A DNA stretch of 64,000 nt, taken from Nodosilinea sp. FACHB-131. GTDB lineage: Bacteria; Cyanobacteriota; Cyanobacteriia; Phormidesmidales; Phormidesmidaceae. Numbering within the stretch: the stretch's first letter is position 1; the number at the start of each line of letters is the position of its first letter. The notes under the pieces are model-generated. The model saw only the letters and a program-made list of their open reading frames with translations, was not told the DNA's origin and made no database searches. Both the position numbers and the translations under genes were made by a program. Below are positions 1 through 64,000 of this stretch, piece after piece. Where the stretch lies: the NCBI RefSeq assembly GCF_014695395.1, contig NZ_JACJOF010000010.1, forward strand, positions 186,001-250,000. Reading direction: 5' to 3'.

Positions 1-1
1 C

Positions 2-202
2 TGCTGGGATAAGGCGCTGGAAAACCGGGGCTTTCTCGCTGCTTGCGGGGCAGCCATCGATGTTACCCTGAAGCGATGTTTAAGGCCGTTGAGGCCCGAA
101 CTGGAAACGCTTTGTGAGCGTCTCCAGTGGAAAGTCGCCCCTGTTTCTTTACCATCCAACGTTGCCCTTCTTACCGACCACCTATGGAGATCGACATCCT
201 GA
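2..202 (+). CDS. possible 3' end of a gene cut by the window edge
   Basis: From base 2 this frame is open for 66 codons to a TGA at 200-202. The peptide looks protein-like, beginning WDKALENRGFLAACGAAI and ending near LPSNVALLTDHLW. I do not recognise a family. The stop lies 19 bases inside the next gene if that gene starts at 184, an overlap common in bacterial operons. No start is visible, so this is read as the tail of a gene to the left. Chance openness over 66 codons is possible in this GC-rich DNA. Confidence 0.35.
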   Translation, partial: CWDKALENRGFLAACGAAIDVTLKRCLRPLRPELETLCERLQWKVAPVSLPSNVALLTDHLWRSTS

Positions 203-984
203 TTCTGACGGTGTACTTCATCTGCATAGGCTATGTGGTCTATAAGATGGCACTGTCGATCGAGGAAGAACTCGAAGACCAGGTGGTGCTGGTGCCCGAT
301 GTCGTTGGGCTAGAGAGCAGCGTGCGATCGCAGCTGATGCGTCAGGGCTTTGCCGAAACTGCCGCCACTGTGCTCCAGCCCGGAGAAGGAGCCCTGGGCA
401 AGGCCGTCTCCCTCAGTCTGGTGGTGCCCGAACCTCGAAGCCTCGCCCCCGCCGAAGACCAGCCAGACGAACCCGACCAAGGTCAGATTACGGTGCAGGT
501 GCTGCCCCAGGGGCCTCACCCACTCCAGCCCGTAAAAGGGCTCACGGTGCAGGTGGTCAACCAGAGCCGGGCTGTGCAGGTTACCGTCGATTGGGACCGC
601 AGCTCCATCAGCCGCATGACCAACGAAATTCGCCGGGTGATTCGCCACACTCCTGGCATGCGCCTCGATTTGACTGCACCCCAGGTGGCCAGCGTCGTCA
701 ACCCCAACCAGTACCTCAGCACCGTCGTAGTCAGCGAAGACTGCTTTGACCGCAGCCCCGATAACCAGGTGCTCCAGCAGACCGCACCGGTGGTCGACAT
801 TCCTAAAATGGCCAACCTCAAAGAGCCCCTCCGCAACTACTCCCTCGACCTGGTGGTGCAGCTCACCCCCTTCAGCGGACGCGGGGGCCGACCGATCATG
901 CTGCTGTTACCCTTTCGGTTTGCCATTCAGCCGCTTCCGGCTAAAGCCGCTATTCCCCTGGTGAACTGGATTTTGAAGCGCTAG
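184..984 (+). CDS. conserved hypothetical membrane-anchored protein
   Basis: This encodes about 266 residues. The ATG at 184 is preferred over an upstream GTG at 127, because from 184 the protein opens directly with a hydrophobic segment (ILILTVYFICIGYVVYKMAL), a likely single N-terminal membrane anchor. The rest is soluble: an acidic, Pro-rich stretch around residues 70-110, then a beta-rich domain with VQVTVDWDRSSISRM and RHTPGMRLDLTAP, and a C-terminal LLLPFRFAIQPLP. I cannot assign a function; it resembles cyanobacterium-restricted hypothetical proteins anchored in the cytoplasmic or thylakoid membrane. No strong Shine-Dalgarno is visible before 184. Confidence 0.8.
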   Translation: MEIDILILTVYFICIGYVVYKMALSIEEELEDQVVLVPDVVGLESSVRSQLMRQGFAETAATVLQPGEGALGKAVSLSLVVPEPRSLAPAEDQPDEPDQGQITVQVLPQGPHPLQPVKGLTVQVVNQSRAVQVTVDWDRSSISRMTNEIRRVIRHTPGMRLDLTAPQVASVVNPNQYLSTVVVSEDCFDRSPDNQVLQQTAPVVDIPKMANLKEPLRNYSLDLVVQLTPFSGRGGRPIMLLLPFRFAIQPLPAKAAIPLVNWILKR

Positions 985-1054
985 ATTACTGAGGAAGAAA
1001 CCGGTTAGCACTGTACAGTTTTAGCGATAACCCTCAACTCTCCCGGAGGAAAGC

Positions 1055-1693
1055 ATGGGCGACTCTGACCTCAAGCTATTTGTCGATGCCCAGTTCATCA
1101 GTCCCTACGCGCTATCTGCGTTTGTAGCCCTACAGGAAAAGGGGCTACCCCACGACCTGGTCTGCATCGATCTAGCCACCCAGGAGAACCGCCAGACCCG
1201 TTATCAGCGGCGCTCCCTCACCGGTCGGGTGCCCACCCTAGAGCATGGCGACTTTGCCCTGTCAGAGTCGTCCGCCATCACAGAATATTTAGAAGAGATC
1301 TTCCCGCCGCCTACCTACGCGACTATCTACCCGCAAAATCCTAGGGATAGGGCTAGAGCGCGACAGGTACAGGCCTGGTTGCGCAGCGATCTACTACCCA
1401 TTCGCGACGAGCGACCGACAACGGTTATCTTCCACCAGCCCTCTGATCTACCCCTGTCAGACAAAGCGCGGGTTGCAGTTGAGACGCTGTTTCAAGCGGC
1501 AGAAACTCTGCTTCAAGACCATCGCCTTTCGCTCTTTGGCCAGTGGTGCATTGCCGACACCGATTTGGCACTCATGCTAAATCGGCTGGTTGCCAATGGC
1601 GATCGCGTGCCTGATCCGCTGGTAGAGTACGTGCAGCACCAGTGGCAGCGATCGTCGGTACAAGCTTGGCTAGAGCAATCCAAAGCAGTCTGA
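1055..1693 (+). CDS. glutathione S-transferase family protein (YfcF-like)
   Basis: This 212-residue protein has the GST layout: an N-terminal thioredoxin-fold domain (about residues 5-85) followed by a helical domain. The glutathione-binding signature is visible as GRVPTLEHGDFALSESSAI, with the cis-Pro of VPT and the ES pair that contacts the glutathione glutamyl group. Length and sequence (FISPYALSAFVALQEKGL) resemble E. coli YfcF, a GST with peroxidase-type activity; that link is by recall of the family. A good Shine-Dalgarno (GGAGG) sits just before the ATG. It follows a hypothetical gene by 70 bp on the same strand. A second, different GST lies at 4170-4970. Confidence 0.92.
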   Translation: MGDSDLKLFVDAQFISPYALSAFVALQEKGLPHDLVCIDLATQENRQTRYQRRSLTGRVPTLEHGDFALSESSAITEYLEEIFPPPTYATIYPQNPRDRARARQVQAWLRSDLLPIRDERPTTVIFHQPSDLPLSDKARVAVETLFQAAETLLQDHRLSLFGQWCIADTDLALMLNRLVANGDRVPDPLVEYVQHQWQRSSVQAWLEQSKAV

Positions 1694-1761
1694 CCAGTGC
1701 AGGTTCCCTGGCACGCTAGTTTTTCCTCCTAAACTGCCGTTTCAAAATTGATTCCCCACCC

Positions 1762-2436
1762 ATGAAACTCAGTGAGATTGTTCCCTGGGGCAGAACGCTA
1801 GATGAATATAAGGCAATGTTTAGCCTGTCAGAGGCAGATTCAACCCTAAACATTCTCGGCTGTGGCGATGGCCCAGCCAGCTTTAATGCTGAGATGACGG
1901 AACTTGGACGATCCATTATATCCATCGACCCGGTGTATCAGTTTTCGGCTGAGCAAATTGAGCAGCGGGTGCGAGATACCTATCAATCAATTATTTCTCA
2001 GGTCAAGCAAAATGCTGACCGTTACGTATGGAAAAACTTTGGCAATGCTGACGAGCTGGGCAAGGCTCGTCTCAACGCCATGGAGAAATTTTTATCAGAT
2101 TATGAATCAGGGAAAGTTGAAGGTCGATATTTGCACCAGGCTTTGCCCAGCCTAGATTTTAACGACAGCCAGTTTGAGCTGTGCCTATGCTCTCATTTAC
2201 TGTTTTTGTATGCCGAGCACCTGACCCTTGACTTCCATATCTCATCAATTCATGAGCTGCTGCGAGTCGCCTCTGAAGTGCGGATTTTTCCTTTGATTCA
2301 ACTCAATGGCGAACCTTATCTATATTTGAATACTGTCTTAGAAGAACTTTCCAGCAAAGGTTACAACGTTCAGATAGAGCCTGTTGCCTACGAGTTTCAA
2401 AAAGGCGGCGACAAAATGCTGAGAATCGGTCGCTAA
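1762..2436 (+). CDS. SAM-dependent methyltransferase-like protein
   Basis: This encodes 224 residues. The motif NILGCGDGPASFNAEM near residue 30 matches motif I (GxGxG) of class I SAM-dependent methyltransferases. IISIDPVYQFS provides the acidic motif II residue, and LCSHLLFLY around residue 150 lies where motif IV/post-I is expected. Family members usually act on small molecules or proteins, but no substrate can be inferred here. Base composition is a little A+T-richer than its neighbours. The gene is convergent with the SnoaL-like gene at 2451, leaving only 14 bp between the stops. Confidence 0.75.
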   Translation: MKLSEIVPWGRTLDEYKAMFSLSEADSTLNILGCGDGPASFNAEMTELGRSIISIDPVYQFSAEQIEQRVRDTYQSIISQVKQNADRYVWKNFGNADELGKARLNAMEKFLSDYESGKVEGRYLHQALPSLDFNDSQFELCLCSHLLFLYAEHLTLDFHISSIHELLRVASEVRIFPLIQLNGEPYLYLNTVLEELSSKGYNVQIEPVAYEFQKGGDKMLRIGR

Positions 2437-2450
2437 AGCCTTGACCAAAA

Positions 2451-2849
2451 CTATTGGCCGAGCTGGAACACGACGCCCAAATACTCTCGGTAAGCGCAAA
2501 TCTTGCTGTCTCTGACATCAAAGGCGATCGCAGCCTGATTTTCGTAGGGATGCCCCGCCATCAAGCCCGATGAACGGACTTCAAAAACAACCGTTGTCGA
2601 ATTAGAGACTGCTTGAAGAACGGTTAGGGTGAGACCTTCTGAAAACAGGCTAGATGCCAATTCAAAGAACGCTTTCGCCTTTTCTTTGCCGTGGTTTAGG
2701 CCTTTAAAGGAACCCGCCGGAAACCAAAAGGTAAAATCATCGCTGAGCTGGTCTAAAAATGGCGACCATTCGCCACTGGCTAGCCCTTGGGCAAAGGCCT
2801 GAAACGCCACCTCAGCAACGCGCAATGTTTGAATGCTGGCTTCGGGCAT
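2451..2849 (-). CDS. SnoaL/NTF2-like small protein
   Basis: This encodes about 132 residues from the ATG at 2849; a TTG at 2867 would add six residues. The pattern of an N-terminal helix (VAEVAFQAFAQGLASGEW), then FLDQLSDDFTFWFPAG, then beta strands ending KICAYREYLGVVF is typical of the SnoaL/NTF2 cone fold used by small polyketide-cyclase-like and ketosteroid-isomerase-like proteins. No catalytic assignment is possible. It lies just upstream of glcE on the opposite DNA end but is transcribed in the same direction, so it could be read after glcE (31 bp away). Confidence 0.75.
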   Translation of the reverse strand: MPEASIQTLRVAEVAFQAFAQGLASGEWSPFLDQLSDDFTFWFPAGSFKGLNHGKEKAKAFFELASSLFSEGLTLTVLQAVSNSTTVVFEVRSSGLMAGHPYENQAAIAFDVRDSKICAYREYLGVVFQLGQ

Positions 2850-2897
2850 GGAGAGGCTAAGCAACAATTTTCAAATTATAGGGGTAGCCACTGTACT

Positions 2898-4166
2898 TCA
2901 AAGGCCGCCCACAAAACGCCCAGGGCTGAGACAGTTGTGGGGGTCAAACTGAGCTTTGATCGCTTTCATCACGCCCAAGGCATTGCCGCTGTAGCCCCAT
3001 ACATCCACTGATTTTTTGAGGGAGAGAGGTGCTTCGAGCAGGGTGAAATAGCCCTGGTTAATAGTGCAGCCCCTGCGCAATTCTTTCACCATGTCCGCCG
3101 TGGCCGCTGCCAGTCGCACTGTGCCAATGCCGCTACCGCCATGAATGCGCGCCAGGCTACCCGAGGGCAGTTGATCCAGCCAGGTCACGGCCTTGGCTGG
3201 AGGTAGACCCACCTTAGCCACGATCGCCTCATTCTGTTCCTCAAACATAGGGAAGAGGGCTGCACCGACCTCTGCCCAAACTTGCTCATCCTCCGCACCC
3301 TGCAACACTTGGGCAGATAGCGCTGGCCCCACCATGGCCAAGAGCGACTCAACCTGCTCATCTACTCCCGGTGCAATGGATTGAAATCGAGCTATCAGGG
3401 CAAATCCTTCATAGCCCAGACGGTTGGCTAGGGCAGGGGATAGGATATCGAGGGCGGCTGGGGTCAGCGGCGACAGGCGCAGGGCACTCAAGAGGGCTTC
3501 CATTTCCCCTACTGCCCCGGTAACCACCACGGTTTTAGAGGCATCTTGTCCTGGATAGAGCCGAAACGTGAGCTGAGAAATAATCCCTAGGCTGCCGTAG
3601 GAGCCGGTTAGCAGCTTCATCAAATCGTAGCCCGCGACATTTTTGACCACGCGCCCGCCGGCCTTGGCGATCGCCCCATCAAAGCGCACAAAGGAAATGC
3701 CGATCAGCAGATCCCGCAGGCCACCGTAGCGCTGGCGCAGGCTGCCGGTGTCGGCGGTGGCCACAATCCCCCCCAAAGTTGCCTGCTCTGGGTAGGCGGG
3801 GTCTACGGCGAGAAACTGGTTGTGCTGGGCCAGTCGAGGCGCTAGGTCCGCCAGTTTCGCGCCTGCCTGAGCAGTGAGGGTCATATCCCCCACCGCGTGA
3901 TCGATCACCTGGTCGAGGCGGGCCGTGCTGACGATTAAATCTACTCCTGAGCCGACACCACCCCAGGACAGTTTGCTGCCGCTGCCGCAGGGGATGACTC
4001 GCCAGGAATTTTCCCAGGCACAGGCCATGATCGCCGAGAGTTCCGCTTCGGTGGCTGGATAAACGACGGCGGCTGGCGTTAGGTGGTCTGGCAGATGGAG
4101 CGATGCGGGAGGGAGAATGCGATCGCGCTCAACCACCTCCCCCAAAGTTTCAGCAACGTTGGCCAT
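2898..4166 (-). CDS. glcE: glycolate oxidase, FAD-binding subunit GlcE
   Basis: This encodes 422 residues of the FAD_binding_4 (PCMH-type) family. FAD-contact segments are visible: RVIPCGSGSKLSWGG (about residues 56-70), AVDPAYPEQATLGGIVATAD and VVKNVAGYDLMKLLTGSYG. With GlcD and GlcF it forms the glycolate dehydrogenase that oxidises photorespiratory glycolate to glyoxylate. The ATG at 4166 lies only 3 bp after the stop of the upstream GST gene, so the two are likely cotranscribed and possibly translationally coupled. glcF is 41 kb away at 45743, and glcD is not in this window. Assignment to GlcE rather than GlcD rests on the shorter length and C-terminal sequence. Confidence 0.93.
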   Translation of the reverse strand: MANVAETLGEVVERDRILPPASLHLPDHLTPAAVVYPATEAELSAIMACAWENSWRVIPCGSGSKLSWGGVGSGVDLIVSTARLDQVIDHAVGDMTLTAQAGAKLADLAPRLAQHNQFLAVDPAYPEQATLGGIVATADTGSLRQRYGGLRDLLIGISFVRFDGAIAKAGGRVVKNVAGYDLMKLLTGSYGSLGIISQLTFRLYPGQDASKTVVVTGAVGEMEALLSALRLSPLTPAALDILSPALANRLGYEGFALIARFQSIAPGVDEQVESLLAMVGPALSAQVLQGAEDEQVWAEVGAALFPMFEEQNEAIVAKVGLPPAKAVTWLDQLPSGSLARIHGGSGIGTVRLAAATADMVKELRRGCTINQGYFTLLEAPLSLKKSVDVWGYSGNALGVMKAIKAQFDPHNCLSPGRFVGGL

Positions 4167-4169
4167 ACC

Positions 4170-4970
4170 CTAGTCGATGCTGATGGGAGTGGGGCCGCTG
4201 GCAGAACTGGCCGCGGGAGGCACATTGGTGCGAGCGGTGCGAAACTCGGCATAGAGGCGATCGCGCCAGTCAAAGAAAGCTTTGTATTCAGGCACATCGG
4301 CAATGCCGGGGACGCCCTTGCCACCGATGCCCTCGGGCAACTCCACATACTGGGCCGTGGGAAATTTGAGATACATAGTGGCGGCGGCCACGGCAAAGTC
4401 AGCCAGGGTGGGCTGGTCGCCCAGCAGGTAGGGACTGGTTTGCAGCATCAGCACCAGGGCTTCGAGATCCTGACGCAGGCCAGCGGTAGCAACTTTAATA
4501 TCCTCGGGGCCAAAGCCGACGCCCGTACCGACCAGATTCAGCAGGTCGCCAGGTAGAGCACCCACCAGGCTACGCAGCGGCGCGGGGGTAAAGCTGGGCA
4601 GCAGCGCCGTGCGAAAGTTGGGGTGCTGCTTAAAGGCACCGACCATCACAACGCGGGCTTTGGGAACGATCGCCTCGTCGGCCCAGCTTTCTAACGCTAG
4701 GCACAGGCCCTTTTGCTTGGGGTCAGTGGGCAGGAGGGCGCGCTCGGGATAAGCTTTTTCAAGGTGTAGGGCGATCGCAGTGGAGTCAGGAATCACCTGC
4801 TCACCATCCTTGAGCACAGGTACCTGACGCTGACCCGACAGCTGAAATACTTCGACTTGGCCCACGCCGGGGGTGACTTCGACCTTGCGGTAGGGCACCT
4901 GCTTGTAGTCGAGAATCAAGCGAATTTTTTCGGCAAACGAGGAAGATTCAAACTGGTACAGCTCTAGCAT
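4170..4970 (-). CDS. glutathione S-transferase family protein
   Basis: This encodes 266 residues. The N-terminal thioredoxin-like domain has LYQFESSSFAEKIRLILDYK (a Ser-rich start typical of GST N domains), GQRQVPVLKDGEQVIPDSTA with the cis-Pro VPV, and the DS pair. A helical C-domain follows (SPYLLGDQPTLADFAVAAA matches the GST C-terminal N-capping motif). The C-terminus carries an extra 40-residue Ala/Pro/Ser-rich tail. It sits between DUF4230 (8 bp upstream) and glcE (3 bp downstream), implying one transcript; a redox or detoxification role tied to photorespiration is inference. Confidence 0.92.
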   Translation of the reverse strand: MLELYQFESSSFAEKIRLILDYKQVPYRKVEVTPGVGQVEVFQLSGQRQVPVLKDGEQVIPDSTAIALHLEKAYPERALLPTDPKQKGLCLALESWADEAIVPKARVVMVGAFKQHPNFRTALLPSFTPAPLRSLVGALPGDLLNLVGTGVGFGPEDIKVATAGLRQDLEALVLMLQTSPYLLGDQPTLADFAVAAATMYLKFPTAQYVELPEGIGGKGVPGIADVPEYKAFFDWRDRLYAEFRTARTNVPPAASSASGPTPISID

Positions 4971-4978
4971 GGAAATCC

Positions 4979-5905
4979 TTATTGGCCAGGTTCTTCAGAG
5001 GGCGGACTGGGCACTGGTAAACCCGGTAACACTGTATCGTTATTTGCAGGCGCTGCACAGGCGGAATTAGTCGGCGGCTGGGTGGTGACGGTGACGGTTT
5101 CAAAGCCTGCGGTGGCCAGGAGTTGTCCGACCGTAATTTCGGCGCGACGGTTGGCTTCAGCCAGCAGATTTTCCTGACAGGCGGCCTCTTCAATCTTGAC
5201 CAGCGCCTCCTGCTGAGCTTTTTCTTGCAGCTCGGGGGCGGTATCGGGGCCAAGGCCCAAAAAGCCGCGGCTGTAGTCAAACACGTTTGATTTGCTGAGA
5301 TCGATTTTGCTGTCGAGAATCTTGGGCGGCGGCAGGGTGATCTGAATTGAGTTATCCCCGCTCACCTGGACGTTGGCGGCGGTGAGTTCAGCCAGGTCGA
5401 CCCCGGCCCGCACTTCGCCGTAGGCAATGTAGAGCAGGTTGGTAGAGCCGATCACGTAACCCGCCAGGGTGCGATCGCTCTTGGTGGGCACCACTGCCTC
5501 CATAGCAAAAATTGCTGTGGTCAGTTCGCTGGCCCCCCGTAACTGTTGAACAACGACAGAGCGCACGTCTACCTGCGGCTCTGCCGTGGCCGGGGTGAGC
5601 ATAATGCGCACCCCTTCAAGAAAGCGATCGCCCGATCGCCAAAAGCCCACCCCAGCCGCAACACCCACCAGCACGACCCCACCAAGCAGCGCATTGGAGA
5701 GCGATCGCACCCACCGAAAGGGGGTACGACGCGGCGGCACCGGCGCAGGCCAACGTTCTCGCTGAACGGGGGCGCTAGGGTCGACGTAGCGCGGCGGCAG
5801 CGGGTCGGGCAGCTTGCGATCGGGTGGTGCAGGGCGCATAGCGATGGGTGGTAGGCGGGTAAACTCAACCAGTTTGATTGTACTGCACACCTGATTGGCT
5901 GCCAT
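4979..5905 (-). CDS. DUF4230 domain-containing membrane-anchored protein
   Basis: This encodes about 308 residues from the ATG at 5905; a TTG at 5926 and an ATG at 5840 are alternatives. The layout is a Pro/Arg-rich cytoplasmic N-terminus (about residues 20-75), one transmembrane segment (LLGGVVLVGVAAGVGFW), then a soluble domain. That domain, with SVVVQQLRGASELTTAIF, AYGEVRAGVDLAEL and the terminal ITVGQLLATAGFETV, matches my recollection of DUF4230, a bacterial family of unknown function, usually around 200 residues. It is the first gene of a minus-strand run with the GST and glcE. Confidence 0.85.
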   Translation of the reverse strand: MAANQVCSTIKLVEFTRLPPIAMRPAPPDRKLPDPLPPRYVDPSAPVQRERWPAPVPPRRTPFRWVRSLSNALLGGVVLVGVAAGVGFWRSGDRFLEGVRIMLTPATAEPQVDVRSVVVQQLRGASELTTAIFAMEAVVPTKSDRTLAGYVIGSTNLLYIAYGEVRAGVDLAELTAANVQVSGDNSIQITLPPPKILDSKIDLSKSNVFDYSRGFLGLGPDTAPELQEKAQQEALVKIEEAACQENLLAEANRRAEITVGQLLATAGFETVTVTTQPPTNSACAAPANNDTVLPGLPVPSPPSEEPGQ

Positions 5906-6008
5906 TGGTTCATTGTGGCGGCGCAAAGGTGAACAGGTTACAGCAGGGGTAATGGTTTAGGACCGGCCTGTTAGGGCAATCGCACCGCGAAGGCCCCTAC
6001 CGAGATAG

Positions 6009-6248
6009 TCAGGAGGCCGCTAGCCGAAGATTGGCGATTACCGGCAGCTCTAGCAGAAAGTCTGCGTTGAGGAGGCGCTCCGAGAAAAAGAGAATCTCTA
6101 AATTCTCCACCTCCCCCGATACCGGATTGAGGCGGGCGATCATCTCGTCGCCAATTTCTTCCGACTCCTGCTCAGCATAGGGCGCGCACTTATTGATGTA
6201 GAGAATATCGCCCACTTGGTCGTATTGAAAAACTAGCTTTTCTGCCAT
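6009..6248 (-). CDS. DUF2283 family small protein (putative antitoxin)
   Basis: This encodes 79 residues. The N-terminal pattern FQYDQVGDILYINKCAPYA followed by EIGDEMIARLNPVSGEVENL is the DUF2283 signature (strand, D-x-L-Y-I, then E-x-x-x-x-x-x-R-x-N). DUF2283 proteins are small and are often encoded beside small toxin-like genes. Here the gene overlaps the end of the upstream 108-residue gene by 16 bp, which argues for translational coupling. An antitoxin role is inferred from this pairing. Confidence 0.85.
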   Translation of the reverse strand: MAEKLVFQYDQVGDILYINKCAPYAEQESEEIGDEMIARLNPVSGEVENLEILFFSERLLNADFLLELPVIANLRLAAS

Positions 6249-6559
6249 AGGGTCTTTCCTTCCACCAATTTACGAGCGGTATATGCCGTGATCACCCAAT
6301 GCCTAGATGGATCGACATCGCTAACAGTCACAACCACCATGTAGCGCCCGGTGCGAATTGAGTCAAACCACTTGGAGAATAGCAAGGCGTTAGGGTCGCG
6401 ATCGCTGCCTCGTACTAGGTCAGGGTTTTCTAGAGTATCGGCTAGCTGCTCTAAATAGTCAGGCAATGTACCCGGATGACTCGCTGTGATGTGGGCTTCC
6501 CGCTCACCTGACAGTTCTACGGTAGCCCCCAAGTATGGACAGACAAATAAGCGAGTCAT
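6233..6559 (-). CDS. PBECR-like putative nuclease toxin
   Basis: This encodes 108 residues. The pattern of REAHITASHPG, then a helix (LPDYLEQLADTLENPDLV), then RDPNALLFSKWF, GRYMVVVTVSD and a terminal strand WVITAYTARKLV resembles the phage-Barnase-EndoU-ColicinE5/D-RelE-like (PBECR) nuclease families, whose conserved His, Arg, and Thr/Ser-Tyr residues line the active site. Candidate residues are the His of ITASHPG, the Arg of SDRDPN and the TAY triplet. It is followed by and overlaps a DUF2283 gene. Family assignment is from pattern memory, and toxicity is inference. Confidence 0.7.
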   Translation of the reverse strand: MTRLFVCPYLGATVELSGEREAHITASHPGTLPDYLEQLADTLENPDLVRGSDRDPNALLFSKWFDSIRTGRYMVVVTVSDVDPSRHWVITAYTARKLVEGKTLWQKS

Positions 6560-6590
6560 GGCTCTATCGTAGCCTCTGCCCTCATCAGGG

Positions 6591-9092
6591 TTAATGGGTT
6601 CTAGCGGTTAACACATCGTACAAACCCCAGATTGCCATGGGGCGCATGTAGTGGCAGGCGCGGTAGGTGCCCAGGGCGGTGATCGCCTCAGGGGTGCGAA
6701 ATTGCAGGCCGTAGCTATAAATTTGCTGCACGACGGATTCGGCGATCGCCATCGCCTCTGCCGTCTTTCCCATCTGGGCAAAGAACGCCGCCAGCCCAAA
6801 GTTGATGCCGATCCACACCTCCTGCTGGTGGGTGCTGTCGGGATCTTCGGGGGAGCCATCCGGCAATACGCCATTGGCAGCCCCGATCGCCAGCTTCAGC
6901 GTCGCCGCGCTAAAGTTGCCCAGCTGCGCCCCCTCAAACTTTTGCTGGGGCGGGCGCTCCTGGCTTTGCACCACCTGGTTAAATTTCACAAAGCAGGCGT
7001 CGTAGATAGCGTCGAGGGCCGATAGGGTAAATTCGTCCTCGACCAAATCGGGCAGGCCCAGGTGGCGCACCATAAACTGGCCACAGAGCTGGTCGGCCAT
7101 CACCACATCGGAGCCACTGCCCGTATCCAACCGGTAGTAGCGGCCGTTCCACAGTTTAGGGTGGTAGGCCTTGAGGCCGTTGTCGAGCCAGCGGCGGTAC
7201 TGGCTAAGCAGAATGGGGGTATTGCCGGGGGCCAGCCCATTGGCGGTAAGGATGTCGGCGATCGCGATCGCTGCCTCCATTGCCCCCAGCCACAGCCCAC
7301 CGCAGTAGGCGCTAATCCCCTTCAGCTGCCAGTCATCGAAGGTTTGGTCGGGGGCTCCCTCGTTTTCGGGAATGCCGTCGCCGTCGCGATCGAACTGTTT
7401 CAGGTATTGCAGGGTGTCGACCACGGCGGGCCAGCAGTCTTTGAGAAAGGCCACATCCGTCGCGCCCGTGAACTGGTAGGCGCGGTAAACCTGAAGCACA
7501 AAGTCGCTGCCCAGGTCTTTCCACTGGTTGCAGTCTTGGTAGCTGGTGTAGTTGGTCTGTGCCCAGGGGTGCTCGTTGGGGGCACCCAGGTCGTGGGGGG
7601 TGGCGCCCTTGAGCTTGCGGACTGCCGGAGGCTGCTCTAGACCCATGGTGACGTAGTAGCCAATGATCCGCCGCCGCTCATCCTGAGCGGGGATGGCGCG
7701 GGCAAAGGCGCGCAGCACCGCTTTCTCGAGTTCGGGCCACAGCAGCAGGGTGGCAAAGCCGCCGTAGAGGCGCACATCCAAACTTTCGTACCAGCGGTAG
7801 TCGATGCACTCCAGCACCGCAAACTGGCCCACGGGGTCGGCCTCGGTGGCGGCGCTCCACAGGGTGCCGCCGCTGGCCAGGTCGTACAGCTCGTTAAATA
7901 GCGCCATTTTGAACCAGTCGGGCAGGTCGGGCCGATCGAGAATTGGCTGCTGCCAGGCAATGATCTGCTGCTGCCAGGTTTTGTATTCGGTCAGGGCATC
8001 GAAGGCGATCGCCCTGGCATTTCGTCCACTGGTGCCAAAGAAGTCGGTATAGCGCCGGTAGTTGTTTACCCCAGCGGCGAATTCTGTCACTGGCAGATCC
8101 CACGCCAGGGCAACGGGGATTTGGTGGGTTTCGCCAGGTTGCAGGGTGAAGCGCAGGGCGATCGCACAGCCGATCTGCTCTCCGTCTTCCGCTGGAGAGG
8201 TATCCAACAGGTTCATCAGCCGCCCCAGCTTAGCGAACGAATCCCATAGGTCACGCCCGTCGCCTACCGGGTTCCAGCGCAGGTCGTAGGAAACTTCTAC
8301 GCCGGGGTCGTCTAGGGTAGCGATGCACCACTGGCCATCACCTTCCTTCGGTTCCCCATCCCAGTTCCCATCCATCACCAGGGCCTTGAGGCCGTCGGCG
8401 TTGATGAACTGGTTGAAGTTGCCGGTGCTTTGCCCCAGGGCGGGCACGTAGTCGTAGTAGGGGCTGCCGTCGTCGCGCAGCAGCACCTCTGGGGATTTTT
8501 GGGTATTGGTGAACCAGCCCACCATATTTTGCCAGCTCACCATGATGCTCAAGGTGATGGGGGTGGTAGTCGGGTTATGGGCCGTCCATTCAAAGGCCAC
8601 CACCGGGTAGCTAGCCTCTTTGTAGTTGTCGGGCCAGATGGGCGACACCTGTTCGCAGGTGATCTGGGCGCGAAACACATTCTCGTAGCGGTACCAGCTG
8701 CGGGGGTAGAGGGCGTGATAGCTGCCCGTGGCGCGGGCTTTAGTGGAGGCGGGATACCACGACCATGACGACAGACTGCCATCGGTGGGCGGCTGGGTGC
8801 TGAGGGCGTAGGTCTGGGTTCTGCCGCCCCCCTGCTCCCAAAGGCTGAACTGGCAGCCCGGAAAGCTTTGGAACACATGCTCGCCGCCATCCATGTGCCA
8901 GAGGTTGAAGTCGCCGTTGGGCGATCGCCCAACACAGCCTGCCCCCAGCCCGCCCAGGGGTGCTCCGTGGTCTGGGCCATCGTCGAGGTTGCTAGCGTAG
9001 CGCACGATGTAGTGGTGCTCCCACGGCTGGCCGAGGGGTCGTTGCCATGCCTGGGACGGAATCTGGGGAGGGAGGGATGGGGTTTCAGTCAT
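6591..9092 (-). CDS. GH116 family beta-glycosidase (bile-acid glucosidase-like)
   Basis: This encodes 833 residues and resembles the GH116 family (GBA2/SSO1353 type), which hydrolyses beta-glucosides or beta-xylosides with retention. The N-terminal beta domain begins with GGLGAGCVGRSPNGDFNLW, the usual opening of this family. In the C-terminal (alpha/alpha)6 domain, VLECIDYRWYESLDVRLYG contains the probable nucleophile (about Glu428), and TFDDWQLKGISAYCGGLWLG contains the probable acid/base (about Asp586). No signal peptide is visible, so a cytoplasmic location is likely. A 30-bp gap separates it from the putative toxin gene. The natural substrate is unknown; a glycolipid or compatible-solute glucoside is possible. 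Confidence 0.92.
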   Translation of the reverse strand: MTETPSLPPQIPSQAWQRPLGQPWEHHYIVRYASNLDDGPDHGAPLGGLGAGCVGRSPNGDFNLWHMDGGEHVFQSFPGCQFSLWEQGGGRTQTYALSTQPPTDGSLSSWSWYPASTKARATGSYHALYPRSWYRYENVFRAQITCEQVSPIWPDNYKEASYPVVAFEWTAHNPTTTPITLSIMVSWQNMVGWFTNTQKSPEVLLRDDGSPYYDYVPALGQSTGNFNQFINADGLKALVMDGNWDGEPKEGDGQWCIATLDDPGVEVSYDLRWNPVGDGRDLWDSFAKLGRLMNLLDTSPAEDGEQIGCAIALRFTLQPGETHQIPVALAWDLPVTEFAAGVNNYRRYTDFFGTSGRNARAIAFDALTEYKTWQQQIIAWQQPILDRPDLPDWFKMALFNELYDLASGGTLWSAATEADPVGQFAVLECIDYRWYESLDVRLYGGFATLLLWPELEKAVLRAFARAIPAQDERRRIIGYYVTMGLEQPPAVRKLKGATPHDLGAPNEHPWAQTNYTSYQDCNQWKDLGSDFVLQVYRAYQFTGATDVAFLKDCWPAVVDTLQYLKQFDRDGDGIPENEGAPDQTFDDWQLKGISAYCGGLWLGAMEAAIAIADILTANGLAPGNTPILLSQYRRWLDNGLKAYHPKLWNGRYYRLDTGSGSDVVMADQLCGQFMVRHLGLPDLVEDEFTLSALDAIYDACFVKFNQVVQSQERPPQQKFEGAQLGNFSAATLKLAIGAANGVLPDGSPEDPDSTHQQEVWIGINFGLAAFFAQMGKTAEAMAIAESVVQQIYSYGLQFRTPEAITALGTYRACHYMRPMAIWGLYDVLTARTH

Positions 9093-9407
9093 CCCAAAAT
9101 ATTACCGGAGCGGGTTGGTTTATGGGCTTTCCCCAATTTGAACTCAGCGCTGAATGGGTTGGCGATCGCGGCCTCACCCATGGCACCAGGCGATCGGGAT
9201 TTAGTAGTTAGGCCTCCTCACCCGTTCGTCAACGTCAGTTGCTTGCCGTAGACCCGCGTCTTAAGCTCGTCACCAATTCCTCACACCTGGGCGCACCCAA
9301 GCCCACACTCGCTGTAGATCCCTTTAGAATTGGGAAGCTTGAGAGGCGGTTGGCACGTCTCCCACGGCGTCAAACCCGCCCTTCAAGAACATTTGGACAG
9401 GTCAACC
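9093..9407. other. divergent intergenic region
   Basis: This is the spacer between the GH116 gene (reading left) and the desulfurase-like gene (reading right). It holds two GCGATCGC/GCGATCG elements near 9160-9195. No clear promoter boxes or hairpin were seen. If the right-hand gene starts at the TTG at 9330 instead of 9408, the spacer is 237 bp. Confidence 0.5.
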
Positions 9408-10652
9408 TTGCCCCTTACCCACAATCCCCCCGCTACCCTCGATCTCGACTTTGTCCGACAGCAGTTTCCCGCTTTGGCGGGTGATTGGGTCTTTTTTGAC
9501 AACGCTGGCGGCTCGCAGATTCTCAAACCCGTAGTCGATCGCATCACCTCATTTCTCTATGAGTCGAACGTGCAGCTGGGGGCCAGCTACGCGGTGTCGC
9601 AGCTGGCGACGGAGCGGGTGGCGGCGGGGGCCAAGGCCATGGCCACGCTGATCAACGCCGACGACCCGACGGAGGTCGTGCTCGGGTCCAGCACCTCGGC
9701 GCTGTTGCGCATGCTGGCCCAGTGCTTTCGCCCGACCCTCGAACCGGGCGATGAAATTGTCGTCACCAACGCCGACCACGAGGCCAACATTAGCCCCTGG
9801 GTGGAGCTAGAGCGCGAGGGCATTGTCGTTAAGACCTGGCGGGTCAACCCCACCACCTTTGAACTCGATCTGGCCGATCTAGAGGCCCTGCTGACGCCGC
9901 AGACTCGTTTAGTCGCTGTCACCCACACGTCGAATGTGTTGGGCAGCATTCATCCAGTGCGGGCGATCGCCGATCTCGTCCACGCCCACGGGGCGCTGCT
10001 CTGCGTCGATGGGGTTGCCTTTGCCCCCCACCGCCGCATCGACGTGCAGGCCCTGGACGTCGATTTCTACACCTTTAGTCTCTATAAGGTGTATGGCCCC
10101 CACATGGCGCTGCTCTACGGCAAAAAAGAGCTGCTGCTGGCCCTGCCCGGCTACAACCACTACTTCATCGACGACACGGCAATCCCCTACAAATTTCAGC
10201 CCGGGGGCAGCAGCTACGAGCTGAGCTACAGCCTCACGGCCATCACTGACTACTTTGAAGCTCTGGCTCAGCACCACGGCCAGCCTGACGAAGCAAGCCC
10301 CATCGATCAAGCCTTCGGCCTGATTCAGCAGCACGAAGGAGCGCTTAACGGACGGCTGCTCTCGTTTCTGCACAGTCGGCCCAAGGTGCGCATTATCGGT
10401 CGCGACACCGCTGACCCGACGGAGCGCGTGTCAACGATTTCCTTTGTGGTGGAGGGGGTGAGCAGCGACCAAATTCCGCCCCGGCTCGATGCTCACAACA
10501 TTGGCATTCGCTACGGCCATTTCTACGCGCTGCGGCTGATCGAAGATTTGGGATTGTTGCCCCAGCAGGGCGTGGTGCGGGTCAGCATGGTGCACTACAA
10601 CACGCTTGAGGAATGCGATCGCTTAATCGAGAAACTCGCCCACTATCTATAA
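9408..10652 (+). CDS. cysteine desulfurase-like PLP enzyme (class V aminotransferase)
   Basis: This encodes about 414 residues from a TTG at 9408; an in-frame TTG at 9330 would add 26 residues unlike the family. It is a fold-type I PLP enzyme: DFVRQQFPALAGDWVFFDN opens it, TNADHEANISPW carries the His that stacks on PLP, CVDGVAFAPHR carries the Asp that holds the pyridine nitrogen, and TFSLYKVYGPHM holds the Schiff-base lysine. The 'cysteine desulfurase-like' subgroup differs from IscS/SufS; I see no obvious IscS-type catalytic Cys loop, so its true substrate is open. No iron-sulfur assembly genes are adjacent. Confidence 0.88.
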   Translation: MPLTHNPPATLDLDFVRQQFPALAGDWVFFDNAGGSQILKPVVDRITSFLYESNVQLGASYAVSQLATERVAAGAKAMATLINADDPTEVVLGSSTSALLRMLAQCFRPTLEPGDEIVVTNADHEANISPWVELEREGIVVKTWRVNPTTFELDLADLEALLTPQTRLVAVTHTSNVLGSIHPVRAIADLVHAHGALLCVDGVAFAPHRRIDVQALDVDFYTFSLYKVYGPHMALLYGKKELLLALPGYNHYFIDDTAIPYKFQPGGSSYELSYSLTAITDYFEALAQHHGQPDEASPIDQAFGLIQQHEGALNGRLLSFLHSRPKVRIIGRDTADPTERVSTISFVVEGVSSDQIPPRLDAHNIGIRYGHFYALRLIEDLGLLPQQGVVRVSMVHYNTLEECDRLIEKLAHYL

Positions 10653-11056
10653 GAATCCCCAGCCAAGGCTGCCATGATTGACCCAGCGTCAGCGCCCGCT
10701 TAAGAATTTGTCCTACCCAATGTAGCTAGCTGCAACAAAGCTTATTGCAACTTAGCCTGTCTCATTCCCGGGTAGGGTGGAGGGCATCTGGTGTAGCGGC
10801 AGCCAACGTTTGAGTATCCCAAAAGCCTAGTAGGCAAGGGGTATAAGAGCTAACACCTCTGTTTGAAGCTGGGGAACGCGGCGGTCAGCTTTAAGTTGGC
10901 GCTGGCAGATTTTGGCAGTTGAAAACAGGCTGATTTGTGCACAGCTCAGGGTTTTGCGAGGGCAGGCAAAAAACCAATTCAAAAAGTGTCCCAGTTCTGA
11001 GATCTGGGATAAGCTAATTGGCGACGTTCGCTGCTCCTCCGATCGCGATTTACACC
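10653..11056 (+). other. 404-bp intergenic region, 5' leader of the M23 gene
   Basis: No gene is supported here; a short open frame from 10912 has no family signal. An imperfect dyad at about 10731-10749 (TGCAACAAAGCTTATTGCA) is a possible operator. The length suggests a long untranslated leader or a promoter region for the peptidase gene. No known riboswitch signature was recognised. Confidence 0.4.
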
Positions 11057-11746
11057 ATGAATTGGCGACTCTGCAATCTCCCCAGACTGACTTCTGCTGC
11101 TCAATTCAAATTCGGCGTGGTTAAGACTTTAGTTCGTAGTTTGGCGAGCGGCTGGAGGCAGAGGCCTCGCCGCAGAGCCTTGCTCGGGCTAGGGTTGGCC
11201 ACAGCGTTCTTGGTCTCAGTAGCGATGCCCCGCTCGGTATCGGTGGCCAACGCCCAAGACCTAACCGCTGCGCTTTGGACTCGGGCCTCGTTTCCGGTTG
11301 AAAATTTCCAAACCTATACCTCCCCCTTCGGCTACCGCAGTGACCCCTACAACGGTGGCTCTCGTTTTCATTACGGCCTTGATCTAGCGGCCCCCAATGG
11401 TAGCTACATTCGCAACTGGTGGGCGGGCGAAGTGCTGTGGGTCGAGGGCGATGGCGCCTGTGGCACCTCCATGGCGATCAAATCGGGGGAATGGACCCAT
11501 ATTTACTGCCACATGCAGGGGCATGTGGAGGGCAGTGGCCAGAACAAAGTCATGGTCGATCGCGACGGCGGCATTCAGCTGCAGGCGGGCCAGGCCATTC
11601 CTGCGGGGGCGCGCATTGGCCGAGTGGGCATGACGGGCCGCACCACCGGGCCGCACCTGCACTGGGCTCTCAAGTACCAAGACAACTGGGTTGATCCGGC
11701 TCTGGTGCTGCGGGCCATGTATGTTGGCCAGCAGGCGGCGCTGTAG
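11057..11746 (+). CDS. exported M23-family metallopeptidase
   Basis: This encodes 229 residues from the ATG at 11057; a TTG at 11018 is in frame but gives an unlikely N-terminus. A basic region (RQRPRRRALLG) then a hydrophobic stretch ending VANAQ looks like a signal peptide. The catalytic domain has SPFGYRSDPYNGG, then FHYGLDLAAPNG (HxxxD, two zinc ligands) and GPHLHWAL (HxH, the remaining ligands). M23 enzymes are Gly-Gly/peptidoglycan cross-link endopeptidases acting in the periplasm. The next gene starts 6 bp downstream, so the two probably form an operon. Confidence 0.93.
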   Translation: MNWRLCNLPRLTSAAQFKFGVVKTLVRSLASGWRQRPRRRALLGLGLATAFLVSVAMPRSVSVANAQDLTAALWTRASFPVENFQTYTSPFGYRSDPYNGGSRFHYGLDLAAPNGSYIRNWWAGEVLWVEGDGACGTSMAIKSGEWTHIYCHMQGHVEGSGQNKVMVDRDGGIQLQAGQAIPAGARIGRVGMTGRTTGPHLHWALKYQDNWVDPALVLRAMYVGQQAAL

Positions 11747-11752
11747 GGTTCG

Positions 11753-13909
11753 GTGCCTTGCCCCGGTTGGCGATGGATAGCCTGGTTAGGACTTGTGGTT
11801 TTGGTAGTGGGAATGGCAATCGCTCAGCCGCTCTCTGCCCTAGCAGCTGACAGCCACCCACCTCTGACATTAGACCTGTTGCGCCAGCGGCTAGCGGCCC
11901 CGGTGCAGCGGGAGGGCAGACCAGCCATCGATCTGCGCTACTACACCATCGATCTGCGGCCTGACAGCCCCCTGACCGATAGCTTTTACCGGCTGCTGAG
12001 CAGCGGGCTGCAAAAACCGGCAACAACCCCAGTGCTCGACCTGAGTTATGCCGTGGTGCAAGGCGATCTCGACTTGCAGCGCCTGGGCCAGCGGGAACCC
12101 CTCTATGGCGACAACCTCTCACCGCTGCTGAGCGATACCGGACAGGCTCAACTGAGGCGCGATCGCCAGCGCTTGCTCCAGCTCAGTCGGCTCTCCCAGT
12201 CATTGCTCATTCAAGGCCAGGGTAGCAGCCAGCAAATTTATTTATTCAAAGCGCCGCTGGTGGCGGTGCAGACCCGCTTCACGGGCCAGGTACTGGGGGG
12301 CGATACGTTCTTTTTGGGGCGAGTGCTAGCCAGCGGGGCAGTGTTTGAGCAGGGCCTCTCTGTGGGCGGGGCGCGCTTCAACCAAGCGGTAAATTTTTCG
12401 GGGGCCGACTTTCGCCAGAGAGTGCAGGCCAAGGGCAGCCTATTTTTTGAGCCGGCCCGGTTTGATCAGAGCCAGTTGCGCAGCGGCGCGACTTTTCAGG
12501 GAGCCGAGTTTAAAGCCGATGTCAATTTCAGCCGGGCGGTGCTAGCGGGCGATCTAAACTTTGGCCGCGTGCAGTGGCAGGGGGTGGCCGACTTTGCCCG
12601 CACGGTGTGGCAGAGCAGCGCCTTCTTTGTGCGCAGCTACTTTGCCAAGGCGCTGTTTTTTACCGAAGCCCGCTTTGACGCGCCACTGGTGCTGCGTCAA
12701 ACCCGCTTTGGCGAGCCAGTCAACCTGCGCAACGCCATGGTCGGCGGTGAGGTCGATCTGGGGGATGCGATATTTCTGCCAGGGGCCTACCTAAACGTGG
12801 CGGGTCTGGAGTTTAGCCTGGAGCAAACCCAGATTTTGGGCACCCCCAGCAAAATTGGTCGGGTGTTTTCGGTGCCGCAGCTGGCGGGCAACGAGACCCT
12901 GCTGCGCAACCTGGAGCGCAACTTTCGCAATCAGGAGCAGATTAGCGACGCCAACTCGATCGCCTACACCGCCGAGCGCCTGCGGCTAAAAAGCTGGCAG
13001 CAGCGGCTGCTGGGGACCAACGTCAACACCGCTTCGGTGGCCGCCCTGGTGCGGGCGGGCTTTACCGAGGCCCAGGCGGCGGCGGTAGTCAACCAGCGCC
13101 AAATCCGAACCTTCATCGGCACCGAGGGGGTGCTGAGCGTGCCGGGGGTTGACCTGGCAGCGTATCTAAAGGTGCGCGATCGCATCTTTGCCCGCGACAC
13201 CTTCCCGATTACGCGGCGGTTTACCCTGGCCTTGCAGTGGCTGTGGCTGGGAGGGCTAGTGGTGCTGAGCCGCTATGGCACCAGCTTTGGCCTCACCTTC
13301 GGCCTGGGTCTGGTGGCCATTCCCACCTTTGCGCTGATGTTTTGGCTGGTCGATCGCTACCGTCGCCGCCGAGCCACCCCGATTCTGCCGCCCCTGGCAG
13401 AAGGGCTATGGCTGGGGGGAGGCTGTAGCCTGCTGCTGGGGCTGGGGCTCAACGCCTTGCTGCGCTCCGCCGACTATCCGCTGCTGACTCTGGGCTTTTT
13501 GTTTATGCTGCTGGTGCCAGTGCCCGCCGTGCTGATTGGTCTCTTAATTAAGCGGGGCCGCTACCACGACCTGATGCAGGAAAGCTACTTTGTCGAAGAC
13601 GGCAGCCTGCGCCAGCTGCGGCTCTTGATCGCGCGCCTGCCGGTGATCCCAAAGTTTCCGTTTTTTCGCGATCGCTACACCTACCTGCTGCTCGATCGAC
13701 GCTGGAACTGGCTAAATTATTTAGACTTTAGTCTCAACAACTGGCTAAAGTTTGGCTTTAATGACATTCGATTACGAGACGAGCATGTGCCGGGGCTGAT
13801 TACAGCTTTGGTGTGGTATCAATGGGGGTTGGGTCTGCTCTACACAGCGCTGCTCCTGTGGACGCTCTCGCGCACCATCCCAGGGCTGAACCTGCTGATT
13901 TATTTCTAG
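11753..13909 (+). CDS. pentapeptide-repeat-like multi-domain membrane protein
   Basis: This encodes 718 residues from a GTG 6 bp after the M23 gene. A signal-anchor (LVVLVVGMAIAQPLSALAA) is followed by a soluble region. Residues about 180-340 show a quasi-repeated pattern with F/L at every fifth position (RFNQAVNFSGADFRQRVQAK; FKADVNFSRAVLAGDLNFG), as in degenerate pentapeptide beta-helices. A helix-hairpin-helix-like segment near residue 430 (NTASVAALVRAGFTEAQAAA) resembles ComEA-type motifs. The last third has four to five membrane segments (around 490-600 and at the C-terminus). Function is unknown; the pairing with a peptidoglycan hydrolase suggests an envelope role. Confidence 0.85.
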   Translation: MPCPGWRWIAWLGLVVLVVGMAIAQPLSALAADSHPPLTLDLLRQRLAAPVQREGRPAIDLRYYTIDLRPDSPLTDSFYRLLSSGLQKPATTPVLDLSYAVVQGDLDLQRLGQREPLYGDNLSPLLSDTGQAQLRRDRQRLLQLSRLSQSLLIQGQGSSQQIYLFKAPLVAVQTRFTGQVLGGDTFFLGRVLASGAVFEQGLSVGGARFNQAVNFSGADFRQRVQAKGSLFFEPARFDQSQLRSGATFQGAEFKADVNFSRAVLAGDLNFGRVQWQGVADFARTVWQSSAFFVRSYFAKALFFTEARFDAPLVLRQTRFGEPVNLRNAMVGGEVDLGDAIFLPGAYLNVAGLEFSLEQTQILGTPSKIGRVFSVPQLAGNETLLRNLERNFRNQEQISDANSIAYTAERLRLKSWQQRLLGTNVNTASVAALVRAGFTEAQAAAVVNQRQIRTFIGTEGVLSVPGVDLAAYLKVRDRIFARDTFPITRRFTLALQWLWLGGLVVLSRYGTSFGLTFGLGLVAIPTFALMFWLVDRYRRRRATPILPPLAEGLWLGGGCSLLLGLGLNALLRSADYPLLTLGFLFMLLVPVPAVLIGLLIKRGRYHDLMQESYFVEDGSLRQLRLLIARLPVIPKFPFFRDRYTYLLLDRRWNWLNYLDFSLNNWLKFGFNDIRLRDEHVPGLITALVWYQWGLGLLYTALLLWTLSRTIPGLNLLIYF

Positions 13910-13948
13910 CGCCGCTGTTGGCTATCCGTTGACCGTTTTCTGCCCCCC

Positions 13949-14545
13949 GTGACCCAACCCTCTGCTTCAGATCTCAACCATCAGGCCAAATCCGATCTGC
14001 GCCGCCGCCTCATCAGCGCCCGCCGGAGCATTCCCCCCCAGCTGTGGAAGCAAAAGAGCGATCGCATCTGCGCCCACCTGCTCAACTGGAGCTACTTTCG
14101 CCAGTGCCGCATTATCCTGGCCTACACCAGCTTTCGCCAAGAGCCCGACCTCAGCCCCCTGACAGCGCACCATCCCCACTGGGGGCTGCCCCGCTGCGTC
14201 GATAAAAACCAGCTGACCTGGCACTACTGGTCGGCCAACAGCCGCTGGCCCCTGCGTAAAGGCTCCTACGGCATTATTGAACCCCACCCGCGATCGCCCC
14301 AGGTGGACCTTTCTCTGGTAGATCTCATCCTCGTGCCCGCCGTCGCCTGCGACGTGCGCGGTTACCGCCTTGGCTACGGTGGCGGCTACTACGATCGCCT
14401 GCTCAGCCAGCCCCCCTGGCAAAGCATTCCCACCGTGGGCATTGTGTTCGAATACGCCCGCCTGCCTAGCTTGCCGAAAGACGTGTGGGACAAACCCCTC
14501 GCCGGCGTCTGCTCCGAAAGCGGCCTCTTCCTCGGCGAAAAATAA
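13949..14545 (+). CDS. 5-formyltetrahydrofolate cyclo-ligase
   Basis: This encodes 198 residues from a GTG at 13949, the usual length for the family. It converts 5-formyl-THF to 5,10-methenyl-THF using ATP, in cytoplasmic one-carbon metabolism. Visible motifs are KSDLRRRLISARRSIPP at the N-terminus (substrate/ATP contact), ILAYTSFRQEPDL, and the hallmark LGYGGGYYDRLL near residue 145, followed by VGIVFEYARLP. folC, another folate gene, lies 46 kb away and is not coregulated as far as the sequence shows. The 99 bp after the stop are almost purely pyrimidine. Confidence 0.93.
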   Translation: MTQPSASDLNHQAKSDLRRRLISARRSIPPQLWKQKSDRICAHLLNWSYFRQCRIILAYTSFRQEPDLSPLTAHHPHWGLPRCVDKNQLTWHYWSANSRWPLRKGSYGIIEPHPRSPQVDLSLVDLILVPAVACDVRGYRLGYGGGYYDRLLSQPPWQSIPTVGIVFEYARLPSLPKDVWDKPLAGVCSESGLFLGEK

Positions 14546-14644
14546 CCTCCCTATTTTCCGCCCCATCTCCCTCACCCTCCCACTCTCCCTCACCCTCCCA
14601 CTCTCCTACTCCCCCACCCTCCTCACCTCCCCCATCTCCCTCCC
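14546..14644 (+). repeat. C-rich pyrimidine tract abutting a start codon
   Basis: The whole intergenic spacer is pyrimidine-rich on the coding strand, built from near repeats of CTCCCTCACCCTCCCACT (two copies), then CCCCCACCC and CTCACCTCC blocks. It runs directly into the ATG at 14645, so that gene has no Shine-Dalgarno. Similar tracts occur at 30945-30997 and 40404-40483, before other genes, and inside a kinase gene at about 19741-19850. Confidence 0.8.
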
Positions 14645-15280
14645 ATGCACGGCCCCAGCCCCACCACCCGCCACCCCATTCCCGGCGTCACCCGCACAGC
14701 CTTTCTCAACACCCTCGTCACTAACCCCAACATTCTCGTCGGCGACTATACCTACTACGACGATTTTGAGAATCCTGAGAACTTCGAGCGCAACGTGCTC
14801 TACCACTTCGACTTCATCGGCGACAAACTGATCATCGGCAAATTCTGCTCCATCGCCTCCGATGTCAAATTCATCATGAACGGCGGCAACCACCGCACCG
14901 ACTGGTTCACTAATTACCCTTTTCCCGTGTTTGGCCAGGGCTGGGAGTCGGTCATGCCCAGCGAATGGCCCTACAAAGGCGACACCGTTATTGGCCACGA
15001 CGTGTGGATCGGCTACGGCGCGACCCTCATGCCTGGGGTGGAGGTGGGCGATGGGGCAATTATCGCGGCTCAGTCGGTGGTGACCAAGGCCGTGCCTCCC
15101 TACGCCGTAGTCGGTGGCAATCCCGCCCAGGTCATCCGCTATCGCTTCGACGAAGCCACTATTGAGGCCCTGCTAGAAATTCAATGGTGGCACTGGGAGA
15201 TTGAAAAAATCACCCGCCACCTACCCGCCATCTGTGGGGCTGACTTCCAGGCCCTGCAAGAGGCCCACCGAAGCGTTTAG
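14645..15280 (+). CDS. CatB/Vat-type hexapeptide O-acetyltransferase
   Basis: This encodes 211 residues. It is a left-handed beta-helix (hexapeptide repeat) acetyltransferase of the xenobiotic acetyltransferase/CatB group: LIIGKFCSIASDVKFIMNG NHRTDW includes the catalytic His of the family (the H of NHRTDW), then VIGHDVWIGYGATLMPGV and VGDGAIIAAQSVVTKAVPP, and PYAVVGGNPAQVIRYRF at the end of the helix. Members acetylate chloramphenicol or streptogramins, but many chromosomal copies act on sugars or unknown acceptors, so a resistance role is not claimed. Translation starts without a Shine-Dalgarno because a C-rich tract abuts the ATG. Confidence 0.92.
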   Translation: MHGPSPTTRHPIPGVTRTAFLNTLVTNPNILVGDYTYYDDFENPENFERNVLYHFDFIGDKLIIGKFCSIASDVKFIMNGGNHRTDWFTNYPFPVFGQGWESVMPSEWPYKGDTVIGHDVWIGYGATLMPGVEVGDGAIIAAQSVVTKAVPPYAVVGGNPAQVIRYRFDEATIEALLEIQWWHWEIEKITRHLPAICGADFQALQEAHRSV

Positions 15281-15371
15281 AACCCACAAGACGGTAGCGC
15301 ACCTGCTGACCGATTACTCTCTCGCCAGAAAAATCCTGTAGAAAGCCTGTCCTAGCTGTCCACTCTCCAGC

Positions 15372-15405
15372 AACACTGGCCAGCTCAAGCTAGCTGGTCA
15401 GTGTT
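15372..15405 (+). terminator. intergenic hairpin, possible terminator
   Basis: Arms AACACTGGCCAGCT and AGCTGGTCAGTGTT pair over 14 bp with one G-T wobble and a 6-nt loop. The hairpin lies 91 bp after the acetyltransferase stop. No U-run follows, so either a factor-independent stop of weak type or an RNA-stabilising element is possible. Confidence 0.5.
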
Positions 15406-15461
15406 CTCGGCCTAACCATCTGGGGTACTCTTTGGGCAAATTCCTTCGGGTGGCTAAGAGC

Positions 15462-16028
15462 ATGAGACGGCGCAGCATAGTCAATAGTTTGTTTCTGGCG
15501 ATCGCGGTAACCGTGCTGCTGGTCTGGCCCTTGGGATTACGTGCCCCGGCCCAGCAAAGCGCTGGGTCTCCCCCGCCCCTCGGTAGCGTCGTGCGGGAGT
15601 ACGAGATGCTCAGCATGCCCACCGCTACTGCCTACTCGGTTTACACCACCAACGCTACGACTCCTCACCAGGTGTGGTATCGAATCTATGGTGGTAATGC
15701 GCTGTTTCGGCAGCGACTGCGGGTCTATCAAGAAAACGCTGGCCCTCGCCCCATCAACCAGCTTCCGCCCGAGTCACAGTTGAAGGCAGAAATTACCGAC
15801 AATGACCCCACCCGTTGGTATCGCTTTACTTCAGAGACAGATGTATTCACCTACTATTTCGACGGCGACAACCGTCTGACGGCCAAAAGCCCCTGGCGCG
15901 ATGCCTTTGGAGTCAAAATTAAGCGCACCCGTTACACCAACGGCAACCGCTACGAGGTTGACTTTGAAGATCACGACTCCCTAGACGACTTCAATGACCT
16001 CAAGATTGAGGTCGTAATTCTTCAATAG
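15462..16028 (+). CDS. exported hypothetical protein
   Basis: This encodes 188 residues from the ATG at 15462; a TTG at 15432 is upstream in frame. A signal peptide is evident (MRRRSIVNSLFLAIAVTVLL, with likely cleavage after RAPAQ). The mature part is beta-rich: VVREYEMLSMPTATAYSVYT, WYRIYGGNALFRQRLRVYQE and FYFDGDNRL-like strands, ending in DLKIEVVILQ. No family is recognised. It is likely periplasmic. It is followed 101 bp later by another exported protein on the same strand. Confidence 0.78.
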   Translation: MRRRSIVNSLFLAIAVTVLLVWPLGLRAPAQQSAGSPPPLGSVVREYEMLSMPTATAYSVYTTNATTPHQVWYRIYGGNALFRQRLRVYQENAGPRPINQLPPESQLKAEITDNDPTRWYRFTSETDVFTYYFDGDNRLTAKSPWRDAFGVKIKRTRYTNGNRYEVDFEDHDSLDDFNDLKIEVVILQ

Positions 16029-16129
16029 GCGTAACATTGAGAGGGCAAAGCCAAGCGAGAAGCTGCGTCTATGGGATTAACGGGGTCAATCTACGCAATC
16101 ATAGAACGTAGGTATGGGTGAGGAAGGCT

Positions 16130-16600
16130 ATGAATCGCTTTATTATCGGTGGCGTTTTGGCGGGTCTTGTGTTGATGCTGATGAGCGGCCTCAGTCGGCT
16201 CTCGGGCGATCGCCCCGACAGAGAACGGCTCGCTAGCCAACAGAATACAACTGCTCAGGATGCCGATGGCTTGGGCGCGCTGCCCCTTGAACAGGCTGGT
16301 CAACTGGTGCAGCGCCAGAGCGAAGTGGGCACCGGGACTGCGGCCGCGGGCAACAGTGCGTTCACCGACCAGGGCAACAATCGCGCCACCATCTCGCCAA
16401 ACAACACGGGGACGCCGGGAGCCAACGGCGTCACCCCTGCCCCCGGCAACGTGATTCCCCGCACCGGAGCAGCAACCACCTATCCGGCTACGGGCGGCGA
16501 CATTGCGCCCATTCAGCCAGGTCTGGTGCAGCCCGACGCGGCGCAGCGTCCGGCCCCCAACCCCGACCCCGATCTAGATTCAATTCCAGCCCTGTGGTAG
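16130..16600 (+). CDS. low-complexity membrane-anchored hypothetical protein
   Basis: This encodes 156 residues from the ATG at 16130, which has an AGGAAGG ribosome-binding site just before it; the GTG at 16118 is less likely. One N-terminal membrane segment (FIIGGVLAGLVLMLMSGL) is followed by a hydrophilic tail rich in Gly, Ala, Pro, Thr and Asn, with little predicted structure. This composition is typical of cyanobacterial cell-envelope linkers. No function is assignable. Confidence 0.75.
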   Translation: MNRFIIGGVLAGLVLMLMSGLSRLSGDRPDRERLASQQNTTAQDADGLGALPLEQAGQLVQRQSEVGTGTAAAGNSAFTDQGNNRATISPNNTGTPGANGVTPAPGNVIPRTGAATTYPATGGDIAPIQPGLVQPDAAQRPAPNPDPDLDSIPALW

Positions 16601-16680
16601 GCTCCCTCTCTCAAGGCAGAGGCGCAGCGCTCACGCCCTCCAGTGGCCTAAAATGAGGCTGAGCACTTGAGTTGAACAGC

Positions 16681-18663
16681 ATGGCAAATCAGGGAAGCGA
16701 CGTCCTGGTAGTGGGCGGCGGGGTTATTGGCTTGGCGATCGCCCTAGAGCTGCGGCAGCAGGGGGTCAGCGTTGCCGTGCTCAGCCGCGACTTTCAGCAG
16801 GCTGCCAGCCACGCCGCTGCGGGCATGCTCGCCCCCCAGGCGGAAGGGTTGCCGCCTGGGCCAATGCTCGATCTCGCCCTTGCCAGCCTGGCGCTCTATC
16901 CCACCTGGGTGAACAAACTGGAAGCACTCACCGGGCAGTCGGTGGGCTACTGGCCGTGCGGCATTTTGGCTCCGCGACGCACGGCAACTGCGCCTTCCAC
17001 CGGCTGGCTAGATGCGGCGACCCTGGCCTACTACCAGCCCGGCCTCGGCCACGATGTGCAGGGAGCGTTTTGGTACCCTGACGAGGGCCAGGTAGACAAT
17101 CGCCTGCTGGTGCAGGCGCTGCGATCGGCGGTCATTGACCTGGGAGTAACCCTGCACGAAGGCACTGGAGCGATCGCCCTGCGCCAATATCAGGGGCGCG
17201 TTGAGCAGGTCTGTACAGCTCAGGCGGGCAACTTTAGCGCTGACCAAGTGGTGCTGGCCACTGGGGCCTGGGCTAACGAGCTCTTGCCCCTACCGGTCTT
17301 TCCTCGAAAGGGCGAAATGGCCAGCCTGCGGGTGCCCCTCGGCTATGGCACCCCTCAACCCTTGCAGCGGGTGCTGTTTGGCGAAGACATCTACATCGTG
17401 CCCCGCCGAGATGGTCGCATTGTGCTGGGGGCCACTAGTCAGGATGTTGGGTTTGCGCCCCACAACACGGCGGGCGGGGTGCATCAGCTAGTGGGCAATG
17501 CGATCGCCCTGCTGCCCCAGCTAGCCAACTTCACCCTGGAAGAAACCTGGTGGGGGTACCGCCCCGCCACCCCCGATGAGTGGCCCATCCTTGGCCCTGG
17601 CCCTGCCACCAACCTCACCTTGGCCACCGGTCACTACCGCAACGGCATTTTGCTCACCCCCATTACTGCTCAGCTGGCGGCCCAGGCGGTGCTGGGCAAG
17701 CCAGACCCGCGCTTAGATGCGTTCTCTTGGCAGCGCTTCCACACCGCCCCGCCCACACATCCCAACCTTCCCGCTGTTTCTCCTACCCCTCAGGCTATGA
17801 CCTTTACCGATGCTGCCCCTGCGACCCCGGCCGCTCTGGGAACGAATCTGTCCTTCGCCAACGACTTGACCGACACCCCTCTAACCATCGCCGGGCGCAC
17901 CTTTTCGTCTCGGCTGATGACCGGCACCGGCAAGTACGACGACTTTGAGGTGATGCGCCAGAGCATTGCCGCCAGCGGCTGTGAAATTGTCACCGTGGCG
18001 GTGCGGCGGGTGCAGACCAGCGCCCCCGGTCACCAGGGGCTAGCCGAAGCCCTCGACTGGTCAAAGATCTGGATGTTGCCCAACACGGCGGGCTGCCAAA
18101 CCGCCGAGGAAGCCATTCGGGTTGCTCGCCTGGGCCGCGAAATGGCCAAACTGCTGGGTCAAGAAGACAACAACTTCGTCAAGCTCGAAGTCATTCCCGA
18201 CGCCAAGTACCTGCTGCCCGACCCGATTGGCACCCTGGAAGCTGCTGAACAGCTAGTGAAAGAAGGCTTTGCAGTGCTGCCCTACATCAACGCCGACCCG
18301 CTGCTGGCTAAGCGATTAGAAGAGGCAGGCTGTGCCACCGTCATGCCGCTGGGGTCGCCCATTGGCTCAGGGCAAGGCATTCGCAACGCCGCCAATATTC
18401 AAATCATCATTGAGACCGCCAAGGTTCCAGTGGTGGTGGATGCCGGAATTGGCACCCCCAGCGAAGCCGCCGAAGCCATGGAAATGGGGGCCGATGCCCT
18501 GCTGATCAACACCGCGATCGCCAAAGCCGCCAACCCGATCGCCATGGGTCGCGCCATGGGGCTCGCTACCCTGGCCGGTCGCTTGGCCTACCGCGCCGGG
18601 CGGATTCCGGTGCAGGGGGTGGCTAGTGCCAGCTCGCCGCTGACGGGGCGGGTGACGGAGTAG
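16681..18663 (+). CDS. thiO/thiG: bifunctional glycine oxidase ThiO / thiazole synthase ThiG
   Basis: This encodes 660 residues from the ATG at 16681. The N-terminal half (about 1-350) is a FAD-dependent glycine oxidase: [20 protein letters not shown] is the dinucleotide-binding motif and [18 protein letters not shown] the C-terminal FAD contact. After a linker, about residues 390-655 are Thi[39 protein letters not shown] and [20 protein letters not shown]. ThiO supplies dehydroglycine directly to ThiG for the thiamin thiazole ring. The fusion is known in cyanobacteria. No TPP riboswitch was recognised upstream. Confidence 0.95.
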
Positions 18664-18705
18664 AGGGTGGATGGGTGGATGGGTAGAGGGTGGATGGGTG
18701 AAATC
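18661..18705 (-). repeat. G/C-rich tandem GGGTGGAT motif
   Basis: After the thiO/thiG stop, GGGTGGAT-like units recur about four times on the plus strand, equivalent to C-rich text on the minus strand. It resembles the C-rich tracts found elsewhere in this window. Confidence 0.6.
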
Positions 18706-18742
18706 TTGATTTTGAGTTCACTCTTCTCCTCACATCCTCTTA

Positions 18743-18943
18743 CTAGTCCAAAATTTTCACTCGCCCAAGCTGAATCGCGTCGAATAGGCGATTGACCTGT
18801 TTGCGCTCGCTCTCATCGATGGTGCCATCGGCTAGTACTAGGGTGGTTAGCTCCTGATACTGAGTTTTAGTAATAGCGCGGGCCTGAATAAACTGGCTGA
18901 CTAAATCGGTGATGGGGCAGCCAGGCTGAGATGGTGACGACAT
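18743..18943 (-). CDS. small hypothetical protein (helical)
   Basis: This encodes 66 residues from the ATG at 18943; the longer open frame to 19015 lacks a good start. It contains ITDLVSQFIQARAITKTQYQ and ADGTIDESERKQVNRLFDAI, an EF-hand-like or TerB-like helical pattern (DGTIDESE). Similar small proteins occur near two-component genes in cyanobacteria, to my recollection. It is read in the same direction as the downstream-lying signalling block but about 190 bp from it. Confidence 0.6.
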   Translation of the reverse strand: MSSPSQPGCPITDLVSQFIQARAITKTQYQELTTLVLADGTIDESERKQVNRLFDAIQLGRVKILD

Positions 18944-19132
18944 AGAGCAGACCCTTGGCAAACGTACTGAATAGCATTGGCCATCGCGCTGAGTAGTAGT
19001 CACTGCTACTGGCAAAAAATGGGGCGGCGCACTGGCGTGTAGCGATCGCGGCTGGAGGTTAGACAGAATGTCGTGACCGTCCGGGCGATGGCTATACCAG
19101 TTGTAACCGGTAGATACGGCTGGTGGCTAATT

Positions 19133-19510
19133 CTAAAGCCTCCAGTGGAGCAGGTTGGCAATTTGCTGGGCCAGAGTGAGGGGGTCAAAGGGCTTGGTGA
19201 TCAGGCCGGCTACCTGAAGAGCGGTAAAGCGGGAGCGATCGCGCGCTAGCACCTTAGAAGTGAGCACAATTACAGGAATGGCCGCGGTGGCAGGGTGGCG
19301 GCGCAGCCTGTCGTAGATCTCAAAGCCATCCATATCGGGCATAGAAATATCGAGCAGAATAGCATCGATGGCCGACCCCTGGGCCAGCTGTAACCCCTCG
19401 GTTCCAGAGGTAGCCTCGAGGATTTGCCAGCCCGCCAGTTCTTCCAAAGCCGCCTGCACAATAGCGCGAATGTCATCTTCATCGTCGATCAGCAGCACTC
19501 GCTTAGACAT
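19133..19510 (-). CDS. CheY-like response regulator
   Basis: This is a 125-residue stand-alone receiver domain. Phospho-acceptor Asp54 is in ILLDISMPDMDGFE, the acidic pocket is DDEDD near residues 9-13, and the conserved Thr and Lys are in VLTSK. Its start lies inside the end of the histidine kinase gene (8-bp overlap), so the two are an obvious pair. With no output domain, it probably acts by protein contact or as a phosphate sink. Confidence 0.93.
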   Translation of the reverse strand: MSKRVLLIDDEDDIRAIVQAALEELAGWQILEATSGTEGLQLAQGSAIDAILLDISMPDMDGFEIYDRLRRHPATAAIPVIVLTSKVLARDRSRFTALQVAGLITKPFDPLTLAQQIANLLHWRL

Positions 19511-22187
19511 GGTTGGCCTCTGGCATCAGCGGCAGCTGCACAAAAAAGGTGCTGCCCTGCCCCAGATGGCTCTCAACCCAGATATGGCCCTGGTGCTGCT
19601 GCACAATCCGCTTGCAGATCGCCAAGCCCAGCCCTGTACCACCGCGCTGCCGCGAGTCCGAGGCATCCACCTGCTGAAATTGATCAAAAATTACCTCCAG
19701 TTTCTCGGCAGGAATGCCGCGTCCGTGGTCGCGGACGGTGAGGAGGAGGTGGGGGTGAGGGGGTGAAGGGGTGGGAGGGTGGAGGGGTGGGAGGGTGACT
19801 TGTCCTAACTCCGTGATCTTCCCCATCTCCCCTACCTCCTCCCCGGCCAACGCCGTTGCCTCTAACCAAACCGTCTCTCCATGACGCGAGAACTTAATGG
19901 CATTGCTAAGCAAGTTGGTGAGCACCTGAACAATGGCGTCGGGGGCAGCCCACAGGGTGAGATTCAACGGTATCAGGGCGATGGTAATGCCAGAGCGATC
20001 GGCCAGGAGCTGAACGCTGTCGATCGCCTGGTACATCAGGGTGGCTAACTGGCAAGTTTCTTTTTCGAGCTGCACTTTGCCCGATTCAAGCCGCTCAAAG
20101 CTGAGAATGTCGTCGACCAAACGCACCAGGCGATCGCTGTTATTGATGGCAATGTCGAGCATGTGGCGGGCCTTCTCGGGGCGATCGGCGTAAACCCCGG
20201 CCCCCAACAGTGCCAGCGCCCCCTGAATGGCGGTGATTGGGGTGCGCAGCTCGTGGCTGACCACGGAGATAAACTCATCTTTCATGCGATCGATGGCCAG
20301 GCGCTCGCGAATATCCTGCACATGGCCAACGGAGTAGATGGGGTTGCCCGCCGCATCGTAGATCGGGGCCGCGTTGATCACCACTGGAATCACCTCTCCC
20401 TGTTTGCTCAGGTAGCGCTTTTCGATCTCGTAGGTGCGCGCCTCGCCGCTCATCATGCGCTGAAACCCGGCCCAGTCGCTAGCCCAGTCGTCGGGGTGGG
20501 TGATGTCTTTGAAGGTGAGGGTCAGCAGCTCAGCCTCGGTGTAGCCCAGCAGGGTGCAGTAGTAGGGGTTGACCAGCACAAACTGCCCGGTGGTCGACAC
20601 TAGCGAAATGCCGTAGGGGGCGTCGTCAAAGGCACTGCGAAATCGGGCTTCACTCTGGCACAGGGCCTCTTCGGTGCGCTTGCGTTCGGTAGTGTTTTCT
20701 ACGGTGCCGACTACCCGCACCACTTGGCCCGCCTCATTAAACAGAGGGAACGCCTTTGAGCGCAACCAGCGCAGCTCGCCCCCAGGAGTAATGTAGCGAT
20801 ACTCTTGATCGAAGTTCTCGCCCTGCCGCTCTCGCCCTAGGGCGGCAATGATGCGATCGCGATCGTCAGGGTGAATGCAGGCTATCCATTGGGCTTGGCT
20901 GTCGGGACTAGGGGCAGGAACAGGGGCTATTCCCCGAATTTCCCAATAGGACGAATTGACGTAAGCATAGTGGGCAGTCTCGGTATCGTAGACAAAAAAG
21001 CCCTCCTGCACCGTTTCCGCCAGCTGCCGAAAGCGGGTTTCACTCTCTTGCAGAGCCAGCTCTGCCTGTTTGCGATCGGTGATATCCATCGAGACACCCA
21101 TCAGCTTGACTACTCGCCCCTGGTCATCAAAGATGGGCTCACCCCGGGCGTCGAGGTAATGGATTGAGCCGTCGGGGTGAACGGGACGCAGGTCTACCTG
21201 GTAGGGAATGCCGTCGGCAATGGCGGCGGTCATGCGCTGGGTGAGGCGATCGCGATCCTCGGCTGGCAGCTTTTGCAGCAGCTCATCGTAGGTTGGGGGT
21301 GTTGGGGTAGGCTCCAGCCCCCAGTGGCGAAAGGTCATTTCCGACCAGGCAATCCCCTGGCTGACGACGTCAAATTCCCAATAGCCCACCTGAGCCACTC
21401 GCTGGGCCAGGGCCAGCCGCTGCTGACTCTGGCGCAGGGCGGCCTCGGCCTGGTGGCGATCGGTGATATCGCGGTGGGTCACAATCAGACAGTCTTGGCC
21501 GTCGAGGGCTTGGGCCTCGGCAGAAAGCAGCACAGTTTTGATTTCTCCTCGCTTCGTAGTGAGCTGCACCTCCAAATTGCGCACCCGGCCCTGCTGCTCT
21601 AGCAGGGTGCGGTAGCGATCGCGCTGGGTGAGGTCGGTCCACAGGTTAAGCTCTATGGCGGTGCGCCCCACCATCTCGTCTCGGTCGTAGCCAAGAAATT
21701 CCAGCAGGCTGTGGTTGACATCGACCAAACGGCCCTGGTCCCGAGTGGCAATGGCAATAGGGTCAGGGCTAGTGCGAAAAATGGTGGTGAACTTGGTTTC
21801 TGACTCGGTCAGGGTAGTCTGCAGGCGCTGAAACGACTGCTGCAGCTGGTCGGCCATCTGGTTAAAGGAGCGGGCCAGGTGGTTAAATTCGCTGATGCGG
21901 CTGTTGGTGGGCAACCGCTGGGCAAAATTGCCCGCTGCCAGCTCGTCGCTAACTCGGGCAAAGAGGCGCAGGCGAGCCAGTACCCCCTGGGTGAGCAGCA
22001 GCCCCAGGGCGATCGCGCCCCCCAGGGTAGGCAACAGCAGCAGTGAAATCTGATGCGCTCGGTCTGGCCCCCGCTCCACCGAGTGACCCGCAACCACCAT
22101 CGCCAGCAGCGCAAACACCACCAGCGGCACCGTTAGCACCCAGTGCAGCGGGAGAGGAGGAGCCAGGTTCAGGCGGGGCAGACGCAT
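19503..22187 (-). CDS. membrane sensor histidine kinase, HAMP plus four PAS
   Basis: This encodes 894 residues. Two membrane segments lie close together (about 15-35 and 48-72) with almost no periplasmic domain. Then HAMP (RVSDELAAGNFAQRL), four PAS/PAC units (about 130-635), HisKA with His645 in VSHELRTPITAI, and HATPase with N-box NAIKFSR (Asn762), DHGRGIP (Asp820) and GGTGLGLAICKRI. Input is therefore cytosolic or in-membrane. The ATPase domain carries an unusual insertion of about 25 residues between N-box and G1 box (TLPPLHPPTPSPPHPH), encoded by a C-rich repeat tract. It overlaps the receiver gene by 8 bp and follows the REC-wHTH-Hpt gene. Confidence 0.95.
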   Translation of the reverse strand: MRLPRLNLAPPLPLHWVLTVPLVVFALLAMVVAGHSVERGPDRAHQISLLLLPTLGGAIALGLLLTQGVLARLRLFARVSDELAAGNFAQRLPTNSRISEFNHLARSFNQMADQLQQSFQRLQTTLTESETKFTTIFRTSPDPIAIATRDQGRLVDVNHSLLEFLGYDRDEMVGRTAIELNLWTDLTQRDRYRTLLEQQGRVRNLEVQLTTKRGEIKTVLLSAEAQALDGQDCLIVTHRDITDRHQAEAALRQSQQRLALAQRVAQVGYWEFDVVSQGIAWSEMTFRHWGLEPTPTPPTYDELLQKLPAEDRDRLTQRMTAAIADGIPYQVDLRPVHPDGSIHYLDARGEPIFDDQGRVVKLMGVSMDITDRKQAELALQESETRFRQLAETVQEGFFVYDTETAHYAYVNSSYWEIRGIAPVPAPSPDSQAQWIACIHPDDRDRIIAALGRERQGENFDQEYRYITPGGELRWLRSKAFPLFNEAGQVVRVVGTVENTTERKRTEEALCQSEARFRSAFDDAPYGISLVSTTGQFVLVNPYYCTLLGYTEAELLTLTFKDITHPDDWASDWAGFQRMMSGEARTYEIEKRYLSKQGEVIPVVINAAPIYDAAGNPIYSVGHVQDIRERLAIDRMKDEFISVVSHELRTPITAIQGALALLGAGVYADRPEKARHMLDIAINNSDRLVRLVDDILSFERLESGKVQLEKETCQLATLMYQAIDSVQLLADRSGITIALIPLNLTLWAAPDAIVQVLTNLLSNAIKFSRHGETVWLEATALAGEEVGEMGKITELGQVTLPPLHPPTPSPPHPHLLLTVRDHGRGIPAEKLEVIFDQFQQVDASDSRQRGGTGLGLAICKRIVQQHQGHIWVESHLGQGSTFFVQLPLMPEANHV
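19741..19850 (-). repeat. C-rich repeat tract inside the kinase gene
   Basis: On the coding strand of the kinase this reads as a G-rich GAGGAGGTAGGGGAGATGGG block followed by CACCCTCCCACCCC-type C-rich repeats. It has the same flavour as the leader tracts at 14546 and 40404. It stays in frame and encodes the Pro/His-rich insertion in the ATPase domain. Confidence 0.7.
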
Positions 22188-22211
22188 AGGCGCGATCGAG
22201 CACTCAAGGGG

Positions 22212-23285
22212 CTAAGGCACTGCCCTTAGGTTACGGCCAGGCGTAGCGTCTTCTTCACCAGCTGGAATCATCAGCGATCGCTTCAGCAGCTCCAGGCGGT
22301 GAGACAGCTGGGGTCGCAGTTTGGGGTGGGGCGCAGAGCGCAGCAGCAGCTCGATTGCCTCCGCCACCGCCGCTGCTTGGGCATAGCCAAACAGCCCCAG
22401 CCCCCCCGCCAGCCGGTGGGCTTCGGCCATGGCCAACTGCCGCAGCTCGGGGCTAAAGGTGCCAGACTCTAGGGCCTGCATGGCCCGATCTAATACCTCC
22501 AGCCGCTGCTCTAGGGAAGCGCGAAACCGCTGGGTCGCCTGCTGCATTACCCGATCGAGGCGCGGTGAGGACGAGCCACCAGCGACGGACTGCCCCGCTG
22601 CCGCCGCGTCCGCAGGAACCGCCTTGAGTCGATAGCCCAACCCGTAGACCGTCTCAATGGGGCTGGTCTCCAAGCCCGCTGCCTTCAGCCGCTGGCGCAA
22701 ATCTTTAATTAGGTTAGTGACCGAGCCTTCCACCGGAGTGTCGGCCATGGGCCACAGGTGGTCGATAATGGCGCTGCGGGTGAGCATTCGCTGGGGCTGG
22801 CGCAAAAACAGCTCTAGCAGTTCATATTCTTTGGGTCGGCAGGCGATGGGCTGCTGGCGGTAGGTCACCTGGGTGAGGGCCGGGTCGAGGCGCAGCTCAC
22901 CCCAGCTCAGCACCGGGGCCGTTGCGCTGCTACGACGCAGCAGAGCCCGCACCCGCGCTAGCAGCTGGGGCGCATCCCCAGTTTTAGCGAGGTAGTCGTC
23001 GGCCCCGGCATCTAGCCCAGCGACAATATCAGCACTGGTGGCTTTGACCGTGAGCATGAGAATGGGAGTACGGTTGCCCTGGGCGCGCAGGCGGCGGCAG
23101 ACCTCTAGCCCATCCAGCTTCGGCAGCAGCCAGTCGACAATCAGCAGGTCGTAGGGCCAGCGGCTGGCCAGATCGAAACCGGTGGCCCCGTCGGCGATCG
23201 CATCGACAGCGTAGCGATGGCTCGTCAGGGTGTCAGCCAAAAAGTCACTGGTGGATGGGTCATCCTCTAGCAGCAGTATTTTCAT
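22212..23285 (-). CDS. response regulator with winged-helix and Hpt domains
   Basis: This encodes 357 residues in three parts. The receiver (1-115) has Asp51 in LLIVDWLLPKLDG and Lys in YLAKTGD. An OmpR/PhoB-type winged helix follows (about 130-225; RPKEYELLELFLRQPQRML and SVTNLIKDLRQRL and TVYGLGYRL). A C-terminal phosphotransfer domain (about 250-330) has His290 in MAEAHRLAGGLGLFG. One chain thus has a DNA-binding output and a second phosphorylatable His. It is likely part of a relay with the kinase 24 bp downstream and the CheY-like protein after that. No strong promoter was recognised before 23285. Confidence 0.93.
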   Translation of the reverse strand: MKILLLEDDPSTSDFLADTLTSHRYAVDAIADGATGFDLASRWPYDLLIVDWLLPKLDGLEVCRRLRAQGNRTPILMLTVKATSADIVAGLDAGADDYLAKTGDAPQLLARVRALLRRSSATAPVLSWGELRLDPALTQVTYRQQPIACRPKEYELLELFLRQPQRMLTRSAIIDHLWPMADTPVEGSVTNLIKDLRQRLKAAGLETSPIETVYGLGYRLKAVPADAAAAGQSVAGGSSSPRLDRVMQQATQRFRASLEQRLEVLDRAMQALESGTFSPELRQLAMAEAHRLAGGLGLFGYAQAAAVAEAIELLLRSAPHPKLRPQLSHRLELLKRSLMIPAGEEDATPGRNLRAVP

Positions 23286-23395
23286 TACAAAGAAGCATTA
23301 CAAAAATATGTATCTAAAGGAGGGTGTTATCTTGCCCCCTACGATACTCTGGTAACCCGCTGGCCACAATCCCCCACCCCGGTAATGGAGATCGT

Positions 23396-26308
23396 TTAGG
23401 CAGGTCTATGGCTGGGCTGTTGAATAAATGCTTCCACCTGGTCTGGGGGCAACGGCGGCGCAATCCAGTAGCCTTGAATGGCGTCACAGCCCAACTGCTC
23501 CAGTCGGTGGGTTTGAAACTCGGTCTCGACCCCCTCGGCGATTACGGTCATGCCCAGCGACTTGGCAATCTGAATAATGGCTTTGACGATGCTGACATCG
23601 TCGTGGTCAACGTCAATATTTTCGACAAACGACTGGTCGATCTTCAGGGTATTGATGGGAAAGCGCTTGAGATAGCTCAGGGATGAATAGCCGGTGCCAA
23701 AGTCATCAATTTTGATATCAACCCCCTGTTTCTGAAGGTTCGACAGCGTCGACAGCACGCCCTTTACATTCAGCAGCAGCAAACTTTCGGTCACCTCTAG
23801 ACCAAAGTTGGTGGCCGGCAGCGCTGTTCGCTCCAGAACGGCCTTGATCTGCTCAAAAAATTCGGGCCGCTCAAACTGCGCCGCCGCCACATTCACATTC
23901 ATCTTCAACCCCTTGACTACGGGGAACCGGTGACACCAATCGGCCATCTGACGACAGGCGGTCTCAAAGATCCATTCGCTGAGGGGAATAATCAGCCCCG
24001 TTTCCTCCGCCAGGGGAATAAATTCGCCGGGCGCAATGAGCCCGCGCTGGGGGTGCATCCACCGCACCAGCGCCTCAAAGCCCAGCAGCTGCCGACCGGC
24101 CAGGCTGACAATGGGCTGATAGTGAAGGATGAAGTCTTGCCGCTCTAGGGCCTGACGCAGATGGGTTTCTAGCTCAAATAGCTCGATTGCGCTAGCGTGC
24201 ATCGCCGGGTTAAAGATTTTGTAGCCCATCGACTGCCCCCCGGCCTTGGCCCGATACATGGCGTTATCCGCATCCCGCAGCATATCTTCTCCCCGGTTGT
24301 AGTCGGGGCTGGCTAGGGCAATACCCAGGCTGGCAGAGGTAAAGACCGTGTGACCCATCAGCAGAAACGGCGCTTTGATATCTGACTGAATGCGCTCCAC
24401 CACGTGGATGGCTTCGTTTAAGCTGGCGATTTGCTCCAGCAAAATGACAAACTCATCGCCCCCCAGGCGAGCGACTGTGTCGCTTGCCCTAACGTGGCGT
24501 TGCAGAATGTGGGCAATTTGCACCAGCAGCTGATCGCCCACCAGGTGGCCCAGGCTGTCGTTGATCACCTTGAAGCGATCCAAATCGATGAATAACACCG
24601 CAAACAGCTGCTCGGGATGGCGTTTGAACCGCTGCATGGCCTGCTCTAATCGCTCGGTAAACAGGGCGCGGTTGGGCAAGCCCGTGAGGGCGTCGTGCAG
24701 AGCCTGGTGGCGCAGTTCTTCTTCAGCTAATTTGCGATCGCTGATGTCGATAAAGGTCACCACCACCTGGGTCAGCCGCTGAGCATCGTCAAAGGTGGGA
24801 AACGCATTGACCAAGACCCAGGTGCAGTCTGAGGTCTGGGGGCGACAAATGCCTAGCACATAGTTTTGGAGCGGGCTTTGGCTGACGATCACCTGCGTCA
24901 CCGGATATTGCTCGGGGGTTAACACCACACCGGTTTCATCCACAACTGGGCAGGGGGAGTAGTCGCGGGGCTGCCCCTCCATGGCCTCCGGCGGCAACCC
25001 CAGGAGCTGAGCCGCCATCTGGTTACACATCACAATGCTGGCATCGGCAGCATAGACAATTACCCCAGCGTGGAGATGATCCACCAGCAGGCGATAGTTG
25101 GCCTCGCTGTGGTGCAGTTTTTGTAGGGCGATCGCCAGCGAGTGGGTTTGCTGCTGCAGCGTCTGATTGGCGGTGGCTAGGGCCACAGTGCGTTCGTCGA
25201 CCCGTTGTTCCAGGGTGTCTAGGGTCTGTCGTAGCTGGTTCACCATGTGGTTAAACGCCTGGGCTACCGCCGTAAACTCGTTGTCGCCGGTCAGTTGCAG
25301 GGGCTGGCTGAGGTCGTGCTGGGCAATGCGCTCGGCGGCGATCGCCATTAGCGTCAGGGGGGTCATAATTCGTCGCCCCAGCACAACACTGGCCCAAATC
25401 GCTAGGGCCAGGGCCGTTAGGGCCGTAACCAGCAGGGCCGCGCTGCTTTGATTGGCGGTGTTGGTTAGCTCAAGGCGGGCCGCAGCGGCGCGGGCGGCCG
25501 AGCGATCGCCAACGGTTTGAATAATGCCGTTAATGTCTCGGTTGATATTGGCCGCAATGATGCGGTTGACCTGCACCTGCTGATCGAGAAACAGCAGGGC
25601 ATTGAGGGAGATCTGATAGGTCTGCACCAGCGCCTTGGCCTCGGGGTCTAATGCCTCAGCCGGCAGCTGCTTTAGGGTGACAGACAGCTGATCTAGACCC
25701 GATTGCAGATCGTCGAGATAGGTCGGGTTCTGGGTATTTAGGTAGGTCTGCTGCTGAGCCATCAGCTGCCACACCAGCATGCGCAGAGGCATGATCTCTG
25801 CGCGCTGGTCGTTGGGTAGGGTGGCGAGCAAATCTTTGAGCTGGCGGTGCACCTCATGGTTCAAGCTATCCTCTGCAATGCGGCGAGTAGTAGTTTCGAA
25901 GGCCGATTCGTAGTTGTTAAACAGTGAGTCCAGCAGGGCAAATTCTTCGGCCAGCTCATGATTTTGGGCTTCTAGTGCCCTCAGAGCGGCTAAATTCTGG
26001 CGGGCCTGAGCCAAATAGGTCCGGTTGGTTTTGACATACCCTTGGGCGTTGGCATCGATATTGCCCCCCTGCCAGGTATCAAAGTAGGCCTCCTCAGCCT
26101 GGCGAGCCAGTAAAAAGTTGGTTTTTAACTCCAGGCTGAGTTCCCGCAGCTGGGCAGCATTGTCGAGGGTAGTCTGGCTGCGGTGCCGGAGCCGCTGCAA
26201 GCTACCGTAGCCAATGGCGGCGCTGATACCGTGCAACAGCAAAATGATGCCAAATCCCAGCATCAGCTGAGCCCGAATGGTTCTAAACCACCGCAGCCGG
26301 TCCGTCAT
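23396..26308 (-). CDS. membrane GGDEF-EAL (c-di-GMP) protein with PAS
   Basis: This encodes 970 residues: a membrane segment near 15-33, a helical periplasmic sensor (about 35-285), a second membrane segment (ALLVTALTALALAIWASVVL), HAMP, a coiled coil, one PAS (about 400-520), GGDEF and EAL. The cyclase motif is intact (ARLGGDEFVILLE), as is the phosphodiesterase start (GFEALVRWMHP) with later DDFGTGYSSL. It may make or break c-di-GMP. Its start codon overlaps the stop of the solute-binding protein gene (ATGA), so both are translated from one transcript. The periplasmic sensor is a plausible docking site for that protein. Confidence 0.95.
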   Translation of the reverse strand: MTDRLRWFRTIRAQLMLGFGIILLLHGISAAIGYGSLQRLRHRSQTTLDNAAQLRELSLELKTNFLLARQAEEAYFDTWQGGNIDANAQGYVKTNRTYLAQARQNLAALRALEAQNHELAEEFALLDSLFNNYESAFETTTRRIAEDSLNHEVHRQLKDLLATLPNDQRAEIMPLRMLVWQLMAQQQTYLNTQNPTYLDDLQSGLDQLSVTLKQLPAEALDPEAKALVQTYQISLNALLFLDQQVQVNRIIAANINRDINGIIQTVGDRSAARAAAARLELTNTANQSSAALLVTALTALALAIWASVVLGRRIMTPLTLMAIAAERIAQHDLSQPLQLTGDNEFTAVAQAFNHMVNQLRQTLDTLEQRVDERTVALATANQTLQQQTHSLAIALQKLHHSEANYRLLVDHLHAGVIVYAADASIVMCNQMAAQLLGLPPEAMEGQPRDYSPCPVVDETGVVLTPEQYPVTQVIVSQSPLQNYVLGICRPQTSDCTWVLVNAFPTFDDAQRLTQVVVTFIDISDRKLAEEELRHQALHDALTGLPNRALFTERLEQAMQRFKRHPEQLFAVLFIDLDRFKVINDSLGHLVGDQLLVQIAHILQRHVRASDTVARLGGDEFVILLEQIASLNEAIHVVERIQSDIKAPFLLMGHTVFTSASLGIALASPDYNRGEDMLRDADNAMYRAKAGGQSMGYKIFNPAMHASAIELFELETHLRQALERQDFILHYQPIVSLAGRQLLGFEALVRWMHPQRGLIAPGEFIPLAEETGLIIPLSEWIFETACRQMADWCHRFPVVKGLKMNVNVAAAQFERPEFFEQIKAVLERTALPATNFGLEVTESLLLLNVKGVLSTLSNLQKQGVDIKIDDFGTGYSSLSYLKRFPINTLKIDQSFVENIDVDHDDVSIVKAIIQIAKSLGMTVIAEGVETEFQTHRLEQLGCDAIQGYWIAPPLPPDQVEAFIQQPSHRPA

Positions 26309-27723
26309 AGCGACCCCTCGACGGCCATCAGCTGCCTCACAGTGGCCTGGAGCTGGTTGGCGGCCAGGGCAGGTTCTACCCCATCGTAAATGTCGTGGAT
26401 GGTGGCCGCGATCGCTAGAGCTACCTCGTTCCAGCGGGGGTGCAATACTGCGGTCGGGCGTGAGGTTTGCATGGCGGTTTGCACGGCCAGGGCGTAGTCA
26501 AAATTCATGGCCCCGGTATAGACCGACGGCGTCAACCAGCTAGAGAACCGGGGTGCTCCCCCCGTAGCCACGGCAATTTTGGCTTCCATTTCGGGGCTGG
26601 TAGCCCATTGAATAAACAGCCAGGCGGCCTGGGGATGGCTAGAGCGTTGGGGAATGCCAAGCCCCCAAAGCCAATGGCCGGTCAGGCTCTGTTGGTGAAC
26701 CGGAGGCAGCACAGTGTAGCCCACCTGATTGGCGATCGCGGAGGTCTCACGCTGCTCAAAGTCAGGTCCAAACAGGCTGGCATCAATGTAAAACGCCGCT
26801 TTTCCCGCCTGAAATAGCTGGGTAGCCTCAGGCCAATTCATCTGTTTAATGTCGGCTGGTCCCGCCTGCATCAGCTGGGCGTAGGTGGTCAACCCCTCGA
26901 CAATGCGAGGATCGGTGAGGCGAGGTTGTTGCCAGTCGCCGTCAAACCAGAGGTTAAAGGGCAGTGGGGTGGGCTCGGTTCCCCAGCCGTTGAGCACAAT
27001 CCCCGATACCGTGTCGATAATGGCATCGGATTTAACCCCGCGCATCACCATCCCCAAGGCCTGCCCGCTCTGGTTGATCTGGTTGGCGGCCTGCACCAGC
27101 TCAGCCATGGTTTGGGGCACCCGACCCGCCAAAAACTGATCCACCAGGCGCCTGTTGTAGAACAGAATGTACGCCTCAAAGGTAGCGGGAATGCCGAACA
27201 GCTGGGGGCTGCTGCTGTCTGGTGGGTACATCGCCGCCAGCCGAAACCCCTCGGGAAAGTCAAACAGGTTGTAGTTGGCTGCCGTTAGCTTAGGGTTGTT
27301 GAGCAACGGCGTCAGCGGTAGCAGCAGATCGTCTCTCCACAGTCGGTAAGCGGTAGAATCCATCGGCAAGAAGAAGGCATCTGCCGACACGGAGTCAGCC
27401 CACAGCAGCGCCTCCATTTCTGCAAAGTAGGCTGGTTCTGCCACTGTGCGAATCTTCAAGGTGATGCCGGTCAGAGCCTGAAAGTCCCGCAGGTAGGGCA
27501 GCAGGCCCGTGGTCCAGGGATGATCGTCCAGCAGCAGCCCGATCTGATCGCCCGCAAACCGTCGCCAGTCAACATTCTGGTCAGACTCGATCGCCAGCTC
27601 ATCAGTAGGAGCGCGGGCCGAGGGGCGGCAGGTTGCTAAACTCGTCAACCCCGCCGCCGCCGCCAGCTGCATAAACCGACGGCGACGCAGCACATTTATG
27701 GACTGAGCCAGTAGCTTTGGCAT
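26305..27723 (-). CDS. ABC-type extracellular solute-binding lipoprotein (family 1-like)
   Basis: This encodes 472 residues from the ATG at 27723; a TTG at 27747 is possible. The N-terminus RRRRFMQLAAAAGLTSLATC looks like a Tat-type signal ending in a lipobox, with Cys as the lipidation site. The mature part matches sugar-type solute-binding proteins: FYNRRLVDQFLAGRVPQTM, KAAFYIDASLFG, GHWLWGLGIPQRS and AWLFIQWATSPEMEAKIA are typical of MalE/UgpB-like folds. No permease or ATPase gene is nearby; instead the gene overlaps a GGDEF-EAL gene by 4 bp. A sensory rather than transport role is inferred. Confidence 0.9.
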   Translation of the reverse strand: MPKLLAQSINVLRRRRFMQLAAAAGLTSLATCRPSARAPTDELAIESDQNVDWRRFAGDQIGLLLDDHPWTTGLLPYLRDFQALTGITLKIRTVAEPAYFAEMEALLWADSVSADAFFLPMDSTAYRLWRDDLLLPLTPLLNNPKLTAANYNLFDFPEGFRLAAMYPPDSSSPQLFGIPATFEAYILFYNRRLVDQFLAGRVPQTMAELVQAANQINQSGQALGMVMRGVKSDAIIDTVSGIVLNGWGTEPTPLPFNLWFDGDWQQPRLTDPRIVEGLTTYAQLMQAGPADIKQMNWPEATQLFQAGKAAFYIDASLFGPDFEQRETSAIANQVGYTVLPPVHQQSLTGHWLWGLGIPQRSSHPQAAWLFIQWATSPEMEAKIAVATGGAPRFSSWLTPSVYTGAMNFDYALAVQTAMQTSRPTAVLHPRWNEVALAIAATIHDIYDGVEPALAANQLQATVRQLMAVEGSL

Positions 27724-27867
27724 CACGGCAACGATTGAAAGGAACAATGGCCATTGAGAGATGCACCGGCTGTTTCCTTAAGCATGCCCCGAGCGGGCAA
27801 ATTGCAGAACCTGGGCAGGGAGGGGGCGCAAGATTGGGCCTAAAGGCTTAACCTCCAATCAGTGGCA

Positions 27868-27897
27868 GCCCCCTAACCTCGTGAAAGGTTAGGGGGC
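27868..27897 (+). terminator. strong hairpin, probable terminator
   Basis: Arms GCCCCCTAACC and GGTTAGGGGGC pair perfectly (11 bp) around an 8-nt loop. A CTATTTT stretch follows on the plus strand. It lies between the end of the minus-strand glucosidase gene (64 bp away) and the promoter side of the solute-binding gene. It could stop the glucosidase transcript, although the U-run is on the other side. Confidence 0.6.
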
Positions 27898-27960
27898 CTA
27901 TTTTCCCACAGGGTTTGCCCCAGTCGGTTGAACATTAAGTCAATGACATTTCGCTGGGGG

Positions 27961-30687
27961 CTATACAGAGTATTTGACCAGCTCCCCAGGGCTGATGGTC
28001 TCAAGCACGGTGTCAGGCGTGAAGTAGCCCAGGGCCTGAATGATGCGGGCGATGCAGCCCGTCCAGCCGGTCTGGTGGCTGGCCCCAATGCCCGAGCCGT
28101 CGTCGCCATGGAAGTACTCGTAAAACAAAATTAGGTCTTGCCAGTGGGGGTCGGTCTGGAACTTTTCGGCGCCGCCATAGACGGGACGACGACCGTTTTC
28201 GTCTTTGGTAAAGATGCTGACCAGGCGCTCGCTGATGCACTGGGTGATTTCAAACAGGGTCTTTTCGTCGCCCGAGCCGGTGGGGTACTCCATCTTGAAG
28301 TCGTCGCCATAGTAGCTGTAGAGCTGCAAGAGCGCCCGAATCAGCAGCAGGTTGACGGGCATCCAGATCGGGCCACGCCAGTTGGAGTTGCCGCCAAACA
28401 TGCCCGAGGTGGAGTCGCCGGGCACGTAGCCGACTTTGTACTCCTGCCCAGCGTGGTGAAAGATGTACGGGTTGTCGTGGTGGAAGCGCGACAAGGAGCG
28501 AATGCCGTAGTCGCTCAAAAACTCGCCCTCGTCGAGCATGCGAGTGAGCACCTTGCGCAGCTTGTCTTCATTGAGAATCGACAGCATCAAACGGTGGTTA
28601 TAGCCCTGCTTAATGGGCAGGTGCACGTTGCCCACTAGCTCGGGGTGGCGATTGATAAACTTCTCGACCCGCTCCCGCAGTCGGGGCAGCTCGGTAAAGG
28701 CCTCGCGGGGGAAGACAGCGACGGCCATCAGCGAGAGTAACCCGACCAGCGATCGCACCTTCAGCCGAGTCGAGTTGCCGTCGGGTAGCCGCAGCACATC
28801 GTAGAAAAAGCCGTCCTCTTCATCCCACAGCTCGTCTTGGTGAACGCCGATGCGGTCCATGGCTCCGGCAATCCACATGGTGTGCTCAAAGAACTTGATC
28901 GCCAGGTCTTCGTAGAGGTGGTCGTGGAGGGCCAGCTCAATGGCAATTTGGAACATGCGCTGGCTAAAGAACACCATCCAGGCAGTGCCGTCGGCCTGCT
29001 CCAGCCTGCCCCCGGTGGGCAGCGGCGAGCTGCGGTCAAACACCCCAATGTTGTCGAGGCCCAGGAAGCCGCCCTCAAACAGGTTGTTGCCGCCCTCGTC
29101 CTTGCGGTTGACCCACCAGGTGAAGTTGATCAATAGCTTCGAGAAGGCGTATTTGAGAAACTCCAGGTCGCCCTGGCCGTTGTTGCGCTCGCGATCGCGC
29201 ACGTAGATCTCCCAGGTGGCAAAGGCGTGCACGGGCGGGTTGACATCTCCAAAGTTCCACTCGTAAGCCGGAATTTGGCCGTTGGGGTGCAGGTAGTCTT
29301 CGCGCAGCATCAGCATCAGCTGCGACTTGGCAAAGTCGGGGTCAATCAGGCTGATGGGAATGACGTGAAAGGCCAAATCCCAGGCGGCGTACCAGGGGTA
29401 TTCCCACTTGTCGGGCATCGATACGATGTCGTCATTCATCATGTGGAACCACTCGCTGTTGCGCACGTGGCGCTTGTCGATCACGGGCGTCCAGGGGGTG
29501 ACGTGGCGCTCCCGCAGCCACAGGTCGAGGTCGTAGTAGAAGTACTGCTTAGTCCACATCATGCCGGCCAGGGCCTGGCGCATGACATTGGCGCGATCGC
29601 CGTCAGCCAGCACCGCTGGCGGAATCACCGTGGCGTAAAACTCATCGGCCTCGCGCAGCCGCACCGCAAACTGATCGTCAAAGTAGAGGCCAAAGGGGTC
29701 GCCCACCTCGGCGGGGGTGCTCTTGGTTAGGCGCAGTTTGACCACCACTGTTTCGCCCGCCCCAATCGTGAGCTGGTAATGGGGCGAAACTTTGGTGCCC
29801 ACTCCATCGGGGTTGACCAGATCGGTTTTGCCATCCACGACATAGTTATTGACGCCGTCTTTGACGTAGGGGCTGGGATTGAGGGTGCCAAACACCCGCT
29901 CCGCGTTGGTTTCGTTTTCAGTAAACAGCAGCGGCACCCCAGCATCGCAATAGAAGTAGTAGTCGGTCATCAATGGCGTCAGCAGCGGGTTGGTGATGGT
30001 AGCCTGCACAGCTCCATTGCCCAAGGCCCTGAGCAGTGGCTTTTCGCCAGTCTCTTTCCACGACCAGGTGTTGCGAAACCACAGGGTGGGCAGCAGGTGC
30101 AGCGGGGCCGCCTCCGGTCCCCGGTTGGCCACGCTGATCTGAATCAGCACGTCTTCGGCGTCGGCCTTGGCGTATTCCACAAACACGTCGAAGTAGCGAT
30201 CGCTGTCAAAAATGCCCGTATCCAGCAGCTCGTACTCCAGCTCGTAGCGATTGCGACCGGCGTTGGTATTGACCAAATCTTCGTAGGGATACGCCGCCTG
30301 GGGGTACTTGTAGAGATACTTCATGTAGGAGTGGGTCGGCGTGCTGTCGAGGTAGAAGTAGTACTCCTTCACGTCCTCGCCGTGGTTGCCCTGACTGTTG
30401 GTCAGGCCAAACAGCCGCTCTTTGAGAATAGGGTCCTGGCCATTCCACAATGCCAGAGCAAAGCACAGCAGGTTATGGTCGTCGGTAATGCCGCCGAGGC
30501 CGTCTTCACCCCAGCGGTAGGCTCGCGATCGCGCCTGGTCGTGGGGGAAATAATCCCAGGCGTTGCCGTCGGTGCTGTAGTCTTCGCGTACGGTGCCCCA
30601 CTGGCGCTCGCTCAGGTAAGGCCCCCATTTTTGCCACGGGGCAATTTGGGCACGAATTTCTGCTAGGCGATTGGATTCTGCGCTCAC
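27961..30687 (-). CDS. GH63-like (MGH1-type) glucosidase
   Basis: This encodes 908 residues from a GTG. The length and sequence match the 'glucosidase' group with an MGH1/GH63-like (alpha/alpha)6 barrel. The N-terminus WGPYLSERQWGTVREDYS is typical of this group. Probable catalytic regions are EWNFGDVNPPVHAFATW (acid) and FYEYFHGDDGSGIGASHQ followed by TGWTG (base, compare the E...TG...WTG motif of GH63). FGGNSNWRGPIWMPVN is the conserved substrate-side motif. No signal peptide is visible, so it is cytoplasmic. The substrate is unknown; alpha-glucosides such as trehalose or glucosylglycerate-type solutes are candidates only by analogy. Confidence 0.92.
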   Translation of the reverse strand: MSAESNRLAEIRAQIAPWQKWGPYLSERQWGTVREDYSTDGNAWDYFPHDQARSRAYRWGEDGLGGITDDHNLLCFALALWNGQDPILKERLFGLTNSQGNHGEDVKEYYFYLDSTPTHSYMKYLYKYPQAAYPYEDLVNTNAGRNRYELEYELLDTGIFDSDRYFDVFVEYAKADAEDVLIQISVANRGPEAAPLHLLPTLWFRNTWSWKETGEKPLLRALGNGAVQATITNPLLTPLMTDYYFYCDAGVPLLFTENETNAERVFGTLNPSPYVKDGVNNYVVDGKTDLVNPDGVGTKVSPHYQLTIGAGETVVVKLRLTKSTPAEVGDPFGLYFDDQFAVRLREADEFYATVIPPAVLADGDRANVMRQALAGMMWTKQYFYYDLDLWLRERHVTPWTPVIDKRHVRNSEWFHMMNDDIVSMPDKWEYPWYAAWDLAFHVIPISLIDPDFAKSQLMLMLREDYLHPNGQIPAYEWNFGDVNPPVHAFATWEIYVRDRERNNGQGDLEFLKYAFSKLLINFTWWVNRKDEGGNNLFEGGFLGLDNIGVFDRSSPLPTGGRLEQADGTAWMVFFSQRMFQIAIELALHDHLYEDLAIKFFEHTMWIAGAMDRIGVHQDELWDEEDGFFYDVLRLPDGNSTRLKVRSLVGLLSLMAVAVFPREAFTELPRLRERVEKFINRHPELVGNVHLPIKQGYNHRLMLSILNEDKLRKVLTRMLDEGEFLSDYGIRSLSRFHHDNPYIFHHAGQEYKVGYVPGDSTSGMFGGNSNWRGPIWMPVNLLLIRALLQLYSYYGDDFKMEYPTGSGDEKTLFEITQCISERLVSIFTKDENGRRPVYGGAEKFQTDPHWQDLILFYEYFHGDDGSGIGASHQTGWTGCIARIIQALGYFTPDTVLETISPGELVKYSV

Positions 30688-30868
30688 GGTGCTGTCCTGC
30701 CTGATGAAAGTAGCTGTTTTTTGCCCGATCCCTAGCGGCGCCTAAGAAATCTCAGAAAGACTCAAGCCCAAAGGGAGCAGGCTAGCCGCTATCTTCTCGA
30801 AACTTCCTATGAAATTCCTATGGTCGGCGGTGATTATGGGGAGTCAGGAGTTGGGGTAGGGGCGGAAA

Positions 30869-30941
30869 GTGTTGAGTTTTGAATTTTTAGTTTTGAGTGC
30901 AGTCCCTCAACTTAGAACTCAACACTCAAAACTAAAAACTC
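30869..30941. repeat. inverted heptanucleotide-type repeat
   Basis: Left arm GAATTTTTAGTTTTGAGTG (30881-30899) pairs with CACTCAAAACTAAAAACTC (30923-30941), 18 of 19 positions. A second pair, AGTGTTGAGTT (30869-30879) and AACTCAACACT (30917-30927), is perfect and overlaps the first. The left arm itself is built of TTTTGAG-like 7-bp units, as in cyanobacterial short tandemly repeated sequences. Its A+T content contrasts with the surroundings. Confidence 0.75.
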
Positions 30942-30944
30942 TTT

Positions 30945-30997
30945 CCTCACCCCACCTCCCCTATCTTCCTCACCCTCCCCACTTCCCACCCTCCCCC
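30945..30997 (+). repeat. C-rich pyrimidine tract abutting a start codon
   Basis: The tract contains CACCCCACCTCCCCTATCTT and CCTCACCCTCCCCACTTCCC and ends directly at the ATG at 30998. No Shine-Dalgarno is present. It belongs to the same class as the tracts at 14546 and 40404. Confidence 0.8.
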
Positions 30998-31597
30998 ATG
31001 TTCGACTTCCTCCGCGCTCAGCCCGCTAGCCCTAGCCCTACTCAAATTGCTCGCTATTGCCGCACCCTCGGCTGGGTGGGGTTGGTTCTCCAGTCGCTTT
31101 TGGGGGTGATTCCGCTGCTGGTAGTGATTGGTCGCATTGTGGTCAACCCTCAGTGGCGCGATGTGCGATCGTCCTGGGGATTGTGGCTGGCGGTACTGGG
31201 TCTGGCGATTTTGCTGTTTAGCATCTACTGGTGCTTCCGCTACATTCACATGGCGCGGCGGCTCGACAACCCTGATCTGCGCCCGGCCAAGTCGACGGTC
31301 AAGCGCAACCTCAAGCTGGGGCTGCTGAGCAACCTGGTGCTGATGTCGATCGGCGTACTGCTGGCCCTCTGGCGAGTGACCCTGCTGAGCATCAAAATGC
31401 TGACCATTCCCCAGGGGGCAACGGTGGTTACCCCTGGCGCAGCGGCGGTGCCCGGCGGGCTGATTACCCCTTCCAGCATGATTGCGATTCAGGCGATGGT
31501 GAGTGCGATCGCCGCTGGTTTAGTCGGCGTGATCATCGCCCTGCTGCTGATCTACCAGGTGGGCCGCCACCGCAACTCCCCAGATTTGTTCACCTAA
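30998..31597 (+). CDS. DUF3611 family membrane protein
   Basis: This encodes 199 residues from the ATG at 30998. Three to four membrane helices are visible (GLVLQSLLGVIPLLVVIGRI; LWLAVLGLAILLFSIYWCF; LLSNLVLMSIGVLLALWRVT; IQAMVSAIAAGLVGVIIALL). The sequence RYIHMARRLDNPDLRPAKS and the ending VGRHRNSPD match DUF3611, a family shared by cyanobacteria and chloroplasts, with unknown function. The upstream open frame to 30869 reads through repeat DNA and is not used. Confidence 0.9.
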   Translation: MFDFLRAQPASPSPTQIARYCRTLGWVGLVLQSLLGVIPLLVVIGRIVVNPQWRDVRSSWGLWLAVLGLAILLFSIYWCFRYIHMARRLDNPDLRPAKSTVKRNLKLGLLSNLVLMSIGVLLALWRVTLLSIKMLTIPQGATVVTPGAAAVPGGLITPSSMIAIQAMVSAIAAGLVGVIIALLLIYQVGRHRNSPDLFT

Positions 31598-31628
31598 GGT
31601 TTCTTGGCTTAACCAGCAAGGTATCAAT

Positions 31629-31817
31629 GCGGGGGCTGAAGATGGCTAGCTGGCCTACCCCAGAACTGTACTTTGGGCCTGCAACGCTACACTGCTGTGC
31701 CAGTATGCTTTACTGCTGTGCCAGTATGCTTTACTGCGAGGTCAGTAAGCTTTACCGCGGCCTCAAATTGTTAAACTGGCTGCTCAGTATGGCAAGTTGC
31801 GAGGCCTGTGGCTTAAT
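31629..31817 (+). repeat. 21-bp tandem array (nine units)
   Basis: Nine consecutive 21-bp units run from 31629 to 31817. Two are identical (31692-31712 and 31713-31733, core CTGCTGTGCCAGTATGCTTT); the rest share positions such as the CTTTA/GTTAA end. A plus-strand frame from an ATG at 31627 (preceded by AAGG) reads them as seven-residue repeats ending in L-Y or similar (CCASMLY, CEVSKLY). On the minus strand the core is AAAGCATACTGGCACAGC, related to the array at 53042. The array lies about 130 bp beyond the 3' end of the minus-strand pseudogene at 31947-32116. Confidence 0.8.
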
Positions 31818-31946
31818 TTTGGTTCGCATAACCCCAATGGCAAGGGTGGTGCTACCGGGTACATCCAAGTTTTGTCGCCCACCCTCTCCTGCGGAACGCT
31901 TCGCCAACGGGAAGCAAAGAGACCCAGCTCCTTTAAGAGATAAGGC

Positions 31947-32116
31947 TTACTGGATGAGCGGGATTTTGGTCATGACACCATCCACTGGTTGGGGGTCTCG
32001 GTGGGGATGGGGTCGCTCCAGTCATTAGGGTCGGCGTGGAGGATTTTGATGGTGCACTCTATGTCTGCCAAGCTGTCGTAGAGCAATGGGACATCTTTTG
32101 GGGGCGGAAATGTGGT
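31947..32116 (-). pseudogene. frameshifted remnant of the 52659 small-gene family
   Basis: The minus strand translates to FPPPKDVPLLYDSLADIECT, then IKILHADPNDWSDPIPTET, then PNQWMVS and a stop. It matches the protein at 52659-52937, which has TIKILHAYGYANPNDWSDPI and TWMAILTKTVLIE. A one-base loss after the WM codons shifts the frame; past it, MTKIPLIQ and a stop align with the intact C-terminus. In-frame stop TAA at 32117-32119 precedes it and no start codon is visible. The rest of the 648-bp gap (31598-32245) holds only the 21-bp array and the promoter side of the next gene. Confidence 0.75.
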
Positions 32117-32245
32117 TTAAAGGCGGCAGCACAATCTTGGCATGGGCTTCACTTGAGTTAAAACGTCTATCTAAAGGATGATTTATATTCACAACGGAGT
32201 CGAGTTGAATAGATTTAACCGTTTACGCATACGGCTCCATCCTCT

Positions 32246-35200
32246 ATGAAACGCGATCCGAGCGGAAAGTTTGTGAACAACTGGGAGCGAGAGACCAAAC
32301 ATCGATTCAGCTTATCTCTAACCCAAACGGCTTGGCGATCGCTCGATCAAGCAGCGCAACAACGGGGTATCTCTCGCTCTGAAGTGATCGAACAGTTTGC
32401 CCGCAGCTTAGAGGCGGAGCCTGCTGCCCGCGACCATGAAGCCAATGCTCAAATCGCTCAGCTGCGAAACCAACTGCTTGGGCTACAGCGGCAAAACCAG
32501 GCGTTAGAGGCGCGGTTGGCCCATACGCCCAGCCAAGTCGATCGGGCGACAGAGCACAAAGTCGTCGCTATTTTAGAAAGCATCACCGATGCGTTTGTGG
32601 CCTTTGATCGCCACTGGCACTACACCTACGTCAACCAGGCGGCAGCCCAAATTCTCCACAAAGCCCCTGAAGACCTGATCGGTAGACATGTTTGGAACGA
32701 CGTTTTCCCTGAGCTAGTGGGTGGGGTGGCCTACGTGGCCATGCACCAGGCGATCGCCGAGCAAATTCCAGTGGCCTGGGAAGAATTTAGCGAGCCTCTG
32801 CAACGCTGCCTGGAGGTCAAAGCCTATCCTGCCGCTGAGGGAGTTACGGTTTATTTTCGAGATGTGACCGAACGCAAGCAGGCCGATGTAGAGCGCGAGC
32901 GACTGCTCCGTGAGTTGGAAACAGAACATGCCCAGTTTGAAGCGGTGCTACGGCAGATGCCAGCAGGCGTGCTGATTGCCGAGGCCGGGTCTAATAGATT
33001 AGTGCTGGCCAATGAGCAAGCGAAACAAACGTTGGGATATAGCTACGAGCAGTCCTATGAACTAGAAGCCTATGTACCCCTCACGCCCTTTGACGCGTTT
33101 CGCCCCGATGGGCAAAAGTATGAGCCCCATGAATATCCCCTACCGCGATCGCTGAGAACTGGCGAAGTCATTACCGGCGAGGAGATGGAGCTGCGCCAGG
33201 AAGACGGTCAGCGAACCGTGATTACCGTGAATGCTGCCCCAATTTTGGACAGGCAAGGGCAAATTTTGGCAGCCGCTGTGGTGTTTCAAGACATCACCGA
33301 ACGCCAGCAAACGGAAAAGCTTCTCAGGCAGCAGGCTGAACATCTTGAAAACCAGCAGAAATGGTTAGAAGCCGTTCTCGATTTAATGCCGACGCCAACC
33401 ACTTTTATTGACCCAGAAACCGCAAAAGTCATTTTTGCCAACCGAATTGCCAATGAGCTAGCCGGGGGTGATTTGCCTAAAAACAAATCATTAGAGGAAT
33501 ATGCCGACGCCTATTACTGCACCAATGCCCAAGGCGATCGCGTTGCCACCGACCAAATGCCCGCCGTGCTCATTGCCCGGGGGGAGCGGTTACAGAACGT
33601 TGAGATGAACTGGCATACCCCCGGCGGCGTTCGGGCCACCCTCTGCTGGGGAGAAACCTTGCCCGCCATGTATGGGCACGGGGCGATCGGCATTGTCATG
33701 TTTCAAGATGTGACCCGCCTCAAGCAGATTGAGGCGAACCTGCGGCAGGCCGAAGAGCGCTTACATTTGGCCCTCTCATCGGCCCAAATGGTCGCCTGGG
33801 ATGTGGACTTAGAAACAGAGCAGGTCGTGTGTTCTCCCAACGCTGAAGAAATTTGGGGCATGCAGGTGGGCACCGCAGACGAGTTTCGGGCCTTCATTCA
33901 TCCAGACGATCGGCCGCTGCTGCGGCAAGCGACCGTAGATGCCCTAGGAGGGAACCAGACTTTTGCCCAAGAATATCGCGTGGTCACCCCCGACGGTCAG
34001 GTGCGCTGGCTCAAGGGTCAGGGGCAAGTTTACCTCAACGAATCTGGACAAGCCGTCCGCATGGCCGGGGTTTCGCTCAACATTACCGATCGCAAGCACA
34101 TCGAAGCCAATCGCGAGACCCTACTCGCAGAACTCCAGCGCAAAGAACAGCAGCAGCAGTTTTTGATTGAACTCAACGATGCCGCTCGCACCCTGCAAGA
34201 CTCAGAGGAAATTGTCTGGCAGGTCGTCAACGCCACCGGCAAACATTTCAACGTCACACGCTGTGCCTACGGTGAAATTGACGCGGTGCAAGAACATGTG
34301 ATCGTCGATCGCGATTACTGCGACGGCGTCATCAGCGTTGTGGGTAAACACCACATGGATTCGTTTGGAGCTGAGATCATTGCCGAGCTAAAGCAGGGCA
34401 AAACCATTGTGGTCAACGATGTCAATTGCGACCCTCGCACCGCTGGGGCCGGAGCGGCGGCCTTTGCCGCTATTGAGACCCAATCGCTGCTCTGCGTACC
34501 GCTGGTGAAGCGCGGGCGGTTTGTGGCCCTACTGGTGCTACACCATGCGGCCCCTCGCGCTTGGACAGCCGACGACGTGGCCCTGCTAGAGCGCATCGCT
34601 AGCAAAACCTGGCTGGCCGTAGAGCGATCGCGGGCAGAGGCGGAACTGCGCGAAAGCGAAGCGCGGCTACAGCTCGCCCTCAACATTGGCCGCATGGGCA
34701 CCTGGGAATGGGACATGCAAACCAATATCAGCCGCTGGTCGGCGGGGCATTTCACCATCCTGGGTTTCGAGCCCTATGAATGCGTTCCGAGCTACGAGAT
34801 GTGGGCCAGCCGCATCCATCCCGATGACCTGTCAGCTGTTCAAGCAAAGCTCCAGCAGGCGATTCAGGAACGCACTGAGTATCATCAGGAATATCGACTG
34901 CGCTGGCCAGATGGGGCGATTCGCTGGGTCGAGGCCAGAGGGCAGTTTTCCTACGACGCTCAGGGCCAGCCCAGGCAGTCTATCGGGGCTGTCATCGATA
35001 TTACCGAGCGCAAGCAAGCCGAAGAGGCCCTGCATCAAGCGCTGCAAAAGCTCAACTTCCACGTTGAAAACACGCCGATGGCGGTGATCGAGTGGGATTG
35101 CGACTTTCGCGTGACTCGGTGGTCAGCGGGCGCAGAGCGCATCTTGGGTTGGCAAGCAGAAGAAATGCTGGGCAAAACGTTAGCCGAGATCCCGCTTGTC

Positions 35201-37549
35201 TATGAAGACGACTTAGAACCCGTTACCGAAGCCTGTCGCCGGTTGATTTACGGTGAGGAGTCCCACATCTTTTCATCCAACCGCAACTACACCAAAGATG
35301 GCGCCGTTGTTCACAGCGAATGGTACAACTCCAGTCTGAGAGACGAATCGGGACGGATGACCTCAATCTTGTCTCTGGTGCTGGATGTCACCGAACGCAA
35401 GCGCGTCGAAGACGAACGCAAGCGCGCCGAGCAGGAGCGCGAACAGTTGCTCGGCCGGGAACGCGTGGCCCGAGCCCAGGCCGAAGCCGCCCAACAGCAG
35501 TTGGCCACCCTCGTTGACACCTCCCCAATTGGCCTCGCGCTATTAGACGATGAGCAGCGGTTTATCGCCATCAACGCCGCTATGGCTGAGATCAATGGGC
35601 TACCCCGTGACCATCACCTGGGTAAGTCGGTTGCAGATCTATTTGGTGCCTCTGACCCCGCGATCGTCGACGTTATTCGCCAGATTTATGCCACGGGTGA
35701 GCCGTTTATCTCGCCCAACCTGCCCCTCAATGCCCCTGGCCATGAGGATCGCCGCCCCGGCTATTACGACGTTTACTATCTACCAACGGTTGACTCCCAT
35801 CAGCGGGTAGAGGGGCTTTTGGCCTATGTTATCGATGTCACAGAGCGCGTCAAGCTAGAGCGTGCTCAGCAGTATTTGGCTGAGTCGAGCGCCGTGCTGG
35901 CATCATCTCTCGACTACCAAACCACCCTAGAGAAAGTTGCTCAGCTCACCGTCCCGAAACTGGCCGACTGGTGTACCGTCCACATCGTGGAGGAGAATGG
36001 TGCCATTGACCAAATTGCCGTAGCGCACGTTGACCCAGCCAAGCTGGAATGGGCTCATCAGATCCGAGATAAGTATCCCTTAGATCCGGAGTCAGAGCGC
36101 GGCGCGGCCCTGACCCTGCGCACCGGCCAATCAGACCTTGTGCCTGAAATTCCCGATGAGCTGTTGGTCCATGCCGCTAAAGACCCTGAGCACTTAGAGA
36201 TTTTGCGGCAGGTTGGCTTTAGCTCAGTGATGACGGTGCCGCTGCGCACCCAAGACCGCGTTATGGGCGTGATCTCGTTTATCTCGGCTGAGTCGGGCCG
36301 CCGCTACACCACCGCAGATCTGCAGCTCGCCGAAGAATTGGCGCACCGGGCTTCCCTAGCGATCGAAAATGCTCAGCTCTACCAGGCCGCCCAGCGCGAT
36401 CGAACCAAAGCACAAACCGCCAACCGCATCAAAGATGAATTCCTGGCCGTGCTGTCCCATGAGTTGCGATCGCCCCTGAACCCGATTTTGGGCTGGGCCA
36501 GAATCTTGCGCAGCCGGCAACTGGATACGACCAAAACGGAGCAAGCCTTAGAAACCATTGAGCGCAACGCCAAACTCCAGGCTCAGCTGATCGAAGACTT
36601 GCTAGATGTTTCCCGCATTTTGCAGGGCAAGATGACCTTGAATATTGCCCCCGTGAGTTTAGTCGCGACCATTGAAGCGGCCGCTGAAACCGTGCGACTA
36701 GCGGCTGAAGCCAAACGGATTCATATTCAAACCACGCTGCATGCGATCGCGGGCCAGGTTTTGGGCGACACCAATCGGCTCCAGCAGGTGGTTTGGAACC
36801 TGCTCTCCAATGCGGTTAAATTCACCCCAGCGGGTGGGCAAGTCGTCATCACCCTGGAGCAGGTTGACGCCTATGCTCAAATTCAGGTGAGAGATACCGG
36901 CAAAGGCATTCATGCAGAATTTTTGCCCCACGTGTTTGATTATTTCCGCCAAGAAGACGGCACCACCACCCGCCAGTTTGGCGGCCTGGGCTTGGGCCTG
37001 GCGATCGTGCGTCAGCTCACCGAACTGCACGGCGGGATGGTTTGGGCCGACAGCCCAGGCCAAAACCTGGGCGCGACCTTCACCGTACTGCTCCCCCTCA
37101 ACCTAGCAAAGCCGGATCAACGGTCTGCCGCTGAGCCCCTAAAAAAAGCGACCGACTTAACTGGGCTACGGGTCTTGGTGGTAGACGACGAGGTCGACAT
37201 GCGAGAGCTGGCGTCCTTCGTCCTCACCCAGGCGGGGGCTGAGGTAACCGTTGCCGCCTCAGCTATGCAGGCCCTCGGTCGACTCAATCAGGCTGTGCCC
37301 GACCTGTTGCTGTGCGACATCGGCATGCCAGAAATGAATGGCTACGCGCTGATTCAGCAGATCCGCAAAAGACGCCATGACCAGGGTGGCAATATTCCTG
37401 CGATCGCCCTGACGGCCTATGCGGGAGAGATCAATCAGCAGCATGCCCTAGACGCTGGCTTTCAGCTGCATCTGGCCAAACCCATTGAACCAGACCTGCT
37501 GGTGAGCGCGATCGCCACGCTAGTGAAACCTCAACCGAAAGAATGCTAG
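32246..37549 (+). CDS. giant hybrid histidine kinase with N-terminal RHH motif
   Basis: This encodes 1767 residues. Residues about 20-55 (RFSLSLTQTAWRSLDQAAQQ then RGISRSEVIEQFARSLE) look like a ribbon-helix-helix/CopG DNA-binding unit. A coiled coil follows, then a long train: about four PAS domains (105-615), a GAF (640-800), about three more PAS (805-1205), and a second GAF (1215-1370). HisKA has His1405 in VLSHELRSPLNPI, HATPase has NLLSNAVKFTPAG and FGGLGLGLAIV, and a C-terminal receiver has Asp1691 in LLLCDIGMPEMNGY. No membrane segment is present, so it is soluble. Signals are likely small molecules, light or redox cofactors; chromophore-binding Cys in the GAFs is not evident. Confidence 0.95.
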   Translation: MKRDPSGKFVNNWERETKHRFSLSLTQTAWRSLDQAAQQRGISRSEVIEQFARSLEAEPAARDHEANAQIAQLRNQLLGLQRQNQALEARLAHTPSQVDRATEHKVVAILESITDAFVAFDRHWHYTYVNQAAAQILHKAPEDLIGRHVWNDVFPELVGGVAYVAMHQAIAEQIPVAWEEFSEPLQRCLEVKAYPAAEGVTVYFRDVTERKQADVERERLLRELETEHAQFEAVLRQMPAGVLIAEAGSNRLVLANEQAKQTLGYSYEQSYELEAYVPLTPFDAFRPDGQKYEPHEYPLPRSLRTGEVITGEEMELRQEDGQRTVITVNAAPILDRQGQILAAAVVFQDITERQQTEKLLRQQAEHLENQQKWLEAVLDLMPTPTTFIDPETAKVIFANRIANELAGGDLPKNKSLEEYADAYYCTNAQGDRVATDQMPAVLIARGERLQNVEMNWHTPGGVRATLCWGETLPAMYGHGAIGIVMFQDVTRLKQIEANLRQAEERLHLALSSAQMVAWDVDLETEQVVCSPNAEEIWGMQVGTADEFRAFIHPDDRPLLRQATVDALGGNQTFAQEYRVVTPDGQVRWLKGQGQVYLNESGQAVRMAGVSLNITDRKHIEANRETLLAELQRKEQQQQFLIELNDAARTLQDSEEIVWQVVNATGKHFNVTRCAYGEIDAVQEHVIVDRDYCDGVISVVGKHHMDSFGAEIIAELKQGKTIVVNDVNCDPRTAGAGAAAFAAIETQSLLCVPLVKRGRFVALLVLHHAAPRAWTADDVALLERIASKTWLAVERSRAEAELRESEARLQLALNIGRMGTWEWDMQTNISRWSAGHFTILGFEPYECVPSYEMWASRIHPDDLSAVQAKLQQAIQERTEYHQEYRLRWPDGAIRWVEARGQFSYDAQGQPRQSIGAVIDITERKQAEEALHQALQKLNFHVENTPMAVIEWDCDFRVTRWSAGAERILGWQAEEMLGKTLAEIPLVYEDDLEPVTEACRRLIYGEESHIFSSNRNYTKDGAVVHSEWYNSSLRDESGRMTSILSLVLDVTERKRVEDERKRAEQEREQLLGRERVARAQAEAAQQQLATLVDTSPIGLALLDDEQRFIAINAAMAEINGLPRDHHLGKSVADLFGASDPAIVDVIRQIYATGEPFISPNLPLNAPGHEDRRPGYYDVYYLPTVDSHQRVEGLLAYVIDVTERVKLERAQQYLAESSAVLASSLDYQTTLEKVAQLTVPKLADWCTVHIVEENGAIDQIAVAHVDPAKLEWAHQIRDKYPLDPESERGAALTLRTGQSDLVPEIPDELLVHAAKDPEHLEILRQVGFSSVMTVPLRTQDRVMGVISFISAESGRRYTTADLQLAEELAHRASLAIENAQLYQAAQRDRTKAQTANRIKDEFLAVLSHELRSPLNPILGWARILRSRQLDTTKTEQALETIERNAKLQAQLIEDLLDVSRILQGKMTLNIAPVSLVATIEAAAETVRLAAEAKRIHIQTTLHAIAGQVLGDTNRLQQVVWNLLSNAVKFTPAGGQVVITLEQVDAYAQIQVRDTGKGIHAEFLPHVFDYFRQEDGTTTRQFGGLGLGLAIVRQLTELHGGMVWADSPGQNLGATFTVLLPLNLAKPDQRSAAEPLKKATDLTGLRVLVVDDEVDMRELASFVLTQAGAEVTVAASAMQALGRLNQAVPDLLLCDIGMPEMNGYALIQQIRKRRHDQGGNIPAIALTAYAGEINQQHALDAGFQLHLAKPIEPDLLVSAIATLVKPQPKEC

Positions 37550-37613
37550 CGTCGCTTCCGCACCGGCTCTGGGGGTGGGCGATAATACCCTCGGTTTCTT
37601 TGCCCCACCAACC

Positions 37614-38567
37614 ATGCTGCAATACGTGCGATCGCGCCTGCTGCCCTACCTGCGTACCCAGGTGCTGCCCTCCAAACCCGCCCAGCTCCTCATTCAAACT
37701 TGGCTGAAGTGGGATCGCGACAACGTCCCCGGCATGGCGGCGGCGCTGTCATACTACGCGCTGTTTTCGCTGTTTCCGCTGCTGTTGGTGATTCTCGGCG
37801 TGGTGGGGGCGCTGGTTGGCCCTGATTCGGAAGCTTTCACCGCCATTCAGGAAATCATTGTGCGCTACTTGCCTCCCGAAGTGCACGACCTGATTAAAGA
37901 CACCATCATCGCCCTCAACGAAAACAGCGTCGGGGCAGGGCTGATTGGCTTTGGCATTCTGCTGTTTGCCGCCAGCACTATCTTTGCAATTTTGAAGCGA
38001 TCGGTGAACAAAATCTGGGAAACCCCTAGCCGCGTCAGCGAAGCTGGGTCGCCGGCCCGCATGGCGCTGTTTTTTATTGTTAACAAACTGTCGGCCTTTG
38101 TGCTGGTACTGGCCACAGCGCTGCTGCTGCTGGCCTCGCTGCTGTCGCAAATTGTCATCAAGATCATTCTCACTCTGGTGAATACGTTTCAGGCCACCTT
38201 TGATCTGCTCACGATTGACGAAGTGATTTTGAGCAAAAGCCTAGAGGCGGGCTGGTCGTTTTTGGCGCTCGGTTTTGCGATCGCTGGGCTATTCCGCATT
38301 CTGCCCTCAATCAAACTCTCCTGGCGCGACATTTGGCCCGGTGCCCTGCTCACCACCCTGCTGTTGGCGGCCTTGCAGTGGCTGGTCAGCAACAGCGTCA
38401 TTAGCCTGGGCAGCCGCTTCGTCTCCTACGGCGTGATCGGCAGCGTGATGATTTTGATGCTGTGGATCTTTTTGGCCTGCCAAATTTTCTTTGCGGGCTG
38501 CGAGTTTTCGTTTGTGTATGCCCATCTGTTTGGCACCAAACGGCGAGCTGCGCGGTTTGGGGAATAG
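37614..38567 (+). CDS. YihY/BrkB family membrane protein
   Basis: This encodes 317 residues from the ATG at 37614; the GTG at 37575 would add 13. The hallmark KWDRDNVPGMAAALSYYALFSLFPLLLVIL starts the first membrane helix of the BrkB/YihY family (written here only as family text: residues 22-51). Six membrane segments follow, with WRDIWPGALLTTLLLAAL and SVMILMLWIFLACQIFFAG. Family members were once called ribonuclease BN by mistake; the true role is unclear, possibly envelope transport. It follows the kinase gene by 64 bp. Confidence 0.92.
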   Translation: MLQYVRSRLLPYLRTQVLPSKPAQLLIQTWLKWDRDNVPGMAAALSYYALFSLFPLLLVILGVVGALVGPDSEAFTAIQEIIVRYLPPEVHDLIKDTIIALNENSVGAGLIGFGILLFAASTIFAILKRSVNKIWETPSRVSEAGSPARMALFFIVNKLSAFVLVLATALLLLASLLSQIVIKIILTLVNTFQATFDLLTIDEVILSKSLEAGWSFLALGFAIAGLFRILPSIKLSWRDIWPGALLTTLLLAALQWLVSNSVISLGSRFVSYGVIGSVMILMLWIFLACQIFFAGCEFSFVYAHLFGTKRRAARFGE

Positions 38568-38629
38568 AAACACAGCCGACTGGGCCACCGCCATCGATAC
38601 TAGAAAGACTTAGCCTAACGGAGACTGAT

Positions 38630-39265
38630 ATGCCCGATTTAGCAACGCTTGGTCTGTTTTTTACCGCCGCTTTTATCCTCAGCATTACGCCAGGGCCGGG
38701 CATTCTTTACACGCTGGCTCGCAGTCTCAACGGCGGCAAATCTGAGGGCATTTCGTCAGCCCTGGGCCTGTTTGTCGGCGGGCTGGTGCATGTTTTCGCC
38801 GCCGCCGTCGGCATTTCTAGCCTGTTGATGACTTCGGCTATGGCGTTCGCTCTGGTGAAATACGCCGGGGCGGCTTACCTGATTTATTTGGGGCTAAAAA
38901 CTCTATTGAGTCGAGACAGGCTACTCGTCAAGGCTGACGCCGCCGTGCCGCCAACTCGTCGCGGCAGCGCGTTTTATCAGGGCGTGATTACTGAGGTGCT
39001 CAACCCGAAGACGGCGCTGTTTTTCTTGGCCTTTATTCCGCAGTTTATCAATGTTGAAAGCGGCAGTGTTTTTACTCAGTTTTTGGTGCTGGGTTTGATT
39101 ACAGACTTTTTGAATCTGGCGGTGGATGTTTTTGTCGCGTCTTTTGCCGGGCCGATTGGGCAAAAAATGCGGGCGAGCGGCAGCTTTAGACGCGGTCAGC
39201 GCATCACATCGGGCTGCACCATGATTGGTCTGGGCGCGTATGTGGCGATTGCCGATCAGAACTAG
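38630..39265 (+). CDS. LysE family amino-acid exporter
   Basis: This encodes 211 residues. The ATG at 38630 has an AACGGAG ribosome site; the upstream open frame to 38462 overlaps the BrkB gene and is not used. Six membrane helices are predicted, with FILSITPGPGILYTLARSL (the RhtB/LysE signature), SGAGLFVGGLVH-like helix 2 and TEVLNPKTALFFLAFIPQF, which is diagnostic. These exporters push amino acids such as homoserine, threonine or lysine out of the cell; specificity cannot be told from sequence. Confidence 0.93.
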   Translation: MPDLATLGLFFTAAFILSITPGPGILYTLARSLNGGKSEGISSALGLFVGGLVHVFAAAVGISSLLMTSAMAFALVKYAGAAYLIYLGLKTLLSRDRLLVKADAAVPPTRRGSAFYQGVITEVLNPKTALFFLAFIPQFINVESGSVFTQFLVLGLITDFLNLAVDVFVASFAGPIGQKMRASGSFRRGQRITSGCTMIGLGAYVAIADQN

Positions 39266-39331
39266 CAGCTTGAGCAATCAACGATGCTGTTGGTGCGTGT
39301 GTTGGGTGAACTAATCAGGGGAAAAGATTCA

Positions 39332-39886
39332 ATGGTGAGCTTTAGAGTAGTGCTGGTTGGTTTGAGCCTGGCCATGCTGTCGGCCTGTGCCACCCAAGCG
39401 CCAGCGACTAGCCCGGTAGCCACTGTCCCTGCCCAAGAACGGTTTGGCGACCGCCCCGGCGTCACCGTTTTAGCCGCAGCCCCAGCTGCTGCGGTGCAGG
39501 GGCAAACCCTCTACGTGCCGGTGTATTCCGAGATTTTTGATTCCGAGGCCGATCGCACCTTTCAGCTGACGGTGACTCTGAGCTTGCGCAACAGCGATCG
39601 CCGCCAGCCCATCATTCTCACCACGCTGGATTACTACAACTCGGGGGGCGATCGCGTCGTCACCTACCTCGATGCGCCCATTCAGCTCGGCCCCTTGGCC
39701 TCCACCGAAGTCGTTGTCGACCGCACCAACGTCGCCGGCGGGGTAGGGGCCAACTTCATCGTCACCTGGCAATCCGTCGCCCCCGTCAGCGCCCCCGTCA
39801 TCGAAGCAGTGATGATCAGCACCGCCTCTCAGCAGGGCCTTTCCTTCGTCAGCCCCGCCCGCGTGATCGAAGAACTGCAACCCTAG
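39332..39886 (+). CDS. DUF3124 domain lipoprotein
   Basis: This encodes 184 residues from the ATG at 39332. The signal sequence VVLVGLSLAMLSACA ends in a lipobox with the lipidated Cys at about residue 18. The mature domain with LYVPVYSEIFDSEADRTFQL and LSLRNSDRRQPIILTTLDYY and the final FIVTWQS matches DUF3124, a beta-rich family of unknown function in cyanobacteria and proteobacteria. It is likely tethered to the periplasmic face of a membrane. Downstream is the 63/21-bp repeat array. Confidence 0.9.
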   Translation: MVSFRVVLVGLSLAMLSACATQAPATSPVATVPAQERFGDRPGVTVLAAAPAAAVQGQTLYVPVYSEIFDSEADRTFQLTVTLSLRNSDRRQPIILTTLDYYNSGGDRVVTYLDAPIQLGPLASTEVVVDRTNVAGGVGANFIVTWQSVAPVSAPVIEAVMISTASQQGLSFVSPARVIEELQP

Positions 39887-39966
39887 GACAAACAGCGGCG
39901 TCGAGATGGCCTAGCCCAACCCTGGCCGACAACGCCATCACCCGCTCATGTCTTGCCGTAGCTCGC

Positions 39967-40265
39967 CGCCGCATCGCTATGTCATGGCCTGGATATAGCG
40001 ATGCAGCACCTGGTTATAGAATACGATCGCCCTGCAATCCTAAAACAACCCCTGGGTATAGCAAAGCAGCCCTTGGTTATACGATGCGATCGCTCCGCAT
40101 TGCTATGTCATGGCCTGGATATAGAGAAACAGCACTTGGTTATAGGATGCGATCGCTCTACATCGCTATGTCACCGACTTGACATGACAGAACATCATCT
40201 GGAGGTAGCCTACGATTGCCCTGCTTCGCTGTGACATCATTTTGATATGACATGCAATGGCGAAG
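39967..40265 (+). repeat. 63-bp tandem repeats built of 21-bp subunits
   Basis: Landmark CCTGGATATAG or its variants recurs at exactly 39988, 40051, 40114, 40177 and 40240, a strict 63-bp period. Each 63-bp unit divides into three 21-bp subunits, so about 14 subunits are present. A GATGCGATCGCTC element (HIP1 core) sits in the second subunit of two copies and appears mutated in others. One plus-strand frame (from 39979) and one shifted frame (from 40001) stay open over several units. Copies decay toward the right. Between 40266 and 40403 I see no gene. Confidence 0.85.
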
Positions 40266-40403
40266 CCAGAGATAGCAAAAGAACGAAAATAGAAGAGCGG
40301 AAAAACGTCAGATAGGCCCAAGTCTTAGCAGTTTAGGCTGTCCTAATTTGGACTTCACCGGCTTGTAGCTCACGACGTGTCAGAAACCGGAAATCAATCC
40401 AGC

Positions 40404-40483
40404 GATCGCCCCCCTTCCCCATATCCCCTAACTCACCTACCCTCCCACCCTCTACTCCCCACCCCCTCACCCTCCCACTTCCC
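40404..40483 (+). repeat. C-rich pyrimidine tract abutting a start codon
   Basis: It begins near GCGATCGCCCCCCTTCCCC and includes CTACCCTCCCACCCTCTACT and CACCCCCTCACCCTCCCACT, ending at the ATG of the aldolase gene. No Shine-Dalgarno is present. It is the third member of this leader class. Confidence 0.8.
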
Positions 40484-41542
40484 ATGTCCACCATCCACCC
40501 CGCCACCGACTTCCGCTCCGACACCGTCACTTGGCCCACCCCCACCATGGTCGAGGCCATGGCCACCGCCGAGCTAGGGGATGACGTCTACGGCGAAGAC
40601 CCCACCGTCAACGAGCTAGAGGCCCTGGCCGCCAACCTGCTGGGCAAAGAGGCGGGGCTATTTGTCACCAGCGGCACCCAAGGCAACCTAATCGCCGCCC
40701 TCACCCACGCCCAGCGCGGCGACGAAGCCATCCTCGGCGAAGACGCCCACACCTTCTGCTGGGAGGCCGGGGGCATCGCCGTGCTGGGCGGCATCACCAC
40801 TCGCCCACTGCCCACCGACAGCCGGGGGCGCATGGCGATCGATCAGATCAAAGCGGCAATTCGAGTGGATAATCCACACCTGCCCCACAGCCGTTTGGTG
40901 CTGCTCGAAAACAGCTCTGGCGGCAACAATGGCGCGGCGATCGCGCCCGACTACTTCGCGGCGATCGGCACCCTGGCCCAAACGCATCATCTCAAGGTGC
41001 ATTTAGATGGAGCGCGGCTGTTTAATGCCGTCACTGCCCTTGGGGTCGAGCCGACCGACATCACCGCCCATGTCGATTCGGTGAGCGTGTGCCTCAGCAA
41101 GGGGCTGTGCGCTCCGGTGGGCTCCCTGCTGGTGGGCAGCGAGGCGTTTATTCACCAGGCCCGCCGCCACCGCAAGCTGCTGGGCGGCGGCATGCGCCAG
41201 GCCGGTGGGCTAGCCGCAGCGGGCATCATTGCCCTCAAAACCATGACTCAGCGATTGCAGACCGATCACGACAATGCCCAGGCTCTGGCCCAGGGGTTAG
41301 CCACAATTCCAGGCATTGACATTGACTCAGCGGTGGTCGAAACCAATATGGTGTTTTTTGACCTAGCCGAGGAGGTAGCTATTTCTCCAGAGACCCTGAT
41401 CAAAGCGCTGAAGGTTGAGTACGGGCTGCATATCGGCGGGTATGGCGATCGCCGCCTGCGGGCCGTCACCCACTACTGGATTGAGCTACCCCAGGTCGAG
41501 CGGCTGATAGCGGCCATGCGCACCATTCTGACCCGGCATTGA
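40484..41542 (+). CDS. low-specificity L-threonine aldolase
   Basis: This encodes 352 residues, a fold-type I PLP enzyme that splits threonine or allo-threonine to glycine and acetaldehyde. DFRSDTVTWPTPTMVEAM and LGDDVYGEDPTVNELE open the protein as in all threonine aldolases. HLDGARLFNAV holds the Asp and Arg that bind PLP and carboxylate, and SVSVCLSKGLCAPVGSLL holds the Schiff-base lysine. An alternative specificity such as beta-hydroxyaspartate or phenylserine is possible. The ATG directly follows a C-rich tract. Confidence 0.95.
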   Translation: MSTIHPATDFRSDTVTWPTPTMVEAMATAELGDDVYGEDPTVNELEALAANLLGKEAGLFVTSGTQGNLIAALTHAQRGDEAILGEDAHTFCWEAGGIAVLGGITTRPLPTDSRGRMAIDQIKAAIRVDNPHLPHSRLVLLENSSGGNNGAAIAPDYFAAIGTLAQTHHLKVHLDGARLFNAVTALGVEPTDITAHVDSVSVCLSKGLCAPVGSLLVGSEAFIHQARRHRKLLGGGMRQAGGLAAAGIIALKTMTQRLQTDHDNAQALAQGLATIPGIDIDSAVVETNMVFFDLAEEVAISPETLIKALKVEYGLHIGGYGDRRLRAVTHYWIELPQVERLIAAMRTILTRH

Positions 41543-41723
41543 CCCCAGCAGCAGGACAATCGCGGCAAGGGTGTAGGGTTTAAGGAGCGTGGTCCGCAAC
41601 CACCTTCGGGACGCTAAGCCTTAAGGGATCCAGCTGCAGCGATCGCGCTGCTGGTTGCGCTACACCCCAGACCTGGCTAAACTTAGCCCAGCAAACTGAC
41701 CCACCCCTCTTAACCGGCCCCCT

Positions 41724-42344
41724 ATGGAATGGCATGTGACCGATGCCCAAAGCCTGCGTGTGATTGACTCCGAAATTGGCGACCACAGCTTCTCGCCGTC
41801 GGAATACGAAATTGTGCGCCGGGTAATCTATGCCACCGCCGACTTTGCCTTCAAAGATCTCATTCATTTCTCTGACCAAGCGCTGCAGTCGGGGGCCGCA
41901 GCCCTAGCAGCCCGCACCACCATCATTGTCGATGTGCCCATGGTGCAGGTGGGCATTACCCCCTGCATTCAGAACACGTTTGCCAACCCGGTCTATTGCA
42001 GCATGGATGCTTTGACCCGCCCTCAGAAGGGCAAAAGTCAAGCCTCATGGGGGGTAGAAACCCTGGCCCAGCGCTACCCCGAAGGTGTCTTTGTGATCGG
42101 AGCTTCTGAGGCGGCCCTGTCTACCCTGGTAGACCTAATCGACGCCGAAAAGGTGCGCCCAGCCTTAGTAGTAGCCACCCCCGCCGGGTTCATCGAAACC
42201 GCCGTGCTCAAAGCCCGCCTGCAAGACACCATGGTGCCCCACGTCAGCATTAACGGTCGCAAAGGCAGCGCTGTGGTGGCCGCTGCGATCGTCAACGGCC
42301 TGGTTGACCTAGCCTGGCAGGCCTATGGCAAAGAGAGTCCCTAG
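41724..42344 (+). CDS. cobH: precorrin-8X methylmutase
   Basis: This encodes 206 residues of the CobH/CbiC family, which moves the C-11 methyl to C-12 to give hydrogenobyrinate (cobalamin pathway). Diagnostic motifs are IVDVPMVQVGITP, GNPKT-like VIGASEAAL, and VVATPAGFIETAVLKARL plus NGRKGSAVVAAAIVNGLV. A notable feature is RRVIYATADFAFKDL: many homologues have His where this has Tyr, the proposed catalytic position. No other cobalamin genes are in the window. The ATG lacks a strong ribosome site. Confidence 0.93.
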   Translation: MEWHVTDAQSLRVIDSEIGDHSFSPSEYEIVRRVIYATADFAFKDLIHFSDQALQSGAAALAARTTIIVDVPMVQVGITPCIQNTFANPVYCSMDALTRPQKGKSQASWGVETLAQRYPEGVFVIGASEAALSTLVDLIDAEKVRPALVVATPAGFIETAVLKARLQDTMVPHVSINGRKGSAVVAAAIVNGLVDLAWQAYGKESP

Positions 42345-42376
42345 GGAGTGCAGCAGATTTCGGGTGCAAGGTGCAG

Positions 42377-42415
42377 GGTACAGGGTATAAAGGCTATTCC
42401 CTTTAACCCTGTACC
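42377..42415. terminator. bidirectional hairpin between convergent genes
   Basis: GGTACAGGGTATAAAGG pairs with CCTTTAACCCTGTACC (16 bp with one bulged A), with a short loop. It sits between the stops of cobH and the pentapeptide-repeat gene and could terminate both transcripts; U-runs are weak. Confidence 0.55.
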
Positions 42416-42463
42416 TTCGGCCTTAAACCCTATACCCCACCTACCCTTGCCTAAAGCCACCAT

Positions 42464-43018
42464 TTAACAGTCGCGGTTCTCGATCGCGCCATCGGGCATG
42501 GTGGTATTGCAAAACCGCACCATGCTGCGGTTGACACCGCGTAGATTAGCGCCCTTGAGGTTGGCTCCTTTCATATTGGCGGACCCCAAGGTGACGCTGA
42601 GCATGACTGCACCACTCAGATTGGCATCGGTGAGGTTGGCGTCGGTGAGGTTGGCCTGGGTCATCTCCACGTTGGAGAGGTCAGCCCCAGAGAGATTTGC
42701 ATCGGGCAAGTTAGCGCCGTTCATTTGAGCCCCGGCTAGGTTAGCACCGCTGAGGTTGGCCCCTTCCATATCGCTGAGCATGAGGTTAGCTTTCCCCAGG
42801 TCAGCTCCGGCCAAATTGGCCCTAGTGAGCACCGCAATTTTGAGGTTGGCCCCAGTTAGATCGGCGTTGCTGAGCTCGGCCTCATTGAGAATGCACACCT
42901 GGCACTTTTTGGTTTCGAGCAGCTTTTGCACATCGTCGGGAATGGCGGCTTCGGCGGGGGCAAAGCTCAGGCTCCAGAGCATGAGGGCAAGGGCCAGCAT
43001 GGCCAGTAGGCGTTTCAT
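42464..43018 (-). CDS. exported pentapeptide-repeat protein
   Basis: This encodes 184 residues from the ATG at 43018. A signal peptide (LLAMLALALMLWSLSFAPAEA) is followed by KKCQVC, a CxxC pair near the mature N-terminus. About 20 pentapeptide units (A-[N/D]-L-x-x) then run from about residue 48 to 165: LSNADLTGANLKIAVLTRAN and so on, expected to form a right-handed quadrilateral beta-helix. A further Cys pair (RFCNTT...NRDC) caps the end. It is probably lumenal or periplasmic. Family roles vary (targeting, scaffold), so none is claimed. Confidence 0.93.
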   Translation of the reverse strand: MKRLLAMLALALMLWSLSFAPAEAAIPDDVQKLLETKKCQVCILNEAELSNADLTGANLKIAVLTRANLAGADLGKANLMLSDMEGANLSGANLAGAQMNGANLPDANLSGADLSNVEMTQANLTDANLTDANLSGAVMLSVTLGSANMKGANLKGANLRGVNRSMVRFCNTTMPDGAIENRDC

Positions 43019-43107
43019 AGTCAGCAACAATCCTGTAAGGCGGGTCTTGGTTATTCTCCCATTCAATGGGATACATAGGGGGCAACCGGAGCGGCTAAGC
43101 GACCTGG

Positions 43108-43851
43108 CTAAAAAGCCGATCGCCCCAACCAAAACAGCTCGGGCTGAGGGTTGTGGCGACAGGGGGGCCAGTAGCGCAGCGCCTCTGCATCGAGCTGGGG
43201 CGACGGCATCGGCAGATCTTGGGCCAGGCACAGATGGGCGATCGCCCGACCAAACTCGGCCCCGTGCCCTGGAATTCTCGCTATAGCGTGGGCTAGCTCA
43301 TGGGCCACCAGCCCCGGCCAGTCAGCGGGCACAATGCGGCCCGCATCAACCATCAGCGTAATGGGGGCAGAGCGATCGCCCATCAGGGCCGGTCTTTGAC
43401 CAACACGAAGCGTCCCGTTTGGAAAATTGCTCTCTATTGGGCTCGGCCCATCACAGCAAAACCCATCTACCCCGGCCTGGGGCGCGATCGGGGCCGCAAA
43501 GATTTGCATGTCGGGGGATGAGACCGTCTCAAAACACTCCAGCAGGTCGCGCAAAATGACGTTGAGCTGCTGGTTTACCCGGTGAATGTGCTGACCAATC
43601 CAGCTTAGGGCTTCCCCCGGGGGGTCGGCTACGTGGGCCAGAGCAATCCAGCGGGGTTCGACCGACAGGTCGCGCAGCAGGCCTAAATACTGTGTAGCCC
43701 GCACCACGGGGTCAGCGCCGCTAGCAGGGGCCTGCTGCCAATAGGCAGCCTGGTAAACCTGCTGATCAAAGCTAGAGGCATCGTTGGAACCTGGCTGGAA
43801 CGGAGGCTCGTTCCGATTCGGTTCCCGTTCGTGCTGCAAATCGCTGACCAT
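43108..43851 (-). CDS. hypothetical protein with HExxH-like metal site
   Basis: This encodes 247 residues from the ATG at 43851; an upstream start at 43926 is possible. A segment LVAHELAHAIARIPGHGAEF has HELAH plus a downstream H..E, close to the HExxH of zinc peptidases of the SprT or M48-like type. Other parts (AYWQQAPASGADPVVRATQY; HIHRVNQQLNVILRDLLECF) match no family I know. A metallopeptidase-like role is possible. It is divergent from the PHP gene, with a 278-bp A+T-rich spacer between them. Confidence 0.8.
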   Translation of the reverse strand: MVSDLQHEREPNRNEPPFQPGSNDASSFDQQVYQAAYWQQAPASGADPVVRATQYLGLLRDLSVEPRWIALAHVADPPGEALSWIGQHIHRVNQQLNVILRDLLECFETVSSPDMQIFAAPIAPQAGVDGFCCDGPSPIESNFPNGTLRVGQRPALMGDRSAPITLMVDAGRIVPADWPGLVAHELAHAIARIPGHGAEFGRAIAHLCLAQDLPMPSPQLDAEALRYWPPCRHNPQPELFWLGRSAF

Positions 43852-44129
43852 GGGTGAATAACTGAAAACCGGAGCAATAGGCAAAATTTTCCCACAGGAT
43901 CTCTGCGATCGGTAAGCGACGAACACTTTAAAACCGCTATTTTCGTTAGTCTAAATAGGAACTCAAGGCAATAGTTTGGGCATTGCCACCCCTCTGGCAT
44001 ACCAAATCTAGACCAAAAATCTATCCGAATAACAGTATCCAAAGCACAAAAATTTCCTCCGTCAACGGGGCAAAGTTATATATTTAATAAAGAACCTTTG
44101 GTAAAACGCAGCACTCCTCCCCACGATTC

Positions 44130-44867
44130 ATGGTTGCCACTCCTAGTCTCAGCACCTTTAGCCAGCGCCCCCGCAACGGGGACGCGGAAACGCTGAGAAA
44201 AATTTTCGCCGCTGTAGATGCAACCAGCTGCCCCTATACCTACAACTTTCACATGCACACCGCTTGCTCCGACGGCAAGCTCACCCCCGCTGGCCTCATG
44301 GAGCAGGTGGTCGATATTGGCCTCAGCGCCTTTGCTATCACTGACCACCACACCGTTAAGGGTTACCAGCAGGCCAAAGCCTGGCTGGAAGATTGGCAGT
44401 GGCGCCACCCTACTTCCCTCCGCAGCCGCCAGCGCGGCAAGGGTGGGGCTGTGCCGCGGCTATTTACCGGTGTAGAAATCACCGCTATTCTGGTTGAAAC
44501 CGAGGTGCACATTTTGGGCTATGGCTTTGCGCCCGGCCACGATGCGATCGAGCCCTACCTGCGGGGTTACGCGCCCCGAGGCGAGGCCAAGCTCGCGGTT
44601 GCTGTCATCGCAGCAATTCAAGCGGCAGGGGGCATTGCCGTGCTGGCTCACCCCGCCCGCTACCGCACCTCCGCTAAAACTCTGGTGCCCATCGCGGCGG
44701 CCCTCGGCATTGACGGGGTCGAAACCTACTACGCCTATGCCAACCCTGAACACTGGGCTCCCTGCCCCCGCCACACGCCCACCATTGAGCAATTGGCCCA
44801 AGACCACGGCCTGCTGACGACCTGCGGCACTGACACCCATGGGCCAAATCTGCTGCGGCGACTGTAG
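44130..44867 (+). CDS. PHP-domain phosphoesterase
   Basis: This encodes 245 residues. The PHP metal motifs are clear: FHMHTACSDGKLTP (HxH), AITDHHTVKGY (DHH), AVLAHPARYR (H) and CGTDTHGPNLL (DxH). Such proteins bind two or three metals and cleave phosphoester bonds in nucleotides or RNA (as in YciV/TrpH 5'-3' exonuclease of 3',5'-nucleoside bisphosphates). The size is slightly shorter than TrpH. The upstream spacer is A+T-rich (TATATATTTAATAAAG) and holds its promoter. Confidence 0.93.
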   Translation: MVATPSLSTFSQRPRNGDAETLRKIFAAVDATSCPYTYNFHMHTACSDGKLTPAGLMEQVVDIGLSAFAITDHHTVKGYQQAKAWLEDWQWRHPTSLRSRQRGKGGAVPRLFTGVEITAILVETEVHILGYGFAPGHDAIEPYLRGYAPRGEAKLAVAVIAAIQAAGGIAVLAHPARYRTSAKTLVPIAAALGIDGVETYYAYANPEHWAPCPRHTPTIEQLAQDHGLLTTCGTDTHGPNLLRRL

Positions 44868-45064
44868 GTAGCTAGGGGCAACTACGCTGTGCTCAAATAT
44901 GCAATCGAGCGTAACATTGAGCGGCAAGCAGCCCGTTACGTCCTGGTGCAGCAAACTACCTAAAAGGCCTGCCCGCACCACGATCGGGGAACAGGTAGTC
45001 GATCGCAGCGCGGCGAAAGCTGAGCAGGTCATAGCCTGAGGAATGCGCCCTGGGCGATCGCCAA

Positions 45065-45676
45065 CTACCGCCGAAACACGAACAAGTTGCCTGTAGCACC
45101 GCGCCCAAACCGTAGATCTTCATCCAGATAGGACGTGATCCACAGCGCCTCTTGGCGAAGGAATTCGAGCACCGGCACGGTAATTTGGGGCAGGTGCAGT
45201 CCAGCAATCCCCAACAGACGAGTGGCCTGCACCGTGAAGGCCCCAAAGCTAACGCGGGCGCTTTCGCCTTCTTCGTAGGGCTTCCAAATGCCCTGGGCCG
45301 TGGCGGTGAGTTCGCCAAAGAAGGGTAGGGACAGCACAGCGCCATTTTCGGTGGCAATGCCAGCCCCGCTGCCCTCGGAGTCGGTCAGCCGTTGCCACAC
45401 GCGCTGAATGCTTACCGGCAAAGGAAACTGCCGCCCTATCCGCCGCGTGACTACCGTGCCCCGCGAGGCATAGACCAGGGCCCAGGAGCCCAGCAGCATG
45501 GGCCAGTGCTCAGGCCGTAGGGGCTGGTCAATGGGGTTCAGGGCTTCCAGTTCGCAGATGATTTGGTCGATGGCAGGATGCTCTACAGGCAAAATAGCAT
45601 CTTCGATTTCTAAAGCGTCAATGCTCTGGAGCAGCTGAGTTTTAAGCTGATGGCGGCGAGTCTGAAGAGGAGTCAT
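45065..45676 (-). CDS. PAP/fibrillin family protein
   Basis: This encodes 203 residues. The opening TPLQTRRHQLKTQLLQSIDA with later ALNPIDQPLRPEHWPMLLGS and WALVYASRGTVVTRRI, plus LLGIAGLHLPQITVPVLEFL and SYLDEDLRFGRGATGNLFVF, matches plastid lipid-associated protein (PAP/fibrillin), a lipocalin-like fold of thylakoids and plastoglobules. The function in cyanobacteria is stress-related lipid binding by analogy. It stands alone, with 66 bp to glcF upstream on the same strand. Confidence 0.9.
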   Translation of the reverse strand: MTPLQTRRHQLKTQLLQSIDALEIEDAILPVEHPAIDQIICELEALNPIDQPLRPEHWPMLLGSWALVYASRGTVVTRRIGRQFPLPVSIQRVWQRLTDSEGSGAGIATENGAVLSLPFFGELTATAQGIWKPYEEGESARVSFGAFTVQATRLLGIAGLHLPQITVPVLEFLRQEALWITSYLDEDLRFGRGATGNLFVFRR

Positions 45677-45742
45677 TGCAGCAGGAAAATGAGGGGAGTG
45701 GGGAGCCTATGTAGGCTGAGAATCTTAGGATACCCGGCAAAG

Positions 45743-47116
45743 TCAAACAGACTTCTCCAACGGCAGCGGCAGATTGCGAATTGAAAAATCGAGCAGCTCC
45801 ATGGGGTGAAAGAGCGGCACCGATCGCGCCTGCCCAGCCATGTGCTGCTGAATTTGCAGCGAGCAGCCGGGGTTTGGGGAGGCGACCAGGGCCGCGCCGG
45901 TATTCAGCAGATTTTTTACCTTCATCTGGCCTAGCTCTGCCGCCACGTCAGGGTGCAGCATGTTGTAGACTCCGGCGCTGCCGCAGCAGAGGGCGGCATC
46001 AATGGGTTCTCGCAGGGTGACGCCGGGAATTTGTTTGAGTAGTTGGCGGGGCTGAAGACTGATTTTTTGGCCGTGGAGCAGGTGGCAGGCGTCTTGATAG
46101 ACGATGGGCAGAGCGCCTGAGGTGATGGGGTGCAGTGGCGTTGTCAGCCCCACCTGGGCGAGAAATTCTTGCACATCGCGGACTTTGGCCACAAAGGCTT
46201 TGGCGCGATCGCGATACTCCGGGTCATCCTGCAAGATATGGTGGTACTCCTTCAGGGTATGGCCGCAGCCAGCCGCGTTGATCACCACGTAATCGACCTC
46301 GGCCGCCTCGAAGCAGTCGATCATGCGGCGGGCCAGGGTTTGGGCCTGAGCCGCTTGCCCCTGGTGGGCGGGTAGCGCCGCGCAGCACCCCTGCTCGTGG
46401 GGAATCACCACCTCGCAACCGTTGGCGCTGAGCACCCGCGCCGTCGCCGCATTCACATCTGAGAAAAATACGCGCTGCACACAGCCCAGCACCATGCCCA
46501 CCCGGTAGCGCTGTTCGCCCACTGCCGGAATCAGTTCGGGCAGGTCATCTTGAAAGCTCTCGGCGGTGATTGGGGGCAGCAGCGATTCCATGGCCGCCAG
46601 GCTGGGGGATAGTTTGGCTAGCAGCCCGGTTTTCTGCACCAGCTGAGAAATCCCCAGCTTTTGGTAAAGGTACAGGGGACCGGCCATTGCCCGCAGCCGG
46701 GTGGGATAGGGGAACAGGCTGAAGATCAGCGATCGCACCAATCGTTCTGGCAGCGATCGCTCATGGTTGCGCTCCACCTGGGGTCGCACCGCTGCAATTA
46801 GCTGGTCGTACTGCACTCCGGAAGGGCAGGCGGTGGTGCAGGCCAGGCAGCCCAGGCAGGAGTCAAAATGCTTTGCCGAAGTAGCCGACAGGGGCGCTTC
46901 GCCCGTGTTGATGGCGTCCATCAAATAAATGCGGCCCCGAGGTGAGTCCATTTCGGTGCCGAGCACGCGGTAGCTGGGGCAGGTGGTGAGGCAAAACCCG
47001 CAGTGCACACAGGCATCAATCAGCTTGGGGTCGGGGGGATGTTGGGCATCAAACCCGTCAGCAACACTGGCAGCGGTGGGCCAAGCGGCGGGCGCTGAAG
47101 ACTCTGAGGTCGTCAT
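45743..47116 (-). CDS. glcF: glycolate oxidase iron-sulfur subunit GlcF
   Basis: This encodes 457 residues from the ATG at 47116; the GTG at 47161 would add 15 unneeded residues. Two 4Fe-4S motifs are present: CVHCGFCLTTCPSYRVLGTE and CLGCLACTTACPSGVQY. Two CCG domains follow (EQGCCAALPAHQGQ and ALCCGSAGVYNML), as in GlcF/HdrB. The subunit passes electrons from glycolate to the quinone pool in photorespiration. Its partner glcE is 41 kb away in the same window. The PAP/fibrillin gene 66 bp downstream may share its transcript. Confidence 0.95.
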   Translation of the reverse strand: MTTSESSAPAAWPTAASVADGFDAQHPPDPKLIDACVHCGFCLTTCPSYRVLGTEMDSPRGRIYLMDAINTGEAPLSATSAKHFDSCLGCLACTTACPSGVQYDQLIAAVRPQVERNHERSLPERLVRSLIFSLFPYPTRLRAMAGPLYLYQKLGISQLVQKTGLLAKLSPSLAAMESLLPPITAESFQDDLPELIPAVGEQRYRVGMVLGCVQRVFFSDVNAATARVLSANGCEVVIPHEQGCCAALPAHQGQAAQAQTLARRMIDCFEAAEVDYVVINAAGCGHTLKEYHHILQDDPEYRDRAKAFVAKVRDVQEFLAQVGLTTPLHPITSGALPIVYQDACHLLHGQKISLQPRQLLKQIPGVTLREPIDAALCCGSAGVYNMLHPDVAAELGQMKVKNLLNTGAALVASPNPGCSLQIQQHMAGQARSVPLFHPMELLDFSIRNLPLPLEKSV

Positions 47117-47256
47117 GGAAACGTGGGTAAGGGCTGCTTTCAGCCTAGCGCGATTGCCCACCGAATAACCTTAGGGCAGCGAAGATCCCGCAATGATGAG
47201 CGTAGGGATAGGCTTAGGAGATCGGGTGGGAGATCTCTCAAATTTCTTCTGGGAAA

Positions 47257-47359
47257 ATTGCCTTAAAAAGCTCTCTTAGAAAGGGGTAGGCCTTTGAAGA
47301 TCCACTGGGTTTCTGCTAAAGGAATTGCCTTAAAAAGCCCCCTTAGAGCGGGGGCAGGC
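47257..47359 (-). terminator. two tandem terminator-like repeats
   Basis: The sequence ATTGCCTTAAAAAGC occurs at 47257 and again at 47324, each followed by a CTTAGA stretch. The second copy carries a clear intrinsic terminator on the minus strand: arms GCCCCC and GGGGGC (47337-47355), then TTTTT. It lies 26 bp after the FMN reductase stop. The first copy has a weaker version, so this is a duplicated unit. Confidence 0.65.
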
Positions 47360-47380
47360 ATGGTAACTAGAAGACTAGGT

Positions 47381-47926
47381 TTAATCCACCCCGCGCAGCT
47401 TGCGGGTGTTGTCGTAAAGACTTTGGGCGAGACCATCGAGGCGTTGAGAAAGCCTTTCATCTACGATCTTGCCCTGATCGTCGAAGGCTTGCCAAGCCTG
47501 GCCGATCGCCACCTGTTCGGGCACCACCCAGGTGTGCACCCAGCGCAGAATGGTGCGCAGATCGTTGAGGGCGTTATTGTTGGACTGACCACCGAGAATG
47601 CTGACTGCCCCAGCTACTTTGCCGTCGAGCTGGTCAAAGCTCATTAGGTCTAGGGCGTTCTTCAGCACGCCGCTGACGCTGCCGTGGTACTCGGGGGTAA
47701 CCAGCACAAAGCCGTCAGCTTCAAGAAACGCCTGGCGCAAACGCTCTACGTCAGGGTGATCAGGATAATCTTTGCCGCCGTGACAGAGGGGCAGGTTCAT
47801 CTCGCGTAGGTCGAGTTGCTCAACGTCAGCTCCGAGGGCGCCAAGGCGATCGCATACCAGCCCCAGCGCCAGCTGACTATAGGAATTGGGCCGCAAACTA
47901 CCAGCGATACCGACAAACTTCACCAC
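47381..47926 (-). CDS. NAD(P)H-dependent FMN reductase
   Basis: This encodes 181 residues, start GTG. It has the flavodoxin-like fold of NADPH-dependent FMN reductases: IAGSLRPNSYSQLALGL is the phosphate-binding loop for FMN, LVTPEYHGSVSGVLKNALD carries the family hallmark, and SILGGQSNNNALND is the second loop. These enzymes reduce FMN or quinones and chromate. An A+T-rich promoter stretch precedes it. It is followed by the duplicated terminator unit. Confidence 0.93.
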   Translation of the reverse strand: MVKFVGIAGSLRPNSYSQLALGLVCDRLGALGADVEQLDLREMNLPLCHGGKDYPDHPDVERLRQAFLEADGFVLVTPEYHGSVSGVLKNALDLMSFDQLDGKVAGAVSILGGQSNNNALNDLRTILRWVHTWVVPEQVAIGQAWQAFDDQGKIVDERLSQRLDGLAQSLYDNTRKLRGVD

Positions 47927-48196
47927 TGCATACCTCCTGCTCGCTTAAGCATAATCGTAATGACTTCAGGTTAATAAGGATTGTCACGATTTGTCAACTA
48001 GCCCACGCTCTCTCGATCAGCTTTGCTAAGGCTCTTCTCAATAAAACGTCCTCCAACAAAACGGCCATGCCCCACGGTTAATCGGCTATAGTGACGGCAA
48101 ATTACCCCGCCGGTTGCCTTGGGCAAACCCTCACCAAATTCCCTCGAATGCGTTCGAGCCGTTGGCCCGCCGCTGGCGACCCCGGCTGCCGTTCCC

Positions 48197-49162
48197 TTGA
48201 GCCCGCTCACCATTGGGGGCGAAATAATTCCATTGGGTAAGCGGGTGCGGCTCGACCTGCCAGTGGCTCGCCTGACTACCGGCACCATGATGTCGCTGCC
48301 GGTGACGGTGATCAGCGGCAAAAAGCCGGGGCCGCGCCTCTGGCTCAGTGCCGCCATTCACGGCGACGAGCTCAACGGGGTCGACGTCATTCGCCGGATT
48401 GCTAAGTCGCTTAGGCCCAATCGCCTAGCTGGATCAGTGATTGCGGTGCCGGTGGTGAACATTTTTGGCCTGCTAGAACAGTCCCGCTACCTGCCCGATC
48501 GCCGCGATCTCAACCGCTCGTTTCCCGGCTCTAGCCGAGGGTCGATGGCCAGCCGGCTAGCGGCCCTGTTTATGCGGGAGGTGGTCAGTCAGTGCACCCA
48601 TGGCATTGACCTGCACACGGCTGCAATTCACCGAGTTAACCTGCCCCAGGTGCGGGCCGACCTCAACGATCCGGCCACCTACGATTTTGCCAAAGCCTTT
48701 GGGGCTCCAGTTATCATCCACGCCTCCCACCGCGATGGCTCCTTGCGCCAAGCCGCCGCTAAACGCCACATTCCCACGCTGCTCTACGAAGCGGGCGAGG
48801 CGCTGCGATTCGACGAATCGGCAATTCAAACCGGGGTTAATGGCATTTACCGGGTGATGGCCTACCTAGGCATGTATACGCCGCCAGCCATGGACCAGCC
48901 ATCGACGTTAGAAGTGCGAGAGACTCGCTGGGTCCGTGCCTCTCGCGGCGGCATCTGGCACCGATCGGTTTCCCTGGGCGATGAAGTCAAGCAGCGCCAG
49001 CCCCTGGGCTTTATCAGCGATACCTTTGGCGACAAGCCGGTGCAGGTGCGTAGCCCCATGGCAGGTATTGTGATTGGCCACAGCCAAAACCCGTTGGTCA
49101 ACCAGGGCGATGCTCTGGTTCACGTCGCCAGCGTCAAGGCAGCGATCGAGCAAGAACAGTAG
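48197..49162 (+). CDS. succinylglutamate desuccinylase/aspartoacylase-like protein
   Basis: This encodes about 321 residues from a TTG at 48197 (LSPLTIGGEIIPLGKRVRL); a TTG at 48119 would add 26. The zinc carboxypeptidase-like (M14-family AstE/AspA) motif AAIHGDELNG provides His and Glu ligands, RDLNRSFPG binds the substrate, GIDLHTAAI gives the third ligand, and LLYEAGEALRFDE holds the general base. A C-terminal beta domain (RSPMAGIVIGHSQNPLVNQG) resembles a biotinyl-type hammerhead. Substrates are N-acylated amino acids in the family; none can be named here. Confidence 0.9.
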   Translation: MSPLTIGGEIIPLGKRVRLDLPVARLTTGTMMSLPVTVISGKKPGPRLWLSAAIHGDELNGVDVIRRIAKSLRPNRLAGSVIAVPVVNIFGLLEQSRYLPDRRDLNRSFPGSSRGSMASRLAALFMREVVSQCTHGIDLHTAAIHRVNLPQVRADLNDPATYDFAKAFGAPVIIHASHRDGSLRQAAAKRHIPTLLYEAGEALRFDESAIQTGVNGIYRVMAYLGMYTPPAMDQPSTLEVRETRWVRASRGGIWHRSVSLGDEVKQRQPLGFISDTFGDKPVQVRSPMAGIVIGHSQNPLVNQGDALVHVASVKAAIEQEQ

Positions 49163-49198
49163 GATGAGCACAGCGACGCCCGCCCATCCCGCTAGACC

Positions 49199-50914
49199 AT
49201 GCAGCGATTTACCCAGCTTTTTTCGGATATAGATGCGACCACCTCGACCAATGAGAAGGTGCGATCGCTGCAAGCCTACTTTCAAGAGGCCGAACCCGCC
49301 GACAAAGTCTGGGCGCTCTACCTGCTGCTGGGCAAAACCCGCCGCCGCCTGGTGACCTCGCGGACGCTGCGGGACGTATTCTTGCAGATTTCCGATATTC
49401 CCGAGTGGTTGTTTAAGGACTGCTACGCCCAGGTGGGCGACTCAGCGGAGGTGATTGCGCTGCTGCTGCGGGATGTGGATCTGCCCGGCCAGTCCTTGGC
49501 GGCTGGGGTTTCTAAAGCAGAGGGCAGCCAAACTAGCAATGTTTCCGCTAGGGGCGCCCAGCCCTCCCAGGTTGATGCCGATCGCCAACCCCAGGCCGGT
49601 CGACCCCCCTCTGTTTCGCTGCACCAGTGGATGGAGGACATTATTCCCATGTATAAAGCCATGGAGACCGACGATGAACGGCGCGATTTGATCGTCTCCT
49701 GGTGGGCGGCGCTAGACAATACCGGGATCTTTGTACTCAACAAGATTCTCACTGGAGCCTTTCGGGTCGGTGCATCGGCAAAGCTGGTGATCAAGGGCCT
49801 CGCTGCTGCCACGGGTGTTTCTGAAGCCGTGCTGGCCCACCGGCTAATGGGCGACTTTAGCCCCACGGTCGAGTTCTACACCAGCCTGACCAGTGAAGCA
49901 GCCACGCAAAATGCTCCCAGCCAGCCCTACCCGTTCTTTTTGGCCACCTCTCTGGACGAAGAAAAATTTCAGGGCGAGGACTGCTCCCGCTGGCGGGCGG
50001 AGTGGAAGTGGGATGGCATTCGCGCCCAGGTGATTAAGCGGGCCGACCAGGTATTTGTCTGGTCGCGGGGCGAAGACCTGGTCACAGACCAGTTTCCGGA
50101 AGTGGAGGCGATGATGGCCACCTTCCCCAACGGCATTGTGATGGATGGGGAAATTCTCTGTTGGCAAGACGGCATGCCGCTGTCGTTTAACCACCTGCAA
50201 AAGCGCCTAGGCCGCAAGAAAGTCAGCAAAAAGGTAATGGAAGATAGCCCTGTCCACTTCATCGCCTACGACCTGCTGGAGTACGGCGGCATCGATATTC
50301 GGGAGAAAAGCTGGAGCGATCGCACCCAGTCGCTCTCCACTCTGCTGGCTGTGCACACCGCCCCCAACCTGCATCAGTCTGTGCCCCTTGAGTTTCAGTC
50401 CTTTACCGAACTGGCGACCCTGCGCCAAAACTCGCGCCAGCAGGGGGCCGAGGGGCTGGTGGTGAAGGCAATCGACAGCCCCTACCTGGTGGGCCGCAAG
50501 CGCGGCTACTGGTGGAAGTATAAGGTTGAGCCGATGAGCCTGGATGCGGTGCTGATCTACGCCCAGGCGGGCAGTGGCAAGCGGGCCAACCTCTTCACCG
50601 ACTATACCTTTGCCCTCTGGCAGGGCGATACGCTGGTGCCCTTCGCCAAAGCCTACAGCGGGCTGGATAATGCCGAGATTGACGCGCTGGATAAATGGAT
50701 TCGTCGCCACACGACGGAGCGGTTTGGACCGGTGCGATCGGTGGAGCCGATTCACGTATTCGAGATTGGCTTTGAGGGCATTGCCGCATCGACCCGCCAC
50801 AAGTCGGGTATTTCGGTGCGTTTTCCCCGCATTCTGCGCTGGCGAAAGGATAAACCTGCCGCCGAAGCCGATACCCTAGAGTCGGCTAGGGAGTTGTTAG
50901 CGACCTTTGGATGA
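49199..50914 (+). CDS. ATP-dependent DNA ligase
   Basis: This encodes 571 residues. Motif I EWKWDGIRAQV carries the nucleotidyl lysine (Lys270), preceded by an N-terminal helical DNA-binding domain. Motif III is FIAYDLLEYGGIDIR, motif IIIa is MDGEILCW, motif IV is GLVVKAIDSPY and motif V is WWKYKVEP. An OB domain closes the protein (FEIGFEGIAASTRH, then SVRFPRILRWRKDK). It seals nicks using ATP; NAD-dependent LigA is the usual bacterial replicative ligase. In many bacteria this type sits next to a helicase or exonuclease gene, but here it stands alone 36 bp after the AspA-like gene. Confidence 0.95.
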   Translation: MQRFTQLFSDIDATTSTNEKVRSLQAYFQEAEPADKVWALYLLLGKTRRRLVTSRTLRDVFLQISDIPEWLFKDCYAQVGDSAEVIALLLRDVDLPGQSLAAGVSKAEGSQTSNVSARGAQPSQVDADRQPQAGRPPSVSLHQWMEDIIPMYKAMETDDERRDLIVSWWAALDNTGIFVLNKILTGAFRVGASAKLVIKGLAAATGVSEAVLAHRLMGDFSPTVEFYTSLTSEAATQNAPSQPYPFFLATSLDEEKFQGEDCSRWRAEWKWDGIRAQVIKRADQVFVWSRGEDLVTDQFPEVEAMMATFPNGIVMDGEILCWQDGMPLSFNHLQKRLGRKKVSKKVMEDSPVHFIAYDLLEYGGIDIREKSWSDRTQSLSTLLAVHTAPNLHQSVPLEFQSFTELATLRQNSRQQGAEGLVVKAIDSPYLVGRKRGYWWKYKVEPMSLDAVLIYAQAGSGKRANLFTDYTFALWQGDTLVPFAKAYSGLDNAEIDALDKWIRRHTTERFGPVRSVEPIHVFEIGFEGIAASTRHKSGISVRFPRILRWRKDKPAAEADTLESARELLATFG

Positions 50915-50954
50915 GCAACCTCGGGCCGAATCGGTGACGTGTCGCAAACAACCA

Positions 50955-51218
50955 TCAGGATTTGGCCAGGGCGCGATCGACAGCCTCTAAATCTTGCTCT
51001 ATGTCGGCTTCTGCATAGTGCAAGTAGGCTTTGTGCTCTTTAAGGAAGGCATCAGTAGTTAACTTGGACGGCAGTTGAAGCATGCGTTGAACTTCGGCTG
51101 CACTGATGAGCTTTGAACGGTACGCCTCAACGGCTACGGCTTCTAAAGCTTTTTGCGATAGGCTACCCACGTGTGCTTGCAGGCGCTGCTCAATGTCACT
51201 AGGGAGGGTGATATTCAT
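50955..51218 (-). CDS. UPF0175 family antitoxin-like protein
   Basis: This encodes 87 residues. The pattern of an N-terminal strand (MNITLPSDIEQRL), then EAVAVEAYRSKLISAAEVQRM and LLQLPSKLTTDAFLKEHKAY, is that of UPF0175, a helix-turn-helix-type antitoxin usually paired with a PIN-domain (DUF3368) toxin. No PIN-like gene lies on either side, so it is an orphan. An A+T-rich region begins just upstream. Confidence 0.85.
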   Translation of the reverse strand: MNITLPSDIEQRLQAHVGSLSQKALEAVAVEAYRSKLISAAEVQRMLQLPSKLTTDAFLKEHKAYLHYAEADIEQDLEAVDRALAKS

Positions 51219-51352
51219 AGCTCAGCTCCGTTGGCCGTGGAGGATACGGGAGTCATTATTTAGCATAACTTTCAGATCAGCACCCTATCGGGTAAACAAA
51301 GAGGTGTATCTCTATCCTTCGCTGATCAGTAATGTCAGACTAATGAGCTAAT

Positions 51353-52093
51353 TCAACCCCTTTTAGGGCCTAAAATTCGATAGCGTTGCGTGATAATGTT
51401 AACCAACTTCTCTGCTTCCGCACCGTTGATTATGCCCATGCCAAATTCGTAACGCTTTGTGTTGTACTCAAACAGAATGCCGCTACAAAACCCACGAGAA
51501 AATCGAAACGGTTCTAACGGATCTTTAGACGTTCTCAGATCGTCAAACCGAAGTTTGTGAAGCTTCGTCAAATCAATTTTCATTAAACGATCAAAAAAGG
51601 TTTCACTAACCATTGAGGTAATAGAATAATTGTCAAGTGAAGCAATGAATGTTTTGTCATCCATGCGCTCGGCATCACTTCCAGGTAATTGAACCTCCTT
51701 AAGGTTTCTAACCCGTAGATTGTGAATCTTTTCTAGGTCAAACTTCCGTTCACGAGAAAAACCTAAGATTTTGTATTGTAAGATCATGCGGATGCTGTTA
51801 ACGTGGATAATCCTTCTTCCAGTTAAATTCCAAAAGATTAACCCGGCCATTAAAATATCAGCTGCGATAAAAACTATTAGAAAAATTATAAATAACCAAA
51901 AGGGTTTGCTTGGATCGCCAAGTACATCCGGGATTGCAAACAACATTGCCAGAGTAACTATTCCAGATAGAAGAAGAGTAAGTGCACACAATATAACCAT
52001 GCCCCATTCTTTGCGCACGGAAATGACAATATGCAGTCCTCTATCACTATCGGTAATAACTGTGCCGCTATTTGGCAATTGAATTGCTTCCAC
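51353..52093 (-). CDS. two-TM hypothetical protein, PH-like
   Basis: This encodes 246 residues, start GTG. Two hydrophobic segments close together (MVILCALTLLLSGIVTLAML and FWLFIIFLIVFIAADILMAG) precede a soluble part (RRIIHVNSIRMILQYKILGF, FDLEKIHNLRVRN) like a bacterial membrane-associated PH-type domain. The gene is clearly richer in A+T than its neighbours, with Lys/Ile/Asn-rich codons, suggesting recent arrival. Function is unknown. Confidence 0.8.
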   Translation of the reverse strand: MEAIQLPNSGTVITDSDRGLHIVISVRKEWGMVILCALTLLLSGIVTLAMLFAIPDVLGDPSKPFWLFIIFLIVFIAADILMAGLIFWNLTGRRIIHVNSIRMILQYKILGFSRERKFDLEKIHNLRVRNLKEVQLPGSDAERMDDKTFIASLDNYSITSMVSETFFDRLMKIDLTKLHKLRFDDLRTSKDPLEPFRFSRGFCSGILFEYNTKRYEFGMGIINGAEAEKLVNIITQRYRILGPKRG

Positions 52094-52658
52094 AATGACT
52101 AAATCGATTGAAAGTATAGGTTAAAAATGAGGTTGTTTTGTACTCTGACGGTTCCCTTAAATAGAATAAGTGAACTTATAGCAGCTAACTCGTTATCAGA
52201 GAGAGATTTTTTTATCTAATATGTCGCACAAGCATATTCGATAGAAAATTGTCAGTCTAATAACTCTACAGGGGTAATCAGATGGAAATACGTCAGCCTA
52301 ATACTCTACAGGGTATGTTATGTAGAAAAATTCAGTATAACTGCCCTCTTTAAGCAACAGAGGTCTCTCAAACTACCTTTATGCCTTTGTTGGACCCTAC
52401 GGTTGACGGGGAGCGATCGCACCACTATCATCATCCATTAAGCCGTTCAGCAGAGCGGTTACTACACAGAACTCGAAAACTTTGGCGCTGTCTGCCGGTG
52501 GTGGAACACCGACAAACAGCTAACCCCGCAAATCTCTTGCGCAGATTGCCGGGCTAAGGTCGATCGTACCCTAGCTCTCCCAGTTTGCACCTCAGCTGCG
52601 GTTAGCTAGGGTTTTCGCGTTCTGTCTTCCTCAAACCCATAGAAGGAACACAGAACCG
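52094..52658. other. A+T-rich intergenic region with a 41-bp direct repeat
   Basis: GTCAGTCTAATAACTCTACA (from 52251) and GTCAGCCTAATACTCTACAG (from 52292) begin two copies of a unit spaced 41 bp apart; a partial third copy (TAGAAAAATTCAGTATAACT) follows. From 52442 to 52609 one plus frame is open for 56 codons with Cys-x2-Cys (SCADCRAKVDRT) but no start codon, listed separately. AGAAGGA, 10 bp before 52659, is the ribosome site of the next gene. Confidence 0.6.
52442..52609 (+). pseudogene. possible gene remnant with a CxxC motif
   Basis: The frame after a TAA reads AVQQSGYYTELENFGAVCRW, then WNTDKQLTPQISCADCRAKV, then a TAG. It is protein-like, with two cysteines as CADC, and Trp residues in a row. 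No ATG or GTG start is available. Its position just before the small family gene at 52659 makes an ancestral link possible but unproven. Confidence 0.3.
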
Positions 52659-52937
52659 ATGTTTGAATATCTCGAACCCGACGCCTCTGGCGCGTCGTAT
52701 CTTCCGCCTGCCCAGCCCGCCCAGCCCCATCCTCGCCCAGAGCGCGTGCGTCACCTGCTCTACGGCAGCCGATTAGGCATAGACCGCACCATCAAAATCC
52801 TTCACGCCTACGGCTACGCCAACCCCAACGACTGGAGCGACCCCATCCCTGTGCCGTCCAATAGCATTGAGCCAGGGCACCCAGGTGAACCCCAAACGTG
52901 GATGGCTATTCTCACCAAAACCGTGCTGATCGAGTAA
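52659..52937 (+). CDS. small conserved protein of the 'TIKILHA' family
   Basis: This encodes 92 residues with a good ribosome site (AGAAGGA). A Pro/Gln-rich N-terminus (LPPAQPAQPHPRPERVR) leads to LLYGSRLGIDRTIKILHAYG and YANPNDWSDPIPVP, then TWMAILTKTVLIE at the C-terminus. I do not recognise a named family. A frameshifted paralogue occurs at 31947-32116 on the other strand. In both places a 21-bp array follows the gene's 3' end. No membrane or metal motifs are visible. Confidence 0.75.
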   Translation: MFEYLEPDASGASYLPPAQPAQPHPRPERVRHLLYGSRLGIDRTIKILHAYGYANPNDWSDPIPVPSNSIEPGHPGEPQTWMAILTKTVLIE

Positions 52938-53041
52938 ATTTCTTAGTCGTAGGTATCGGGTTCCTGGTGCTGCTGCCCAGACTAGGCTACAGGCAAAGGA
53001 ACCCGGTACCCTATCGCCCCTAGTCGTAATCAGTGCCCTGC

Positions 53042-53272
53042 GATCGCCAATGTGGCAGAGCTGTTTAGCATGTTGCACTCGCTGATCGTTAAAGTGGCAC
53101 AGCTGTTTAACGTGTTGCGCCCGCTGATCGTTAAACACAGCCCGATGATCGTTAAAGTGGCATAGCTGATCGTTAAAGTGGCACAGCTGTTTAACGTATT
53201 GCGCCTGCTGATCGTCAAACACGGCCCGCTGATCGTCAAAGTGGCACAGCTGTTTAGCAATCTCACCCCGCA
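53042..53272 (-). repeat. 21-bp tandem array (eleven units)
   Basis: Eleven head-to-tail 21-bp units run from 53042 to 53272 with two alternating types: GATCGTTAAAGTGGCACAG and GTTTAACGTGTTGCGCCCG (each cut short here). A minus-strand frame from an ATG at 53273 reads them as seven-residue repeats: LCHFNDQ, RAVFNDQ, RAQHVKQ and similar. That frame runs on antisense through the 52659 gene, so coding is doubtful. The rest of the 440-bp gap (52938-53377) holds nothing recognisable. Confidence 0.85.
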
Positions 53273-53377
53273 TTTGACTCTTGGGTAGGCTACAGCAGTC
53301 CTTTTAGACGTTGCCCAAGATGAAATTGGCGATCGCCTTAAGCAAGCGGTAGTCGCACTAACTCAGGCTTAACATTA

Positions 53378-55597
53378 TTAGGAAGTTGCCCTGGCCACCA
53401 GGTAGACCAGGGGCGATCGCCACTGCACCGTCTGCCCCTGCAACTGCCGTTGACAAGTCTGTTGAACTGTCGCTACATCTTTGTCAGACAGGTGCTCGGC
53501 CAGCTGATCGCGGTAGCTAGGTGGGGTGCCACCCACCGCAAACCAGCACTGCAACAGTGCTGACGACACATAGATGCTGCTGTGCAAAACATCCTCTGTG
53601 AGCTGAACAGTAAAGCCCGCTTTGAGAAAGAGGGTTTGTAGGGTATCGGCTTGCCAGTTGAAGCGGGGGTCGGTGGCGGAGTGGGCGATCGCATCTTCCG
53701 CTTGGTGCCAGCGCTTGACCAGGGCCTTGCTCAATCCCGCGACATCTATCAAGGCCGAGATGCGCTGGCTGTGGCGGGGGATGGTTTCGGCCAGTACCAC
53801 CACGCCACTGGGAGATAGCAGGTGCTGCACAATCTCGATAAATCGGTCTCGATTCACCACCTGCCCAAAGGCATTGCGCCCCACAATGCGCTCAAAGCGA
53901 ACGCCTGGCGTGTGGGCAGCGAGGTAAGCGGCCAGAGCTTCGTAGTCAGCATGCACAAACACGGGACGAATTAGTTCGGGTAGCTGGGCCGCTTGTTCTT
54001 CGAGCGCTGCCTGATCTTGGGCGGTGTGCACGCGGGCGTAAACGCCGCCCTCGGGCACCTGGCGCAGAGCCTCCCAGGTAAGCAGCCCCGTGCGGGCGTT
54101 GAGGTCGAGAATGCGGTGGTGGCGCTGAGGTGAGGCCAGGGCAAAGATGCGATCGCGCACTGCCCCCAGCTGCTCGCCCGCCTGACTGAGGGTGCGCTGT
54201 AACCAGCGATCGCGGGCTGGGTCGTCGGGGCTATAGGTGAGCGCTTCGGGCAGCGCACCACCGCCGTCAACCATTGCCGCTAGCTGGGCCTCGCGCCGCT
54301 GGGCCACCTGGGTCTGAATCGAAGCCTCGTAGCCCTGAGCCGACGGCTGGTAAAACACCTGCCCCTGCAAGCCGCTGGGCAAATACTGCTGCTCGACCCA
54401 GTGGTCGCGGTAGGCGTGGGGGTACAGGTAACCTTTGCCGTGGCCAAAGCCTTTGCTGTCGCGATTGCCGTCTCGCATAGGGTTGGGCACCTCGCGCTCA
54501 CGCTCCTGCTCGATGGCGGATAGGGCGTCGAAAAAGCCCATGGTGCTGTTGGACTTGGGAGCGGTGGCCAAATACAGCGTTGCCTGAGCTAGAGGATAGC
54601 GGCCCTCGGGCATGCCCACTCGGTCAAAGGCGGCGGCGCAGCTGGTCACAACCGTCACGGCGTGGGGATCGCCCAGGCCGACGTCTTCGCTGGCCAAGAT
54701 CACCAGGCGGCGAAAGATAAACCGGGGGTCTTCGCCGGCGTAGACCATGCGGGCCAGCCAGTAGAGCGCCGCATCGGGGTCAGAGCCGCGCACGCTCTTA
54801 ATGAAGGCGCTGATAGTGTCGAAGTGGGCGTCGCCCTCTTTGTCATAAAGCACCGCCCGCTGCTGAATCGATTCTTCCGCCACATCCAGGGTGATTTGGA
54901 TTTGGCCCTGCCCGTCTGGGGGCGTGGTTTCGACCGCTAGCTCCAAGGCGTTCAGCAGGGCGCGGGCATCGCCGTTGGCCACGTTTACCAGATGATCCAG
55001 CGCAGCGGGTTCAAGCTGAATGAGGCGATCGCCGTAGCCCCGCTCCTTGTCCGCCAGCGCCTGCTCCACCACCCGATACAGATCCGCTGACTCTAGCGGT
55101 TTAAGCTGAAAAATGCGCGATCGGCTGACCAGCGCCTTGTTGACCTCAAAGTAGGGGTTCTCCGTCGTCGCCCCAATCAAAATCACCGTACCGTTCTCTA
55201 CCCAGGGCAGCAGCGCATCCTGCTGGGCCTTATTGAAGCGGTGCACTTCATCGATAAACAAAATTGTGCGCCTGCCGTACTGGCCGCGCAGGTCTTGGGC
55301 CGAGGCGATCGCCTCACGAATATCCTTTACCCCCGCCAGCACAGCATTTAGCGCAATGAAGTGGGCGCTAGTCGTGTTGGCAATGATCTGGGCTAAGGTA
55401 GTTTTGCCCGTGCCCGGCGGCCCAAAAAAAATCAGCGACGACAGCTGGTCGGCTTGAATCGCCCGACGCAGCAGTCGCCCCGGCCCCACCACGGCATCCT
55501 GGCCAATGAATTCGTCTAGCGTTCTAGGCCGCAGCCGTGCCGCCAGGGGGGCATCCCGGCCAATCTGCTCCTGGCGGCTGTGGTCAAAAAGATCCAT
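53378..55597 (-). CDS. rarA: RarA/MgsA-type AAA ATPase with methyltransferase-like tail
   Basis: This encodes 739 residues, much longer than the usual 430-450 of RarA. Residues about 1-430 are the replication-associated recombination ATPase: Walker A FFGPPGTGKTTLAQ, Walker B ILFIDEVHRFNKAQQD, sensor IGATTENPYFEVN and the tail GYLYPHAYRDHWVEQQYLP. From about 500, GAVRDRIFALASPQRHHRIL and DLNARTGLLTWEAL fit a Rossmann SAM-dependent methyltransferase core, with VVVLAETIPRHSQR later. RarA works at stalled replication forks. The role of the added domain is unknown. It stands alone. Confidence 0.93.
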   Translation of the reverse strand: MDLFDHSRQEQIGRDAPLAARLRPRTLDEFIGQDAVVGPGRLLRRAIQADQLSSLIFFGPPGTGKTTLAQIIANTTSAHFIALNAVLAGVKDIREAIASAQDLRGQYGRRTILFIDEVHRFNKAQQDALLPWVENGTVILIGATTENPYFEVNKALVSRSRIFQLKPLESADLYRVVEQALADKERGYGDRLIQLEPAALDHLVNVANGDARALLNALELAVETTPPDGQGQIQITLDVAEESIQQRAVLYDKEGDAHFDTISAFIKSVRGSDPDAALYWLARMVYAGEDPRFIFRRLVILASEDVGLGDPHAVTVVTSCAAAFDRVGMPEGRYPLAQATLYLATAPKSNSTMGFFDALSAIEQEREREVPNPMRDGNRDSKGFGHGKGYLYPHAYRDHWVEQQYLPSGLQGQVFYQPSAQGYEASIQTQVAQRREAQLAAMVDGGGALPEALTYSPDDPARDRWLQRTLSQAGEQLGAVRDRIFALASPQRHHRILDLNARTGLLTWEALRQVPEGGVYARVHTAQDQAALEEQAAQLPELIRPVFVHADYEALAAYLAAHTPGVRFERIVGRNAFGQVVNRDRFIEIVQHLLSPSGVVVLAETIPRHSQRISALIDVAGLSKALVKRWHQAEDAIAHSATDPRFNWQADTLQTLFLKAGFTVQLTEDVLHSSIYVSSALLQCWFAVGGTPPSYRDQLAEHLSDKDVATVQQTCQRQLQGQTVQWRSPLVYLVARATS

Positions 55598-55953
55598 CGG
55601 ACTCGGGCGAAGTAGGGCTAATAAACACCAAAGCTACTGGCATTATCATCCCAGCCTTTCTATGGTATAGCCCTAAACCCTAGCTCTTCCGCAGCAATTC
55701 GATGAATATGAATTGCTATCAATTTGTTGGAGAAGCGATCGCAAAATTCTACAAAGCCTGGATATTGCTTCTAAGCGTTCGAAAAGCTCTGTTCTTATCG
55801 CAAAGCTTAAAATCCCCCTGTTTCCTTTTACGAGGTAAACAGGGGGATCGGCATAGGACTGGGGCTTCAGAAAATCGCTCCTTGAATGCTTTCTAACCCA
55901 GCCAGCCTGGTCTAGTTTTAAAGCTGCAAATAGATCCGTTAACGGCTACAGCC
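55598..55953. other. intergenic region
   Basis: It holds a GCGATCGC element at 55735-55742 and the terminator hairpin listed separately. A 64-codon plus-strand frame (55702-55896) runs through the hairpin and is not credible as a gene. Confidence 0.5.
55812..55848 (-). terminator. intrinsic terminator for the LOR-like gene
   Basis: ATCCCCCTGTTT and AAACAGGGGGAT are perfect 12-bp arms, extendable by a CCT/AGG pair inside the loop. On the minus strand the stem is followed by TTTT. It lies about 105 bp after the stop of the minus-strand gene at 55954. Confidence 0.8.
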
Positions 55954-56538
55954 TTAACCGCGAGCCCGTTCTAGCAAAATCATCATGATTAGGCTGAGCA
56001 GTACCTGAGTTTCCTCTTGAGACGACAGCTGATCGATGGGCTTAACGATGAATTTGCGAGACAAAAACGAGGGCTGCTTTTCGAGACGCATGACTACGGT
56101 GCCATCGCTGCGTTTTACCAGGTATTTAGGATTGAGCACATAGCCACTCAAGGCCCCTAAAATTGGCACTTCTTGAAACAGCGAGTCAAGTATTTTAACC
56201 CAGGGATTTTCTTCCTGAATGTGCAGGTTACTGCTGGCATTGTCAAAAACATCGTAGTGGGCTTTCCACAGCGATCGCATGCCTTTCCGCTTAACGCCCC
56301 CGATTACCGCCCCGTTGCTATCGGTAAAATTGTAGCGAGCCGAAAAATCAATAATTCGATCGGCTTTAATGTCATAAAGCCTTCTAGTTTGGGCTTCGTC
56401 AGCAAAGACGCCAATCGCTTCTTTTAACTTAAATAACTTTTGCTTAACAAAGAATACAACTTTGCCGTTAGCATCTGTAACGGTGATCTTAGGCGCAATC
56501 GTCCAAACCTTAAAAGTAATCTCTAAGGGATATTGCAT
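55954..56538 (-). CDS. LURP-one-related (LOR/Tubby-like) protein
   Basis: This encodes 194 residues. The sequence of beta strands, LEITFKVWTIAPKITVTDAN, VVFFVKQKLFKLKEAIGVFA and KADRIIDFSARYNFTDSNG, then LNPKYLVKRSDGTVVMRLEK, fits the LOR domain, a 12-stranded barrel around a central helix related to Tubby and phospholipid scramblase. The last 25 residues are hydrophobic (LLSLIMMILLERARG), perhaps the central helix. Function in bacteria is unknown. A clear terminator follows. Confidence 0.85.
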   Translation of the reverse strand: MQYPLEITFKVWTIAPKITVTDANGKVVFFVKQKLFKLKEAIGVFADEAQTRRLYDIKADRIIDFSARYNFTDSNGAVIGGVKRKGMRSLWKAHYDVFDNASSNLHIQEENPWVKILDSLFQEVPILGALSGYVLNPKYLVKRSDGTVVMRLEKQPSFLSRKFIVKPIDQLSSQEETQVLLSLIMMILLERARG

Positions 56539-56762
56539 ACCCTATAACAGCTCCGGCTTCTATAAAATGTGCTCTTTAGTAATCCCCCGTTTAGGACGCA
56601 AATATCAGCCGCGAAAGAGCAGTGGCATAAAGTTAGTATTTCTTAAGTATTTAATCCAAATAAGTTGGCGGCTGTCTGAGATGTGAGAGGGCCAGTGCGA
56701 TCGCAAAGATGGGCAAGAGGCTTTACCCCTTGCCCATCCAGAGCCGATTGCCTGGCTCGCTT

Positions 56763-57725
56763 TTAACCAGCTAGATATGCCTTTAAGTCGTGGCGAGCAT
56801 AGCGCAGTTTTTTAATTGCATCGCGCTCAATCTGGCGCACGCGTTCGCGACTAACGTTGAGCTGTTGGCCCACCTTTGAGAGCGACAGCCCTTCTCCAGT
56901 GCCAAGGCCAAAGCGCAACACCAGTACCTCTCGCTGCTGCGGCGTCAGGCGATCGAGAATGCGAAATATATCCTGCTTGAGGCTATTTTGAGCCGCGTAT
57001 TCTTCGGGCGATCGCCCCTGCTCATCCTCCAGCATGTCGGCCAGCTCAGTGTCGCCTTTGTCGCCCACCAAAGCGTTTAGCGACATGGGCTGCTGCGACT
57101 GCGATAGGAACTGACGCACCTGCACTAGGGGCATGTCGAGGTAGTTGGCCACTTCTTCAAGGTTAGCGGTGCGCCCCAGTTCCTGAGCTAGATGGCGTTG
57201 GGCGCGCTTGATCTTGGTCAGCTTCTCAAAAATGTGAATGGGCAGGCGGATGGCGCGGCTTTTCTCTGCGATCGCCCGAGTTACCGCCTGGCGAATCCAC
57301 CAATAAGCGTAGGTTGAGAACCGAAAGCCCTTGGTGGGGTCAAACTTTTCGACTCCACGCTGAAGGCCCATGGTGCCCTCCTGCACCAGATCCATCAGGT
57401 CCAGGTTGCGTTTGGTGTACTTTTTAGCGATCGAAACCACTAGGCGCAGATTGGCTTCCACCATGCGGCGACGAGCTGCCTCCCCGGCAGCAATCTGCTG
57501 GTGCAAGTCGTCAAGCGATATCTGAGCCGCCGCCGCCCACTCATCTTCTGAAGGCTCGCGGCCCAAGGTATTCGTCAGTTGAGTCGATATATCAGTGAGA
57601 TGATTCAACTGCTGCACGTGCTTACCCAGCGAAATCTCTTCGTCGCGGGTCAGGCGGGGGATGCGGCCAATTTCTTTCAGGTACGCCTGAACAGAATTGC
57701 TAGATGTGGAAATAGCTTGAGCCAT
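56763..57725 (-). CDS. group 2 RNA polymerase sigma factor (RpoD/SigA family)
   Basis: This encodes 320 residues from the ATG at 57725; a GTG at 57761 would add 12. Region 1.2 is [19 protein letters not shown], region 2 has [20 protein letters not shown] and [17 protein letters not shown], and [19 protein letters not shown] is the promoter-melting 2.3-2.4. Region 4.2 is [20 protein letters not shown]. It lacks the long acidic 1.1 region of the primary sigma, so it is a non-essential group 2 type (SigB/C/D/E-like); which one cannot be told. Confidence 0.94.
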
Positions 57726-57818
57726 GGGGAAATCAGTAGTGGCAATCGACTTACCTGCCACTATGACAAGGGTTGCTATTCCATGCCTCTACCCAAGGGG
57801 AGGAAGGCTAAGAATACC

Positions 57819-58685
57819 TTAAGAGCTACAGTTAGCGCCGTCGTACTGCACCTGCACCGGCAGCCAGTGGGCTCGGGGGTTGGGTAAACTGCCAGCTTGA
57901 GGGTCAAAGCTGCGCTGTAGGGCCAATTCTAGTGCTTTCTCATCCAGTACTGTATAACCTGTGCTGTCGAGCAAGACTGGCTCCTTTACCAGTTGACCTG
58001 CTGCATTCACAATCACCCCAACCAGCCCTTCAGCGGGGGCTGGCGTCAGGCAGCTGGCCAGAGGATAGGTAACCTGCAAAGGGGCGAGTTTGCTCCCTAG
58101 GACGGGCACCTCGCTGTCGCCTAAACCTTGCCCTTCTGTCTCTAGCCACCCCGGCACGACAGCGGTGTGAAAGGCCACCTCATCAGCAACTAGCGATTTA
58201 GCCTGCTGATTAAACTGATACTGCCCTAGATCGCGCAGGCGCTCGTCAAGGGTTGCGGGCGGTAGCTCTGGGGGCACCGGCTCCAGGTCAACAACATCCG
58301 CAGGTGGGGCAGTCGGTTTAGCCTCTACCGGCTCAACTCGGCTTGGCGAAGGGACCGGAGGTGGAGCAGCGGGTGGAGCGGAGCGGACAACAGGCGGTGC
58401 TTTGGGAGCTGGGGCTTGGGGCGACTGAGGGGCTGGGGCGGCCGCAACAGTTTCGGCAGGCTTAACGGCTGTCGGTAGCCGCAGCACCCCCACGGTCGTA
58501 GTCGGAGCGGGGATTTCGATCAGGCTCTCCGGCAAACTCTCTGGGGCCTCTGGGCTAGACTCGGGCATCGGCCAAGCCAGCAGCACACCGTGCAGCCCGA
58601 TGGAGAGCAGCGCCAGCAACCCACCCCCCGACCACCGGAGAGAGCGCTGACCCACCCTGAGTTTGAAAGGAAATGTCATACCCAT
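57819..58685 (-). CDS. TonB-like energy transducer family protein
   Basis: This encodes 288 residues from the ATG at 58685. A short cytoplasmic part and one membrane helix (GGLLALLSIGLHGVLLAWPM) lead to a long Pro/Ala/Glu-rich span (about 35-140; PAPAPQSPQAPAPKAPPVVR). The C-terminus GLVGVIVNAAGQLVKEPVLL and ALELALQRSFDP resembles TonB C-terminal domains that touch outer-membrane receptors. No TonB-dependent receptor is nearby. It is divergent from the metallophosphoesterase gene (154 bp between starts). Confidence 0.85.
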   Translation of the reverse strand: MGMTFPFKLRVGQRSLRWSGGGLLALLSIGLHGVLLAWPMPESSPEAPESLPESLIEIPAPTTTVGVLRLPTAVKPAETVAAAPAPQSPQAPAPKAPPVVRSAPPAAPPPVPSPSRVEPVEAKPTAPPADVVDLEPVPPELPPATLDERLRDLGQYQFNQQAKSLVADEVAFHTAVVPGWLETEGQGLGDSEVPVLGSKLAPLQVTYPLASCLTPAPAEGLVGVIVNAAGQLVKEPVLLDSTGYTVLDEKALELALQRSFDPQAGSLPNPRAHWLPVQVQYDGANCSS

Positions 58686-58839
58686 GCCCGTTGTTTTGCG
58701 CCGGTAAATATTAGCGTTTGACGTTCTCAAGGTGGCACATGTTTTAGATAGTGTTATCAGCGGGCAGACAGTTTTTATATTGTCGTTATTTGCCGCTACG
58801 CTAGGGCTGTCGAGGCTCTACCCACAAAGGCTGGAAACA

Positions 58840-60708
58840 ATGCGGCGAAAAGACTTGACCCTACTCACGACGGGCCTGCTGCTGGCGATAACAGCCATCC
58901 TTTTAATCGCCCTGGAGCCCCGTCAGTTATCTGCTGCTCCGTCCCCCGAGGCCAGTGCTGTGACCACCCAACTTTTGACCGATCCATTTTTGCAGTACCC
59001 TACCCCTGGTGCGGTGCAAGTGGTGTGGTTTACCGAGTTTGAGGGACAGGACCACCAGGTGCGGTGGGGTTCCCCCGATCAATCACCCGAAGCTAATCTA
59101 CCCAATCGAGCCCCGGCCACTACCACGCGGTTGGCCCGAACCCGAGAAGACAGTCAGTCCCGGATTGAGCACCCCAACTTTTTGGATCTACAGCAGACCG
59201 TGGCGCGCCCGATTTGGCGGCATGAGGCCGCAGTTACGGGGCTGCCTCCAGGGCAGCGGGTGCCCTATCGAGTAGCCAGCACCGGACCCGATGGCACCGT
59301 GGCCGAAAGTCGCACGTTCACCCTTGCTGGAGCCCCCGTAGCCGGTCAGCCTACTAAGATCTTGCTCACCTCCGACCACCAAAACATGCCTATGGTCTCT
59401 GCCAACCTGCAAAAGGTGTCAGAGACCTTGGGTCAAGTAGATGCGGTATTTTTTGCGGGCGATCTGGTCAACGTTCCCGATCGCGCCTCAGAGTGGTTTG
59501 ACGACAGCCGGGGCGTTGGCTTTTTTCCCTGTTTGCAGGGCAACACTCGCTACAACCTAGAGCGCAACGGCCGTACCGTGACCTACCAGGGCGGCGAAAT
59601 CATTCAGCACGCGCCGCTGTTTCCGATTTTGGGCAACCACGAGGTAATGGGTCGCTTTACCCCAGCGGCGCCCCTGGGAGAGCAGTTCAACCAGGCCATA
59701 CCGCGATCGGCCGCAGTGGAGCTGTACGAGGCCAATACCGAGCTGTTTAACCCCGCTGGCGACTCCGCCCTGCGCGACCAGTGGATTGTTGACAATTCCT
59801 TTAACAGCGATACCTACGAAGCTCTGTTTAGCCTGCCGGTCACCCCGGTGCCCAACCGCGATCGCTCCGAAACCACCAGCCGCTACTATGCCACCACCTT
59901 TGGTGACGTTCGCCTGGTATCGCTCTACGTTACTCAGATTTGGCGACCTTACAACCTTGATGCTACCGTACGGGGCCGCTACCAGGAGCGCGAAGCCGAC
60001 CTGGGCACGCCGCAGAACTGGGGTCACGGCCAGCACATTTTTGAACCCATTGAGCAGGGCAGCTTGCAGTATCAGTGGCTGGAGCAGGAATTGGCCAGCG
60101 AGGCTTTTCGTCAGGCCAAATACAAGGTGGTGATGCTGCACCATCCACCCCACACCCTGGGCGACAACATCGTGCCGGCCTTCACCAACCCCGTGCGCCG
60201 CTACGATCGCGACAGTGCTGGCCGCCTCACCGCTGTTCGTTACGAGTACCCCCGTGCCGACGACTACATCGCCCGCGACCTGGTGCCCCTGCTCGAACAG
60301 GCCGGGGTAGACCTGGTCTTCTACGGTCACTCACACCTGTGGAACCGCTTTGTGTCGCCCCAGGGCACCCACTACCTCGAAACCTCGAACGTGGGCAATT
60401 CCTACGGCGCGTTTTGGCAAGATCAATCTCGCCCCGTTCCCCCCGAGACGATAGAGGGCTCGGCGGTGACCTATTCTCCAGACGATTACGTAGCCCAAGG
60501 CGACCCGAATAGTTTAGAGCCCGTAGTGCCCACGATCGCCCCCCTGCGGGACGACAGCGGCCAGCCGTTGCCCTATCTAGCTAGCAACGACATCACCGCC
60601 TTTAGCGTGTTTGACACGGGCACGGGCACCATCAGCAGCTACTACTTCGACACGCGGGAGCCGGACTCGGCGGTGGTGAAGTTTGATGAGTTTATCGTGG
60701 GCCGATGA
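58840..60708 (+). CDS. exported metallophosphoesterase (purple-acid-phosphatase-like)
   Basis: This encodes 622 residues from the ATG at 58840; a GTG at 58732 would add 36. A signal peptide (LLTTGLLLAITAILLIALEP) is followed by a fibronectin-like N-domain (DPFLQYPTPGAVQVVWFTEF). The metal motifs are LLTSDHQ, VFFAGDLVNVPD, PILGNHEVMGRF, VMLHHPPHTL and FYGHSHLWNRF, as in purple acid phosphatases. The first motif has DHQ where DxG/DxH is usual. It likely works in the periplasm on phosphate esters. No Pho box was recognised. Confidence 0.93.
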   Translation: MRRKDLTLLTTGLLLAITAILLIALEPRQLSAAPSPEASAVTTQLLTDPFLQYPTPGAVQVVWFTEFEGQDHQVRWGSPDQSPEANLPNRAPATTTRLARTREDSQSRIEHPNFLDLQQTVARPIWRHEAAVTGLPPGQRVPYRVASTGPDGTVAESRTFTLAGAPVAGQPTKILLTSDHQNMPMVSANLQKVSETLGQVDAVFFAGDLVNVPDRASEWFDDSRGVGFFPCLQGNTRYNLERNGRTVTYQGGEIIQHAPLFPILGNHEVMGRFTPAAPLGEQFNQAIPRSAAVELYEANTELFNPAGDSALRDQWIVDNSFNSDTYEALFSLPVTPVPNRDRSETTSRYYATTFGDVRLVSLYVTQIWRPYNLDATVRGRYQEREADLGTPQNWGHGQHIFEPIEQGSLQYQWLEQELASEAFRQAKYKVVMLHHPPHTLGDNIVPAFTNPVRRYDRDSAGRLTAVRYEYPRADDYIARDLVPLLEQAGVDLVFYGHSHLWNRFVSPQGTHYLETSNVGNSYGAFWQDQSRPVPPETIEGSAVTYSPDDYVAQGDPNSLEPVVPTIAPLRDDSGQPLPYLASNDITAFSVFDTGTGTISSYYFDTREPDSAVVKFDEFIVGR

Positions 60709-60773
60709 GCGGACGAGGGAGCAGTCTGGAGTAGGGCTATTGGGTTGTTTGACCTTTCACTTGCCGCACTGTC

Positions 60774-62105
60774 TCATCGTCCCTGCCCTTCTCCATCCTC
60801 GTAGCGCTCGGTGGCGAGAAAGTGGCCGATTAGGTATAGCGAACCGCACAGCACCTTGAGCTGAGCTGAGGCCTGACCGATCGCGAGTAGGCCATCCCTG
60901 AGGGAATTGTGGACTTCGCACTGGGCCAGGTCAGGGCACACCGATCGCGCGATCGCCCCCAGTTCCTCCGGCGCTGCCGTCTCGTGCCCTGGCACAGGCA
61001 CCAGATGCAGGGCATCCCCTGGCCGCAGCAGGGCCGCAAAAATATCGCGGTGGTCTTTGGTCGAGAGCATTCCCATCAGCCACGCTGTTCCCGCTGGTTT
61101 TCTAATCTGGCTAGCCCACCAGCTATCCACATACTGGCGCAGCACCTCAGCCGCCGCCGGGTTGTGGGCTCCGTCGATCAGCAGCGGGTAGCTCTCAGCG
61201 GCCTGCCCCCAGGTCACCCACTGCAAACGTCCCGGCCAGCGAGCCTGGCCCATGCCTTGGGCGATCGCATCGTCGGTAATGCTCCAGCCCTGCGCGCGCA
61301 GGTTGAGCAGGGTGGCGATCGCGATCGCCGAATTAGTGAGCTGGTGCTCTCCCAAAAGCGCCAGGGGATAGGTAATGGCTTCATTACCGCTACCGTAGCG
61401 AGCCTGCCCCTCCCCCAAAGCAACAGCGGGCTCAGGCCACACCGCCGGACAGCCTAATTCGGCCAAACGAGCCTGCACCACCGCCGCTACTTCAGCAGGC
61501 AGCGGACCAATTACAGCGGGACGACCGGGCTTTAGCACCCCCGCCTTTTCACGGGCAATATCGGCCAGGGTGGGGCCGAGGCGCTGCCAGTGCTCACGGC
61601 TGAGGGAGATAATTACGCTCACTAGGGGCACGTCCACCACATTGGTGGCATCGAGTCGCCCCCCTAGGCCTACCTCCATCACCGCTAGATCTACCCCGGC
61701 CTCGGCGAAGTGCAGCCAAGCAGCGGCAGTAAACACCTCAAACTGGGTCGGCGAGGGTTGGGACGGGTCAATCGCCGCCACCACTTGATTCAGCCGAGCA
61801 ACCAAATCCTGAGTTGCAATGGGTTCCCCATTGACCACAATGCGCTCTCGCCAGCTCACCAGGTGCGGTGAAGTGTAGCGCCCTACCCGATACCCTGCTG
61901 CCCCCAACACTGCCGCCAGGTAAGCACACACCGACCCCTTACCGTTGGTGCCCGCCACATGCACCAGCGGCACTCGCTGCTGAGGATTACCCAACGCTCC
62001 CAGCAATCGTTGAATGCGTTCTAGCCCCAGCTCAACCCCAAATCGCCCAAAGGGGGCCAGGATGCTCTCAATCTGTTGCTCTTGTTCTATCTGAGGCTGA
62101 TACAC
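60774..62105 (-). CDS. folC: folylpolyglutamate / dihydrofolate synthase
   Basis: This encodes 443 residues, start GTG. The P-loop is VHVAGTNGKGSVCAYLAAVL, SPHLVSWRERIVVNGEPI is the Mur-ligase-like Omega loop, and GGRLDATNVVDVPLVSVIIS includes the conserved metal site. LLIDGAHNPAAAEVLRQYV is the second-domain hallmark. It adds glutamate to dihydropteroate or folates in the cytoplasm. It is convergent with the metallophosphoesterase gene, 65 bp between stops. Confidence 0.95.
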   Translation of the reverse strand: MYQPQIEQEQQIESILAPFGRFGVELGLERIQRLLGALGNPQQRVPLVHVAGTNGKGSVCAYLAAVLGAAGYRVGRYTSPHLVSWRERIVVNGEPIATQDLVARLNQVVAAIDPSQPSPTQFEVFTAAAWLHFAEAGVDLAVMEVGLGGRLDATNVVDVPLVSVIISLSREHWQRLGPTLADIAREKAGVLKPGRPAVIGPLPAEVAAVVQARLAELGCPAVWPEPAVALGEGQARYGSGNEAITYPLALLGEHQLTNSAIAIATLLNLRAQGWSITDDAIAQGMGQARWPGRLQWVTWGQAAESYPLLIDGAHNPAAAEVLRQYVDSWWASQIRKPAGTAWLMGMLSTKDHRDIFAALLRPGDALHLVPVPGHETAAPEELGAIARSVCPDLAQCEVHNSLRDGLLAIGQASAQLKVLCGSLYLIGHFLATERYEDGEGQGR

Positions 62106-62335
62106 GGGCAGTTCTCTCCGCCAGCGAGGAACGGGTAGCTAGGTCAATAAGCATCTTATCGAAGGGCGATCGCCCTTATCCCAAACTATTCTCTCTATTG
62201 ACCGTCGAGGGCTAATCCCAACCGATGCCCATCCAACGACAAAATACGCAATGCTGTTATCCACCGAGCGTCGTTGAGCATCATCAGGGCAATCGGCCCC
62301 AAAGTAGGTCACTAGTGGTGAACGGGCATGAAAAA

Positions 62336-62355
62336 GGCGCAGCCTGGGCTGCGCC
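62336..62355 (-). terminator. intrinsic terminator of glnB
   Basis: GGCGCAGCC and GGCTGCGCC form a GC-rich stem. On the minus strand it is followed by TTTTT (complement of 62331-62335). It lies 31 bp after the glnB stop. Confidence 0.88.
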
Positions 62356-62385
62356 TGAGTTAAGACATTAGCGCCTGGGCCAGGG

Positions 62386-62727
<342 letters not shown>

Positions 62728-62799
62728 TCAAACCAGGGTGCTTCAGCGGATATCTCTTAGCTTCGGTCTATGTGTATCGGGCCTGACCCCTACAATACT

Positions 62800-62813
62800 G
62801 TATTGTCAGCTAC
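62800..62813 (-). promoter_or_regulatory. NtcA-type binding site upstream of glnB
   Basis: The minus strand reads GTAGCTGACAATAC, a perfect GTA-N8-TAC. A TACACA-like -10 element lies 23 nt further toward the gene (GATACACATAG), close to the spacing of NtcA-activated promoters (20-24 nt). The box is 76 bp from the glnB ATG. NtcA activation of glnB is known in cyanobacteria; the site here is a sequence-based call. Confidence 0.8.
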
Positions 62814-62877
62814 AAAAAGTCAGGTGAGCAGAGTCAAAGCGGCTGGAAAAGCAAGCTATAGACGGTAATTCAGCGTT

Positions 62878-63549
62878 CTAACGAGAATTGCTCAGCAGCG
62901 GCTTCATAATCAGGAAACCGGCCCCAAAAGCACTGATCACGATTAGCAGAATAGTTGCAGCCAACCACAGACCGCTCAAGTCTGACGACTTCTGGTTCAG
63001 CTGACTAGGACGGCTAGCATCGATCCGCTCTTCGGTGTAAAGCCGCTGAGGCGCTGCCTGGGGCCGTTTGGGCGGCATTTTGGGCGCTTTCTTTGCCTTG
63101 GGCTTCACCATTTGAGTTAGCTGGCTGGCTAGGGTCGATACCCCTTCTCCCATAGACTCTGATAGCCGTTCTGGCAGAGAAGCCGAAGGCTCTTCAGCTA
63201 TGGGGTAAGTTGCAGCCATTACTGGGGCCTCAATGCCCAAGGAGGTCGTGACAGGGCGGATAATGCTCTCTGGCTCGATCGCCTGAGGTTGGCTGACCTC
63301 GATCGCCTGCTTGAGGCGAGCTGCCGAGTCCGCAAAGCGAATCATTTCCTGGCGCAGCACCTGGTTTTGCTGGTTGAGCTGCTGATTTTGCTGGGTCAGC
63401 GAATCGACCATGCCCTGGGTAGCGCGCAGTTCTGTGGCTAGCTCGCGGTACACCGAGATCGGCACCGAAGGAGCCTGACGGCTGCCCTGGGGTGCTTCTG
63501 GGGCGACGGCTCCAGGGTAAGCAGATTCGGGAGAATAGGGTACGTTCAT
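62878..63549 (-). CDS. coiled-coil, C-terminally anchored hypothetical protein
   Basis: This encodes 223 residues. Residues about 30-85 form a Gln/Leu-rich coiled coil (ATQGMVDSLTQQNQQLNQQN then QVLRQEMIRFADSAARLKQA). A basic Pro/Lys stretch follows (KPKAKKAPKMPPKRPQAAP), and a C-terminal membrane helix (LWLAATILLIVISAFGAGFL) with a short tail. The family looks cyanobacterium-specific, function unknown. It is read in the same direction as glnB, 153 bp upstream, but glnB has its own NtcA promoter. Confidence 0.85.
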   Translation of the reverse strand: MNVPYSPESAYPGAVAPEAPQGSRQAPSVPISVYRELATELRATQGMVDSLTQQNQQLNQQNQVLRQEMIRFADSAARLKQAIEVSQPQAIEPESIIRPVTTSLGIEAPVMAATYPIAEEPSASLPERLSESMGEGVSTLASQLTQMVKPKAKKAPKMPPKRPQAAPQRLYTEERIDASRPSQLNQKSSDLSGLWLAATILLIVISAFGAGFLIMKPLLSNSR

Positions 63550-63921
63550 GATGACGGTAGAAGGGGCGTTTAAGAACGAAAAAGAAGCCTGAAAATTGGT
63601 CTGCCCAAGGGTAGTTCACATTAGAGCAACTGCACCAGTTTTAGTCAAGAAAAGTTTTGGCGCCTACAAATTTGGCATTGCTGAAGGGTGGCATGAATTC
63701 GATTAAGGGCAAACAGCCGTTTGCCCCTACGAGGAACGTTGAATTTTCAATTCGCATCTGTATCCAGCAATTCCTCAAATTCCGTTGTGGACAGTGGATT
63801 TTAGCAACTGTCTCACCCTAGAAGTAGATTCGACTGTCAAAGGGTGCGGGGTTTTGGGTCTAATGTGGACTTCGACTTAAAAAACCAATTCGAAACCGAT
63901 ATCCAGGTATAGCCTCCTCAG
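63550..63921. other. intergenic region with a hairpin repeat
   Basis: GGGCAAAC (63707-63714) and GTTTGCCC (63719-63726) form a perfect 8-bp hairpin with a 4-nt loop, followed by CCTACGAGG. Such GGGCAAACGG/TTTGCCCCTAC hairpins recur in many cyanobacterial genomes as small repeats. No gene is supported in this stretch. Confidence 0.5.
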
Positions 63922-64000
63922 CTAGAGCGCTACAGAAGGCTCTAGGGCTGCTGCTAGGGCAGCGCTATCGGCCACAAAGCCGAAGCACTGGTTGACGTTA
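63922..64000 (-). CDS. possible 3' end of a gene cut by the right window edge
   Basis: The minus strand from the edge reads NVNQCFGFVADSAALAAALE then PSVAL and a TAG at 63922-63924. This 25-codon piece is protein-like, but too short to identify. It would belong to a gene entering from the right. Confidence 0.3.
   Translation of the reverse strand, partial: NVNQCFGFVADSAALAAALEPSVAL

Follow-up and report, generated by a model that had tools for sequence, protein, structure and literature searches.

A two-gene cassette of a carbohydrate-type solute-binding protein and a GGDEF-EAL protein in filamentous cyanobacteria

The window analyzed here (the whole stretch of 64,000 nucleotides taken from the genome of Nodosilinea sp. 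FACHB-131) contains a gene for a solute-binding protein (SBP) that overlaps a gene for a membrane protein with GGDEF and EAL domains (GE). These two genes are the real unit at this locus, a two-gene SBP-GE cassette, and the phosphorelay genes that follow them are a second, independent module. An SBP without its own transporter, paired with a c-di-GMP enzyme, suggests that some filamentous cyanobacteria sense an outside molecule in this way and do not import it. We consider it probable that SBP and GE make up a two-protein receptor in which the SBP, of carbohydrate type, gates an enzyme built both to make and to break c-di-GMP; the contact between the two proteins, the ligand class, the sign of the response, and the output are the parts of this model that we infer.

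The SBP-GE cassette and its conservation

The original prediction described five genes in order on one strand, with an SBP gene sharing ATGA with a GGDEF-EAL gene, phosphorelay genes behind them, and neither permease nor ATPase at the locus. This layout was borne out: the minus strand carries all five open reading frames (ORFs), each with the domains described, the end of the SBP gene and the start of GE share ATGA (Table 1), and profile searches of the window retrieved no match to a permease or an ATPase. The sole PF00528 match on the source contig lies about 14 kb past the window edge. An Rfam scan of the window yielded no matches at gathering score, and a scan for promoters and terminators gave counts close to those of shuffled sequences. 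A hairpin of 12 bp with eight G-C pairs is present between the GH63-like gene and the SBP gene (window 27868-27897). Elsewhere in the window (16672-18663, plus strand), a single ORF encodes an FAD-dependent oxidoreductase fused to ThiG, the oxidoreductase part of which we take to be ThiO-like.

Table 1. Positions of the SBP-GE cassette, its domains, and the neighboring genes in the window.
Feature	Position	Strand	Basis
SBP gene (SBP_bac_1/8), 472 aa from ATG at 27723	26305..27723	-	ORF and profile matches
Longer mechanical start of SBP, TTG	27747	-	ORF list
Tat-like signal peptide with terminal Cys (RR 27679-27684, Cys codon 27628-27630)	27628..27723	-	18-row alignment
GE, TM - periplasmic helical domain - TM - HAMP - PAS - GGDEF - EAL, 970 aa	23396..26308	-	ORF and profiles; TMs read from sequence
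ATGA overlap, SBP stop and GE start	26305..26308	-	sequence
GE periplasmic sensor, about residues 37-288	25445..26200	-	modelled bimodular helical bundle
HAMP domain of GE	25226..25384	-	PF00672, E 2.9e-13
PAS domain of GE	24743..25099	-	PF00989, E 3.2e-07
GGDEF domain of GE, GGDEF and RxxD site intact	24233..24703	-	PF00990, E 2.3e-49
EAL domain of GE	23453..24163	-	PF00563, E 1.5e-75
Extent of SBP-GE cassette	23387..27969	.	homology break against L160, which is without SBP-GE
REC-wHTH-Hpt, neighbor, separate module	22212..23285	-	profile matches
HAMP/multi-PAS histidine kinase, neighbor, separate module	19503..22187	-	profile matches
CheY-like receiver-only protein, neighbor, separate module	19133..19510	-	profile matches

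The SBP retrieved matches to PF01547 (E 1.3e-21, 78.3 bits against a cut-off of 26) and PF13416 (E 1.7e-19), the first of which places it in the SBP_bac_1 family that marks CUT1-type binding proteins; NCBIfam assigned it to no family. Its gene most likely starts at 27723, because in three homologues (L126, L127, and L130) the mechanically called ORF opens just one codon ahead of this ATG, so an extension further upstream is not common to homologues. Stops flagged within the SBP matches of three further genomes (G024, G044, and G045) lie 5' of the ORF starts there. The residues R22, R23, and C40 (480-aa numbering) are invariant in all 18 aligned rows, and the twin-arginine motif at the N terminus is presumably a Tat signal. 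As for the description of this protein as a lipoprotein, the invariant Cys agrees with it, but the preceding residue is T, N, A, or S and thus not always the classical one, and from the sequence we regard lipidation at the Cys as likely rather than certain. The predicted structure of the SBP is poor (pLDDT 49.3, from an alignment of 18 near relatives).

Of the 63 family genomes searched, 15 gave a match to SBP, and precisely these 15 also gave one to the GE sensor region, with SBP adjoining GE in every one of them, the source window included. Class-wide, SBP was retrieved from 15 of 388 genomes at E <= 1e-30, all from this same family, and a profile of the GE sensor from 11 of 290 genomes at E <= 1e-6, all of them SBP carriers. 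No SBP-free copy of the GE sensor was found in the 63 family or the 290 class genomes, two sets that overlap. Eleven close loci (L024-L034) were retrieved when named genomes were scanned, and SBP adjoins GE at all 11; eight lie on contigs already in the family set, and L027, L034, and L032 represent further genomes, the last being labelled a Crocosphaera MAG and hence outside the family unless misbinned. We would like to note that the carrier genomes are related, so their co-occurrence is less independent than the count of 15 implies. The two genes overlap at 17 of 18 junctions, mostly by ATGA, and are separated by a short gap in L120. Both are under purifying selection, with dN/dS against the window copy of 0.12-0.20 for SBP and 0.12-0.15 for GE (eight comparisons, the distant ones with saturated dS), and the mirror-tree correlation of SBP with the sensor is 0.98, only slightly higher than with other GE regions (0.94-0.95).

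The flanks of the cassette vary, and include genes for a GH63-like enzyme, psaA/psaB-type proteins, a TIR-Roc-LRR protein, glutamine synthetase, methionyl aminopeptidase, glycosyltransferase-like proteins, and TnpB, the commonest flanking ORF family being present at 6 of 18 loci. At L160, which has the GH63-like gene followed directly by the relay, homology to the window ends at window position 27970 and restarts at 23386, and SBP-GE is therefore a variable cassette that was gained or lost. GE is damaged in two of the 15 carrier genomes (G003 and G031), in both of which SBP is open. In G031 (L125, about 10973-13103), GE lacks about residues 196-454, which comprise the second half of the sensor, TM2, HAMP, and the start of PAS, and the remainder lies in two ORFs next to the open SBP; this loss is either a natural lesion or an assembly fault. 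In G003 (L120, 10684-13586), the GE frame is broken at the GGDEF motif, leaving ORFs of 626 aa and 329 aa; this break may be real or a sequencing error.

Search for a transporter and ancestry of the SBP

No ABC permease was detected in 25 stretches around SBP-GE from 18 genomes, as far as the contigs extend, with a profile made from the source genome's own permeases; one locus was held out of this profile, and both held-out permeases were recovered. ABC ATPase-like ORFs without a permease occur in six of the 25 stretches (L119, L120, L123 and its copy L029, and L131 and its copy L028). An ABC operon had been suspected beside SBP-GE in L032 from the sizes of the ORFs, but none of the six ORFs scanned there was named as a transporter: they encode TnpB, a fucosyltransferase-like protein, a protein that is mannosyltransferase-like or of the Npun_R2821 family, UbiD, a protein assigned to the Npun_R2821 family only, and one without a name. 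The TnpB, fucosyltransferase-like, and mannosyltransferase-like genes lie at 3012-9812 of L032 on the minus strand.

The SBP might nevertheless still serve a transporter encoded elsewhere, such as the CUT1 permeases at C20:640 kb and C20:222 kb, with its adjacency to GE being a regulatory convenience. The source genome does hold scattered CUT1-type genes, namely one orphan SBP and two orphan permeases on separate stretches (L132 14896-16176, L133 5990-6913, and L134 6520-7383), so permeases could be shared. Yet the C20:640 kb permease is present in 57 of the 63 genomes and the orphan SBP in 60, with or without the GE-paired SBP, and at such near-ubiquity neither tracks the 15 genomes that carry the latter (of the two orphan permeases, this survey covered the one at C20:640 kb). 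Moreover, when the 63 cyanobacterial genomes were searched with the first permease of the rhizobial relatives described below, no match exceeded 38% identity, and SBP and the GE sensor region are confined to the same genomes. We consider service to a distant transporter unlikely, and the C20:640 kb permease is not supported as a hidden partner. The original prediction had named a co-conserved permease elsewhere as the finding that would speak against it; none was seen, either adjacent in the 25 stretches or among the permeases surveyed elsewhere, and its claim that a transporter-free SBP is linked to a c-di-GMP enzyme whose periplasmic domain is large is supported, the pairing being present in 15 of 15 genomes.

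The closest relatives of the SBP that were found, at 43-47% identity, are encoded on Shinella, Ensifer, and Aminobacter plasmids (five records). In the four annotated records the SBP gene is followed by genes for two permeases and an ATPase, unlike SBP-GE, while the fifth record is unannotated. The rhizobial SBPs have motifs in common with the SBP studied here, but their signal peptide is without the Cys. Genes annotated as GntR, ROK, SIS, and "choline dehydrogenase" are also part of these operons (L162, L163, L164, and L166), which are apparent clusters for the uptake and breakdown of a sugar or amino sugar. The protein annotated as SIS is similar to the isomerase half of GlmS, with a score below the family cut-off, and this likeness may hint at an amino-sugar ligand. 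In a tree of 43 chosen rows (midpoint root, long branches, two rows flagged for odd composition), the GE-paired SBPs group in a single clade (100/100), which is joined to the SBPs of the rhizobial ABC operons (100/99). This kinship with sugar ABC operons makes a single switch from transport to signalling likely, and one such switch, the direction of which we infer, would be the simplest reading. The sister operons show what the ancestral state is likely to have been and narrow the candidate ligands to a few, making the question testable.

Of 68 more distant relatives (25-32% identity), 53 have a permease gene no more than 5 kb away, and eight have neither a permease nor a histidine kinase, five of these eight having short flanks. 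Seven others, all from Pseudoalteromonas (L066, L079, L087, L088, L095, L097, and L101), have a histidine kinase gene directly after the SBP gene and permease-free flanks of up to 5 kb, and these two genes likely encode a sensing pair. The SBP profile matched 42 PDB sequences at E <= 0.01, all of them named as sugar, oligosaccharide, or generic SBPs and none as a polyamine SBP; among the sequence relatives with solved structures are SBPs for sorbitol, trehalose/maltose, sulfoquinovosyl glycerol, and chitin oligosaccharides. On these grounds, the ligand could plausibly be sugar-like. The broader scenario, that in a cyanobacterial lineage a carbohydrate ABC SBP lost its transporter once and was turned into the dedicated input subunit of an enzyme with both c-di-GMP activities, so that phototrophic filaments would take an external sugar (possibly an amino sugar) as a lifestyle signal while leaving it outside, is one that we hold with about as much doubt as belief.

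The GE sensor and a proposed two-protein receptor

GE has hydrophobic stretches near residues 16-36 and 289-311, as read from its sequence, with a large periplasmic part between them. The GGDEF motif and RxxD site are invariant in all 16 full-length GE rows, and the EAL motif is kept in 15, L119 having ESL. With these motifs intact, cyclase and phosphodiesterase activities would both be possible in GE. The source genome yielded one PilZ-domain match, a possible c-di-GMP reader.

All Pfam families fell below cut-off for the sensor region, a sequence search against the PDB gave only weak matches to unrelated proteins and none to TorS, and a search of plasmids gave no matches. The model of the N-terminal 365 residues is good and all-helical (pLDDT 79.9, pTM 0.63). 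In structural comparisons, with both bundles aligned, this model matched McpS with Z 18.2 and 17.9 (18.2 over 212 residues), TorS with Z 12.7-14.9 (14.9 over 205 residues), TorS from TorT complexes with Z 14.6 (3o1j, 210 residues) and 14.0, and PilJ with Z 13.5-14.1, the McpS, TorS, and PilJ alignments spanning 205-224 residues. Designed four-helix bundles in the same list outscored TorS (Z 16.0 and 15.4, over about 140 residues), and the top Foldseek match, TorS, had an E value of only 8.2e-3; because of both, we treat the fold match as no more than suggestive of a bimodular helical bundle like those of McpS and TorS.

This fold is used both for direct sensing, as in McpS, and for sensing through a partner protein, as in TorS with TorT, which we take to be an SBP-type protein. 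GE might sense its ligand directly as McpS does, with the SBP an auxiliary that concentrates or buffers the ligand, and the best fold match is indeed a McpS structure solved with malate and succinate bound. The strict pairing with SBP described above, to which no SBP-free sensor copy forms an exception in the 63 and 290 genomes (overlapping sets), favors the partner-protein mode instead, and divergence has been faster in the sensor than in the SBP (mean distance 0.419 versus 0.288), a weak hint that recognition resides in the SBP. We therefore regard direct sensing by GE as improbable.

In the two-protein receptor that we prefer, the SBP would be exported, probably by Tat, anchored via its Cys, and would bind a carbohydrate-type ligand in the periplasm and dock on the helical periplasmic domain of GE. 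A signal passing through TM2 and HAMP would then shift the balance between GGDEF (cyclase) and EAL (phosphodiesterase), such that the SBP would set c-di-GMP rather than feed a transporter, either sign of response being conceivable. The neighboring phosphorelay would be a separate, dispensable neighbor. Our best guess for the docking is, by analogy, the logic of NspS-MbaA.

According to the available parts of two papers (PMC9993111, PMC8079147), NspS-MbaA of Vibrio cholerae and Sinorhizobium meliloti is similar to SBP-GE in that the SBP gene lies upstream of, and overlaps, the gene for the membrane protein, and MbaA resembles GE in having a periplasmic domain, HAMP, and GGDEF-like and EAL-like domains. 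For V. cholerae, the proposal in the text available is that norspermidine-bound NspS docks on MbaA, inhibiting its phosphodiesterase (PMC8079147). NspS, known to us by description, is a PotD/PotF-like polyamine sensor in these accounts (PMC9993111, PMC8079147), whereas the SBP studied here belongs to the carbohydrate (CUT1-type) group. Both MbaA proteins, likewise by description (PMC9993111), have SGDEF and no RxxD, with EVL in V. cholerae, in contrast to the canonical GGDEF, RxxD, and EAL of GE, and GE has a PAS domain in addition to what is described for MbaA.

Three other systems are partly similar. TorT-TorS (3o1h, 3o1i, and 3o1j) shares with our proposal a partner docking on a periplasmic sensor that is helical and to which the GE model is similar in fold, but TorS is a histidine kinase, unlike GE, and the GE sensor is without a sequence match to it. 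As described in the accessible portion of PMC10384115, CuaD of CuaD-CuaS (Ruminiclostridium cellulolyticum) is a sugar-binding lipoprotein SBP dedicated to sensing that docks on a helical extracellular sensor, with an output through a kinase and a regulator of a transporter operon and not through c-di-GMP as for GE. In Salmonella ArtI-STM1987, per the sections at hand of PMC8846402, a periplasmic binding protein is required by a c-di-GMP enzyme for ligand sensing, but ArtI binds an amino acid (arginine) and the STM1987 sensor is a dCACHE domain, unlike in SBP-GE.

Stimulation of receptors by SBPs, c-di-GMP enzymes included, is called general and widespread in the part of PMC9602780 available. 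No description of the SBP-GE pair was found in the literature searched (open-licence PMC papers, partial coverage), and worked examples of SBP-gated c-di-GMP control were few in these partly available texts, the mechanistically detailed one, NspS-MbaA, having a polyamine SBP. If the two-protein receptor is real, SBP-GE would be a second recruitment, of another SBP class, from a sugar transporter origin and in phototrophs, and SBP capture would be a repeatable route from transport to signalling.

The neighboring phosphorelay

The REC-wHTH-Hpt gene adjoins SBP-GE in five of the 15 carrier genomes (G000, G024, G026, G044, and G045) and is absent beside it in eight; in the other two (G001 and G034), the contigs end 13 and 469 bases after GE, and the relay cannot be judged. 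A complete three-gene relay is seen beside SBP-GE in the window and G044 (L130) only, as the contigs of the other three relay-adjacent loci end before a full relay. A 3' remnant of the CheY gene is present beside an intact SBP-GE in L034, L126, and L127, together with a REC fragment in the latter two, and the relay was therefore probably lost while SBP-GE was retained. REC-wHTH-Hpt matches of 66-82% identity also occur in nine genomes without SBP-GE, and at six such loci inspected, SBP-GE was found at none, REC-wHTH-Hpt with the kinase at all six, and all three relay genes at five. About 100 bases upstream of the relay are conserved in L160, the one SBP-GE-free locus compared, and from the point at which homology resumes there, the relay keeps its own upstream DNA.

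Of the conserved neighborhood that the original prediction looked for, only the adjacency of SBP and GE thus holds, in all 15 genomes; the relay genes are not conserved with the pair, and the proposed coupling of the SBP to a phosphorelay is not supported. We reject the relay as part of the SBP-GE unit on the basis of relay-free SBP-GE loci and SBP-GE-free relay loci alike. That SBP, GE, and the phosphorelay nonetheless form one pathway in the source genome, with the relay as a second output, is very unlikely given the absences, remnants, freestanding relays, and separate upstream DNA described above, even with all of the genes closely spaced on the same strand there and the relay adjacent in five genomes.

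At one further locus (L158 9422-16803, in G023), both the GH63-like gene and the relay are present, but five opposite-strand ORFs separate them by about 7 kb, and the site between these genes seems to take up genes repeatedly.
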